Virus record (IMG/VR): IMGVR_UViG_3300045454_000141
Span: 1 to 42,415 of that record
Direction: 5' to 3' (one strand)
From: a virus
Length of the DNA: 42,415 nt
Shown here: positions 1 through 42,415 of the stretch, piece after piece
Layout: the number at the start of each line of letters is the position of its first letter
Numbering within the stretch: position 1 is the first letter of the stretch
Position numbers and translations under genes: made by a program
The notes under the pieces: model-generated
What the model was told of the DNA's origin: nothing
What the model saw: the letters and a program-made list of their open reading frames with translations, nothing else
Databases searched by the model: none

Positions 1-528
1 TCACCGCCGCGTGCGGCCTTCGGCGACGCGCAGCGCCCGCTCGCATTCGGCGAGATGGCGGCGATATGCCCCTTCGATCGTCTTGGCTGCGACCAGGTGT
101 CGGGCCGGCTCGTCTCGCTCCGCCACCTTACGGAACGATGATCCGACCGCAGCGAGATCGCCGGCCGCAAGGCCGCAGGAAGCGCGGTTGTCACCCGGCT
201 TCGCCTCCAGAACGAGAAATTCCAGTCGGATCAGCTTGCTCTCGACCGACCTCAGCTCGGTGGAATCACCAGTCTCCAATGCAGCGAGAACCAGCCTCTC
301 CGCCGCTCGGATTTCGGCGACTGCGGCTTTGAAATCGAACTGCGCCGCAACGATCACCGGCTGCGCTAGTTCGGCCTTATTTACTTCCGGCTCGGCTCGG
401 ACGCGCCCTTGAAGCACATCGTCGACCCCCTTCATGGCTTCGGCGGTCCATTGCTGCGCGCCAGCCTCACCGCCTGTTGCCAGCAGGCCGACGACCACAA
501 AAACGGCTGCACGCTGCCAAAAAGCCAT
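1..528 (-). CDS. Exported protein of unknown function, downstream of the repressor
   Basis: I do not recognise the family. The 175-residue protein starts with a clear signal peptide: MAFWQRAAVF, then a hydrophobic run and a GEAGA/QQ cleavage region near residue 23. The mature part is helical and charged, with a Cys near residue 129 and another near the C-terminus that could form a disulfide in the periplasm. The ATG at 528 is preferred over the upstream in-frame one at 561 because AAGGGG lies just before it and the signal peptide follows at once. It lies 11 bp downstream of the repressor on the same strand, so it is probably transcribed in the lysogen. A lysogenic-conversion or superinfection-exclusion role is inference from this position only. 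Confidence 0.7.
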   Translation of the reverse strand: MAFWQRAAVFVVVGLLATGGEAGAQQWTAEAMKGVDDVLQGRVRAEPEVNKAELAQPVIVAAQFDFKAAVAEIRAAERLVLAALETGDSTELRSVESKLIRLEFLVLEAKPGDNRASCGLAAGDLAAVGSSFRKVAERDEPARHLVAAKTIEGAYRRHLAECERALRVAEGRTRR

Positions 529-539
529 GTTGACGCCCC

Positions 540-1331
540 TTACAAGCTCCGGCCGACCCATTTGACGCGGCCGATGACACGGACCGGTTCGATCATAGGC
601 ACTTCCTCCTCGTCCGGGTAGAGGTCGCGGTTGTCTGCCCGCATAAGTAGGCGGCTACCGAGCCGCCGGAGCCGCTTCACGAGCACCTGATCGCCGATCG
701 AGAAGACGTAAATCCGACCGTCGATGATGTCGGTGTCGCCGACATCGACCAGCAGTGGCTCGCCGTCCTCGATCGTCGGCCGCATCGAATCGCCAGCGGC
801 GTAAAGAAGGCGGGCATTCTGCGGTCGCACACCCGCGCGCTCCAGTGATTCGTTGGCAAATGGAACGGTACGTTCCTCATCGTCCCGTATTGAAGCGCCA
901 CTGCCAGCCGAAGCCTGAAAAGCCAAAAGGCGGACAAAGACGGTTTCCTGACCCTCTTTCTGGACAAATTTGTCCGCGTCCGGGTGCTGCCCAAGCACCA
1001 AATAGCTCTCAGGAATGTCGGTTACTTCGCAAATTCTAAGCAGGATTTTGAGCGGCACATCCTGCCCTTCTACGTAGCGCCAGAATTGCTTGATCGAACG
1101 TCCGATCAGCTCCTCTATCTCATTGTCTTCGTGTTCAAAAATTAAGACAAGCCACGCGAAGACAAGCCTTTCCTGCAAGGACAGATCGCAGCTGTTTGGC
1201 AGCTTCCTGCTCATCGCTGCTGCCCGCATGTCGAGATAGCGGGCCTTGTCGATCCCGAACTCTCCAATCCGGACCTCAGTAGCCTTCTCACGCCGCTGGC
1301 GCGGGACAGATTTGTCTTGACGAACGGACAT
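540..1331 (-). CDS. LexA/S24-type phage repressor (Mu c functional analogue)
   Basis: This is probably the lysogeny repressor. The N-terminal half (about residues 40-115) looks like a helix-turn-helix region. The C-terminal half is a peptidase S24 domain with nucleophile Ser in GDSMRPT, the general-base Lys in VLVKRL, and an ASAGSG segment typical of the hinge or cleavage region of such repressors. It is divergent from the Ner-like gene, as in Mu. The start is uncertain: the ATG at 1331 has no visible ribosome site and overlaps an operator-like palindrome, so a leaderless message or an internal start (Met35 or Met40) is possible. An S24 domain suggests induction through RecA-stimulated self-cleavage, which the classical Mu repressor does not use. 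Confidence 0.87.
   Translation of the reverse strand: MSVRQDKSVPRQRREKATEVRIGEFGIDKARYLDMRAAAMSRKLPNSCDLSLQERLVFAWLVLIFEHEDNEIEELIGRSIKQFWRYVEGQDVPLKILLRICEVTDIPESYLVLGQHPDADKFVQKEGQETVFVRLLAFQASAGSGASIRDDEERTVPFANESLERAGVRPQNARLLYAAGDSMRPTIEDGEPLLVDVGDTDIIDGRIYVFSIGDQVLVKRLRRLGSRLLMRADNRDLYPDEEEVPMIEPVRVIGRVKWVGRSL
962..975. promoter_or_regulatory. Internal operator-like palindrome GGACAAATTTGTCC
   Basis: This is a perfect 14-bp palindrome inside the repressor gene. It matches the two imperfect copies at 1304-1316 and 1326-1338 (GGACAnATTTGTC) beside the repressor start. An additional repressor site within the coding region, used for looping or autoregulation, is inference. Confidence 0.45.
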
Positions 1332-1338
1332 ATTTGTC
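1304..1338. promoter_or_regulatory. Paired operators GGACAGATTTGTC and GGACATATTTGTC
   Basis: Two 13-bp near-palindromes at 1304-1316 and 1326-1338 have centres 22 bp apart, about two helical turns. The second overlaps the annotated repressor start codon and lies within the likely early promoter spacer. The spacing suggests cooperative binding of repressor dimers on one DNA face. Confidence 0.6.
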
Positions 1339-1344
1339 TAGTTT
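1317..1344 (+). promoter_or_regulatory. Candidate early promoter for the ner operon
   Basis: TTGACG at 1317-1322 and TAGTTT at 1339-1344 are separated by 16 bp, a plausible sigma-70 pair pointing at the Ner-like gene. The operator at 1326-1338 fills the spacer and the one at 1304-1316 abuts the -35, so repressor binding would shut it off. Confidence 0.4.
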
Positions 1345-1346
1345 TG

Positions 1347-1358
1347 TCACCAAAGTGA
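1347..1358. promoter_or_regulatory. Dyad TCACCAAAGTGA, possible Ner site
   Basis: TCAC and GTGA arms separated by four bases lie just downstream of the early promoter candidate and differ in sequence from the GGACAnATTTGTC sites. In Mu, Ner binds between the two divergent promoters, so this is a candidate Ner operator by position only. Confidence 0.25.
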
Positions 1359-1411
1359 TTTACGGGCCCCAAAAAGTCGGCGGGACGGCCGACTTCACGA
1401 GGTGGTGGGTT

Positions 1412-1711
1412 ATGCGGCGACGGTGGGATCGACACGCGATCAAGGCAGCGGTGCACCGCAAGGGACTCACCCTTGTCGGCATCGCCCGAAAAGCCGGTCT
1501 CGAAGAGAGTGCATGCAAGGTCGCGCTAAGACGGCGCAACTGGCGCGGCGAAGCGGCCATTGCTGAGGCTCTCGGCATCGACCCTTCGGCATTGTGGCCT
1601 GATCGCTATCGGTCCTCCGTACCGATCTCTCGCCGTAATCGTAATCACGTGCGGGCATGCGTCGCTAGTCCAAACGACATGACGCAGTTGGCTGGGGGGA
1701 CGGCGAAATGA
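1412..1711 (+). CDS. ner: Ner-like (Nlp family) early regulator
   Basis: The 99-residue protein matches the Mu Ner layout. It opens MRRRWDRHAIKAAVHRKG, which parallels the WHRADVIAGLKKR start of Ner. A helix-turn-helix around LVGIARKAGLEESACKVAL follows, then the family's IAEALGIDPSALWPDRYRS end. Ner turns down both divergent early promoters once the lytic cycle has begun. The ATG at 1412 follows GAGGTGG. The longer reading from 1334 would run through the operator region and is rejected. About 25 residues after the WPDRYR motif are a tail without family match. The stop overlaps the next start (ATGA). Confidence 0.85.
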   Translation: MRRRWDRHAIKAAVHRKGLTLVGIARKAGLEESACKVALRRRNWRGEAAIAEALGIDPSALWPDRYRSSVPISRRNRNHVRACVASPNDMTQLAGGTAK

Positions 1712-1977
1712 CCCCCGATCTGCCAATCCCGAACCGCTGCTTTGACATCCCGCCGGTGCGGGTCCCGCCGCTGCCGCCAGAAGATCGCGACGCGGCGTTG
1801 CTGGCGATGTGGCAGGCGAGCCGCGGCCTACCGATAGCGGCCCGCGAGGCTCAACTCGCGCGCTACGCGTCTCCTTCAGTTCTGTCCGGATCGACCGGTG
1901 CTGCGTCCGAGCCCGGCGAAGCGCGCCACCTGCGCCAAGTGGTGGGCTGCGAGGGCTCCTCGCGTTTCCTCCCGTGA
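1708..1977 (+). CDS. Small hypothetical protein
   Basis: I do not recognise it. It is 89 residues long, starts with an ATGA overlap on the Ner-like gene, and is proline-rich at the start (about residues 3-25). The middle segment, residues 25-50, has gene-like codon use. The last 30 residues look less natural, so the frame may be only partly functional. It ends just before a terminator-like hairpin. Confidence 0.45.
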   Translation: MTPDLPIPNRCFDIPPVRVPPLPPEDRDAALLAMWQASRGLPIAAREAQLARYASPSVLSGSTGAASEPGEARHLRQVVGCEGSSRFLP

Positions 1978-1982
1978 CTGAC

Positions 1983-2020
1983 GGCGGATGTGGGTCTCGA
2001 AGCCCGCATCCGCCGCTTTT
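1983..2020 (+). terminator. Rho-independent terminator or attenuator after the ner unit
   Basis: A 12-bp stem (1983-1994 with 2003-2014, one G-T pair) encloses the 8-nt loop TCTCGAAG. It is followed by GC and then TTTT at 2017-2020. It lies between the short ner transcript and the transposition genes. It argues against the GTG at 1990, inside the stem, as start of the ParB-like gene. Attenuation between regulator and transposase genes is inference. Confidence 0.6.
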
Positions 2021-2043
2021 CAACCCCTTTGAAGCCGGCTGAA

Positions 2044-2859
2044 ATGACCATCAAAACCATCCCCATCGACACCATCGACGCCTCCGGGCGCCTGCGCGAG
2101 ACACGGCCAGAGTGGGTGGCTGTGCTCGCCGAAGAGCTCACAGCAGGCGAGAACCTGCCTCCGATCGAGGTTGTCGCAACAGAGACGGGGCATCGCCTGA
2201 TTGCCGGCGCGCACCGCCTTCTTGCGCACCGGCAGGTAGGTCGGATCGAAATCGAAGCCGACGTGAAGGATGCCTCTGCTTATGCGGACGCCGCCGCATG
2301 CCGGCTCCGCGAGATCAAGGAGAACATGGTTCGCTTCGAGCTGACGGTGCTCGATCGGGCTGTCGCGCTGGCCGAGTGGAAAAGGCTCTACGAGGCCGCA
2401 AACCCGCTTCCGAAGCGAGGTCGCCCAAGCTCGAAAGAAACATTGCAAGACGCTGCAAAGATTTTCGCTGAGCGTTTTTCGAGCGCTGCCGCGAGCGTCC
2501 TCAACATCTCTGAGAGGTCCATCTACTTTGCGGTCGAGATTGCTACCATCGACGAAGCGGTGCGGCGCGAGCTGACGCTGCATCCGATCGCCGACAATCA
2601 GGGTGAGCTGCTGGCACTCGCCCGCGAAAGCACGGCGCGGCAGCGCAGGATCGCCGCGCACCTGCTCGATGCTGAGAGTGGCATCACCAGCGTCGCCGAT
2701 GCGGTCGCAGCGATCGACAAAACGCCCCCGCCGGACCGCGCGCCGGCCTGGGAGAAGGTCTCCAACACCTTTTCGAAGCTCAAAGCGGCCGAGCAGTACG
2801 CGTTTTTCGAAGCGCATGCCGACGCCATCAAAGCCTGGATGCAGAGCAAGAAGGCTTAA
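2044..2859 (+). CDS. ParB N-terminal domain protein
   Basis: The first 90 residues form a ParB/Srx nuclease-like fold. They include a PPIEVV strand and the box-II-like segment HRLIAGAHRLLAHRQ, equivalent to the GERR box. A helical middle with ISERSIYFAVEIATID follows and resembles the ParB helix-turn-helix that reads DNA. The 271-residue start at ATG 2044 is chosen because the upstream GTG at 1990 lies in the terminator stem. ParB-like genes sit beside the transposase in several alphaproteobacterial Mu-like phages. A role in early regulation or target choice is inference, since no ParA or parS is seen. Confidence 0.8.
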   Translation: MTIKTIPIDTIDASGRLRETRPEWVAVLAEELTAGENLPPIEVVATETGHRLIAGAHRLLAHRQVGRIEIEADVKDASAYADAAACRLREIKENMVRFELTVLDRAVALAEWKRLYEAANPLPKRGRPSSKETLQDAAKIFAERFSSAAASVLNISERSIYFAVEIATIDEAVRRELTLHPIADNQGELLALARESTARQRRIAAHLLDAESGITSVADAVAAIDKTPPPDRAPAWEKVSNTFSKLKAAEQYAFFEAHADAIKAWMQSKKA

Positions 2860-2862
2860 GCC

Positions 2863-3315
2863 ATGGCCCCGCGCCGCCGCGACACCGCCACGATCGATTT
2901 GTTCCGCGAGTACGAACCGACGCCAGTCGTGCGCCGGTTCGACGACGAGGAGATCAAGGCATGGAGCGCGGCGCGGCGGTTGGCGCGGGCGATCTCAGCG
3001 GCGCTCGACGGTTTCAAGCGTGACGAGATTGCTGCGGCGATGTCCGAACAACTCGGCGAAACGATCTCGAAGGCGACGCTCGACGCTTACGCCTCTCCGG
3101 AGAAGCCGCACGCCATTCCCGCGCATCGGCTCGCGGCCCTCGTTGCCGCAACTGGCGACGAACGGCTGATCAACGCGCTGCTGGGCGACCTCGGATTGAT
3201 CGCGGTGCCGGCGAAGTACGAAGCGCTGCTCAAGCGCGAGCGCGCCCGAGAGTTGAAGGAAAAGCTGGAGCGCGAAGAACAGGCTGCCGATGCCCAATGG
3301 AGGGCGTCGCGATGA
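2863..3315 (+). CDS. Conserved hypothetical protein upstream of the transposase
   Basis: The 150-residue protein has an acidic/basic N-terminus, a helical DNA-binding-like middle (about residues 35-105: SAALDGFKRDEIAAAMSEQL, then AIPAHRLAALVAATGD), and a highly charged C-terminal coiled coil (RERARELKEKLEREEQAAD). The middle resembles regulators in which a helix-turn-helix is followed by an HRLAALVAATGD segment. The stop overlaps the MuA start (ATGA), so the two are translationally coupled. The same small gene commonly precedes muA in related phages. A transposition or regulatory accessory role is inference. Confidence 0.75.
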   Translation: MAPRRRDTATIDLFREYEPTPVVRRFDDEEIKAWSAARRLARAISAALDGFKRDEIAAAMSEQLGETISKATLDAYASPEKPHAIPAHRLAALVAATGDERLINALLGDLGLIAVPAKYEALLKRERARELKEKLEREEQAADAQWRASR

Positions 3316-5507
3316 AGGAGTGGTGCACCGCGCGCGAGCTGGCCGAGGCGCAACTACCTGGATTGCCGGCCACCGAGAGCGCGCTGATCCGCTTTGCTGG
3401 CCGCGAAGGCTGGAACGACAGCCTCGCCTATGTCCGGCGCCGCTCCGGCCGCGGTGGCGGTCTCGAATACAACATTTCGCTGCTGCCGCCTTCGGCGCGC
3501 GTCGAATTTGAGCGTCGGCATCGCGCCGTTCTGGCGCCGCAGCCCGTCGAAGCGCCAACTGCGGCGCAGCCGGCCGAAAACCTCAGTGAGCGCGCCGCCA
3601 AGGAGCGTGATGCGCGCCTCGCCATCGTTGCCGCCTTCGCCGCTTTCGGCCGCGGCCAGCGGCTCGGCAATGCATCGCGCTCGAAGATCTTCGTGGACGC
3701 CTACAACGGCGGCACGCTGATCATCGACGCCTGGATCCGCGAGATCATTCCGCATCTGTCGCCCCGATCGCTGGCCCGCTGGGTCAAGGCCAAGCGCGAG
3801 GGTCGTTCGAACAACCTCGCTGTCGACCGTGCTAAGGCCCGCAAGGGCAAGGGTGTGCTCGACATCGCCTGCGACGGCAAAGTCCGCACCTATCTGCTGG
3901 CGCTGATCGCTCACAACCCGCATCTGTCGGCCCAGCACCTTCGCGCGCTGATCCGCTCCGAGTTCGGCGACCAATTGGTGATGCCGAGCGGCGAAGTGGT
4001 CGAAGTGCCGCCGGTCCGTACGCTCCAGCACTACGTCGCCAAGCTGAAGGACGAAGAACGCGTCGCGCTCACCAAGCTGTCGAACCCCGATCGCTATCGC
4101 TCGACCATGGCGCCCTCCGGCGTCGGCACCTATCGGTGGGTCAGCGATCCGAACACGCTGTGGATGATCGACGCCTCGCCGGTCGATGCGCTGTGCATCG
4201 ACGGTCGCCACTCGATCTATGCCTGCATCGACATCGCGACGCGCCGCACGAAGTTCTACGTCTCGCGCACCCCGCGGGCCTCGGCCGTCGCGCTGCTGAT
4301 GCGCAAAGCGATCCTTGCTTGGGGCGTGCCGGAGACCGTCAAGACCGACAACGGCTCCGACTTCGTCGCCAACGACACCAAGCGCCTGTTCGCTTCGCTC
4401 GGAATCCAGGTCGAGCTGTCCGATCCGTACTCGCCGCAGCAGAAGGGCCACGTCGAGCGCGTCATCAAGACCTTCCAGCACGACTGCGCCACCCTGTTGC
4501 CGGGCTTCATCGGTCACAACGTCGCCGATCGGAAGCGGATCGAGGACCGCAAGAGCTTCGCCAATCGGCTCGGCGAACAGACCGCTGAAACGTTCGGCGT
4601 TTCGCTCACCGGCGCCCAGCTCCAGGTCTATGTGGATCAATGGACCGACACCCTTTACGAGCAGCGGACGCACTCGGCTCTCGGCACCTCGCCGATGCTG
4701 GCTGCTGCTGCCTCGCGGGCGCCGATCAAGACTGTCGATCCTCGCGCGCTCGACCTGCTGCTGATGCCGGTCGCCGAAGGCGGTGGCATTCGAACCGTCA
4801 CCAAGTTCGGCATTCGGGTCGATCACTTCCACTACGTCATCAACGAAGCGTTCCCCGGCGACCGCGTGCTGGTCCGCCATGACCCGAACGATGCCGGCCG
4901 CATCATCGCGTTCGATGCCGACAGCGGCGCCTATGTCGGCGACGGCATCTGCCCGGAGCTGGCCGGCGTCGACCCGGCCGAGCTGCAGCGAGCCAAGAAG
5001 GATTTCACGGCGCAGTACTACGAGGAAAAGACGCGCCCGATCAGGAAAGAGATCAAGAAGCTCACCAAGGGCCCGGCGCTGCTCGATCGCGTGCTCGAGG
5101 TCGGGCGCCGCGATATGCCGAACGTGATCGCGCTGCCCAAGCGCGAAGAAACGCATTCGACCCCGGCGATCGCCGCCGCGCTCGACGCCATGGTGCCGAA
5201 GGAAGCGCCGGCACCGGCAGCCGATGTGCTGGCGATGCAGGCGAAGCTGATCGCCGACGAGACCGTGGTGCCGCTGCGCACCGAAGAGACGCCGCATCAG
5301 CTCTGGCAGCGCGCGCTCGACGTGATCCGGCGGCTGCGAGTCGGCCAAGCTGTGGAGCCCGAAGAGCTGATGTGGCTCGGCGGCTATCGCGAAGGACCGG
5401 ACTATCAGGCTCGTGCGCTGATGTTCGGCGACCCGATGGAAACGGAAAAACCCGCCGCGTCCTGGACCGACGCGACGGGTCAACAATCAACTTACGAAGG
5501 AGCATAA
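3312..5507 (+). CDS. muA: MuA-type transposase (DDE recombinase)
   Basis: It catalyses strand cleavage and joining at the phage ends during integration and replicative transposition. The N-terminus (WCTARELAEAQLPGLPAT) is the Mu-type winged-helix DNA-binding domain. The RNase H-like core carries the triad Asp287 (WMIDASP), Asp346 (KTDNGSDF) and Glu382 (GHVERVIKT), placed much as in Mu A. A beta-barrel region and a charged C-terminal tail that would contact MuB follow. At 731 residues it is somewhat longer than Mu A (663). ATG 3312 is preferred over 3297 because GGAGGG precedes it and it overlaps the previous stop. It ends 1 bp before muB. Confidence 0.97.
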   Translation: MKEWCTARELAEAQLPGLPATESALIRFAGREGWNDSLAYVRRRSGRGGGLEYNISLLPPSARVEFERRHRAVLAPQPVEAPTAAQPAENLSERAAKERDARLAIVAAFAAFGRGQRLGNASRSKIFVDAYNGGTLIIDAWIREIIPHLSPRSLARWVKAKREGRSNNLAVDRAKARKGKGVLDIACDGKVRTYLLALIAHNPHLSAQHLRALIRSEFGDQLVMPSGEVVEVPPVRTLQHYVAKLKDEERVALTKLSNPDRYRSTMAPSGVGTYRWVSDPNTLWMIDASPVDALCIDGRHSIYACIDIATRRTKFYVSRTPRASAVALLMRKAILAWGVPETVKTDNGSDFVANDTKRLFASLGIQVELSDPYSPQQKGHVERVIKTFQHDCATLLPGFIGHNVADRKRIEDRKSFANRLGEQTAETFGVSLTGAQLQVYVDQWTDTLYEQRTHSALGTSPMLAAAASRAPIKTVDPRALDLLLMPVAEGGGIRTVTKFGIRVDHFHYVINEAFPGDRVLVRHDPNDAGRIIAFDADSGAYVGDGICPELAGVDPAELQRAKKDFTAQYYEEKTRPIRKEIKKLTKGPALLDRVLEVGRRDMPNVIALPKREETHSTPAIAAALDAMVPKEAPAPAADVLAMQAKLIADETVVPLRTEETPHQLWQRALDVIRRLRVGQAVEPEELMWLGGYREGPDYQARALMFGDPMETEKPAASWTDATGQQSTYEGA

Positions 5508-5508
5508 G

Positions 5509-6279
5509 ATGACCGCAACTACCAATGCCGTCAAGGGTGGGCAGGTTCCGCTGAAGAACGTCGCGTCGTTCATGACGCTGACGCTGCGCCTGCAAAGCCG
5601 CGAACCGCACCTGCCGAGCTTCGGCGTGTTCTACGGCCCCAGCGGCTTCGGCAAGACCGAGGCGAGCATCTATGCGCAGAACAAGACCAACGCGGTGCGG
5701 GTCGAAGTCGGCGAGACGTGGTCGATCAAGAAGCTGCTGCAGGAGCTGCTGTTCGAACTACGCATCCAGCCCAAGGGCACGATCTCCGACCTCGCCGATC
5801 AGGTGAAGGCCGCGCTCGGCGATGATCCGCGCCGCCCGCTGATCATCGACGAAGCCGACAAGTTGCTGCGCAAGGGCGGCATGCTGGAAGTGATCCGCGA
5901 GATCGGCGACGTCGCCGGCTGCCCGGTGATCCTGATCGGCGAAGAGATGCTGCCGGAAAAGCTGGCGGTGCACGAGCGCTTCCACAACCGCGTGCTCGAC
6001 TGGACCGGCGCCGAGCCGTGCGACCAGGAGGACGTCGCGGCGCTCGCGGCGGCGCTGTATCGCGGCGTGACGATCGCGCCGGACCTGCTGGCGGAGATCG
6101 CGCGCCAGTCGGACGGCCGCGCCCGCCGCATCTGCACCAATTTGGACGAGGCGATGAAGGTCGCCCGCAACAAGGGGCTGAAGACCGTCGATCTCGCAGC
6201 CTGGGGCGGCACCAAGTTCAACACCAACAAGCCGCCGAGCGCGCGCTACATCACCGCCGCCCGGCGTCGGAGCGCATGA
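5509..6279 (+). CDS. muB: MuB-type AAA+ ATPase, transposition target selector
   Basis: It binds target DNA as an ATP-dependent filament, stimulates the transposase and gives target immunity. Walker A is GPSGFGKT at residues 43-50 and Walker B is LIIDEAD at 111-117. The EEM and RARRICTN segments fit sensor positions. Its 256 residues compare with 312 in Mu B. The missing length is at the N-terminus, where Mu B has an extra helix-turn-helix. It lies directly after muA and overlaps the next gene by four bases. Confidence 0.95.
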   Translation: MTATTNAVKGGQVPLKNVASFMTLTLRLQSREPHLPSFGVFYGPSGFGKTEASIYAQNKTNAVRVEVGETWSIKKLLQELLFELRIQPKGTISDLADQVKAALGDDPRRPLIIDEADKLLRKGGMLEVIREIGDVAGCPVILIGEEMLPEKLAVHERFHNRVLDWTGAEPCDQEDVAALAAALYRGVTIAPDLLAEIARQSDGRARRICTNLDEAMKVARNKGLKTVDLAAWGGTKFNTNKPPSARYITAARRRSA

Positions 6280-6932
6280 TCATGGCTCCGGTCTCCACCC
6301 TGATCGTGTCGCGCCTGGACGTGCCGGTTTCCACCGGCCAGGAGGCGATCTGGCAGATCATCCGCGCCCTCGACAAAAAGGGACCGTGGAGCATCGCCGA
6401 CATCGACGGCGAAACCGCCAACGCCAACGTCGACACGCTGGTCGAGTTCGTCCACCGGCTGCGCGCCGGCGGCTATGTCGAGCTCGTCGGCACCCGCCCG
6501 GTAAAGGGCGGCACACCGATGAACATCTATCGTGTCGTGATCAACGAGAGCGCGGCCCCGCGGCTGCGGCGCGATGGCAGCAAGGCGCCGCCATCCGGGC
6601 AGCAGCAGATGTGGCGCGCGATGCGCAGCCTGCGCCAGGGTTTCAGCTATCGCGACCTCGTCCGTGTCGCCTCGACCGACGAGCTGATCATCACCGAGAT
6701 CAGCGCCAAGACCTATCTGCACCGACTGGCCGACGCCGGCCTGCTGCAGATGCTGCAGCCCTGCAAGAAGGGGCGCGTCAATGCGAGCCCTGCGGTGTGG
6801 CGGCTGAAGCCGAGCGCGAACACCGGCCCGCTGGCGCCGCAGGTGCTGCGCACGCACTTCGTCTTCGACCCGAACCGCCGCGTCGTCGTCGGCGAGCCGT
6901 CGCTGGCCGAGAACACCGAGGAGGTCCGATGA
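6276..6932 (+). CDS. Tandem winged-helix-like early protein, unknown function
   Basis: The 218-residue protein has two similar halves. In each, a helical segment (GQEAIWQIIRALDKKGPWSI; GQQQMWRAMRSLRQGFSYRD) is followed by a second helix and a GGYVELVGTRP or AGLLQML-type wing. This is the look of duplicated winged helices. It begins with an ATGA overlap on muB and ends in another overlap, inside the transposition operon. A DNA-binding role is inferred from shape. I know no specific function. Confidence 0.75.
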   Translation: MIMAPVSTLIVSRLDVPVSTGQEAIWQIIRALDKKGPWSIADIDGETANANVDTLVEFVHRLRAGGYVELVGTRPVKGGTPMNIYRVVINESAAPRLRRDGSKAPPSGQQQMWRAMRSLRQGFSYRDLVRVASTDELIITEISAKTYLHRLADAGLLQMLQPCKKGRVNASPAVWRLKPSANTGPLAPQVLRTHFVFDPNRRVVVGEPSLAENTEEVR

Positions 6933-7312
6933 GCCAGCCCGTCAAGCGCGATCCGCTCGACGTCGCCAGGGAGTCCTGGGGCGACGACATGCCAGCCTGG
7001 GTGGAAGCCCTGGCGCGCGAAGCCAGCCAGACCACCAGCGTCGCAGCCGCCGATCGGATCGGTTACTCCGGCCCGGTGGTGTCGAGCGTGCTCGCCAACA
7101 AGTACAAAGGCCGGCTCGACAATGTCGAAGCCCGCGTGCGCGGCGCGCTGATGGGCGAGATGGTGGATTGCCCGGTGCTGGGCGACATCGCCCGCGACCG
7201 CTGCATCGACGAGCAGAAGGTCGGCTTCTCGACATCTTCCTCGGTGCGCGCCCGCATCTATCGCTCCTGCCGCGCAGGCTGCCCGCACTCGCGCATCGGG
7301 GGGAAGTCATGA
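6929..7312 (+). CDS. Helix-turn-helix protein with Cys motif
   Basis: The 127-residue protein has a helix-turn-helix around TTSVAAADRIGYSGPVVSSVLANKY (about residues 36-58). Its C-terminal half carries four spaced cysteines: MVDCPVLG, ARDRCID, RSCRAGCPH. The layout recurs in small regulators of alphaproteobacterial prophages. The cysteines could bind zinc or an iron-sulfur cluster; this is inference. GAGGAGG precedes the start, which overlaps the previous stop (ATGA). Confidence 0.78.
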   Translation: MSQPVKRDPLDVARESWGDDMPAWVEALAREASQTTSVAAADRIGYSGPVVSSVLANKYKGRLDNVEARVRGALMGEMVDCPVLGDIARDRCIDEQKVGFSTSSSVRARIYRSCRAGCPHSRIGGKS

Positions 7313-7944
7313 CGATCGTCGCGGTCGCCCACCGCCACATCTCGGTGCGCCTGATCATCTTCGCGGTCGCCGACAGCTTCGGCGTCAGCGTGCAGGATAT
7401 GCGGGCCCGGCGGCGGGACGGAAAGGTGTATCATGCGCGCGCAGCGGCTTGCCTTTTGGCGCGCGAGCTGACCGGCCGCACCTATCCGCAGATCGGCCGG
7501 GTGCTCGCCGGCCGCGATCACACGACGATCATTCATGCCGTCGAGCGGGCTCGCGAGATGCTGGCCAGCGACGACGATTTCAAGCTCGCTTACACGGCCG
7601 CAAAAATGGCCGTCGAAACCATCGCCGCCACCAAGCTGGCCGAGCTGCTGCGTGACGACGAGCCGGTGACGATCGCCGCACGGATCTGCGAGTACCCATC
7701 TCAGGCCAATCGCGTCTCGACCTGGGAGATCATCTCCATGGCGGCGCGCCTCGTTGCGCTCGAAGAGCTCGCGGCCGACGCCTTCAAGCTGCTGGCCGAT
7801 CTCGATCTGCTGGTCGACCAACCCGCGTCGGCGCTGGACCTGCGCGGGCCGCTCACCTCTCGCATCACCTCCGTTGCCGAGTCGCTGGCAGCGCTCGGCT
7901 ACGTCGAAACGAACTCACCGCAAGGAGCTGACCATGCTCTGTGA
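7309..7944 (+). CDS. Protein with a DnaA domain IV-like DNA-binding region
   Basis: Residues about 17-90 match the DnaA C-terminal domain that binds DnaA boxes: VADSFGVSVQDMRARRRDGKV, a helix with LLARELTGRTYPQIG, and the signature GRDHTTIIHA at 68-77. The AAA+ domain of DnaA is absent. The remaining 120 residues are helical and unassigned. It starts with an ATGA overlap in the early operon. Possible roles are steering host replication proteins to transposition intermediates or blocking the host origin. Both are inference. Confidence 0.85.
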   Translation: MTIVAVAHRHISVRLIIFAVADSFGVSVQDMRARRRDGKVYHARAAACLLARELTGRTYPQIGRVLAGRDHTTIIHAVERAREMLASDDDFKLAYTAAKMAVETIAATKLAELLRDDEPVTIAARICEYPSQANRVSTWEIISMAARLVALEELAADAFKLLADLDLLVDQPASALDLRGPLTSRITSVAESLAALGYVETNSPQGADHAL

Positions 7945-8185
7945 CTGCATCTCGATCGTCAACGAAGACCTACGGCAGCACAACACCAAGCTGTCGACCA
8001 CCTTCTCTCGCGTCGGAACGCAGCTGTTCGTTAGGCTGCTCATCCGCACCGAGAAGATCAATCCCCGCGGCAAAGGCGGGCCGATGCTCGTCACCCCGAG
8101 CTACTGCCCGTTCTGCGCCAGGAAGCTGGTCGAAGCCGACGAAGCTGAGCAGACGACTGAAACCGAAGGAGCCAACAATGCCTGA
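7934..8185 (+). CDS. Small Cys-rich (zinc-ribbon-like) hypothetical protein
   Basis: The 83-residue protein has MLCDC at the start and YCPFCARKL near residue 60. Together these could form one zinc site. The AAGGAG ribosome site ends about 6 bases before ATG 7934. It overlaps the end of the DnaA-like gene by 11 bp. Function unknown. Confidence 0.75.
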   Translation: MLCDCISIVNEDLRQHNTKLSTTFSRVGTQLFVRLLIRTEKINPRGKGGPMLVTPSYCPFCARKLVEADEAEQTTETEGANNA

Positions 8186-8876
8186 GACGCAACTACTCGA
8201 CCCGCAGGGGCGGCCTGTCGAGCAACCGCTCGCCGCTCACCAGCCGAAGATCGATGACGGCACCGTCGTGATCGGCGACAAGACCTTCATGCACGACAGC
8301 TCCGGCCGGCTGGTGCCGCTCGACCTGATCAAGCCGCAGCACCTGCTCGAAGATCAGACGGTGCGCAAAATCGTCGGCTACGCGCAGAGCCTGTCCGACC
8401 AGATCAGCCGCTTCCGCGGCCACACCTTCGACGACGTCACCAGCTTCGCCGAGCTGCTCGCCGAGCAATACGGCGCCAAGGTCGGCGGCAAGAAGGGCAA
8501 CGTCACGTTGGCGAGCTACGACGGCCTGTTCCGCGTCGTCGTGCAGGTCGCCGATCAGCTCGCCTTCGGGCCCGAGCTGCAGGTCGCCAAGTCGCTGGTG
8601 GATGCCTGCATCACGTCGTGGTCGGACGGCGCCCGCACCGAGATCCGCGCCCTCGTCGAGCACGCCTTCCAGGTCGACAAGGAAGGCCAGATCAACCGCG
8701 CCGCGCTGTTTCATCTACGCCGGCTGGAGATCGACGACGACAACTGGCGCCACGCCATGGCGGCGCTCGGCGATGCGATCCGCGTCGTCGGGTCGAAGCA
8801 ATACGTCCGCTTCTATCGCCGCGCGAACCTCGCGGCGCGCTGGGAGCCGATCACCATCGATCTGGCGGCGGCGTAG
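8178..8876 (+). CDS. DUF3164 family protein
   Basis: The 232-residue protein is recognised as DUF3164, a family regularly found in the early regions of Mu-like phages. Signs are IGDKTFMHDSSGRLVPLDLIKPQHLLED near the start, a helical middle, LVDACITSWSDGA, and the C-terminal RRLEIDDDNWRHAMAALGDAIRVVGSKQYVRFYRR. No catalytic motif is visible and no function is established for the family to my knowledge. The start at 8178 follows GAAGGAG and overlaps the upstream gene by 8 bp. Confidence 0.87.
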   Translation: MPETQLLDPQGRPVEQPLAAHQPKIDDGTVVIGDKTFMHDSSGRLVPLDLIKPQHLLEDQTVRKIVGYAQSLSDQISRFRGHTFDDVTSFAELLAEQYGAKVGGKKGNVTLASYDGLFRVVVQVADQLAFGPELQVAKSLVDACITSWSDGARTEIRALVEHAFQVDKEGQINRAALFHLRRLEIDDDNWRHAMAALGDAIRVVGSKQYVRFYRRANLAARWEPITIDLAAA

Positions 8877-8885
8877 GAGGCTGAC

Positions 8886-9044
8886 ATGCTGGCACTCGCG
8901 TTCTTCGCGCTGGGCGTTGGGGTTGCGGTGTTGGGTGACGACAGCAAGACCCGGCTGGAGTCGTTCTACGTGCGCGTGGGCGGGTTACTGGTTGTGCTGA
9001 TTTCCGGCTCGCACCTGATCGCGAAGCTGCAATGCGCGCAATGA
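8886..9044 (+). CDS. Small membrane protein
   Basis: The 52-residue protein has two hydrophobic stretches, residues 1-17 and about 31-45, joined by a charged loop (DDSKTRLESF). GGAGG lies six bases before the ATG. It could sit in the inner membrane with both ends on one side. Function unknown. Its short length makes it easy to miss. Confidence 0.6.
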   Translation: MLALAFFALGVGVAVLGDDSKTRLESFYVRVGGLLVVLISGSHLIAKLQCAQ

Positions 9045-9075
9045 GCACGACGCCGATGCCGATTAGGAGCTAGCG

Positions 9076-9318
9076 ATGGGGCGCCCTCGGTCGAACTGTT
9101 CGAAATGGTCGTCGCGAGACGCCTATAACGACTACATGCGCGAATACATGCGGCGCTATCGGGGCCGGCATGGCGCTGTCAGTCGTCAGGAGTATCGCGA
9201 GCCGCGGAATATGCAGCCGCCGCTCCCGAAGGGTGTCGTCGCATCCTACCGCGACCTCACCGGCGAAGTGATGGGTGATCCCCCGATCGGTCGATCAGCC
9301 CTCGATTTGAGGGGCTGA
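9076..9318 (+). CDS. Small hypothetical protein
   Basis: The 80-residue protein is Arg/Tyr-rich at the start (DAYNDYMREYMRRYRGRHG), a pattern typical of small phage DNA-associated proteins that begin with a GRPRSNCSKWSSRD-like AT-hook-type segment. A GGAG ribosome site precedes it. No family assigned. Confidence 0.6.
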   Translation: MGRPRSNCSKWSSRDAYNDYMREYMRRYRGRHGAVSRQEYREPRNMQPPLPKGVVASYRDLTGEVMGDPPIGRSALDLRG

Positions 9319-9322
9319 CGCG

Positions 9323-9529
9323 ATGCCCTGGGCGGACCGATCGTTGCCTCCCGAGCGCGACGACGATCCGCCGCCGACAACTCCCGCGCCGCTTGATGCG
9401 CTCGAAGCCGAGCGACGCGCCCTGATTGCCCAAGTTCGCCGCGGTGTCCATTCCAAGCGCCAGCGGCAGTTAGTTCACCAGATCGCGGCGCTGACGCTGG
9501 CGATCCTCAAAAAAGGCACAGGACGATGA
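9323..9529 (+). CDS. Small hypothetical protein
   Basis: The 68-residue protein has a Pro/Asp-rich N-terminus (DDDPPPTTPAP) and a C-terminal amphipathic helix pair (LDALEAERRALIAQVRR, then RQLVHQIAALTLAILKK). The stop overlaps the next start (ATGA). No family assigned. Confidence 0.6.
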   Translation: MPWADRSLPPERDDDPPPTTPAPLDALEAERRALIAQVRRGVHSKRQRQLVHQIAALTLAILKKGTGR

Positions 9530-9750
9530 GCCAGAACCCGGACGACAAGGTGGAAGGCCCCGCGCTGCAGGCCCTGCATCGCGATGCGGAGCGCTATCGC
9601 TGGCTGCGCGAGCGCGACGTCGAGACGATCTACATGGGCGGCGTGTTCGTCGGAAAAACGCCCGACAACATCGTGCTCAACGGCATCGACTGCGACGCCG
9701 CGGTCGACGCCGCCCGCATCGCCGAGCAGCAGCCGGACGCGGGAGAGTAG
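9526..9750 (+). CDS. Small hypothetical phage protein
   Basis: The 74-residue protein carries LHRDAERYRWLRERDVETI near the start. This DAERYRWLR motif recurs in small proteins of many phages and prophages, with an acidic DAAVDAAR end. Function unknown. It is coupled to its neighbours. Confidence 0.65.
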   Translation: MSQNPDDKVEGPALQALHRDAERYRWLRERDVETIYMGGVFVGKTPDNIVLNGIDCDAAVDAARIAEQQPDAGE

Positions 9751-9752
9751 CG

Positions 9753-9953
9753 ATGCGGACCTATGGCATCAAAACCACCACCTCGGTCGACCGTGTCGGC
9801 CACACCGTGCTGATCAGCATCGTCTGCGAGGACGAGCGGATCGCCGAGGCCGCCACCGAGCTGCTGCGCCGCCGCCAGCAGCACGGGGCGCTGTTCATCG
9901 ACCTGCAACGCCCGACCATGGTCCAGATCGAGGGGAGCTGCGAACGGCAATGA
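9753..9953 (+). CDS. Small hypothetical protein
   Basis: The 66-residue protein is predicted to be mostly beta strand (KTTTSVDRVGHTVLISIVCED) followed by a helix (AEAATELLRRRQQ). No recognised family. The stop overlaps the next start. Confidence 0.55.
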   Translation: MRTYGIKTTTSVDRVGHTVLISIVCEDERIAEAATELLRRRQQHGALFIDLQRPTMVQIEGSCERQ

Positions 9954-10378
9954 GCGAGATGGTGTCGAAGGCCTATCACGAGGCCAAGCTTGCCGAGGCG
10001 TATCGCCAGATCGAGACGATGCAGGAGACGATCGTCGAGCTGCGCCGCAAGCTGCTGCCGCAGCGGCGGCGCTTCCCGACGCAATGGAAGCTGTCGCCGG
10101 CACAAGACCGGATGCTCGCGGCGCTGGTCGACAGCGCACCGCTCGCGGCCTCGCACGAGCGGATCAAGATCGCCGCGTGCGGCCTCGCGGGCGGCGACAT
10201 CCTGCCGAACACGTTGACGATGCATGTCTGTTTCCTGCGCAAAAAGCTGCTCGCGCTCGGCTTCGGCCGGATCGAGTCGCACTGGAGCGTCGGGTACTTC
10301 CTGCGGCAGGAACACGCCGCCGCGATCAAGCTGGAAGCCGCCCGTGCGCTCGCCGCAGGCTGCGAGATGGCGTCATGA
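9950..10378 (+). CDS. OmpR-type winged-helix protein without receiver domain
   Basis: The 142-residue protein has a coiled coil (about residues 10-37) followed by a C-terminal winged helix (about 45-120). The recognition-helix region TLTMHVCFLRKKLLALG and the wing end SVGYFLRQE parallel the VDVHIxxLRxKL and GVGYRL parts of OmpR/PhoB regulators. There is no phosphoreceiver domain, so control would not be by phosphorylation. Its place in the late part of the early operon suggests a transcription role. Confidence 0.75.
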   Translation: MSEMVSKAYHEAKLAEAYRQIETMQETIVELRRKLLPQRRRFPTQWKLSPAQDRMLAALVDSAPLAASHERIKIAACGLAGGDILPNTLTMHVCFLRKKLLALGFGRIESHWSVGYFLRQEHAAAIKLEAARALAAGCEMAS

Positions 10379-11112
10379 AAAAGCCCCGCGGCTCCAGCGC
10401 CGTGATGGCGCAGCGGCAGGCGATCACTGCCGAGCAGATCGAGGCCGACCCGCGGGCCGACCTCGACTTCATGCCGACGCCGCCATGGGGCACGCGCTCA
10501 GGCCTACGCTACGTGATGCGGATCGATCCGCAGATCGGTCGACATCTCACCTGCTGGGACCCGTGCTGCGGAGAAGGCCATATGGCAGAGCCGCTGAAGG
10601 AGGTGTTCGGAAGGGTCTATGCATCCGACGTTTATCCGCACGGGTACGGCGCGGTCGGGTCGTTCGTCGGTGTCGATGGCCTCGGCCTCGGCGATTTGGC
10701 TCAGTGCCCGTTCAAGCCTGACTGGATCATTGCTAACCCGCCCTTCAAGCTCGCGCACAGCTTCGCGATCAGGGCGCTGGAAGAAGCAAGCCGGGGCGTT
10801 GCGCTGCTTCTGCGATTGCAGTGGTTGGAGTCGGAGGAACGCTACAATCTTTTCAGTCGGTTCGAACCGTATTGCATGGGCATCTTCGCCGAGCGGCTCG
10901 CGATGGTTCGATATGTCTGGGACCCCAAAGCCAGGTCGGCGACCGCCTATGCGTGGTTCGTCTGGACGCTTCCGACGTGGCCGGCCCGCGGCGAGACACC
11001 GACGTTTCCGACCATCGTCATTCCCTACGGCTGCAAAGCGCAGTTCACCTTGCCTTCCGATTATCGGCTCGCGAAGCCCTGCACTCCCCAACTGATCGGA
11101 GCCCAGCAATGA
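10375..11112 (+). CDS. Early DNA methyltransferase, probably N6-adenine type
   Basis: The 245-residue protein has an S-adenosylmethionine-binding motif I, WDPCCGEGHM, at 61-70. An acidic VYASDVYP strand end follows, then the catalytic motif IV IIANPPF at about 118-124. NPPF/NPPY chemistry fits transfer to an exocyclic amino group, most likely adenine N6. It starts by ATGA overlap, is transcribed early and ends coupled to gemA. Protection of phage DNA against restriction is the likely use; target sequence unknown. A second, late methyltransferase lies at the right end. Confidence 0.82.
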   Translation: MKKPRGSSAVMAQRQAITAEQIEADPRADLDFMPTPPWGTRSGLRYVMRIDPQIGRHLTCWDPCCGEGHMAEPLKEVFGRVYASDVYPHGYGAVGSFVGVDGLGLGDLAQCPFKPDWIIANPPFKLAHSFAIRALEEASRGVALLLRLQWLESEERYNLFSRFEPYCMGIFAERLAMVRYVWDPKARSATAYAWFVWTLPTWPARGETPTFPTIVIPYGCKAQFTLPSDYRLAKPCTPQLIGAQQ

Positions 11113-11720
11113 AAGCAGCATCAGCCGCCGCAGCCGACGTCACCGCACCGCAGATCGCGATGATCCACGTGCTCGCCAAGCAGGCCGGGCTCGACGAGGA
11201 CTGCCGGCGCGATGCGATCGAGCGGATCACCGGCAAGCGCTCGGCGCGGGAGCTGACCGCCGTCGAGGGCAGCGCGGTGATCGACCATTTGAAGAGCCTT
11301 TCAAAGGCGTCCGATATCGACGGGCCCTACGGCAAGAAGCTGCGCGCGCTGTGGATCAGCGGCTGGCACCTCGGCGTGGTGCACAATCGCACCGACAAGG
11401 CGATGCTCGCCTTCGTCGAGCGGCAGACCGGCATCGAGCGCACCCGCTGGCTCCGCGCCGCGGCTGACGCCCGCAAGGCCGTCGAGGCGCTGAAGCTCTG
11501 GATCTCGCGCGAGGGCGGCGTGCAGTGGCCCGCCGGTGAAGATCCGCTCGCCGTGCGCCGCGCGGTGATCGAAGCGCAGCGGAATCGCCTCTCGATCTTT
11601 GGTGCACCAGCCGACATTACGCGCTGCTGGGCCGACACCGCAGCTGATCTCGACAAGATCATCGCCGAACTCGGGGCCCGCCTGCGGGTCGCTCAGGCCG
11701 ATTGGGCGACGAGGTACTAA
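11109..11720 (+). CDS. gemA: GemA-like regulatory protein (Mu gp16 family)
   Basis: The 203-residue protein shows the GemA/DUF1018 N-terminal pattern: IAMIHVLAKQAGLDEDCRRDAIERITGKRSARELTAVEGSAVIDHLKS. A middle with YGKKLRALWISGWHLG and a long helical tail follow. In Mu, GemA modulates host gene expression and DNA supercoiling-related functions. It sits in the equivalent place, between the early genes and the Mor activator. Confidence 0.88.
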   Translation: MKAASAAAADVTAPQIAMIHVLAKQAGLDEDCRRDAIERITGKRSARELTAVEGSAVIDHLKSLSKASDIDGPYGKKLRALWISGWHLGVVHNRTDKAMLAFVERQTGIERTRWLRAAADARKAVEALKLWISREGGVQWPAGEDPLAVRRAVIEAQRNRLSIFGAPADITRCWADTAADLDKIIAELGARLRVAQADWATRY

Positions 11721-11723
11721 GCG

Positions 11724-11903
11724 ATGGCCAAGTCGACCACAGCCAAGCTCGCAGAGCAGTTGAAGTGGCTTCACAACCTCGCCGATGTCAGCCGCGAGGC
11801 GCACTTCGAGAAGCTGGCCGAAACCTACGGCGAAGGCTTCGCCGCAGCGGTGCGCAAAGAGTTCGAAAAACAGCAACAGGAGGCGCGCCATGCAAGGCGC
11901 TGA
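11724..11903 (+). CDS. Small helical hypothetical protein
   Basis: The 59-residue protein is mainly amphipathic helix (LAEQLKWLHNLADVSREAHFEKLAETYGEGF), with an Arg/Lys-rich end. It starts 3 bp after gemA. No family assigned. Codon use and tight packing support it. Confidence 0.55.
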   Translation: MAKSTTAKLAEQLKWLHNLADVSREAHFEKLAETYGEGFAAAVRKEFEKQQQEARHARR

Positions 11904-11909
11904 GGGGTT

Positions 11910-12143
11910 GTGACCAAGCTCGCTGACGTCCGCGTGTCCGATCACGCGCTGCTGCGCTTCCTGGAGCGCGCCGGCGGGATCGACGTCGAGGCGCTGCGCG
12001 GCGCCGTGGCGGCCTCGATCGCGCGGGCGACCGCGATGGCCGATCACCTCGGCGCCAAGGAATACACCATCGTCGTCGACGGCTTCGCCTACATCGTCCG
12101 CAACGGCACCGTCGCCACCGTGCACGAGGAGCGGCATCGGTGA
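11910..12143 (+). CDS. Conserved hypothetical phage protein
   Basis: The 77-residue protein begins with GTG after GAGGGG. It has SDHALLRFLERAGGIDVEALR, then LGAKEYTIVVDGFAYIVRNGTVATV, a helix followed by a beta hairpin. This pattern recurs in alphaproteobacterial prophages without known function. It overlaps the Mor-like gene by four bases. Confidence 0.65.
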   Translation: MTKLADVRVSDHALLRFLERAGGIDVEALRGAVAASIARATAMADHLGAKEYTIVVDGFAYIVRNGTVATVHEERHR

Positions 12144-12550
12144 GCTACGCCTGGCTGCCCGAGGTTCTGGCCGAAATCGCCGAGGCCGCCGGCCTCGACG
12201 CGGCGCTGCAGATCGCAGAGGAGCACGGCGGCACGCGGATGTCGTTTCCGGCCTTCCTGCCGGAGGGCGACCACTGGCTCACGACCTGCGTCGGCCGCGA
12301 GGCGGCCGAGAAGCTCTGCGCCCACTTCCGCCAGGGCACCGGCGGCGATGGATTCGGCGGCGCCTATGTGCTGATCCCGCGCGGGCCCACCGGCGCGATC
12401 GCCGGCGCCCGCCGGCGGATGGCGAAGGTGCTGCGCGAAGGCGGCTCGGCAGCCGACGCCGCCCGCGCCGCCGGCATGACCGAGCGGACCGCCTACCGCA
12501 CCAAGAAGCGCATCCGCGAGCGTGGTGACAAGCAAGGCGAGCTGTTCTAG
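12140..12550 (+). CDS. mor: Mor/C-family transcription activator of late genes
   Basis: The 136-residue protein has the Mor family build: an N-terminal dimerisation helix (LPEVLAEIAEAAGLDAALQIAEEHGG), a beta strand with the YVLIPRG turn, then a C-terminal helix-turn-helix (about 97-125, EGGSAADAARAAGMTERTAYRTKKR). In Mu, Mor and C bind as dimers upstream of middle and late promoters lacking a -35. Here only one such gene is seen and it is the last early gene. A 16-bp dyad lies upstream of the endolysin, protease and sheath blocks and is its likely target. The start is GTG. Confidence 0.87.
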   Translation: MSYAWLPEVLAEIAEAAGLDAALQIAEEHGGTRMSFPAFLPEGDHWLTTCVGREAAEKLCAHFRQGTGGDGFGGAYVLIPRGPTGAIAGARRRMAKVLREGGSAADAARAAGMTERTAYRTKKRIRERGDKQGELF

Positions 12551-12584
12551 GTTGCCGCTGCGCTCACGGCGCCTCTCTGCCTGA

Positions 12585-12629
12585 GCTGACACCTGTCAGC
12601 CGAACTCCGATCAGTCAGCACAGCTACGG
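12585..12629 (+). promoter_or_regulatory. Candidate activator-dependent late promoter, lysis/terminase block
   Basis: The dyad GCTGACACCTGTCAGC is at 12585-12600, with CTA of a -10-like element at 12624-12626, 24 bases after the dyad. No TTGACA-like -35 lies between. Taking CTA as -12 to -10 places the dyad at -51 to -36, the position I recall for Mor at Mu Pm. It lies in the 98-110 bp non-coding gap before the endolysin, like Mu Plys. Confidence 0.65.
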
Positions 12630-12660
12630 TCTTCCGCGTCATCACGCGATGGAGGCCGCC

Positions 12661-14034
12661 GTGCCGATCGAGATCAAGACCCACCGCATCTATCGCGACG
12701 GCAAGGCCGTAGGCTTCCAGCAGACCAAGAACATCGGCGGCCCGATCGTTCCCAAGGTCATCGTGCTGCACGACACCGCAGGCGATCTGTCGGGGCGCGG
12801 CTCGATCGCCTGGCTGAAGGGCGGCAAAGGCGCCTCGCAGAATTCCAGCGCGCATGTGGTGATCGGCCGCGACGGCACGATCACTCAGCTCGCCTCCATG
12901 AACGTCAAGACCTGGCACGCCGGCATCAGCGAATGGCAGGGCCGCGAGAACCTCAACGGCTGGTCGGTCGGCATCGAGATCGCCAATCCGGGTGGACCGC
13001 TGGTCGACCTCGGCGGCGGCGTCTACAAGGGCGGCGTCACTATCCACACCAAGAACGATCCGTCGCTCGTCGTCCGCCGCGGCCGGTTTCCGGCGCGCAC
13101 CGAGGACGGCAAACCGATGGCGACGAACGACGGGCTCTGGCTGGAGCACTCGCCGGAGCAGATCGACGCCGTGGTCGAACTGTGCCGCGCGCTGGTGGCG
13201 GCCTATCCGACCATCACCGAGATCGTCACCCATTGGATGATCGCGCCGACCCGCAAGGTCGACACCAACCCGCTGTTCCCGCTCGACGCGGTGCGGCGGC
13301 GAGTGTTCGCGATCACCAAGGTCGCGCGCTTCGCCGATCTCGACGACGAGTACGGTGATGAGCTGCAGCCCGGTTCATCGAGCGAGACCAGTGTCCTGCC
13401 GCCGCGTCCCGGCTCGGAGTTGAAGCCGGACTGGCCGGTGTCGACCGCCGCCGACGACGGCAACACCGACGGCCTCTACGCCGATCCGTTCCCGAAGGAC
13501 GAGCCGGCCGACAAGCCGGCGCTGCCGAAACCGCTGGTCGAGTTCGTCCAGCAGCGGCTGCGTGCGCTCGGCTACTACGAGGTCGGTAATATCGACGGCG
13601 ACTTCGCCGGCCGCACCGAAGACGCGCTGGTGACCTTCAAGCGTCACAACGGCCTGCCGCCGACCACCGATCTCGACGACGCCACGCTGCGGGCGCTGGC
13701 CGATGCCAGCCCGCGCGAGATCGGCGAGACGCGCGCCCGCGCCACCCCGAAGGAGTTGCGCAAGAGCGTGCCGGCGGTGCGGCAGGCCGGCCGCTCCAAG
13801 CTGCTGGCGTGGCTGCTCGGCGCGCCCTCGGCTGCGCTGGCCGTGCTGCAGGGCATCGCCGCCAACGTCTCCAGCGTGATGAGCGAGCTGGCGCCGATCA
13901 TCGGCTGGCTGTCCGCCGTGCCCGGCTGGCTGTGGGCGCTGGCGATCGTCGGCATCGCCGCCGGCATCTGGTGGTCCGCGCGCCGCGCCGAGGCCGAGAC
14001 GGTCGACGCCTATCGCGTCGGCCGGCTGACCTGA
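12661..14034 (+). CDS. Endolysin: N-acetylmuramoyl-L-alanine amidase with peptidoglycan-binding domain
   Basis: It cuts the amide bond between muramic acid and the stem peptide. The Amidase_2 domain has probable zinc ligands in VIVLHDT, VTHWMIAP and RKVDTNP, and a catalytic Glu in VGIEIANP. A PG_binding_1 domain follows (about residues 288-348: FVQQRLRALGYYEVGNIDGDF). Two hydrophobic C-terminal segments (APSAALAVLQGIAANVSS; GWLWALAIVGIAAGIWW) suggest membrane attachment, unlike the plain lysozyme of Mu. GTG 12661 has GGAGG five bases upstream. An in-frame ATG at 12649 without a ribosome site is the alternative. It is the first gene after the promoter-like dyad. Confidence 0.92.
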   Translation: MPIEIKTHRIYRDGKAVGFQQTKNIGGPIVPKVIVLHDTAGDLSGRGSIAWLKGGKGASQNSSAHVVIGRDGTITQLASMNVKTWHAGISEWQGRENLNGWSVGIEIANPGGPLVDLGGGVYKGGVTIHTKNDPSLVVRRGRFPARTEDGKPMATNDGLWLEHSPEQIDAVVELCRALVAAYPTITEIVTHWMIAPTRKVDTNPLFPLDAVRRRVFAITKVARFADLDDEYGDELQPGSSSETSVLPPRPGSELKPDWPVSTAADDGNTDGLYADPFPKDEPADKPALPKPLVEFVQQRLRALGYYEVGNIDGDFAGRTEDALVTFKRHNGLPPTTDLDDATLRALADASPREIGETRARATPKELRKSVPAVRQAGRSKLLAWLLGAPSAALAVLQGIAANVSSVMSELAPIIGWLSAVPGWLWALAIVGIAAGIWWSARRAEAETVDAYRVGRLT

Positions 14035-14043
14035 CGGGAGGGG

Positions 14044-14265
14044 ATGATGGATGTGTTTCCTCTGATCATGGCGTTCGCCGGGATCATCGCTGCGGTGATC
14101 CTGGCGATCATCATCGCGATGCGCGCCCGATGGGTGCACGAAACCTATGGGGCCGATTTCGGCTTCGCCGATCGCGTCGCCGCGGTGATGACGCCGGAGC
14201 TGTGGGCGTGGTCGGCGGCCGCCTTCGTGCTGATCGGCGTCGGCATGGCTGGGGGCGTGTCGTGA
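14044..14265 (+). CDS. Holin-like small membrane protein
   Basis: The 73-residue protein has two membrane segments: about residues 4-25 (FPLIMAFAGIIAAVILAIII) and 52-70 (LWAWSAAAFVLIGVGMAGG), with a charged loop between. Size, topology and place between endolysin and spanins fit a holin, but no family signature was recognised. GGGAGGGG lies immediately upstream. ATG 14047 is an equally good start. Confidence 0.68.
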   Translation: MMDVFPLIMAFAGIIAAVILAIIIAMRARWVHETYGADFGFADRVAAVMTPELWAWSAAAFVLIGVGMAGGVS

Positions 14266-14660
14266 TCTCGCTCGCCGCCCTCGCAGGATTCGCCGCGCGG
14301 CCGATCGGTAAGGCCGCGCTGATTGCTTTGGCGCTCGCCGCCCTGGTGGCGATCGGCGGCCTCGGCGCCTGGCGCGCCGCGGCCACGATCCGCGGCATGG
14401 TCGATGATGCCGCCGCCACCGCCAAGGCCGAGCGCGACGCGCACTGGCGCAGCCAGATCGCCGAGGCGAGCGCCAAGGTGGCGCGCGCCGAAGCCGAACA
14501 GGCCCGCGCCGCGATGGATGCGGAAGGCCGGATTAAGGCCTCTGAAAAGGCCAGTGAAGACGCCCGAAAAGAGCTGGAGAAACAGAATGCGGCGCTCAGT
14601 GATGGCGATCGTCGGTGTCTCGGCCGCGCTCGTGTCCGGCTGCTCAACCAAGCCCGGTGA
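14262..14660 (+). CDS. Rz: Rz-like inner-membrane spanin
   Basis: The 132-residue protein has one N-terminal membrane helix (about 18-37, AALIALALAALVAIGGLGAW) and a long periplasmic Ala/Glu/Lys coiled coil to about residue 115. This is the standard i-spanin design. With an o-spanin it fuses inner and outer membranes in the last lysis step. It starts with GTG overlapping the previous stop. The Rz1-like gene begins inside it in another frame, which strongly supports the call. Confidence 0.82.
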   Translation: MISLAALAGFAARPIGKAALIALALAALVAIGGLGAWRAAATIRGMVDDAAATAKAERDAHWRSQIAEASAKVARAEAEQARAAMDAEGRIKASEKASEDARKELEKQNAALSDGDRRCLGRARVRLLNQAR

Positions 14661-14862
14661 CGAGCCGACCGTGCTCTTGTCGATGACGCAGCCGACCGTG
14701 CCGCCGAGCGCGGCGCAGCCCTGCGATCCGCCCGTGCGGCTGCCCGATCGCGACCTCACCGAGAGCGAGACCTGGGACAATTGGGACCGTGACCGCTCGG
14801 CGCTGCGCTCCTGCGAAGGCCGCCGCGCCGCGGCCGTCGAGGCGATCGGGCCGCAGCCGTGA
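14587..14862 (+). CDS. Rz1: Rz1-like outer-membrane lipoprotein spanin
   Basis: The start lies within Rz in the +1 frame (ATG 14587, after GGAG) and runs 202 bp past it. A short signal peptide ends in the lipobox VSGC (MAIVGVSAALVSGCS). A Pro-rich mature part follows (PTVPPSAAQPCDPPVRLP), as in o-spanins. The extension of about 50 residues beyond typical Rz1 length is charged and ends in RSCEGRRAAAVEAIG. The partly embedded arrangement is classic for Rz/Rz1 pairs. Confidence 0.82.
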   Translation: MRRSVMAIVGVSAALVSGCSTKPGDEPTVLLSMTQPTVPPSAAQPCDPPVRLPDRDLTESETWDNWDRDRSALRSCEGRRAAAVEAIGPQP

Positions 14863-15080
14863 CCGATCAGCTCGACGAGGCGCAGGCGCTCGAACAGCGC
14901 GAGCGCGACGATTGCATCGCCCGCGCGGCCGGGCGGATCAAAGGCCGCGGCGCCACGCATTGCGTGGTGTGCGGCGAGCCGATCGACGAAGCCCGCCGCA
15001 AGGCGATGCCCTCGGCGACCCGGTGCATCGACTGTCAGGAAGGCCGCGAGCGGTGGAGCCGCTCGCACAGGGGGCGGTAA
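14859..15080 (+). CDS. TraR/DksA-type zinc-finger protein
   Basis: The 73-residue protein has a helical N-terminus (DEAQALEQRERDDCIARAAGRI) and a C4 zinc finger CVVCGEPI...RCIDCQE in its second half. This is the arrangement of short TraR-like DksA homologues that bind the RNA polymerase secondary channel. The N-terminal pair of acidic residues (DQLDEAQ) fits the family tip. It may shift host transcription without ppGpp. GTG start overlapping the Rz1 stop. Confidence 0.82.
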   Translation: MTDQLDEAQALEQRERDDCIARAAGRIKGRGATHCVVCGEPIDEARRKAMPSATRCIDCQEGRERWSRSHRGR

Positions 15081-15535
15081 TGGGAATGAGCTGGGCGGAG
15101 GCGGTGTCGCTGGCGAAAGACATCTGGTGGGTGTTGTCGGTGCCGGTCGCGGCGATCGGCCTCGCCGGGATGTACTACCTGCGCGGCCAGTTCCCGACGA
15201 AGGCCACCTTCGACGACCAGATCGAGGCGGTCACCACCTCGATCAGCGACCTGTCGAAGAAGATCGACGACAACGAGAAAAAGACCAGCGAGCGCATCGT
15301 CAAGAGCGAGCGCGAGACGAGCGAGCGGATGGCGAAGCTGGAAAGCGATGTTCGCCAACTGCCCGGCCGCACCGAGATGGAGCATCTCTCCGACCGGATC
15401 AGCCGGGTCGAGACGCAGGTTGCAGCCTCGGTCGAGACCATTAAGGGCGTCGAGAAGACGGCCAACAAGATCGACCGGACGCTCGAAATGATCCTGGGCC
15501 ACATGCTCGACGAGAAACGGGAGAAGATCGGATGA
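15080..15535 (+). CDS. DUF2730 family protein (Mu gp25-like)
   Basis: The 151-residue protein has one N-terminal membrane segment (about 18-34) and a long coiled coil of Ser/Glu/Lys-rich heptads (DDNEKKTSERIVKSERETSERMAK). This is the DUF2730 profile found just upstream of the small terminase genes in Mu-like phages. Role unknown. ATG 15086 is an alternative start. Confidence 0.78.
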   Translation: MGMSWAEAVSLAKDIWWVLSVPVAAIGLAGMYYLRGQFPTKATFDDQIEAVTTSISDLSKKIDDNEKKTSERIVKSERETSERMAKLESDVRQLPGRTEMEHLSDRISRVETQVAASVETIKGVEKTANKIDRTLEMILGHMLDEKREKIG

Positions 15536-15843
15536 GCGACACGCTTGCCGAAGTGTTCGACAAGGACCGCCGCCTCGTGCTGCTGCGGCTCCTAGCCGAA
15601 CAGGACAACTACGAACTGTCGGCGCCGCTGCTGACCAAGGCCGCCCAGGAGCTGCGCCACCGCGTCTATCCGGACGTGGTCGAGGCCGACATCGTGCTGC
15701 TCGATCAGCACCGCCTGGTCACGCGCAGCGAGATCGAGCTGAACGGGCGCAAGATGACGATCGCGACGCTCACCAAGCTCGGCCGCGACGTGGCGCACGG
15801 CCGGCCGCATCCGATGGTGGCGCGGCCAAGCCCGAAGGACTGA
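15532..15843 (+). CDS. Mu gp26-like winged-helix protein
   Basis: The 103-residue protein has KDRRLVLLRLLAEQDNYELS, then ADIVLLDQHRLVTRSEIELNGRKMTIATLTKLGRDVAHGR, a winged-helix layout. It occurs as a conserved gene between DUF2730 and the small terminase subunit in Mu-like phages. DNA binding is inferred. ATGA overlap with the upstream gene. Confidence 0.75.
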   Translation: MSDTLAEVFDKDRRLVLLRLLAEQDNYELSAPLLTKAAQELRHRVYPDVVEADIVLLDQHRLVTRSEIELNGRKMTIATLTKLGRDVAHGRPHPMVARPSPKD

Positions 15844-15847
15844 GGCG

Positions 15848-16012
15848 ATGGATTTCCCCTACGTCTATCGCTGGGATCGCCAGGGCCGCAAAGGCCAGCG
15901 GTGCCGCGTCCTCTCGCGGGGAAAGATGAACAGCATCTGCGTCGTCTTCGAGGACGGCTACACGATGATCAGCAGCGGCAACGCGATCAAGCGCTGCAGC
16001 CCGAAGGACTGA
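15848..16012 (+). CDS. Small hypothetical protein
   Basis: The 54-residue protein reads as a small beta barrel-like sequence (FPYVYRWDRQGRKGQRCRVL, NSICVVFEDGYTMISSGNAI), with a KRCSPKD end. It is packed between the gp26-like gene and the small terminase gene. No named family. Confidence 0.65.
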   Translation: MDFPYVYRWDRQGRKGQRCRVLSRGKMNSICVVFEDGYTMISSGNAIKRCSPKD

Positions 16013-16016
16013 CACC

Positions 16017-16592
16017 ATGGCGAACCGGCCCTCGTCGATCGACCGGCTGCCGCAGGAGGTGCGCGACTGGATCGGGCGCCTGCGCGATCAGGGCTGCACG
16101 ATCGACGAGATCATCACCAAGCTGCGCGAGCTGGACAAGGACGCGGTGCCGTCCCGCTCCGCGCTCGGCCGCCACCTGAAGAAAGCCGAGGAAGTCGCCG
16201 AGCGGATCCGCAAGTCGCGGCAGGTGGCCGAGGTCGTCGTCCGCCGGCTGGGCGAGACCGACCCGGACAAGACGACACGGATGAACATCGAACTGATGCA
16301 CAACGTGCTGTTCGAGATCGCCACCCGAACGGCCGAGGACGGCGAATCCGTCACCTTCGAGCCGATGGAAGCGATGCTGCTGGCCAAGGCGCTCGATCAC
16401 CTCGGCAAGGCCAGCAAGGACGACGTCGCCCGCACCGTCGCGATCGAGAAGCGCGCGGCCGAGAAGGCCAAGGCGGAGGCGTTGAAGCAGACCGAGAAGG
16501 CGATCGCCGGCGCCGCCGGCAGCGACGGCCAGATCGACGGCGCCGCGCTTCTGAAGAAGATCCGGGAAGACATCTACGGCATCACCACATGA
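16017..16592 (+). CDS. Small terminase subunit, DUF3486 (Mu gp27-like)
   Basis: The 191-residue protein starts with the DUF3486 helix-turn-helix: SSIDRLPQEVRDWIGRLRD, GCTIDEIITKLRE, then VPSRSALGRHLKK. A long helical oligomerisation region and a short tail KKIREDIYGI follow. It recognises phage DNA for headful packaging with the large subunit, whose start overlaps its stop. Confidence 0.9.
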   Translation: MANRPSSIDRLPQEVRDWIGRLRDQGCTIDEIITKLRELDKDAVPSRSALGRHLKKAEEVAERIRKSRQVAEVVVRRLGETDPDKTTRMNIELMHNVLFEIATRTAEDGESVTFEPMEAMLLAKALDHLGKASKDDVARTVAIEKRAAEKAKAEALKQTEKAIAGAAGSDGQIDGAALLKKIREDIYGITT

Positions 16593-17920
16593 GTGCGCCC
16601 GCTGTCCCGCTCTACGCCTATCAGCGCGATTGGTTTCTCGACCGATCGCGCTTCAAGCTCGGCATGTTCGCGCGGCAGACCGGCAAGACCTTCACCACGA
16701 CCCTGGAGGTCACCGACGATTGCTTCGAGGCGGCCGTGCAGAGCCGGCGCGAGCGCTGGGTGATCCTGTCGCGCGGCGAGCGGCAGGCCAAGGAGGCGAT
16801 GGACGAAGGCATCAAGCGGCACTGCCAGGCCTATCAGCTCGGCTTCGAATCGCAGGAATTCGACTGGCAGGGCCAGTCCGGCTCCTACAAGGCGCTGGAA
16901 GTGACGTTGCCGCACGGCAGCCGCATCACCGCGCTGCCGGCCAATCCCGACACCGCCCGCGGCTTTTCGGCGAACGTGTTCCTGGACGAGTTCGCCTTCC
17001 ACAAGGACTCCCGCGCGATCTGGAAGGCGCTGTTCCCTGTCATCTCCGCGGGCCACAAGCTGCGCATCACGTCCACGCCGAACGGCAAGGACAACAAGTT
17101 CTACGAGCTGGTGACGGGCAAGGACGAGGTGTGGTCCCGCCACGTGGTCGACATCTACCGCGCCGTGAGGGACGGCCTGCCGCGCGACATCGACGAGCTG
17201 AAGGCGGGCATCAACGACGACGACGCCTGGGACCAGGAGTATCTGCTGAAATGGCTCGACGAAGCCAGCGCCTGGCTGTCCTACGATCTGATCACGGCTT
17301 GCGAGGATTCGCGCGCCGGCGATCCGGCCGGCTATCGCAACGGGCCGTGCTTCGTCGGCCGCGACATCGGCCGGCGCAACGACCTGCATGTGATCTGGGT
17401 GTGGGAGCAGATCGGCGACGTGCTGTGGGAGCGCGAGCGGATCGAGCAGAAGCGTGCGACCTTTGCGGCCATGGACGCGGCGTTCGACGACGTGATGACG
17501 CGCTACCGCGTCGCCCGCGCCTGCATCGACCAGACAGGCATGGGCGAGAAGGTGGTCGAGGACGCGCAGGCCAAATGGGGCAGCGTCGTCGAGGGCGTGC
17601 TGTTCACGATTCCGAACAAGCTGATCCTGGCGACGGCCGGCAAGGAGGCGTTCGAGGATCGCAAGGTCCGCATCCGCGAAGGCGACACGGCGCTGCGCTC
17701 GGATCTGCACAAGCTGCGCAAGATTGCGTCCGCCACCGGCGCACCGCGCTTCGTGGCCGAACGCGACGACGACCACGCCGACCGCACCTGGGCGGCATTC
17801 CTCGGCATCCACGCCGCCGGCGACGGCGTGCCGGATTACGACGGCTACCAGTCGGCGCGGCCGGAAGCCGACCGCACCCAACTGTTCGAAACCAACTCCG
17901 GAGGGCGTGCGCTGTGGTGA
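16589..17920 (+). CDS. Large terminase subunit (Mu gp28-like)
   Basis: This is the packaging motor and nuclease. The ATPase has a Walker A-like FARQTGKT at 27-34 and Walker B VFLDEF at 130-135. A coupling-motif region TSTPNGK follows near 161-167. The RNase H-like nuclease has Asp259 (GRDIGRRND), Asp314 (ACIDQTGMG) and Asp398 (DDHADRTWAA). At 443 residues it is in the usual range. The next gene is not the portal but an SGNH hydrolase, which is unusual. Confidence 0.95.
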   Translation: MSAPAVPLYAYQRDWFLDRSRFKLGMFARQTGKTFTTTLEVTDDCFEAAVQSRRERWVILSRGERQAKEAMDEGIKRHCQAYQLGFESQEFDWQGQSGSYKALEVTLPHGSRITALPANPDTARGFSANVFLDEFAFHKDSRAIWKALFPVISAGHKLRITSTPNGKDNKFYELVTGKDEVWSRHVVDIYRAVRDGLPRDIDELKAGINDDDAWDQEYLLKWLDEASAWLSYDLITACEDSRAGDPAGYRNGPCFVGRDIGRRNDLHVIWVWEQIGDVLWERERIEQKRATFAAMDAAFDDVMTRYRVARACIDQTGMGEKVVEDAQAKWGSVVEGVLFTIPNKLILATAGKEAFEDRKVRIREGDTALRSDLHKLRKIASATGAPRFVAERDDDHADRTWAAFLGIHAAGDGVPDYDGYQSARPEADRTQLFETNSGGRALW

Positions 17921-17942
17921 ACCGGAACGACGGAGCTGAGAC

Positions 17943-19400
17943 ATGAGCCTCGTGACATTGCGCGCGCCCGGCGAGGTGAAGCCGGGCCCGATCGTCGGGC
18001 CGGTGTCGGGGCAGACCTATACGCTCGGCGCCGACCGGCTGCTGCAGGTGCAGCATTCCGGCGATGCGATCGCGCTGTACGGGCGGGGCTGGATCGCCCC
18101 GTTCGGGCGTACACCCGAGATGCTCGCGGCGATGCTGCCGGCCAGCGACACGCTCGCGCTGCGGCAGGTGCGCAGCATGTCGGGCGTGCTCCGCGTCGGC
18201 GCGCTCGGGCACAGCTTCATCGCCAACGCGCGGCACACCAACGGCTGGACGAACAACGGCTACATGTCGTGGCTGCGGCGCTACTGCGGCTCGCGCGTCG
18301 AGCTGCCGATGTCGAACCTGTTCGCGACCGGCGGCCTGAAACAACACGAGATCATCGCCGAGCACCTGCCGGCGGCGCTCGCGGCCGGCCTGGACGTCTG
18401 CGTCGTCGACACGATCCGGAACTCCATCGGCGCCAGCATCGACGGCGTGCCGATCTCGACCGACAGCCTGATCGCGGGTCAGCGCCAGATCCTCGACAGC
18501 CTGACCGCACGCGGGACGATCTGCCTCGTGCATCCGGTGCTTGCCGCGTCCGGCGCCTATCTGCTCGCCGGCGAGGCGCTGCTGCAGGCCTGCGCGCTGG
18601 AACGGTTCCAGGCCGATTACTGCCGCCTCAACCCGCGGGCGATCTTCGTCAATGTCAACCCGCTGGTCGCCGACTTTGGGACTGGTCTCGCGGTATCCGG
18701 GATGCTGTCGGACAATCTGCACCCCTCCGTCGCCGGCGCGATGAAGCTCGGTTACGCGGGCGCCCAGATCATCAATCAGTTCGCCGCGCCGATGGACGAT
18801 CAGCACACGCTGATCGGGGATATCTACGACGCTGCGAAGAACCCTTCGGGAAACCTGCTGGTCAACGGCCTGATGGCCGGCGCCGGCGGGTTCGAACAAG
18901 GCGGCGTCACCGGCGAGACGCCGGACGGCTGGGTCGCGCAGGGCGGCTCGTCGACCACGCTCACGATGTCCAAGGTCGCGGTGGCTGGCCGCGCCAACCT
19001 CACCAGGGCGCGCATGACGCTCGGCGGCGCCGCCGACAGCGTGCAGCAGATGCTGTATCAGCAGGTCGACGATGCCAAATATGCCGCCGGCGACGTGCTG
19101 CGGGGCATGGTCGAATGCGAGTGGAGCATCACCGGCGGGTCTTTATCGGAAATCAGCCTGACGGTGCTGGCCATGAACAGCAGCTTCGGCGTGCTCGGCC
19201 AGTGGGTCGACGGAGTCGACAACGGCACCGGATATTTTCCGACCGGCGCATCCGGGCCGATCAGCTTCCGCACCGAGGATTTCGCGCTGCCCACCGGAAC
19301 GGCCTATCTGATCTTCCGGCTGCATGCCGTCGCCGCCGCGGGCGCGCCGGTCGCCACCGTCGACTGGGGTCGCGCCAGCTTGCGGAAAGTGAGGCACTGA
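17943..19400 (+). CDS. SGNH/GDSL-type hydrolase with C-terminal carbohydrate-binding-like domain
   Basis: This is probably a carbohydrate or ester hydrolase. Block I is VGALGHSF with nucleophile Ser91 (GHS in place of GDS). The oxyanion Gly is in FATGG near 130, the Asn in VVDTIRNS near 160, and the final pair DNLHPS supplies Asp257/His260. Residues about 300-485 start NLLVNGLMAGAGGFEQGG and read as a beta-sandwich of CBM type. It is inserted between terminase and portal, genes that are normally adjacent in Mu-like phages. It may de-esterify host surface polysaccharide as a virion part or during release; both are inference. No signal peptide is seen. Confidence 0.8.
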   Translation: MSLVTLRAPGEVKPGPIVGPVSGQTYTLGADRLLQVQHSGDAIALYGRGWIAPFGRTPEMLAAMLPASDTLALRQVRSMSGVLRVGALGHSFIANARHTNGWTNNGYMSWLRRYCGSRVELPMSNLFATGGLKQHEIIAEHLPAALAAGLDVCVVDTIRNSIGASIDGVPISTDSLIAGQRQILDSLTARGTICLVHPVLAASGAYLLAGEALLQACALERFQADYCRLNPRAIFVNVNPLVADFGTGLAVSGMLSDNLHPSVAGAMKLGYAGAQIINQFAAPMDDQHTLIGDIYDAAKNPSGNLLVNGLMAGAGGFEQGGVTGETPDGWVAQGGSSTTLTMSKVAVAGRANLTRARMTLGGAADSVQQMLYQQVDDAKYAAGDVLRGMVECEWSITGGSLSEISLTVLAMNSSFGVLGQWVDGVDNGTGYFPTGASGPISFRTEDFALPTGTAYLIFRLHAVAAAGAPVATVDWGRASLRKVRH

Positions 19401-19401
19401 G

Positions 19402-20991
19402 ATGGCTCGATTGCTCGGACCCGATGGCCAGCCGATCGACGCGTCGCTGCTGTCACAGGAGGTCGCGACGCCGACCACGATCGGGGTGCGCGCGGTGCAT
19501 CACGAGCGCGTCGCCTCCGGCCTGACGCCGGAGCGGCTCGCCTATGTGCTGCATCAGGCGGCGAACGGCTCGGCGCGCGATTACCTGACGCTGGCCGAGG
19601 AGATGGAGGAGCGCTATCTGCACTACGCATCCCAAGTGCAGACCCGGCGGCTGGCGATCGAGGGCGTGACGCCGAGCATCAAGGTGCCGCAGGGCGTGTC
19701 GACCAAGATCGCCGATTTCGTGCACGAGCTGGTCGATGATCCCGGCTTTCACGACGCCACCGGCCTGCTCACCGACGGCATCGCCAAGGGCTATGCGGTG
19801 ATCGAGCCGATCTGGGAATACGAGCGCGGCGCGCTGCGCCCGGTCACCTACAAATGGCGCGACCAGCGGTTCTTCCAGTTCGATCCCGTCAACCAGACCG
19901 AGCTGCGGCTCGCGGTCGACGGCAGCCTGGAGGGCGAGCCGCTGGCCAAGCCGACCTTCATGGTTCACGCGCCGCGCACCAAGGCGGGAATCCCGATCCG
20001 CCGCGGCTTCGCGCGCGCCGCCGCCTGGGCGTTCCTGCTGCAGAGCTTCGCGCTGAAGGACTGGAGCGCGTTCGCCGAGATCTACGGCATCCCGCTGCGG
20101 CTCGGCCGCTATCATGCCGGCGCCAGCGAAACGGACAAGAAGGCGCTGCTTCGGGCGGTGCGCGACATCGCCGCCGATGCCGCCGCGATCATTCCGCAGG
20201 GCATGGAGCTGGAATTCGTCGAGACCAAGGGCCAGCGCGGCGAAGCGGTGTTTGGCTCGCTGCTCGACTATCTCGACAAACAGGTCTCGAAGCTGGTGGT
20301 CGGCCAGACCATGACGGCCGACAACGGCTCGTCGATGGCGCAGGCCAAGGTGCACAACGAGGTCCGCCTCGACATCCAGCGCGCGGACGGCCGCCAGCTC
20401 GCCAACACCGTCAACCGCGACCACATCGCCTGGGCGGTCGCGATGAACTTCGGACCGCAGCCGGTCTATCCGAGCGTCGAGTATCCGGTCGCAGAACCCG
20501 AAGACACGAAGTCGCTGGCGGACGGCGTCGCCAAGCTGGTGCCGCTCGGCCTGCGCGTGTCGCAAACGGAGATCCGCACCAAGTTCGGCCTTTCCGAGCC
20601 CGGCGAGAAAGACGAGCTGCTGACGCCGCCGCGCAGCGGCCAGGACGTCGTCGCCGCCAACGATGCCCCGACGCCGAAGGCGGCGCGGCTGTCGGCCGGC
20701 GATTGCCGCTGCCCGGCCTGCGGCGGCACACGCACCGCCACGCTCGCGGCCGATCCGGCGGCCGAGGCGGACGAGCTCGACGAGCTGGTGGCGGACGCGA
20801 TGGCCGATTGGGAGGAGTTGGTCGACCCGCTGCTGGCGCCGCTGCGCGAGGCGGTGGCGCGGGCATCGAGCTTCGACGAGCTGCTCGCGATGATGCCGGA
20901 GCTGGCCGCCGAGGTCGACGGGAGCAAGCTCGCCGACGCGCTGGCGCGGCTCACCGCCAAGGCCCGCGGCCTCGGCGACGTGAAGGACTGA
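19402..20991 (+). CDS. Portal protein, DUF935 (Mu gp29-like)
   Basis: It forms the dodecameric head-tail connector through which DNA passes. Recognised by family pattern: VHHERVASGLTPERLAYVL, LAEEMEERYLHYASQVQTRRLAIEG, KGYAVIEPIWEY, the long helix KDWSAFAEIYGIPLRLGRY, and GQTMTADNGSSMAQAKVHNEVR. At 529 residues it is the normal length. The C-terminal region has a CRCPACGG cysteine cluster, possibly a zinc site, and an acidic helical tail. Confidence 0.94.
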   Translation: MARLLGPDGQPIDASLLSQEVATPTTIGVRAVHHERVASGLTPERLAYVLHQAANGSARDYLTLAEEMEERYLHYASQVQTRRLAIEGVTPSIKVPQGVSTKIADFVHELVDDPGFHDATGLLTDGIAKGYAVIEPIWEYERGALRPVTYKWRDQRFFQFDPVNQTELRLAVDGSLEGEPLAKPTFMVHAPRTKAGIPIRRGFARAAAWAFLLQSFALKDWSAFAEIYGIPLRLGRYHAGASETDKKALLRAVRDIAADAAAIIPQGMELEFVETKGQRGEAVFGSLLDYLDKQVSKLVVGQTMTADNGSSMAQAKVHNEVRLDIQRADGRQLANTVNRDHIAWAVAMNFGPQPVYPSVEYPVAEPEDTKSLADGVAKLVPLGLRVSQTEIRTKFGLSEPGEKDELLTPPRSGQDVVAANDAPTPKAARLSAGDCRCPACGGTRTATLAADPAAEADELDELVADAMADWEELVDPLLAPLREAVARASSFDELLAMMPELAAEVDGSKLADALARLTAKARGLGDVKD

Positions 20992-20993
20992 CG

Positions 20994-22196
20994 ATGCGGC
21001 TCACGCGCCAACAGGCCGCGGAGCTGCTGGCGCGGCTCGCCGCCGCCAAGCGCGGCTTTCAGACGCCGCCGGAAGTCGTCGATTACTTCCGGGACAAGAA
21101 CCTGAAGCCCGGCTTCTCCTGGCTCGACGTGTGGGGCCAGGAACACGCCCACGCCTTCACGGTCGCCGGCGTCACCGAGACCCGCGTGCTCTCCGAGTTC
21201 AAGGAGGCGATCGACAAGGCGATCGCCGGCGGCCAGGGTTTCGAAGCCTTCAAAGCCGACATGCAGGCCCGTTTAACGCCGCGTGGATGGTGGGGCCCGA
21301 AGACGGTGTCGGACCCGACCGGCAAATGGAAAGACAAGACCGTCGACTTCACGAGGCCCGGCCGGCTGGAGACGACGTTCTGGAGCAACGTGCGCACCGC
21401 CCGCGCCGCCGGCCAGTGGAATCGCATCCAGCGCACCAAGGCGTCGCGACCCTATCTGCTCTACGTGCGATCGACCGCGGAGCGGAAGCGGCCCGAACAT
21501 CTCGGCTGGGCCGGCACCATCAAGCCGGTGGACGATTCCTGGTGGGGCACGCACTACCCGCCGAACGGCTGGGGCTGCGAATGCAGCGTGCAGCAGCTCG
21601 ATCAGGAGGACCGCGACCGCTATCTCGCGCAGGACGGCTATTCGGAGGACGCGCCGGACTTCGGCGAAGCGGACTACGTCAACAGGCGCACCGGCGAAGT
21701 GACGCGCGTGCCGCGCGGCATCGATCCGGGCTGGCAGACCAATCCCGGCCAGGCGCGCGGCCGGACGCTGGTGACCCAGCTGTCCGACACGCTCGCCGAG
21801 GCCGGTCCCGATCGCGCACAGCAGACCATCGCCAAGCTGTGGCGCGGCGACTGGCCGAAAGCGATGGCGAAGATGGACGAGCCGCTGCAGCTTCCGGTCG
21901 CCGCCTCGCCGCGCGTCGCCGAGGCGTTCGGCGACGGCCAGACAGCTACGCAGATCGTCACGCCGATCGTCACGGTGGCGAACGATCTGGTGGCCGCCGA
22001 CATCGCCGCCGGCAAGCTGGCGGACGCCGGCCGCTACGCGATCGTGCAGCAGATCATCGACGCCGGCCGGCTGCTCGCCGGCGCCCGCGACGGGCTGCGG
22101 CGCATCCGTGCGGCGATCGGCGGCAAGAGCTGGACGCTGACCTTGCGCAAGGGCGAGGACGGCCGGATCGCGGTGGAGAAACTAACGAGCCGCTAG
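20994..22196 (+). CDS. Phage head morphogenesis protein (MuF, gp30-like)
   Basis: This minor head protein sits between portal and capsid and may enter the host with the DNA. The MuF core shows FKADMQARLTPRGWW, TTFWSNVRTARAAGQWNRIQ and the THYPPNGWGCECSVQQL signature. At 400 residues there is no obvious added toxin domain. The C-terminal 80 residues (ASPRVAEAF to the KSWTLTLRKG end) are of unknown role. It is the last gene before a 211-bp non-coding gap. Confidence 0.92.
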   Translation: MRLTRQQAAELLARLAAAKRGFQTPPEVVDYFRDKNLKPGFSWLDVWGQEHAHAFTVAGVTETRVLSEFKEAIDKAIAGGQGFEAFKADMQARLTPRGWWGPKTVSDPTGKWKDKTVDFTRPGRLETTFWSNVRTARAAGQWNRIQRTKASRPYLLYVRSTAERKRPEHLGWAGTIKPVDDSWWGTHYPPNGWGCECSVQQLDQEDRDRYLAQDGYSEDAPDFGEADYVNRRTGEVTRVPRGIDPGWQTNPGQARGRTLVTQLSDTLAEAGPDRAQQTIAKLWRGDWPKAMAKMDEPLQLPVAASPRVAEAFGDGQTATQIVTPIVTVANDLVAADIAAGKLADAGRYAIVQQIIDAGRLLAGARDGLRRIRAAIGGKSWTLTLRKGEDGRIAVEKLTSR

Positions 22197-22353
22197 GAAG
22201 CCCGTACATGCGTCCGCCGCTCGGGACGGACAATCGCGCCGGCTCAAGCCGCCGCCGCATCCCTGGCTTAAAGAGGTGCTTTTACGCGGCTGTTTTCGGG
22301 GATGGCTCGGTGCAGATCGCGGCGGAGGGCCGGGTCGGCCCAGAACTGGGGTA

Positions 22354-22400
22354 GCTGACACCTGTCAGCGGCCCGAGCAGCCGGGGTGCACGGCTAGACA
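22354..22400 (+). promoter_or_regulatory. Candidate activator-dependent late promoter, protease/head block
   Basis: GCTGACACCTGTCAGC at 22354-22369 is identical over 16 bp to the site at 12585. A CTA at 22394-22396 lies 25 bases after the dyad, in GGCTAGACA. It lies before the protease/scaffold gene, where Mu has PI. The rest of the 22197-22407 gap shows only weak hairpins and no ORF. Confidence 0.65.
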
Positions 22401-22407
22401 TGCACCC
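22384..22407 (+). repeat. Inverted repeat abutting the protease start codon
   Basis: GGGTGCA at 22384-22390 and TGCACCC at 22401-22407 form a perfect 7-bp pair around a 10-base loop that contains the CTA of the promoter candidate. The right arm touches ATG 22408 and replaces a normal ribosome site. Confidence 0.45.
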
Positions 22408-23424
22408 ATGAAGCCGACCAACGCAACCCCCCAGATCGAACAGCCCGGCATCGCCTTCGGCATCGCGACGCTGAGCGCCGATGCGCTGGCCGCAGATGGC
22501 GACTGGCCGCGCTGGGTAAAGATCACACCGCGCGGTCCGATCACCGCCCGCGATGGGCGCCGCTTCGTGTTCGAGCCCGAGCGCCTGGTTGCGCGGTTCG
22601 TCACCGACGGGGTTGAGGTGCCGGCGGATATCAATCATGCGATCGCCAAGAGCGCTGGCTCTGCCAGCGACAATGGCGATGCTGTCGGCTGGGCGACCAA
22701 GCTCGAAGCGCGCGACGACGGCACCTGGGCGCTGGTCGACATGCTCGATGCGGGGCGTGCCGCGCTCGCCAAGAAGACGCAGCGCTACATCTCTCCGACC
22801 GTGCTGTGCAACGAAGCCGGTCTCGCCGTTTGGCTGCATTCGTTTTCGCTGGTCGCCGCTCCAGGGCTGGCGATGCCGGCGATCGCCTCTGCCTCTCTCA
22901 CCACCCAGGAGCAATCCATGCCGAAGGACATCGCGAAGGCGCTCGGCCTCGCGGAAACCGCTGATGAGGCTGCGTGCCTGTCGGCGATCACCACGCTGAC
23001 GGCCGGCAAGGTCGACAAGGCGGTGCACGATCAGGCCTTGACCAACCTCGCCGCCGCCACCGGCCGCGTCGCCGAGCTGGAAGCGCAGATCGCGACCCGC
23101 GACAGGGCCGATCACGAGGCGAAGGTGACGGCGACGCTCGATGCCGCGCTGAAGGCCAAGAAGATCGTGCCGGCGCAGCGCGACAAGTACGCGTCCCTCT
23201 GCGCCACGCCCGCCGGTCTGGCGGAAGTGCAGGCGCTGCTCGACGTCACGCCGGCGACGCTGCAGGCGTCGAACCTCGATGAGCGCGCCGCCGAAACCGG
23301 CGACGTGCCGAAGCACGAGGATCTGCTCGCCAAGGCCAACGCCGAGATCAAGAGGGCGGCCGATGCCGGGCTGACGCTCTCGCTCGCCGACGCCGTGATG
23401 AAGGTTTCCGGAGGAATCGCCTGA
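22408..23424 (+). CDS. Mu gpI-like head maturation protease with scaffold
   Basis: The 338-residue protein matches Mu gene I. Its N-terminal protease part (GIAFGIATLSADALAADGDWPRWVKITPRG, VPADINHAI, the RYISPTVL strand) precedes an Ala/Lys-rich helical scaffold part. A Ser in SFSLVAAPGL and a His in DINHAI are candidate catalytic residues. It shapes the procapsid and is cleaved during maturation. No clear ribosome site: an inverted repeat abuts the ATG. An internal start at 22918 yields the scaffold alone. Confidence 0.88.
   Translation: MKPTNATPQIEQPGIAFGIATLSADALAADGDWPRWVKITPRGPITARDGRRFVFEPERLVARFVTDGVEVPADINHAIAKSAGSASDNGDAVGWATKLEARDDGTWALVDMLDAGRAALAKKTQRYISPTVLCNEAGLAVWLHSFSLVAAPGLAMPAIASASLTTQEQSMPKDIAKALGLAETADEAACLSAITTLTAGKVDKAVHDQALTNLAAATGRVAELEAQIATRDRADHEAKVTATLDAALKAKKIVPAQRDKYASLCATPAGLAEVQALLDVTPATLQASNLDERAAETGDVPKHEDLLAKANAEIKRAADAGLTLSLADAVMKVSGGIA
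22918..23424 (+). CDS. Internal-start scaffold protein (Mu gpZ-like), same frame as protease
   Basis: ATG 22918 has AGGAG at 22907-22911, a better site than that of the full gene, and lies just after the protease domain (LTTQEQS/MPKDIAKALGL). The 168-residue product would be the helical scaffold without protease (coiled coil VAELEAQIATRDRADHEAKVTATL). Mu makes its scaffold by just such an in-frame internal start. Confidence 0.68.
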   Translation: MPKDIAKALGLAETADEAACLSAITTLTAGKVDKAVHDQALTNLAAATGRVAELEAQIATRDRADHEAKVTATLDAALKAKKIVPAQRDKYASLCATPAGLAEVQALLDVTPATLQASNLDERAAETGDVPKHEDLLAKANAEIKRAADAGLTLSLADAVMKVSGGIA

Positions 23425-23813
23425 TGCCCGCCGAGTACATCAAGAGCTTCGTCGCCGACGCCGCGGTCCGCGGCTATCGGATCGTCGCCTTCCACGCCTC
23501 CAAGCAGGCGGCGATCGAGGGCGCGTCCAGCACCGGGGTGCTGATCGGTGTCTCGACCTCGACCGGCGCCAGCGCGCGTGGCCCGCTCGACGTGGTGCAG
23601 GTCGGCCCGGCCGAGGTTGTCGTCGGCGGCAATCTGTCCCGCGGCGCCTTCGTCACCTCCGACAGTCAGGGTCGCGCCGTCGCGCTGCCATCGCCGGGCG
23701 CCGAGGCCGTCACTGTCTCGGTGATCGGTCAGGTGCAGGTCGCGGCGGTGGAAGGCGACATCGCGCCGATCAATGTCGCGCCGTTCCTGCTCTACATCCC
23801 GGCGTCCGGTTAG
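23424..23813 (+). CDS. Capsid decoration/cement-type protein (DUF2190-like)
   Basis: The 129-residue, beta-rich, glycine-rich protein has features of DUF2190-type cement proteins: VGVSTSTGASARGPLDVVQVGPAEVVVGGNLSRGAFVTSDSQGRAV and a hydrophobic end NVAPFLLYI. Placed between scaffold and capsid genes. It starts by a TGATG overlap. Confidence 0.78.
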   Translation: MPAEYIKSFVADAAVRGYRIVAFHASKQAAIEGASSTGVLIGVSTSTGASARGPLDVVQVGPAEVVVGGNLSRGAFVTSDSQGRAVALPSPGAEAVTVSVIGQVQVAAVEGDIAPINVAPFLLYIPASG

Positions 23814-23855
23814 TTCGCAATCCGCCAAAACTCTCAATCGCAAGGTTAGCAACCG

Positions 23856-24818
23856 ATGGCTCCCAATCGCCCGTTCCCCGTCAATCCCGTGCTGACTGCG
23901 ATTGCTGTCGGCTACTCCAACCCCGCGGTGACGCTGATCGCCGACCAGGTGCTGCCGCGCGTCGATGTCGGCGACGAGAAGTTCAAGTGGACCGAGTATC
24001 CGCTCGAACAAGGCTTCACCGTTCCGGAGACGCTGGTCGGGCGTAAGAGTCGTCCGAACCAGGTCGAGTTCACTGGCATCGAAAAAGACGATTCGACCGA
24101 CGATCACGCGCTCGATGATCCGATCCCGATCGGCGACATCCGCACCGCCGAGCGGCAGCGCGCGGCCGGCCTGTCGAACTACGATCCGCGAGCGCGCGCG
24201 ACCGCGATGCTCACCAAGCTCACCATGCTGGCGCGAGAAATCCGCGTCGCCGGTCTGGTTCACAATGCGGCGAGCTATGCGACCGGACGCAAGATCACGC
24301 TGTCCGGCACCTCGCAGCTCTCCGACTACACCAACTCCGATCCGATCGAGGTCTTGAAGCAGGCGATCGACGGCACGCTGGTGTTTCGTGCCAACACCTT
24401 GGTGCTTGGCCAGGCGGCCTGGAGCAAGCTGTCGAGTCACCCGCATCTGGTCAATGCCGTGCGCGGCAATCTCACCAACAAGGGCATGATCACCCGGCAG
24501 GAACTGGCCAACCTCCTGGAGATCAAACAGGTGCTGGTCGGCGAGAGCTACGTCAACACCGCCCGCAAGGGGCAGACGGCGTCGCTGTCGCGTGTGTGGG
24601 GCAAGCACATCGCGGCGCTCTATATCGACCCGACCGCGACGAACCAGGAAGGGATCACCTTCGGCATGACCGCCCATGTCGGCACCCGCATCGCCGGCAG
24701 CATCGCCGATCCGATGGTCGGCATGGAGGGCGGAGAAATTGTCCGCGTCGGCGAGAAGCTCAAGGAGCTGATCGTGGCCAAGGACGTCGGCTACTTCATC
24801 GAAAACGCGGTCGCGTAG
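23856..24818 (+). CDS. Major capsid protein
   Basis: The 320-residue HK97-type capsid candidate has an N-terminal arm (NRPFPVNPVLTAIAVGYSNP), ADQVLPRVDVGDEKFKWTEYP, the long spine region with TAMLTKLTMLAREIRVAG, then VLGQAAWSKLSSHPHLVNAVRG and a C-terminal IVAKDVGYFIENAV strand. It resembles capsids of transposable phages of the D3112/BcepMu type more than Mu gpT. AAGGTTAG precedes the start. Gene order leaves no other candidate. Confidence 0.9.
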   Translation: MAPNRPFPVNPVLTAIAVGYSNPAVTLIADQVLPRVDVGDEKFKWTEYPLEQGFTVPETLVGRKSRPNQVEFTGIEKDDSTDDHALDDPIPIGDIRTAERQRAAGLSNYDPRARATAMLTKLTMLAREIRVAGLVHNAASYATGRKITLSGTSQLSDYTNSDPIEVLKQAIDGTLVFRANTLVLGQAAWSKLSSHPHLVNAVRGNLTNKGMITRQELANLLEIKQVLVGESYVNTARKGQTASLSRVWGKHIAALYIDPTATNQEGITFGMTAHVGTRIAGSIADPMVGMEGGEIVRVGEKLKELIVAKDVGYFIENAVA

Positions 24819-24830
24819 TCGGGGGCGAGC

Positions 24831-25202
24831 ATGGCGAACGAGACCGACGACGAGAAGGCCAAGGCCAAGGCGGCGAAGGCCGCCAAGGCGGAGGCCGACA
24901 AGCTGGCCAAGGCGGAAGCCGACAGGCTGGCAGCCGAGGCTGAGGCGAAGGCGGAGGCCGACAGGCTGGCTGCCGAGGCCGAGGCGAAGGCGGAGGCCGA
25001 CAGGCTGGCTGCCGAGGCCAAGGCGGAAGCCGACAAGTTGGCGGCGAAGGCCGCCAAGAAGGCCGAGCAGGATCACGTCATCACCCGCGCGGTGATGCAC
25101 GACGGCGAGCTCTGCGCCGCCGGCGACGAGATCTCGCTCACCAAGGCGCAGCACGCGCAGCTCTTCGCGGTCGGCGCCGTCGCGGAAGATTGGCGCGACT
25201 AA
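24831..25202 (+). CDS. Ala/Lys/Glu-rich repeat protein with small C-terminal domain
   Basis: The 123-residue protein has residues 1-75 as near-perfect helical repeats (AEADRLAAEAEAK), TolA-like in look. A compact C-terminal domain of about 40 residues follows (HVITRAVMHDGELCAAGDEISLTKAQHAQLFAVGAVAEDW). A domain of similar pattern occurs in the protein at 27992-28261. It lies after the capsid gene, so a minor head or tail-joining part is possible. Repeat number is likely variable. Confidence 0.7.
   Translation: MANETDDEKAKAKAAKAAKAEADKLAKAEADRLAAEAEAKAEADRLAAEAEAKAEADRLAAEAKAEADKLAAKAAKKAEQDHVITRAVMHDGELCAAGDEISLTKAQHAQLFAVGAVAEDWRD
24888..25049 (+). repeat. 39-bp tandem repeat in coding sequence
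   Basis: Units at 24888-24911 (partial), 24912-24950, 24951-24989, 24990-25022 (one dipeptide short) and 25023-25049 (partial) begin GCGGAGGCCGACAGGCTGGC or a close variant and encode AEADRLAAEAEAK. The two full units differ at only a few silent sites, which points to recent slippage expansion. Confidence 0.85.
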
Positions 25203-25208
25203 CGGCTT

Positions 25209-25281
25209 GGTGCGCGCAGGCCGTCACGCGCGCACCCTTGCGGACACCGTCCGCCTCGCCGGGGGCGTAAGCGCCCCCGGC
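25209..25281 (+). other. Three consecutive GC-rich hairpins
   Basis: Stems are 25209-25217 with 25228-25236 (9 bp), 25240-25245 with 25249-25254 (6 bp, loop ACC), and 25258-25267 with 25272-25281 (10 bp, loop TAAG). They fill the gap between the repeat protein and the next gene. No T-run follows, so a simple terminator is not shown. An RNA-processing or stabilising element after the highly expressed capsid gene is possible. Confidence 0.6.
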
Positions 25282-25299
25282 ATCATCCCTTCAAGCGAG

Positions 25300-25587
25300 A
25301 TGGTGATGCAGATGTCCGAGGCGCCGTTTCAGTTCAGCGAGTCTTTCTACCAGTGCGGCAAAGGCGCGTTCTGCGAAGGCGAGAGCTTGGCCGAAATGTT
25401 CGATCGGTTCGGCAAGCGCGATCTCAGCAATCCGCAGGCCGCAGGCGAGTGCCTCAGCTTCGCGCTCGGATTCTTCGATGCGCTGATCGACCGCCTGCGC
25501 CGGCCGATCACCCGCGCCGAGCTGCACCAGGCCGGCGCCGAGCTGCGGCCGTTCCGGTCCGATCGCCCCGAGGAGAAAATCCGATGA
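25300..25587 (+). CDS. Hypothetical protein coupled to the Acb2-like gene
   Basis: The 95-residue protein (or 91 from ATG 25312) is of unknown family. It has FQFSESFYQCGKGAFCEGESLAEMFDRFGKR, then an amphipathic C-terminal part (GECLSFALGFFDALIDRL, ITRAELHQAGAELR). Two Cys sit eight residues apart or fewer in its N-terminal part. Its stop overlaps the start of the anti-CBASS candidate, so the two are probably made together. The longer GTG reading from 25207 runs through the hairpins and is rejected. Confidence 0.65.
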   Translation: MVMQMSEAPFQFSESFYQCGKGAFCEGESLAEMFDRFGKRDLSNPQAAGECLSFALGFFDALIDRLRRPITRAELHQAGAELRPFRSDRPEEKIR

Positions 25588-25811
25588 CTGCCGTGAATTC
25601 CGAGAGCGATGCCCGCACCGCCAACAACATGGTGCGCCACCAGTATCGCGTGCTCGACGATGCAGAAAAAGCAGCGATGCTGAAGGTGAAGGACGACGGC
25701 GCGGAGCTGATCGCCTATCTCGACCGGCTCGGGCAGAGCCGCGAGCTGTCGATCGCCAAGACCAAGATCGAAGAGGCCGTGATGTGGGCCGTCAAGCACA
25801 TCACGGCCTAA
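25584..25811 (+). CDS. acb2: Acb2/Tad1-hairpin-type protein, candidate anti-CBASS sponge
   Basis: The 75-residue protein has HQYRVLDDAEKAAMLKVKDDGAELIAYLDRL followed by SRELSIAKTKIEEAVMWAVKHI. This two-helix pattern, with SRE, an A.TK.EEA helix and the MWA end, is how I recognise the Acb2 family (DUF7681). Known members form hexamers that bind cyclic di- and trinucleotides and so stop CBASS effectors from being activated. The best-known case comes from a transposable phage of Pseudomonas. The position among structural genes also fits. Ligand binding here is inferred from pattern only. Confidence 0.72.
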   Translation: MTAVNSESDARTANNMVRHQYRVLDDAEKAAMLKVKDDGAELIAYLDRLGQSRELSIAKTKIEEAVMWAVKHITA

Positions 25812-25814
25812 CAG

Positions 25815-26288
25815 ATGACCACCTTCGCCGCCCTTGCTGACGTTCTGGCGCGCTATCCGGCCGAGGCCACCGTGCTGGCGGCGGACGAGACCACGCGGCT
25901 GCGGGACGACGGCCGGATCGAGGCGGCGCTGGTCGACGCCACCGCCGAAGTGCGGGCGATCCTGGCGGCGCGCTACACCCGCGACGAGCTGGAGCGGATC
26001 GACGACGACAGCCGCGGCATCCTGCGGCTCTACACCATCGACATCGCGCTCTATCGGGTGGCGCTGTCGTTCGGCCGCACCAACGAGCGCGTCAAGGAGC
26101 GCTACGACGTGGCGATCGCCCGGCTGCAGGCGATCGCCAAGGGCACCGCCGCGCTCACCTTCGACGGGCCCGGCGGCGGCGGCAGCGGCAGCGCAGGGGC
26201 CGAGCCGCCCGGCGCGGTGTCGCCGAACGAAGCCATCGTCATCGCCAACGATCGCGTGCTGACGCGCGAGCGCCTGCGGGGGTGGTGA
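25815..26288 (+). CDS. DUF1320 family head-completion protein (Mu gp36-like)
   Basis: The 157-residue protein has the DUF1320 pattern: TTFAALADVLARYPAEATVLAAD, RIEAALVDATAEVRAILAARY, and IDIALYRVALSFGRTNERVKERYDVAIARLQAIAKG. A Gly-rich linker and a short C-terminal piece follow. In Mu-like phages this gene follows the capsid and probably acts at the head-tail joint. Confidence 0.9.
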   Translation: MTTFAALADVLARYPAEATVLAADETTRLRDDGRIEAALVDATAEVRAILAARYTRDELERIDDDSRGILRLYTIDIALYRVALSFGRTNERVKERYDVAIARLQAIAKGTAALTFDGPGGGGSGSAGAEPPGAVSPNEAIVIANDRVLTRERLRGW

Positions 26289-26291
26289 GCG

Positions 26292-26786
26292 ATGGACGCC
26301 GGCGTTCGCATCGAGATCGACATCTCCGACCTGACCGGCGCGCTGTCGCGCCTGTCCGGGCTGGAGAATGCCGACACCGAGCAACTGATGAGCGACATCG
26401 GCGCGCGGCTGGAATTCTCGATGCAGGAGCGCATCACCACCACCAAGACGGCGCCGGACGGCACGCCGTGGCCGCCGAACGTCGCCGGCACCTCGACCCT
26501 GCTGCAGACCGGCCGGCACATGCTCGGCTCGGTCGCCTGGACCGCATCGGCCACCGAGGTCGAAGCCGGCCTGAGCTGGGAGTTCGCGCACGTCCATCAG
26601 GACGGCGCGGTGATCACCGCCAAGAACGCCAAGTTTCTGTCGTTCGTGGTCGGCGGCCGGCGCGTCAGCAAGAAGTCCGTCACCATCCCGGCGCGGCCGG
26701 TGGTCGGCATCTCGGCCGAGGACGAAGCCAAGATCGATAAGCTCGCCACCGCCTTCGTCGAGCGGCAGCTCGGAGGCGGCCAGTGA
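26292..26786 (+). CDS. Virion morphogenesis protein (Mu gpG / P2 gpS-like)
   Basis: The 164-residue protein shows the tail-completion pattern: SMQERITTTKTAPDGTPWPP, LLQTGRHMLGSVAWTAS, WEFAHVHQDGAVI, and IPARPVVGISAEDEAKIDKLA. The IPARPF/VVGIS motif is the usual hallmark. It helps join tails to heads. Confidence 0.9.
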   Translation: MDAGVRIEIDISDLTGALSRLSGLENADTEQLMSDIGARLEFSMQERITTTKTAPDGTPWPPNVAGTSTLLQTGRHMLGSVAWTASATEVEAGLSWEFAHVHQDGAVITAKNAKFLSFVVGGRRVSKKSVTIPARPVVGISAEDEAKIDKLATAFVERQLGGGQ

Positions 26787-27370
26787 TCGCGCCCGCCACC
26801 ATCGCGCAGCGGCTGGAAGGCGCCGGCCTGAAGCTGTTTCTCGACGCCGTCGAAGCCACGTTGAAGCCGCTGTTTCCCGACGTCACGGTGCGTCAGCACC
26901 CCGGCAAGATCGACGTCGCCGACATCATCGAAAAGGACATCTTCACGCCGCCGATGCTGGCGATCGCCGCGACCCGCTGGAAGCTCGCCGGCGATCTCGA
27001 CGGATCATGGGACCTCTACATCGAGCCGGCGGTCTTCATCGTCACCGAGGATGCGGCGATCGCCGGCAAGGCATTCCGCCGCCAGGAGATCGCGCACGCA
27101 TTGAGCCTGGGCGTGCTGGAGGTGCTCGGCGATCTCGACGCGCAGCGCTGGGGCCTGGCGCGCGGCATCGGCTCGCCCGACAAGATCGAGGCCCGGCCGC
27201 TGTTCACCTCCGAAGTGTTCGCCAAGGGCGCCGCCTACTACGTGGTGAGCTGGTCGCAGACGCTGTACGGCTTCGGCGCCAGCCCGCTCGACCCTCCGGT
27301 GATCGCCGCGCCGCAATTCGAAGGCTACGACGGCGAGCCGATCGACGACAGCGACGGGGCGCCGGTATGA
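26783..27370 (+). CDS. Gp37 family protein (DUF1834-like)
   Basis: The 195-residue protein has LEGAGLKLFLDAVEATLKPLFPDVTVRQHPG, then a mixed alpha/beta body with WDLYIEPAVFIVTEDAA, and YYVVSWSQTLYGF near the end. Its place after gpG and before the baseplate genes corresponds to Mu gp37, a likely tail-terminator. GTG start overlapping the previous stop. Confidence 0.75.
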   Translation: MIAPATIAQRLEGAGLKLFLDAVEATLKPLFPDVTVRQHPGKIDVADIIEKDIFTPPMLAIAATRWKLAGDLDGSWDLYIEPAVFIVTEDAAIAGKAFRRQEIAHALSLGVLEVLGDLDAQRWGLARGIGSPDKIEARPLFTSEVFAKGAAYYVVSWSQTLYGFGASPLDPPVIAAPQFEGYDGEPIDDSDGAPV

Positions 27371-27987
27371 GCATCATCGATCCCGACGTCGTCGCCTTCA
27401 AGCGCTATCTGCGCGGCCTCGAAAAGCAGATCGTCGAAGTCGATCAGCGCGTCGCGCGCGTCCTGATGCACGGCAAGGTGATCAAGGGCGGCGTCCGCAA
27501 GCAGGGCGACGACTGGCAGGTGCGGCTGGAGCTCGGCCGCGATGCCGACGACAAGCCGGTGGAATCGCCCTGGGTGACGGTGCAGCCGCTGTCGTCCGGT
27601 GCGCTGAAGATCAAGGTCAAGCCCTCCGAAGGCCAGCGCTACACGATGCTGTCGCCGTCCGGCGTGATCGGCACCGGCTCGCAGGCGATCCGCGCACCGT
27701 TCGATGACGATCATCCGGCGCCGCAAGGCGACGAGGATCTCGTGCTGGAAGTCGGCAACGCCAGACTGGTGATCAAGGACGGGCTGATCGGCCTGAAGGT
27801 CGGCTCCAACGAGATCGAGCTGAAGGCCGACGCCGTCAACCTGGTGGCCGAAGGCGGCGACGGCTTCCTCGTCTCGAAGGGCTCGCAGTTCTGGCACCTC
27901 GGCGTCGAGGAGAAAGACCAGAAGGCGACGCCCAAGGTCACCACCGAGGCCGGGCCGGCCAAGAAGGTCAAAGCGAAAGCGGAGTAA
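27367..27987 (+). CDS. V: Baseplate assembly protein V (tail-tip spike, P2 gpV/Mu gp45-like)
   Basis: The 206-residue protein has an N-terminal helix, an OB-fold-like region (VKIDVARVLMHGKVIKGG-type start, WVTVQPLSSGALKIKVKPSEGQRYTMLSPSG), and a C-terminal beta-helix stretch (ARLVIKDGLIGLKVGSNEIELKADAVNLVA) expected to trimerise into the membrane-piercing spike. A Lys-rich tail follows. First gene of the baseplate group. Confidence 0.85.
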   Translation: MSIIDPDVVAFKRYLRGLEKQIVEVDQRVARVLMHGKVIKGGVRKQGDDWQVRLELGRDADDKPVESPWVTVQPLSSGALKIKVKPSEGQRYTMLSPSGVIGTGSQAIRAPFDDDHPAPQGDEDLVLEVGNARLVIKDGLIGLKVGSNEIELKADAVNLVAEGGDGFLVSKGSQFWHLGVEEKDQKATPKVTTEAGPAKKVKAKAE

Positions 27988-27991
27988 CCAC

Positions 27992-28261
27992 ATGGACGCC
28001 AAGAACTACCGCGTCACCACCAAGCGCCCGATCGGCGGCCGGATGCGCCAAGCGGGCGAGATCGTCAGCCTGACGGCACGCGAATACGCGGCCGAGGTCG
28101 GCTGGGGCGGCATCGAGCCGGTGAACGACGACGCGCCGAAGGTCGAGCCGACGGTCTCGATCGGCGCGGAGGTCGAGCGGCGCCTCGCCGAGGTCGAAGG
28201 ACCCGCGATCGATGCGGAGCCCTCCGCCGATGCGCCGGCAACCGGCAAGAAGCGGAAGTAA
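27992..28261 (+). CDS. Small hypothetical protein in the baseplate operon
   Basis: The 89-residue protein has residues 1-45 (NYRVTTKRPIGGRMRQAGEIVSLTAREYA) resembling the C-terminal domain of the protein at 24831-25202 in its hydrophobic pattern and the GEIVSLT/GDEISLT core. The rest is an acidic, Ala/Pro-rich tail ending KKRK. Function unknown. Confidence 0.65.
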   Translation: MDAKNYRVTTKRPIGGRMRQAGEIVSLTAREYAAEVGWGGIEPVNDDAPKVEPTVSIGAEVERRLAEVEGPAIDAEPSADAPATGKKRK

Positions 28262-28267
28262 TCGCCC

Positions 28268-28681
28268 GTGGCCGAGCGCAAGCTCAGAACCGGATTCGAC
28301 GCCGAGACCGGCGCGGTGGTGCGCGGGCGCGCCCATGCCGAGCAGTCGGTGCGCTGTATTCTGGCGACCCGCACCGACACGCGGGTGATGCGGCTCGACT
28401 TCGGCTCCGACCTGCGGGCGCTGCGCGGCGAGAACCTCACCGCCGTCAACGTCCTCCGCGCCTATGCGGAGATCGTCGCGGCGGTGCATTCGCAGGAGCC
28501 GGAGGTACGCTTTCGCAGCGTCCGGCCGGTGCATCTCGACGGCCGGGCCGGCGCGATCGGGTTTCAGCTCTCCTACCAGTACTACCCGTTCGGGCGGCTC
28601 GGCGACTATTCGGTGTGGGAAGACGCCGACATGCGCGTCCCGGTCACGGCGCTCGCCCGCGGCTCCGGAGCCGTGTCATGA
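28268..28681 (+). CDS. W: Baseplate protein W (GPW/gp25 family)
   Basis: The 137-residue protein has VRCILATRTDTRVMRLDFGSDLRAL, the SI-LT-PGSRVMRPDFG-like core of the GPW/gp25 lysozyme-fold family, then NVLRAYAEIVAAVHSQEPEVRF and IGFQLSYQYYP. It is a wedge component of the contractile baseplate. GTG start. Confidence 0.88.
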   Translation: MAERKLRTGFDAETGAVVRGRAHAEQSVRCILATRTDTRVMRLDFGSDLRALRGENLTAVNVLRAYAEIVAAVHSQEPEVRFRSVRPVHLDGRAGAIGFQLSYQYYPFGRLGDYSVWEDADMRVPVTALARGSGAVS

Positions 28682-29736
28682 GCCGCTTCGTCGCGCCCGA
28701 TCTCGAAGCTCTCGGCGACGTGCCGGCCGTGGTGCCGGTCGACTTCGAGGCGATCAAGCTCTCCCGCGACGGCTATCTGAAAGCTGCGCTCGCTCGCTAC
28801 GGCATCGACTACGACGTCACCGAGCTGGAGACCGATCCGCTGGTGATCGCTTATTCGGAGGGCGGCGGATACCAGGAGGTGCTGTACCGGCAGCTCGTCA
28901 ACGAGTCGATCCGTGCACTGTCGCTGGTGACGTCGCTCGGCGGCGACCTGGACCATATCGGCGGCACCTATGCGGGCATCTCCCGCCTCGTCTACGACAA
29001 CGCCGCCGACGATCAGCCGCCGAACTCACGATGGGACGCCGGGCGCGGCAAGTGGGTCGAGCTCGACGACATCTTCCGCGAGCGAATCAAACTGGCGTTC
29101 GAAGCCTTTTCCACCGCCGGGCCCGAAGGCGCCTACGTGTTCCACGCGCTGGAGCTGGATGGCGTCCGCGACATCGCCGACGCCGTCGCCTATTCGGAAG
29201 AGGACGGCGCGACCTACAGCGCCACGCTGCACGCCGACGCCTATTCGATGGGGCTGCGCGCCGCGCCGTTCGCCGGCCGGGACGACGGCGACCCGGTGAT
29301 GGCGCCGGAGATCCTGATGGTCGTGCTGCCGTCGCTGGCCTACGGACCGGCCGACCAGGCGCTGCTCGACCGGGCGTTCACGGCCGTCACCGAGAAGGAC
29401 GTCAGGCCGCTCGGCGATAACGTCCGGATCGAGGCGCCGACCATCACCAGCTACGACCTCGACGTGAAGCTGTACTACGCGCCGGGCGCCGATGCGGCGG
29501 CGCTGAAGACCGAGGCCGAGAAGCGGCTGGCGGCCTACGCGGCGGCGCGCCGGCGGATCGGCTTCGCGATCCAGCGCGAGGTGATCGGCGGGCGGGCTGC
29601 GATCGACAACGGCGTCGTCGTCGAGATCCTGCAGCCTGCCGCCGACATCCTGCCGGGCCCGAAGGGCGCGGCCGAAGTCGGCACCATCACCGTGACCGTC
29701 GTGCAAGCCAGGGGGACCTGGGATGACGCCGAGTGA
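28678..29736 (+). CDS. J: Baseplate protein J (gp47 family)
   Basis: The 352-residue protein is the P2 gpJ/Mu gp47 type: DFEAIKLSRDGYLKAALARYGIDYDVTELETDP, YRQLVNESIRALSL, a central variable region, then VLPSLAYGPADQALLDRAFTAVTEKDVRPLGDNV and IEAPTITSYDLDVKLYY. It forms the inner baseplate ring. Its end overlaps the next start by 14 bp. Confidence 0.9.
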   Translation: MSRFVAPDLEALGDVPAVVPVDFEAIKLSRDGYLKAALARYGIDYDVTELETDPLVIAYSEGGGYQEVLYRQLVNESIRALSLVTSLGGDLDHIGGTYAGISRLVYDNAADDQPPNSRWDAGRGKWVELDDIFRERIKLAFEAFSTAGPEGAYVFHALELDGVRDIADAVAYSEEDGATYSATLHADAYSMGLRAAPFAGRDDGDPVMAPEILMVVLPSLAYGPADQALLDRAFTAVTEKDVRPLGDNVRIEAPTITSYDLDVKLYYAPGADAAALKTEAEKRLAAYAAARRRIGFAIQREVIGGRAAIDNGVVVEILQPAADILPGPKGAAEVGTITVTVVQARGTWDDAE

Positions 29737-30391
29737 AGCCGTCGCGGCGATCGCGCCGCTCGCCGACGCCATCGCCGAGCGCGGCGGCATCACCACCAAG
29801 CTTGCGCGGGCCGTGTTCACGGCCGAGCTGGCGCGGCTCGCGGCGATCGACCCGACCGTGATCGCCCGCATCTGGAATCCCTGGAGCTGCCCGGCGGCGC
29901 TGCTGCCCTGGCTCGCGCAGGGCGTCTCCGTCGACGTCTGGTCGGACGCCTGGCCCGAAGCGACCAAGCGTGCGGTGATCGCCGCCTCGCCGGATGTACA
30001 CCGCAAGAAAGGCACGATCGGCGCGGTGCGGAAGGCGCTCGCCGCCTTCGCGCTCGACGCGACGATCGTCGAATGGTGGCAGGATGATTCCCGGCGCGGC
30101 ACCTTCCGGATCGATATCCTGTATCGCAGCGGCGGGCCCGCGTTCGATCCTACGACTCAGGCCTATGTGATCGCAGCCGCGTCGGCCGCCAAGCCGAAGA
30201 GCCGGGTTCTGACGGTGCGGGCCATCATGCCGGCACGCGCCACGCTCGGCGTCGCCGCCTTCGGCCGCACCCAGATCATCGCCACCGCGCATCCGTATCT
30301 GCTCACACCGCCGGTGCTGCGCGCGACCAGCGTCGTTGCCGCCACCGCAGCCTCCATCATGTCCGCCACCGCTCATCGCAAGGCAGCCTGA
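29723..30391 (+). CDS. I: Tail protein I (P2 gpI-like)
   Basis: The 222-residue protein has CPAALLPWLAQGVSVDVWSDAWPEATKRAVIAASPDVHRKKGTIGAVRKAL, a close match in pattern to P2 gpI (LPWLAWALSVDxWxxxW, HRxKGT). It links the baseplate to fibres. The C-terminal part after about 150 is Ala/Thr-rich and less typical. Confidence 0.9.
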   Translation: MTPSEAVAAIAPLADAIAERGGITTKLARAVFTAELARLAAIDPTVIARIWNPWSCPAALLPWLAQGVSVDVWSDAWPEATKRAVIAASPDVHRKKGTIGAVRKALAAFALDATIVEWWQDDSRRGTFRIDILYRSGGPAFDPTTQAYVIAAASAAKPKSRVLTVRAIMPARATLGVAAFGRTQIIATAHPYLLTPPVLRATSVVAATAASIMSATAHRKAA

Positions 30392-30395
30392 CACC

Positions 30396-32150
30396 ATGCC
30401 GCAGACCTCGTTCGCGCTTCTCACGAATCTCGGCCGCGCCAAGGAAGCCGCGGCGCTGGCCAACGCCACCACGATCGAGATCACCCATATCGCGATCGGC
30501 GACGGCGCTACGGTGCCGAGCGGCGGCGAGACAGCGCTGTATCACGAGGTCGCCCGCAAGACGATCTCGGGCCACGGGACCGTGGCGGGCGCCGACAACG
30601 TCGCCTATTTCGATTGTTATCTGGCGGCGGCGGACGGGCCTTATACGATCCGTGAAGCCGGCCTCTACGACGCCGATGGCGACATGATCGCCATCGCGCA
30701 TTACGACCCGCCGATCAATAAGCCGGTGCCGTCCTCGGGCCAGACCGTCGAAGGCACGGTGCGGCTCGAAGTGGCGTTTTCGAACATCGCCACCGTGGTA
30801 ATCGTGGTCGACCCGTCGATCCAGGTCGCGCTGCAGCGGCTGACGCGGCTGCCGTGGATCCCGATCAACGCGCTGCATCAGAACGATCCGCCGGCCTCGC
30901 CGGCGGTCGGCGACGCCTATGTGATCGGGCCGGCCCCGACCGGCTCTTGGACCGGCCACGCCGGCAAGCTGGCGGAGTACACCATCGCCGGATGGGCGTT
31001 GATGGCGCCGCCGGATGGCCACGGCGTCGGCTTGCCGGACGGCAGCGTGCATGTCCGTATCGCTGGCTCCTACGTCGAGCGCGGTCAGGTCAAGGCCGCG
31101 ATCACGCGCTCCGGGCTGAGCTTCGCTCCATCCGACCAGGAGCAGCTCGCCAAAGCGGTGCGCTCACAGCGCCTCAACTGGGTCGGCAATTTCGGCGGCA
31201 CGGCCGACGCGCTGACCTGCACGATCGATCCCGCGCCGACGTCGTTGGCGCTCCTCGTCGGCATGCCGATCCGCGGCATCTTCCCGGGCGCCAACACCGG
31301 ACCGGTGACGCTGCAGGTTGGCGAGCTGGCGGCGGCGGCGGTGACGTGGCCGGACGGCACGGCACTCAGACGAGGAGATCTGAGGGCGGCCGAAGGAGAG
31401 GTCGTGTACGACGGTGTCGCATATCGGCTGATGACGATCGTGTCGCCTGGCCTCTTTGCTGCGCCGATCGTTCCGATGTATCCCGACGTGACAGGCAGCT
31501 CGGGAATTCTGGCGGTGACCGCAGGCGCTGGCCAAATCGTTGTGACCGCCGGGCAGAGTTGGATTTGGCGAGGGCTTTCGCTGATCTCGACCGATGAATT
31601 TTCGGTCGAGTCGCGTACTTTCGCGACCGTCTCGTCGAAGACTTATCATCTGGTGTGGGATGCGGCGGGGACAGGGCAAGCCATCCCATCGTCGACGTAT
31701 CCGCATGGGCGGATCTCGCTGATCGACCGAACCGGAGCAAGCCCGGTCGAGACGGACGCATCGTACGATACCACCTTCGATCGAATGCTGATCGCGCGTG
31801 TCGTGACGAACTCCTCGAACGTCTCGACGGTCACGTCGCTCGTCAACAAGGATCGCTTGCAGGCCGAAGCCTCACGGTCCATCGCTCAAGCAAGTTGGGT
31901 TCAGGTCGGGGCAACTGCGACCTACAACGCGTCCGACAGTTTCACCATTTGGTGGAGCCGCACCCCGAAGGTGATGTTCGGCTATGTCGAGGAGTGGTCG
32001 AACGAAGCCCAGGGGAGCGCACTTGGTCTCGGCGGGGCAGACTATGACAGGGTGATATCTTCGACCGTTACTCGGTACGGGTGGTCGGCGTCATTGACCT
32101 TTGATATGCGAGAGGCCGCGATCGGCTATCGCGTTCTGATGATTGCGTGA
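30396..32150 (+). CDS. Tail fibre protein (gpH-like N-terminus, DUF2793-like middle)
   Basis: The 584-residue protein has residues 1-155 as the tail-collar/DUF3751 attachment domain: FALLTNLGRAKEAAALAN, ITHIAIGDGATVP, IREAGLYDADGDMIAIAHYDP. Around 175-225 a DUF2793-type module follows (NDPPASPAVGDAYVIGPAPTGSWTGHAGKLAEYTIAGWALMAPPDG). The C-terminal half is beta-rich, with codon use shifting to lower GC after about 31.4 kb, and is likely the receptor-binding part. That shift suggests acquisition by recombination, common in phage fibres. Confidence 0.87.
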   Translation: MPQTSFALLTNLGRAKEAAALANATTIEITHIAIGDGATVPSGGETALYHEVARKTISGHGTVAGADNVAYFDCYLAAADGPYTIREAGLYDADGDMIAIAHYDPPINKPVPSSGQTVEGTVRLEVAFSNIATVVIVVDPSIQVALQRLTRLPWIPINALHQNDPPASPAVGDAYVIGPAPTGSWTGHAGKLAEYTIAGWALMAPPDGHGVGLPDGSVHVRIAGSYVERGQVKAAITRSGLSFAPSDQEQLAKAVRSQRLNWVGNFGGTADALTCTIDPAPTSLALLVGMPIRGIFPGANTGPVTLQVGELAAAAVTWPDGTALRRGDLRAAEGEVVYDGVAYRLMTIVSPGLFAAPIVPMYPDVTGSSGILAVTAGAGQIVVTAGQSWIWRGLSLISTDEFSVESRTFATVSSKTYHLVWDAAGTGQAIPSSTYPHGRISLIDRTGASPVETDASYDTTFDRMLIARVVTNSSNVSTVTSLVNKDRLQAEASRSIAQASWVQVGATATYNASDSFTIWWSRTPKVMFGYVEEWSNEAQGSALGLGGADYDRVISSTVTRYGWSASLTFDMREAAIGYRVLMIA

Positions 32151-32157
32151 GGAAGAC

Positions 32158-32790
32158 ATGAGAACGATCGATTTCGAGGGGGATGTGGCGCGCGGCGTTG
32201 CCGCGGGGCTCAACTGGGGGGTGCCGTGTCCGCCCGCGCTGCTCGAGGTGCCGCTGGAGCGGCTGCGCCTGCTCGGCGGCGAGGTGGTCGATGCCGCGGC
32301 TCTCGGCATGCGGGAGTGGCATATCGACGCTGCCGGTGTCCGTCATGTGACGGCCGCCGCTGACCGACAGCCGCTGACGTGCGCTTGGGAAGCGCCGCTC
32401 GTTCGCGCGGAGGGCGTATGGTCCGTCAGATCCGCGGACGACATACGGCACGAGGCGCTGTTGGCCTATGCTGCTGCCGTTCGCTTCGATGTCGAGACCT
32501 CCGGAACGACGGTGAATGACATGGCGGTCGCCACCGACCGACAGTCGCAGGCCATGATGGCAAGCGCGCTGGCGTATCTGCAGCAGCAGGCGGGCACCGC
32601 GTCGGTGCGGTGGAAGACGCCGAGCGGCGTATTCGTCGACCTCGACCTGACAGGGCTGACGGCTGTGGCGATGAGCGTCGCCGCGCACGTCCAGCGCTGC
32701 TTCGCGCGAGAAGCTGAGGTGGTCGCCGCCATCGCCGCAGGTGACATCACTACGGCCGCCGAGATCGACGCCGCGTTCGCTGCTCTTTGA
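32158..32790 (+). CDS. Tail-fibre-associated protein, DUF4376-like (fibre chaperone candidate)
   Basis: The 210-residue protein has a C-terminal half matching the DUF4376 pattern: ALLAYAAAVRFDVETSGTTVNDMAVATDRQSQAMMASALAYLQQQ, then VRWKTPSGVFVDL. Such proteins follow fibre genes and probably help fibre folding or attachment. It shares the fibre's lower-GC flavour and lies 7 bp downstream. ATG 32158 is preferred to GTG 32143 because AGGAA precedes it. Confidence 0.72.
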   Translation: MRTIDFEGDVARGVAAGLNWGVPCPPALLEVPLERLRLLGGEVVDAAALGMREWHIDAAGVRHVTAAADRQPLTCAWEAPLVRAEGVWSVRSADDIRHEALLAYAAAVRFDVETSGTTVNDMAVATDRQSQAMMASALAYLQQQAGTASVRWKTPSGVFVDLDLTGLTAVAMSVAAHVQRCFAREAEVVAAIAAGDITTAAEIDAAFAAL

Positions 32791-32831
32791 TGCGTCGCGA
32801 TCGAATAGGCTGCCAATCTTCTGGCGCTGCC

Positions 32832-32846
32832 GCGGGCGAAGCCCGC
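32832..32846 (+). other. Hairpin after the fibre block, possible terminator
   Basis: GCGGGC (32832-32837) and GCCCGC (32841-32846) pair around GAA. Only TT follows, so termination is uncertain. It separates the fibre genes from the sheath promoter candidate. Confidence 0.4.
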
Positions 32847-32856
32847 TTGCGAGCCT

Positions 32857-32909
32857 AGGGCCCGCTGACAGCCGTCAGCGGGCCCTGGTCCACATCAGCC
32901 CCCTAGGGT
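32857..32909 (+). promoter_or_regulatory. Candidate activator-dependent late promoter, sheath/tail block, with extended dyad
   Basis: The core GCTGACAGCCGTCAGC at 32864-32879 differs from the other two sites in its centre. Here the dyad is extended to 13-bp perfect arms (32857-32869 with 32874-32886, AGGGCCCGCTGAC). CTA at 32903-32905 lies 24 bases after the core. The long arms could also fold in RNA as a terminator for the upstream block. Confidence 0.62.
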
Positions 32910-32944
32910 GAGCGCCGATCCTGCTATCGGTCAAGGGGGCTTCC

Positions 32945-34405
32945 ATGGCTGCACTCACTATCAACCACGGCGTCCGCTTCATCGACGCGGGCGAAGACGC
33001 CCGCACAGTCCAGGTGCCGGACTTCTCGACGATCGCCATCGTGGCGCCGGCCGACGAAGCGAACCCGTCGATCTTCCCGCTCAACACCAACGTGCATCTG
33101 TTCGGCGACGAGGCCGATAAGATCGCCACGCTCGGCGATGCCGGCGAGCTGTCGATGGCGATCGACGACATCCTGGCCGAGGGCATCAATCCCAGCATGA
33201 TCATTCGGCGGGTGCCCAAGGAAGCCACCCGCAACGAGCAGCTCGGCGCGATCATCGGCGATCCGTCCGATCGCACCGGCCTGTGGGGTCTAGTGGACGC
33301 GCGCGCCGAGACCAGCGTGCGCCCCGGCCTGATCATCGCGCCGGGCTACTGCAACGACAGCCCGATCGGCGCGACGCTGGTCACCATGACCAACCAGGGC
33401 ACCGGCTACACCCAGGCCACCGCGACCTTCACCGCCGCCGGCGCGCTGGTGACGCCTACCGGCAAGTGCGTGATTGTCGGCGGCAAGGTGACCGGCGTCG
33501 AAATTGAGAACGCCGGCTTCGACATTCCGAACACCTGCACGCTGGCGATCACCGGCGACGGCACCGGTGCGGCCGGCACGGTCGCGGTCGGCCCGGTCGC
33601 CAATCCGGTGGCGCTGGCGATGTCGGCGGTCGCCAAGCGCGTGCTCGGCATCGGCATCTGCGACGGCCCGAATCTCGGCCGCACCGAGGCTGCGGCATGG
33701 GCCGAGCGGCTGCGGCGCGACAACGGTCGCTATCTGTATCCGATCGACCCGGCGCTGCGGCGCTTCGCCGTGCTGGACGATGCCGACGACACCATCCTGA
33801 CCCGGCCGGCATCCACCACCGTCGCGGCGCTTTTCGCCAAGCGCGACCGAGAGCGCGGCGGGCCGTATTGGTCGCCGGAGAACCAGACGTCGTCGGCGAT
33901 CGTCGGCACCGCCCGGCCGGTCAGCTACTACGACGGCGAGATGGATCACGAGGCCAACTTCCTGATCCGCGCCGGCGTCAACACCTTCATCGAAGGCAAG
34001 CAGCTGTTCGGCTCCGAGACGCTGTCGAACGACAGCAACTGGCGCTTCATCAACAAGGTTCGGACCGAAAACGCAATCCGGGCGTCGCTGCCGCGAGCGC
34101 TGCGGAAGTGGCGCGGCGAGAACTTCACGGCGCACAACGCCCTGATGATCGTCAAGACGATCGAGTACTTCCTCGACGAGCTCGTCGCGCTCGGCGTCGT
34201 GGTCGGCTACACGCGCTATTTCGATCGGACGCTGAACCCGAACGCCAACATGCGCCAGGGCATCCTGCGGATCGAGCTGCCGCACGAGAACACCCCGATC
34301 ATTTCGGACATCCAGATCGGCATGCGGCCCTATCTGCCCGCCTTCGACGTGCTCGCCGCCGACATCCAGCAGGCGCTCGGCAACCTCATCCCGATCGCCG
34401 CCTAA
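32945..34405 (+). CDS. Tail sheath protein (P2 FI-like) with inserted beta domain
   Basis: This is the contractile sheath subunit, 486 residues. N-terminal: INHGVRFIDAGEDARTVQVPDFSTIAIVAPA. Conserved core: RPGLIIAPGY, NPVALAMSAVAKRVLGIGICDGPN, ENAIRASLPRALRKWRG, and the C-terminal arm FDVLAADIQQALGNL. Between IAPGY and NPVAL about 78 residues are inserted (about 141-219). They carry GTGYTQATATF, GKVTGVEIENAGFDIP and TGDGTGAAGTV, the look of GxGY-type beta repeats seen in fibres. GGGGG before ATG serves as ribosome site. Confidence 0.93.
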   Translation: MAALTINHGVRFIDAGEDARTVQVPDFSTIAIVAPADEANPSIFPLNTNVHLFGDEADKIATLGDAGELSMAIDDILAEGINPSMIIRRVPKEATRNEQLGAIIGDPSDRTGLWGLVDARAETSVRPGLIIAPGYCNDSPIGATLVTMTNQGTGYTQATATFTAAGALVTPTGKCVIVGGKVTGVEIENAGFDIPNTCTLAITGDGTGAAGTVAVGPVANPVALAMSAVAKRVLGIGICDGPNLGRTEAAAWAERLRRDNGRYLYPIDPALRRFAVLDDADDTILTRPASTTVAALFAKRDRERGGPYWSPENQTSSAIVGTARPVSYYDGEMDHEANFLIRAGVNTFIEGKQLFGSETLSNDSNWRFINKVRTENAIRASLPRALRKWRGENFTAHNALMIVKTIEYFLDELVALGVVVGYTRYFDRTLNPNANMRQGILRIELPHENTPIISDIQIGMRPYLPAFDVLAADIQQALGNLIPIAA

Positions 34406-34417
34406 GGAGCGCTCGCT

Positions 34418-34939
34418 ATGGAATTCGTCCGCAAGGCAGGAAACCTGTACGCCGAAGGGGTCAACACCTTCCTGTCGCTCGGCAGCTACAAGCTGCCGCA
34501 GCCGAAGGTGAAGACCGAAGAGCATCTGCCGGGCGGCGGCGTCATGACGCTGAACGTGCCGATCGGCGCGATCGAGCCGCTGACGCTGCAGTTCAACCAC
34601 AAGGGCGCGCAGCCTGCGGTGCTCGGCCAGTTCGGGATGTCGCTTTCGCAGCGCAAGCTCTACACGATCTACGAGTTGCTGCAGGACGAGAAGGACGGCA
34701 CCAAGCGCGAGCGCATCATCACCATGCGCGGCCTGATGTCGGAGGCCGACCCGGAAGAGATGAAGGGCCGCGGCATCATGGGCTACGGCTACCAGATCCA
34801 TTCGATCACGGACTACGAGGACGTGATCGAGGGGTACGGCATCGTCGCCAGCTTCTCGTTCTTCACCAACCGCTGGCAGGGCTACGGCGCCGATCTCGGG
34901 TCGGATGTCGATAACCGCATTTTGCGGATTTCGGGCTGA
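34418..34939 (+). CDS. Major tail tube protein (P2 FII-like)
   Basis: The 173-residue protein has LYAEGVNTFLSLGSYKLPQPKVKTEEHLPGGGVM, IEPLTLQFNHKGAQPAVLGQFG and a C-terminal YQIHSITDYEDVIEGYGIVASFSFFTNRW, the P2 FII pattern. It forms the inner tube. It follows the sheath by 12 bp and precedes the largest coding gap in the window. Confidence 0.93.
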   Translation: MEFVRKAGNLYAEGVNTFLSLGSYKLPQPKVKTEEHLPGGGVMTLNVPIGAIEPLTLQFNHKGAQPAVLGQFGMSLSQRKLYTIYELLQDEKDGTKRERIITMRGLMSEADPEEMKGRGIMGYGYQIHSITDYEDVIEGYGIVASFSFFTNRWQGYGADLGSDVDNRILRISG

Positions 34940-35223
34940 GGAATCCCGAGCGAAACGGGGTGACGAAGCGGCGGTCGGACACACATGCAAAGCCGCCGTG
35001 GAGCCCCGGAGTAGGCCTGCCCTGGGCGGTCAGAGGCTGCAACGTCTGAGATACGGACGTGACGGCTCGGAGAGACGAGCGACTTGTTTCGGAGGCAGCG
35101 GGCAAACGTCCTGTCCCAGCGTGAGCGGCAATTCCGACCGCAGGCAATAGCGCGACACCGTGGGCGTGACAGCCGGGAGAGGTACCGGCACCAGGTTTTC
35201 AAGGGGCTTTAAAGGAGCTTTCC
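34940..35223 (+). other. 284-bp non-coding, hairpin-rich segment inside the tail operon
   Basis: No convincing ORF; the 81-residue frame over it starts inside the tube gene. Stems seen: 34968-34974/34993-34999, 35042-35046/35056-35060, 35065-35069/35076-35080, 35125-35128/35138-35141, 35172-35176/35185-35189. Two segments, 35058-35080 and 35165-35189, are imperfect copies: CGTGAC, then a 5-bp stem closed by a GAGAG-type loop. Neither the late-promoter dyad nor a terminator T-run is present. A structured RNA is the best guess. Confidence 0.5.
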
Positions 35224-35688
35224 ATGGCCGATGAACTGCCGCCGCCGATCGATGCCGAGCCGGCGCTGAAGCCCGTTCTGCCGCCGCCCGGCTCGCCTGA
35301 CTACAAGCGCCGGGCTGGCGCGAAGGCGGAAGGTGCGGCCGAGGCGCCGGCTGCGGCGGCCGAGGCGCCGTCGGTGGCGGAGCCGGTCGCTGCCTTGCTG
35401 CAGTTCGCCGGCGAGCGCCACAAGCGGGTGACGCTGTCGTTTCCGTTCATGGACAACGGCGTGCAGCGCGACGTCGTGGTGATCAACCGTCTGACGATGT
35501 CGCATGTCGACCGGCTGGTACGCGAGGGTCGGCACAGCGACCTGTACGAAATCTTCGCCGAGATGACCGGCCTGCCGGCGCCCGTGCTGCGCGGCATGGA
35601 TGCCGATGACGGCGAGCGCATGATCGCCGAAGGTGCCGATTTTTTGCCCCGCTCTCTCCGCGAGGCGTTCGGCTTAGCGTCGGGCTGA
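35224..35688 (+). CDS. Tail assembly chaperone, short form (P2 gpE/Mu gp41-like)
   Basis: The 154-residue protein has an Ala/Pro-rich N-terminus that precedes the conserved region: VTLSFPFMDNGVQRDVVVINRLTMSHVDRLVREG, DLYEIFAEMTGLPAPVLRGMDADDGERMIAEGADFL. This is a tail assembly chaperone family found between tube and tape measure. GGAG precedes ATG 35224. The slippery sequence near its end gives the longer form. Confidence 0.88.
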   Translation: MADELPPPIDAEPALKPVLPPPGSPDYKRRAGAKAEGAAEAPAAAAEAPSVAEPVAALLQFAGERHKRVTLSFPFMDNGVQRDVVVINRLTMSHVDRLVREGRHSDLYEIFAEMTGLPAPVLRGMDADDGERMIAEGADFLPRSLREAFGLASG

Positions 35689-35843
35689 CGCATTGGCGCG
35701 GCTACGTCGCGCGCGTCGCCGCCGTGCTGTCGACGCCGCTGCCGGCCGTGATGGCGATGAGTTGGGACGAGCTGCTGCTGTGGTGGTGCGAAGCCGATGA
35801 CATCGACCGCGAGACCTGGGGCGTGCTGAGGGAGCGGCTATGA
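35224..35843 (+). CDS. Tail assembly chaperone, -1 frameshift product (E+E' type)
   Basis: After the slip at 35640-35646 the -1 frame adds about 65 residues, beginning PLSPRGVRLSVGLTHWRGYV and including AMSWDELLLWWCEADDIDRETW, before TGA at 35841. The SWDELLLWW-type motif is what E'/gpT-chaperone extensions carry. The extension stop overlaps the tape measure start. Both forms would coat the tape measure during tail building. Confidence 0.8.
35640..35646 (+). other. Programmed -1 frameshift site TTTTTTG
   Basis: Read in frame as T-TTT-TTG, the canonical X-XXY-YYZ heptamer. A -1 shift gives TTT-TTT-GCC and opens a frame to 35843. P2 gene E uses the same T-TTT-TTG heptamer to make E+E'. Confidence 0.82.
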
Positions 35844-38032
35844 GCAATCTCGACGTCGCGCTCCGCCTGCGCCTGGTCAATCAGCTCGGCGGCCCGGCCA
35901 AGGACGCCAAGAAAGAGCTGGAAGGCATCGGCGCCGCCGCCAAGAAGCTCGACGGCGCCAAGGCCGGCAAGCTCGCGGCCGATCTGACCAAGGCCAAGAC
36001 CGAGGCCAAACAGACCGGCGCCGCCCTGGAGAAGGCCGCCGCCGGCGCCAAGAAGCTGGACCCGGCCAAGGCCGACCGGCTGGCGCGCGGCCTCGGCAAG
36101 AGCAAGACCGAAGCACTCGGCAGCGAGCGGGCGCTGCGGCAGGTCGTCAACGCGCTGCGGCAGCTCGACGGCACCCGCGCCGAGCGGCTGGTGAACTCGC
36201 TACGTCGCGCCAACACCGCCGCCGACAGCCTCGCCCGCAGCTTGCGCCGGGTACGCGCCGAAGGGCATGCGGTGGGCGATGGACATGGCGGGCCAGCGAA
36301 GCGCTCCACCGCCAGCGGCGGCGGCGCAGGCGCTACCTTGATCGCCGGCGGTGCCCGCGTGATGGGGGCGGTAGGCGGGATCTATCTCGGCGTCCGAACC
36401 GCTGCGAGCGGCGTTCGCACCGTTGTCGAACAGGACAAGGCGTGGGCCGAGGTCCGCAAGAAGGTCGATGCTACACAGGCAGAGCTGGCGGCCATGGAGC
36501 CGAAACTCCGAACGTTGGCGCGCAAGTATGGCCTTTCGGTCGCCGAGGTGTTCGAACAGACGGCTGAAGCCGGTGCGGCCGGCATCCCAAAGGAGGATCT
36601 GCTCCGCTTCATCGAACTGACAACACGCGCCTCGGTCGGCTGGGATACCACTGCGCGAGAGACTGCACAGATGCTGGCCGAGATCAGAGCCGGCACCAGC
36701 ATGACGCTGCCGCAGATGGATGACCTTGGCAACAAGGTGAACGCCCTTGGCGATAACTCGGCTGCGAAAGAACGTGACATCGTCGAGATGTTTCATCGTT
36801 CCGGTGCTGCGGCCAAGAACGCTGGCGTCCAATATGACGACACCCTCGCGATCCTGACGGCGGTTCGCTCCACCGGCATGCCCTCTGATGTGGCATCCCG
36901 CTGGTTCAACGAATACACGTCGAAATTGGCGCGGGCTAATTCCGAAGGCTCCAAGGTCAAGGAGGCATGGAAGAGCATCGGGCTGGCCCCGAAGGATATC
37001 GCCAGGGGAATGAAGGACGATGCTGTCGGCACGATTCTAAAAGTGTTCGACACCATCAACAAGCTGGAGCAGACCAAGAAGGTCGAGATCCTGTCGACCA
37101 TTTTCGGATCTGGCTGGCAGGACGAGACGGCCCGCGCCGCACAGGGCGTAGCCGAGATCCGGAAGCAACTCGACTTTATCCGCGATCCGAAGCACTGGCA
37201 GGGATCGCTGCAACAGGGCCTTGATATTCAGCTTTCGACGGTCGCCAACCATTGGGATCGGATCAAGGCTGCGGCTTCCGAGGCGGCCAACCAAATCGAC
37301 CGTGCGACAGGAGCCTCGAAGGGGTTTAACGCCGCAACGGAATCGCTGCTTTCGACCTTCGAAGGATGGTTGGCCAAGCGTGGCGACGGCAGTAAGGCCT
37401 CGCCGGAAACGCCGCGTGTCGATCAGCCGGCCGGCCCGAGATCGGCTTATCCCGGCCGCTTCCAGGCCGCCGCCCATGCCAAAGCAACGCGGGAGGCGCT
37501 GGCTGGAAAGCCTCCGCCGAAGTCTGCTTTTCCGGGGCGGTTTCAGAGCGCTGCGCACGCGGCGGCGCTAGCCCAGCACGCACGCGAAGTGCGGGCTTCA
37601 CAGACGGAGTACGGCGCCGCAAGTCCGCAACGGACCGACTATTCTCCGGTGCTGCCGAAGAACTATTCTCCGTTGCCGCCGCTGGCCGCGAGCGTGGCCG
37701 AAGCCACGATGCAGCGCATCACCCGTACGATCACCACCGAGGGTGCCAAGGCCGTTTCAGAGGCGCGCTCGATCGCCGACCAGCTTCGCGCGATCTTCAA
37801 CTTCACGGTGTCGCCGCAGATCTCGCCGCGGCTCGGCGGCGGCGCACCCTCCGGCGGGTCTGCGGCGCCGGCGCCCGCGCCGGCCGCCCCCAGCGGCAAG
37901 CGGGCGAGCCTCGGCTCATCGGTGCACATCGGCAGTCTCAATTTGCACGGGGTGAGCAACGCCCGGCAGTTCGCGCGGGAGCTGGCCAAGCTCGGCAACT
38001 CCTCCTCTGCGCTGCACGACACGGTGGGATGA
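35840..38032 (+). CDS. Tail tape measure protein
   Basis: The 730-residue protein has an N-terminal Ala/Lys coiled coil (1-150), a hydrophobic GATLIAGGARVMGAVGGIYLGV segment, and the TP901-type core (LARKYGLSVAEVFEQTAEAGAAGIPKEDLL, FHRSGAAAKNAGVQYDDTLAILTAVRSTGM). A low-complexity C-terminal part follows with a duplicated peptide, SAYPGRFQAAAHA and SAFPGRFQSAAHA. Its length would set a tail of roughly 100 nm by the usual rule (inference). The core uses less GC-rich codons than the flanks, suggesting a recombined middle. Confidence 0.92.
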   Translation: MSNLDVALRLRLVNQLGGPAKDAKKELEGIGAAAKKLDGAKAGKLAADLTKAKTEAKQTGAALEKAAAGAKKLDPAKADRLARGLGKSKTEALGSERALRQVVNALRQLDGTRAERLVNSLRRANTAADSLARSLRRVRAEGHAVGDGHGGPAKRSTASGGGAGATLIAGGARVMGAVGGIYLGVRTAASGVRTVVEQDKAWAEVRKKVDATQAELAAMEPKLRTLARKYGLSVAEVFEQTAEAGAAGIPKEDLLRFIELTTRASVGWDTTARETAQMLAEIRAGTSMTLPQMDDLGNKVNALGDNSAAKERDIVEMFHRSGAAAKNAGVQYDDTLAILTAVRSTGMPSDVASRWFNEYTSKLARANSEGSKVKEAWKSIGLAPKDIARGMKDDAVGTILKVFDTINKLEQTKKVEILSTIFGSGWQDETARAAQGVAEIRKQLDFIRDPKHWQGSLQQGLDIQLSTVANHWDRIKAAASEAANQIDRATGASKGFNAATESLLSTFEGWLAKRGDGSKASPETPRVDQPAGPRSAYPGRFQAAAHAKATREALAGKPPPKSAFPGRFQSAAHAAALAQHAREVRASQTEYGAASPQRTDYSPVLPKNYSPLPPLAASVAEATMQRITRTITTEGAKAVSEARSIADQLRAIFNFTVSPQISPRLGGGAPSGGSAAPAPAPAAPSGKRASLGSSVHIGSLNLHGVSNARQFARELAKLGNSSSALHDTVG

Positions 38033-38409
38033 TGGCTGCACTGATGATCATCGGCCAGCATCTGTTTCAGGCGGTCGGCCTCAACGGGCAGGAGATCGAG
38101 ACGACGACCGAGGCCAACTGGGTCGACGTGCCGCGGTTCGGCATGGTCGACGGCGCGCAGATGCACGGTTTTTCCCGGCCCGAGATGTCGATCCGTGGCG
38201 TGCTGTTCCCGGACCAGCTCGGCGGGCTGCCGGACTACGAGGCGCTGAAGGCGAGCCAGGGCCTCGGCCGGCCGCTTCCGCTGCTGCGGATGGGGCGCGG
38301 CTTCGTCGGCTTTTTTCTCGGACAAGTGACGATCGAGAGCATCTCCGATCTCGAAAGCTACGGCGGCAAGAAGATCGCCTTCACGATCGAGCTGAAGGGG
38401 TATTCATGA
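38029..38409 (+). CDS. U: Tail protein U (P2 gpU-like)
   Basis: The 126-residue protein has MIIGQHLFQAVGLNGQEIETTTEANW, VDVPRFGMVDGAQMHGFSRPEMSIRGVLFPDQLGG and RMGRGFVGFFLGQVTIESI, the gpU pattern. It acts at the tail end. ATGA overlap with the tape measure. Confidence 0.9.
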   Translation: MMAALMIIGQHLFQAVGLNGQEIETTTEANWVDVPRFGMVDGAQMHGFSRPEMSIRGVLFPDQLGGLPDYEALKASQGLGRPLPLLRMGRGFVGFFLGQVTIESISDLESYGGKKIAFTIELKGYS

Positions 38410-38642
38410 CCGCTTTCGATCGCCTCTACACGGTTCGACGCGACGGCGAGCGACTGGACCGAATCTGCAGAAAGGAGCTCGGCACCGAGCGCGGCGGCAC
38501 CGTGGAGAGCGTGCTGGAGCTCAATCCCGGACTGGCCGCGCTGGGCTGGACGCTGCCGCTCGGCACCGTGATCAAGCTGCCGCCGCGGCCCACGGGTGGG
38601 CCCAAGCGGCCGGTGGTCAAGCGCATCTGGGGCGAGTCGTGA
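38406..38642 (+). CDS. X: Tail protein X (P2 gpX-like, LysM fold)
   Basis: The 78-residue protein has YTVRRDGERLDRICRKELG, SVLELNPGLAALGWTLPLGTVIKLPP, a LysM-like repeat typical of gpX. It probably sits at the baseplate hub between tape measure end and gpD. Overlaps both neighbours by four bases. Confidence 0.9.
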   Translation: MTAFDRLYTVRRDGERLDRICRKELGTERGGTVESVLELNPGLAALGWTLPLGTVIKLPPRPTGGPKRPVVKRIWGES

Positions 38643-39643
38643 CGCCCGTCCTGAAGATCATGCAGGGCGACACCGACCTGATGGTCGGGATGCTGCCGTA
38701 TTTCGTCAGCGCGACCTTCACCGACAATGCTGGCGAAACCGACGACGAGTTCGAGATCGAGCTCGACGACAATTGGCGGCAAATCCCGATTCCGCAGGAG
38801 GACGATCTGCTGATCGTGTTCGCCGGCTGGCGCGAGACCGGGGTGCCGATGATCGGCGCCTTCAAGGTCAACGGCTGGGAAACGGGCTGCGAGCAAGGGC
38901 CGGAGACGATCAAGATCACGGCCCGCGCCGCCACCATGGCGGGGGAGTTCAAGGCCGGCGGCCTGAAGCACTGGCACGATTCCACGCTCGGCCAGATCCT
39001 GGAAGACACCGCCAAGGCGGCCGGGCTGTCGCTGGCGATCGACCCCGAACTGGCCAAGGTGAAGCTGCCCTACGCGCTGCGCTGGGAGGCGAGCCCGATC
39101 GACTTTGCTAATCGCATCGCGGCCGAGGCCGGCGGCACGGCGAAGCCCGGCGGCCAGAAGCTGGCGGTGACGAAGCGCGGTTCCGGCAAGGGCGCGGACG
39201 GCGGCGAGCTGCCGCCGATCCTGATCACCCGGACAGGCTGCTCCGGCTGGCGGATCAAGGGCGAGCCGCGCCCGCGCCACGGCAAGATCGAGGCGAGCTG
39301 GCACGACCCCAAAACGGGCAAGCGCAAGTCGATCCGCTATTCCACCGGCTCAAAGGGACCGACCCACACGCTGCTGCACCCGCGCGCGAGCGAAGACGAG
39401 GCCAAGCGCGCCGCAGAGGCACACAGCGCCAAGCTCAACATGCTGACCGGCGGCGGCCACTTCATGTGGCCCTACAACCCGGCCTGGTCGGCCGGCGCAA
39501 AAGTGATCGCCAGCGGCTTCGGCGACGGCGTCGACGGCGAGTGGGTCTCCGAGTCGATCGCGACGACCTGGGCCAAGGGCCAGCCGGTGCTGTCGACCAT
39601 CACGGTGAAGGCGCCCGCCGAGGGCAAGGGGGGCGAGGGATGA
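38639..39643 (+). CDS. D: Baseplate hub protein (late control D family)
   Basis: The 334-residue protein has the gpD pattern: [72 protein letters not shown], and the C-terminal [32 protein letters not shown]. It forms the central hub that carries the spike. The old name reflects P2 genetics, not a regulatory role. GTG start. Confidence 0.92.
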
Positions 39644-40332
39644 GTTATGACAGCTTGAGAGAGATTGTCGGAACTCCTGCCGAGGTGCTCCTGAAGACGA
39701 AGGAGATGTTGATCGAAGAAGGCTGGGACCAGCCCGGCGCATTCGGTGGCGAACGCGGTGGCGAGCAACGGCTCGGTTACTACTGCGTCTACAACGCCAT
39801 GGTGCAACAGGTGCAAGGCACGGCCCGTGCAACGAAGCTTGCGATCGGGCTGCTTTGCGACGCGGCTGGAGTTCGAAACAGCCGTGAGCTGACCGCTTGG
39901 AACGATGCGCGAGGGCGGACGAAAGATGATGTCTTGGCGGCCCTCGATCGTGCGATCGAGGCGGCGCGTGGCGTCGCCGCGGTGCTGCTGGTTGTGGCTG
40001 GCTGGCTGCTGATCACACCCGCGCCGGCCGCGGCTTGTGATCGCCGCTGCACCGGGCTCGCGTCGTTCTACGGCAGCGAATCCGGCTCCCGCACCGCCTC
40101 CGGCCAGCGCTTCAATCGCCACGCCATGACGGCCGCCCACCGTTGCATGCCGTTCGGCACCAAGCTGCGCGTCACCTATGGCGATCGGAGCGTGGTGGTG
40201 ACGATCAACGACCGCGGCCCGTTCATCCGAGGCCGCGTCCTCGATCTGTCCGAGGGCGCTGCTCGGGCGATTGGGTTGGCAGGTCGCGGCGTGGGCCGGG
40301 TCGGGTGTGAGGCTGTCGGAGGGAATCCATGA
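39640..40332 (+). CDS. Fusion: DUF6197-like N-terminus, membrane segment, RlpA-like domain
   Basis: Residues 1-105 match the DUF6197 pattern ([54 protein letters not shown]). Residues 111-132 form a hydrophobic segment ending PAPAAA/C, which looks like a signal peptide in the middle of the protein. Residues 138-225 are an RlpA double-psi barrel: [57 protein letters not shown]. RlpA-type domains bind or cut peptidoglycan glycan strands. No good internal start was found, so the fusion may be real. Possible role: cell-wall penetration or lysis. Confidence 0.78.
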
Positions 40333-41015
40333 CCCACTGCTGCCCGATTGCCGGCTGCTCGGCCGCCGTCCCGACTGAGGTCTTCATGTGCGCCCGCCAT
40401 TGGCGCATGGTGCCGAAACCGCTGCAGGCGGCGGTTTACGAGTCCTACCGCACCACGGGCCGGCTGAGCGACAACCACCGGGAAGCCGTGCGCGTGGTCG
40501 AGGCCGCCGAGGCGGGCCGCGCCGCGCTCGATCTTCCGGCCGGGATGAAGGCCCTGACGATCTGGCAGCCCTGGGCTTCGCTGGTGATGATCGGGGCTAA
40601 GCCCCACGAGTTTCGGCGTTGGAACTTCGCGGATCGCCCGCATCTGGCGAAGCTGATCGGGCAGCGGATCGTCGTCCATGCCGGCGCGCGGCCGGTGCGC
40701 CCGGCCGAACTGGTCGACATCCTCGACCGGATCGACGATGGCGAAAGCGCGCTCGATGCTTCGATCGCTCGGCCCTTCATCCAAGAGGTGCTGAAGGCGC
40801 GAAAGCGCAAGGAGAACGGACCAGCGCCGCTCGCGGTCGCCCTGGGCACCGCCGTGCTGGGCGAGCCGCGCCGCTGCATCGACCTGTTCGTCGACACCGT
40901 GGCCGACAGCACCCGGATCGACGAGCACATGTACGCTTGGCCCCTGACCGGCGTGCAGGCCTTCCCGGAGCCGATCCCGGCTGCTGGGGCGCAGGGCTTC
41001 TGGAACTTCACGTGA
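40329..41015 (+). CDS. ASCH-like domain protein with N-terminal Cys/His segment
   Basis: The 228-residue protein has an N-terminus HCCPIAGCS...[11 protein letters not shown] that could bind zinc. From about residue 73 [26 protein letters not shown] matches ASCH/PUA-type proteins, and the [22 protein letters not shown] end is also typical. ASCH domains bind nucleic acids or modified bases. Near a DNA methyltransferase this may be relevant, but the link is inference. ATGA overlap with the RlpA fusion. Confidence 0.78.
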
Positions 41016-41171
41016 GCTTCGGCTCGAACGAAGGGGTGACGGGGTCCGGAATTACCCGGCCGCGGGTCGAGTTTGGCGACCTGTCCCGCGGAGCGACGCA
41101 CACGAATGGCCGCCACCCCGCCCCAGCTCTGGCGAGCAGGCGCGAGGTGGTCCGATTCGGATTAACGGAAG

Positions 41172-41438
41172 ATGGAGGACTACCGCTGCGCGCGATGCCG
41201 CGCGCTGCTGTTTCGCGCGGCCGGCCGAGCGATCGCCGGGCCCGTCGAGATCAAATGCCGGCGCTGCGGCGCCATCAACATCCTGAGGCCGACAGAGCCC
41301 TCAACCGAGCGCCACGAGCGTCCGACCTCAGGAGAGGCCGAATGTACGTCAAGCGCCGCCGGATCGGCCCGGCAACCGTTTATCTCGGGGACTCGCTCGA
41401 AATCCTCCCGGCCCTCGAACCGGTCGGGGACATCCTGA
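41172..41438 (+). CDS. com: Com-like zinc-finger translational activator
   Basis: The 88-residue protein begins MEDYRCARCRALLFRA, then EIKCRRCGAINILRPTEPSTERHE, a close pattern match to Mu Com: RCKNCNKLLF and IRCPRCKRHI, with the conserved EHPTEKH-like stretch. In Mu, Com binds mom mRNA and opens a hairpin covering the mom ribosome site. Here the gene overlaps the following methyltransferase by 97 bp in another frame, and a hairpin covers that gene's ribosome site. The 30 residues past GEAE are Ser/Arg-rich and dictated by the overlap. The 156 bp upstream hold no gene and no clear dyad. Confidence 0.85.
   Translation: MEDYRCARCRALLFRAAGRAIAGPVEIKCRRCGAINILRPTEPSTERHERPTSGEAECTSSAAGSARQPFISGTRSKSSRPSNRSGTS
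41281..41341 (+). promoter_or_regulatory. Translational switch hairpin over the methyltransferase ribosome site
   Basis: TCCTGAGG at 41281-41288 is perfectly complementary to CCTCAGGA at 41326-41333, which includes most of the AGGAG ribosome site (41330-41334) of ATG 41342. An alternative small hairpin, CCTC 41326-41329 with GAGG 41334-41337, puts AGGA in its loop. Either fold could be the target of Com. Confidence 0.55.
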
Positions 41439-41728
41439 CCGACCCGCCTTATTCGAGCGGCGGCAACGTCAGGGACCGCGCCGCCGCGACCTCGGCCAAG
41501 TACCTCAGCCCCGATCATCCGCCTTATCCCGAGTTTCAGGGCGACACGCGCGACCAGCGGTCCTTCCTCGCCTGGTCGACTCTCTGGATGGGCCGGGCAC
41601 GGGCGCTCACGCGGCCAGGGGCGATGCTGGTGTGCTTCTCCGATTGGAGGCAGCTCCCGGTCACCAGCGACGCGCTGCAGTGCGCCGGCTGGGTCTGGCG
41701 GGGGATTGTGCCCTGGGACAAGACGTAG
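41342..41728 (+). CDS. N-terminal half of the interrupted methyltransferase
   Basis: A 128-residue product ends at the TAG. It holds the catalytic DPPY motif and the strand LTRPGAMLVCFSDWRQLP but not the AdoMet-binding motif, so alone it should be inactive. GGAGAGG precedes the ATG, inside com. Confidence 0.6.
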   Translation: MYVKRRRIGPATVYLGDSLEILPALEPVGDILTDPPYSSGGNVRDRAAATSAKYLSPDHPPYPEFQGDTRDQRSFLAWSTLWMGRARALTRPGAMLVCFSDWRQLPVTSDALQCAGWVWRGIVPWDKT

Positions 41729-41758
41729 GGCTCACGCCCTCAGAAAGGCCGCTACAGG

Positions 41759-42070
41759 GTGCAGGCCGAATATGCCCTGTGGGGGAGCAACGGGGCCCGA
41801 CCGGCGGTCGGTCCGGTTGCGCCGGGCGTCTTCCGGATGTCGGTGCCGAAGATCAAACACCACGTCGCCGGCAAACCGGTCGACCTGATGCTCGGGCTGA
41901 TGAGCGTGCTGGAGGGACCGATCCTCGACCCGTTCATGGGCTCCGGCACAGTCGGCGTCGCCTGCGTCCAGCGCGGGATTCCCTATGTCGGGATCGAGGT
42001 CGACCCGACCTATTTCGAGATCGCTTGCGGGCGCCTGGAAGAGGCCGTTAAAGGCGGGGGGATCAAATGA
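41759..42070 (+). CDS. C-terminal half of the interrupted methyltransferase
   Basis: The same frame resumes. The first possible start is GTG 41759 (VQAEYALWGSNG), without a clear ribosome site. It carries HHVAGKPVDLMLGLM and LDPFMGSGTVGVACVQRGIPYVGIEVDPTYFEIA, the AdoMet pocket. Split methyltransferases can work in trans, but nothing here shows that. Confidence 0.5.
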   Translation: MQAEYALWGSNGARPAVGPVAPGVFRMSVPKIKHHVAGKPVDLMLGLMSVLEGPILDPFMGSGTVGVACVQRGIPYVGIEVDPTYFEIACGRLEEAVKGGGIK

Positions 42071-42079
42071 GGAGCGCCC

Positions 42080-42415
42080 GTGTCGGACAAGCCCGCCGGC
42101 CTAACCCTGCGTCAGGTCCGCCACCCGGCCGTCGAGCCTGGACAGGCGTTCCGCGTCGTGTCCGGCACCGTGGAGGTCGGCTCCATCGGCCTGCAACAGG
42201 GCGCGCAGCAGAGGCGGTTCTGGTCATGGGGGATCGACGTGTTCGAGCCGGTCCCGTTCCCGACCCACGGGGAGACGGACAGCCGCGACCAGGCCATGGC
42301 CGACTTCCGGGCGGCCTGGGAGCTGTTCGCCGCCGACCCGCTCAGGTTGGAGCGGTTCTTCCAGTCCCGGGCGGCGATCAAAGAGCGCATGAAGCTGTGG
42401 CGGCCCGTCGACTGA
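42080..42415 (+). CDS. Conserved hypothetical protein at the right end
   Basis: The 111-residue protein has a GTG start after GGAG. A beta-rich N-terminal half contains RRFWSWGIDVFEPVPFPTHGE. A helical end follows (ADFRAAWELFAADPLRLERFF). Similar small proteins with a WxWGID motif occur widely in Bradyrhizobium-type genomes. Function unknown. It is the last gene before the window ends at its stop. Confidence 0.7.
   Translation: MSDKPAGLTLRQVRHPAVEPGQAFRVVSGTVEVGSIGLQQGAQQRRFWSWGIDVFEPVPFPTHGETDSRDQAMADFRAAWELFAADPLRLERFFQSRAAIKERMKLWRPVD

Follow-up and report, generated by a model that had tools for sequence, protein, structure and literature searches.

The closest counterpart of the locus described here is the com-mom pair of bacteriophage Mu, in which a Com-type zinc-ribbon gene lies directly upstream of the modification gene, overlapping it, near the right end of the genome. 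In this regard, a paper on Com and RNA (PMC6483171) makes no mention of methyltransferases, and among the papers searched we found none that deals with Mu-like phages pairing com with a methyltransferase. The same arrangement occurs in the window (the whole 42,415-nt stretch of DNA analysed here), where the gene behind com carries an in-frame stop codon. Very probably this stop is a nonsense mutation of recent date that hit a dispensable accessory modification gene, in a Mu-like phage that is otherwise intact.

A MuA transposase, a MuB ATPase and Mu-type head genes mark the window as a transposable phage of the Mu type. The genes that identify it include the following:

540..1331, minus strand: CI-like repressor with an S24 peptidase domain
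3297..5507, plus strand: MuA-type transposase (rve, Mu-transpos_C, HTH_Tnp_Mu_1)
5509..6279, plus strand: MuB-like AAA ATPase (TniB/AAA)
19402..20991, plus strand: Mu-type portal protein (Portal_Mu)

Further Mu-like matches are to GemA and to the Mu F and I proteins (Phage_Mu_F and Mu-like_Pro). Its relatives include prophages of bacteria from soil and water, Rhodopseudomonas among them, and a close relative sits in a Rhodopseudomonas contig; both ends of the record itself fall within phage ORFs and it carries no flanking host DNA, so that the "lysogen" of the original prediction is presumptive. A phage protein with a DnaA C-terminal helix-turn-helix domain (PF08299, 2.1e-20) is encoded at 7303-7941. 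A 485-aa ORF with a weak GDSL-hydrolase match lies between the terminase and portal genes (17943-19400); it has no listed match in three collinear relatives and is perhaps an added cargo gene.

The com-methyltransferase pair lies at the right end of the phage:

41172..41438, plus strand: Com-type zinc-ribbon gene, 88 aa (PF10122 Zn_ribbon_Com, phrog_6417, phrog_13819)
41342..42070, plus strand: interrupted DNA methyltransferase gene, beta-type amino, with the motif order DPPY ... FMGSG
41342..41725, plus strand: 5' part, 128 codons, the catalytic DPPY half, with WDKT as last residues
41726..41728, plus strand: in-frame TAG, where all viral homologues have glutamate (GAG/GAA)
41729..42067, plus strand: 3' part, 113 codons, the target-recognition region and the SAM-binding FMGSG half

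The Com-type gene matches PF10122 with 27.2 bits (cut-off 22.9), and its two phrog families are a translational regulator (phrog_6417) and gpCom (phrog_13819). It overlaps the start of the methyltransferase gene by 97 nt, in another frame. When 51 related loci were scanned with a profile of this Com, 19 of them (about 16 distinct) had a match ahead of the methyltransferase, including all 14 of the viral loci that most resemble the window. The order with com before the methyltransferase, in mom's place, is conserved in the window (41172-41438) and in loci L002-L015 and L041-L045. The methyltransferase probably takes the place of mom, and such a gene arrangement suggests that it is under the control of Com, which, by analogy with Mu, may switch on its translation. 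The com-methyltransferase junction is conserved, and its consensus fold showed neither a hairpin with covariation nor compensatory pairs. Just ahead of the methyltransferase start, the conserved stretch GAGCGCCnCGAGCGTC (41306-41340) can form a small hairpin, and it also codes for conserved Com residues. Directly behind the methyltransferase, a 111-aa ORF (42080-42415) ends exactly at the record end; it has no family match and is absent from the relatives' loci compared.

The methyltransferase frame ends in a TGA (42068-42070) and contains a sole internal stop, the TAG at codon 129 of 243. When the frame is read through with X at the stop, it matches PF01555 (N6_N4_Mtase) with 67.8 bits (cut-off 26.7), its halves falling on separate parts of the profile (4-83 and 160-219). 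Taken alone, the 5' half scores 21.1 bits, below the cut-off, and the 3' half 39.2. Both halves also match adjoining, non-overlapping parts of phrog_67. Since intact homologues reach up to 90% identity across 237 residues of the read-through, the frame is no chance ORF. The DPPY motif occupies residues 34-37 and DPFMGSG residues 196-202, which leaves FMGSG past the TAG. In an AlphaFold2 model built on the family alignment (mean pLDDT 80.7), the stop falls between predicted strands 118-126 and 143-149, ahead of the SAM-binding half, and neither piece is a complete methyltransferase. Because of the TAG at codon 129, the frame does not encode a single uninterrupted polypeptide; the gene is therefore a broken copy of an N6_N4_Mtase member and presumably yields no working enzyme.

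The 38 viral relatives (from 37 contigs, with some near-duplicates) all have glutamate (GAG or GAA) at the TAG position, and none of them shares the stop. An alignment of 32 sequences (the window and 31 relatives) shows no variation at residues W125, D126, K127, T128 and E129, where E129 in row 1, the window, is our own reading of the TAG. Homologues reading across the codon with glutamate confirmed what the original prediction had proposed, a single in-frame TAG splitting one methyltransferase with DPPY and FMGSG motifs. Its proposal of a one-base change from GAG also agrees with the five closest relatives (75-90% identical), which all have GAG at codon 129, and for this reason such a change is the simplest origin of the stop. 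A stop in L013, considered as a possible shared lesion, was rejected, as it is the normal end of the L013 gene.

A sequencing or assembly error in a gene that is really intact is another explanation of this codon: one base suffices to explain the TAG, the rest of the gene looks selected, and a search of viral contigs found no near-identical second copy around codon 129, and no second copy with the TAG. However, substitution errors are uncommon in assembled isolate genomes and nothing in the record suggests poor quality, and we regard an error as unlikely.

Comparison with three close relatives gave dN/dS values of 0.10-0.17 before the stop and 0.12-0.16 after it, similar to those among the relatives themselves (0.05-0.16). 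Third codon positions hold most of the substitutions on both sides of the TAG, the differences from G004 by codon phase being 5/38/10 upstream and 7/34/8 downstream. At codons where the three relatives agree and the window differs, 15 changes are synonymous and 5 alter the amino acid. A rough Poisson bound, a guide only that takes these changes to have arisen on the window's branch and sets the background dN/dS at 0.13, places the unconstrained share of that branch below ~15%. Because dN/dS is ~0.13 and the third-position bias holds on both sides, the full enzyme was under selection until recently. Unless full protein is still being produced, the stop is of recent date; as an argument against a recent knock-out, continued production would likewise give a low dN/dS past the stop.

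Amber readthrough or suppression, yielding some full-length enzyme as a form of dosage control, would fit a downstream half selected up to the recent past, and a suppressor tRNA could lie in the host genome. This reading is nevertheless very improbable, as the stop occurs in none of the relatives and the window holds no tRNA gene and no Rfam match at gathering thresholds. In addition, TAG closes at least six other genes of the phage exactly where those of the relatives end, and so it functions here as a regular stop. A more elaborate version, in which some readthrough of a leaky amber, perhaps added to control by Com, would give a low methyltransferase dose late in lytic growth from a gene that is not dead, is hardly credible either. 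An enzyme made of two assembling pieces, with the downstream half restarted (e.g., at GTG 41759), appears extremely remote. Two-subunit methyltransferases are known in general, the stop separates the catalytic and SAM-binding halves, and a 103-aa ORF begins at that GTG; however, restarting there loses the invariant E129, R132, P133, G136 and R139, the valine at the GTG is not conserved, no well-placed ribosome-binding site precedes it, and no relative is split in such a way. Readthrough and a split enzyme, even when taken together, are possible but unsupported and have little chance of being correct.

Phase variation by reversible mutation fares no better. Although phase-variable methyltransferases exist in bacteria, the change is a plain substitution without a raised switching rate and no relative carries the stop; since the sequence around 41726 contains neither a homopolymer nor a tandem repeat, this reading is without support and we give it almost no credence. 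Among the three readings originally offered for the stop, phase variation and amber readthrough were thus set aside and decay was retained, as a recent event, in line with the low dN/dS and third-position substitutions on both sides and with the lack of any other broken gene among those compared.

In this line, the phage otherwise looks intact. Three relatives (G004-G006) are collinear with the window and have genes matching its own, and comparison with them found no other interrupted gene; all three agree in showing the methyltransferase as interrupted. A scan of the relatives' ORFs for internal stops in the window returned mostly out-of-frame ORFs of GC-rich DNA, and it covered the genes with a listed match in these relatives, which the tail-fibre gene (30336-32150) lacks, as does the GDSL-like gene. 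The strongest candidate breaks, at 10719/10734, 11924 and 15442, were rejected, as the phase of the substitutions indicated an intact window ORF or no coding signal. An intact remainder is as expected when the broken gene is one required only in hosts that restrict.

Altogether, we propose that an orphan DNA amino-methyltransferase gene, situated at the right end of a Mu-like phage just behind a com-type gene that overlaps its start, a position like that of mom in Mu, has undergone a recent single point mutation from an invariant glutamate codon to TAG. Translation would halt after residue 128, giving a product that has the catalytic half but lacks the SAM-binding half, so that the modification activity has almost certainly been lost. 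By analogy with Mu, the most likely role of the methyltransferase is to methylate the phage DNA during late lytic growth, shielding it against host restriction, where the label "late", already given in the original prediction, would derive only from the right-end position of the gene in a Mu-like map. Such a lesion is ordinary, as a phage can do without its modification gene wherever it encounters no matching restriction enzyme.

A related case of decay is found in Rhodopseudomonas palustris 2.1.18, which contains a copy of the methyltransferase (L051, 9996-10709) with 85% DNA identity across the gene. This copy has no start codon, a one-base insertion (frameshift) near codon 120 and a TAG near its end. 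It has no com, the homology starts right at the gene start, and blastn revealed no other parts of the window phage in the surrounding 20 kb. The relic is also broken, but by lesions different from that of the window, and decay of the methyltransferase gene has thus occurred independently elsewhere, in that instance in a relic.

With respect to characterized enzymes, the top PDB match by sequence is M1.HpyAVI (5hek, 2.4e-31), and a Foldseek search with the predicted fold returned CcrM and M1.HpyAVI as top PDB matches (6pbd, 5hfj, ~1e-14). M1.HpyAVI, CcrM and M.RsrI share with the window enzyme both the fold and the placing of DPPY ahead of FxGxG; the window enzyme differs from them in its low identity (~18-26%), in being an orphan phage gene and in being interrupted. 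Much closer are the Mu-like prophages of Rhodopseudomonas and Rhodoplanes (L002/L042, L003, L004 and L005/L041), whose methyltransferases are 90, 88, 87 and 76% identical to that of the window, respectively (tblastn). They keep the same com-methyltransferase order and overlap, but their methyltransferases are intact whereas the window copy is interrupted, and the window phage would be of use as a natural minus-modification control against these relatives. Compared with Mu itself, where the modification gene encodes Mom, the gene of the window encodes an N6_N4_Mtase methyltransferase, here interrupted. Mu-like phages of Rhodopseudomonas-type hosts keep a Com-type regulator before such a methyltransferase, and these pairs allow one to ask whether the Com-type translational control described for mom reaches other genes.
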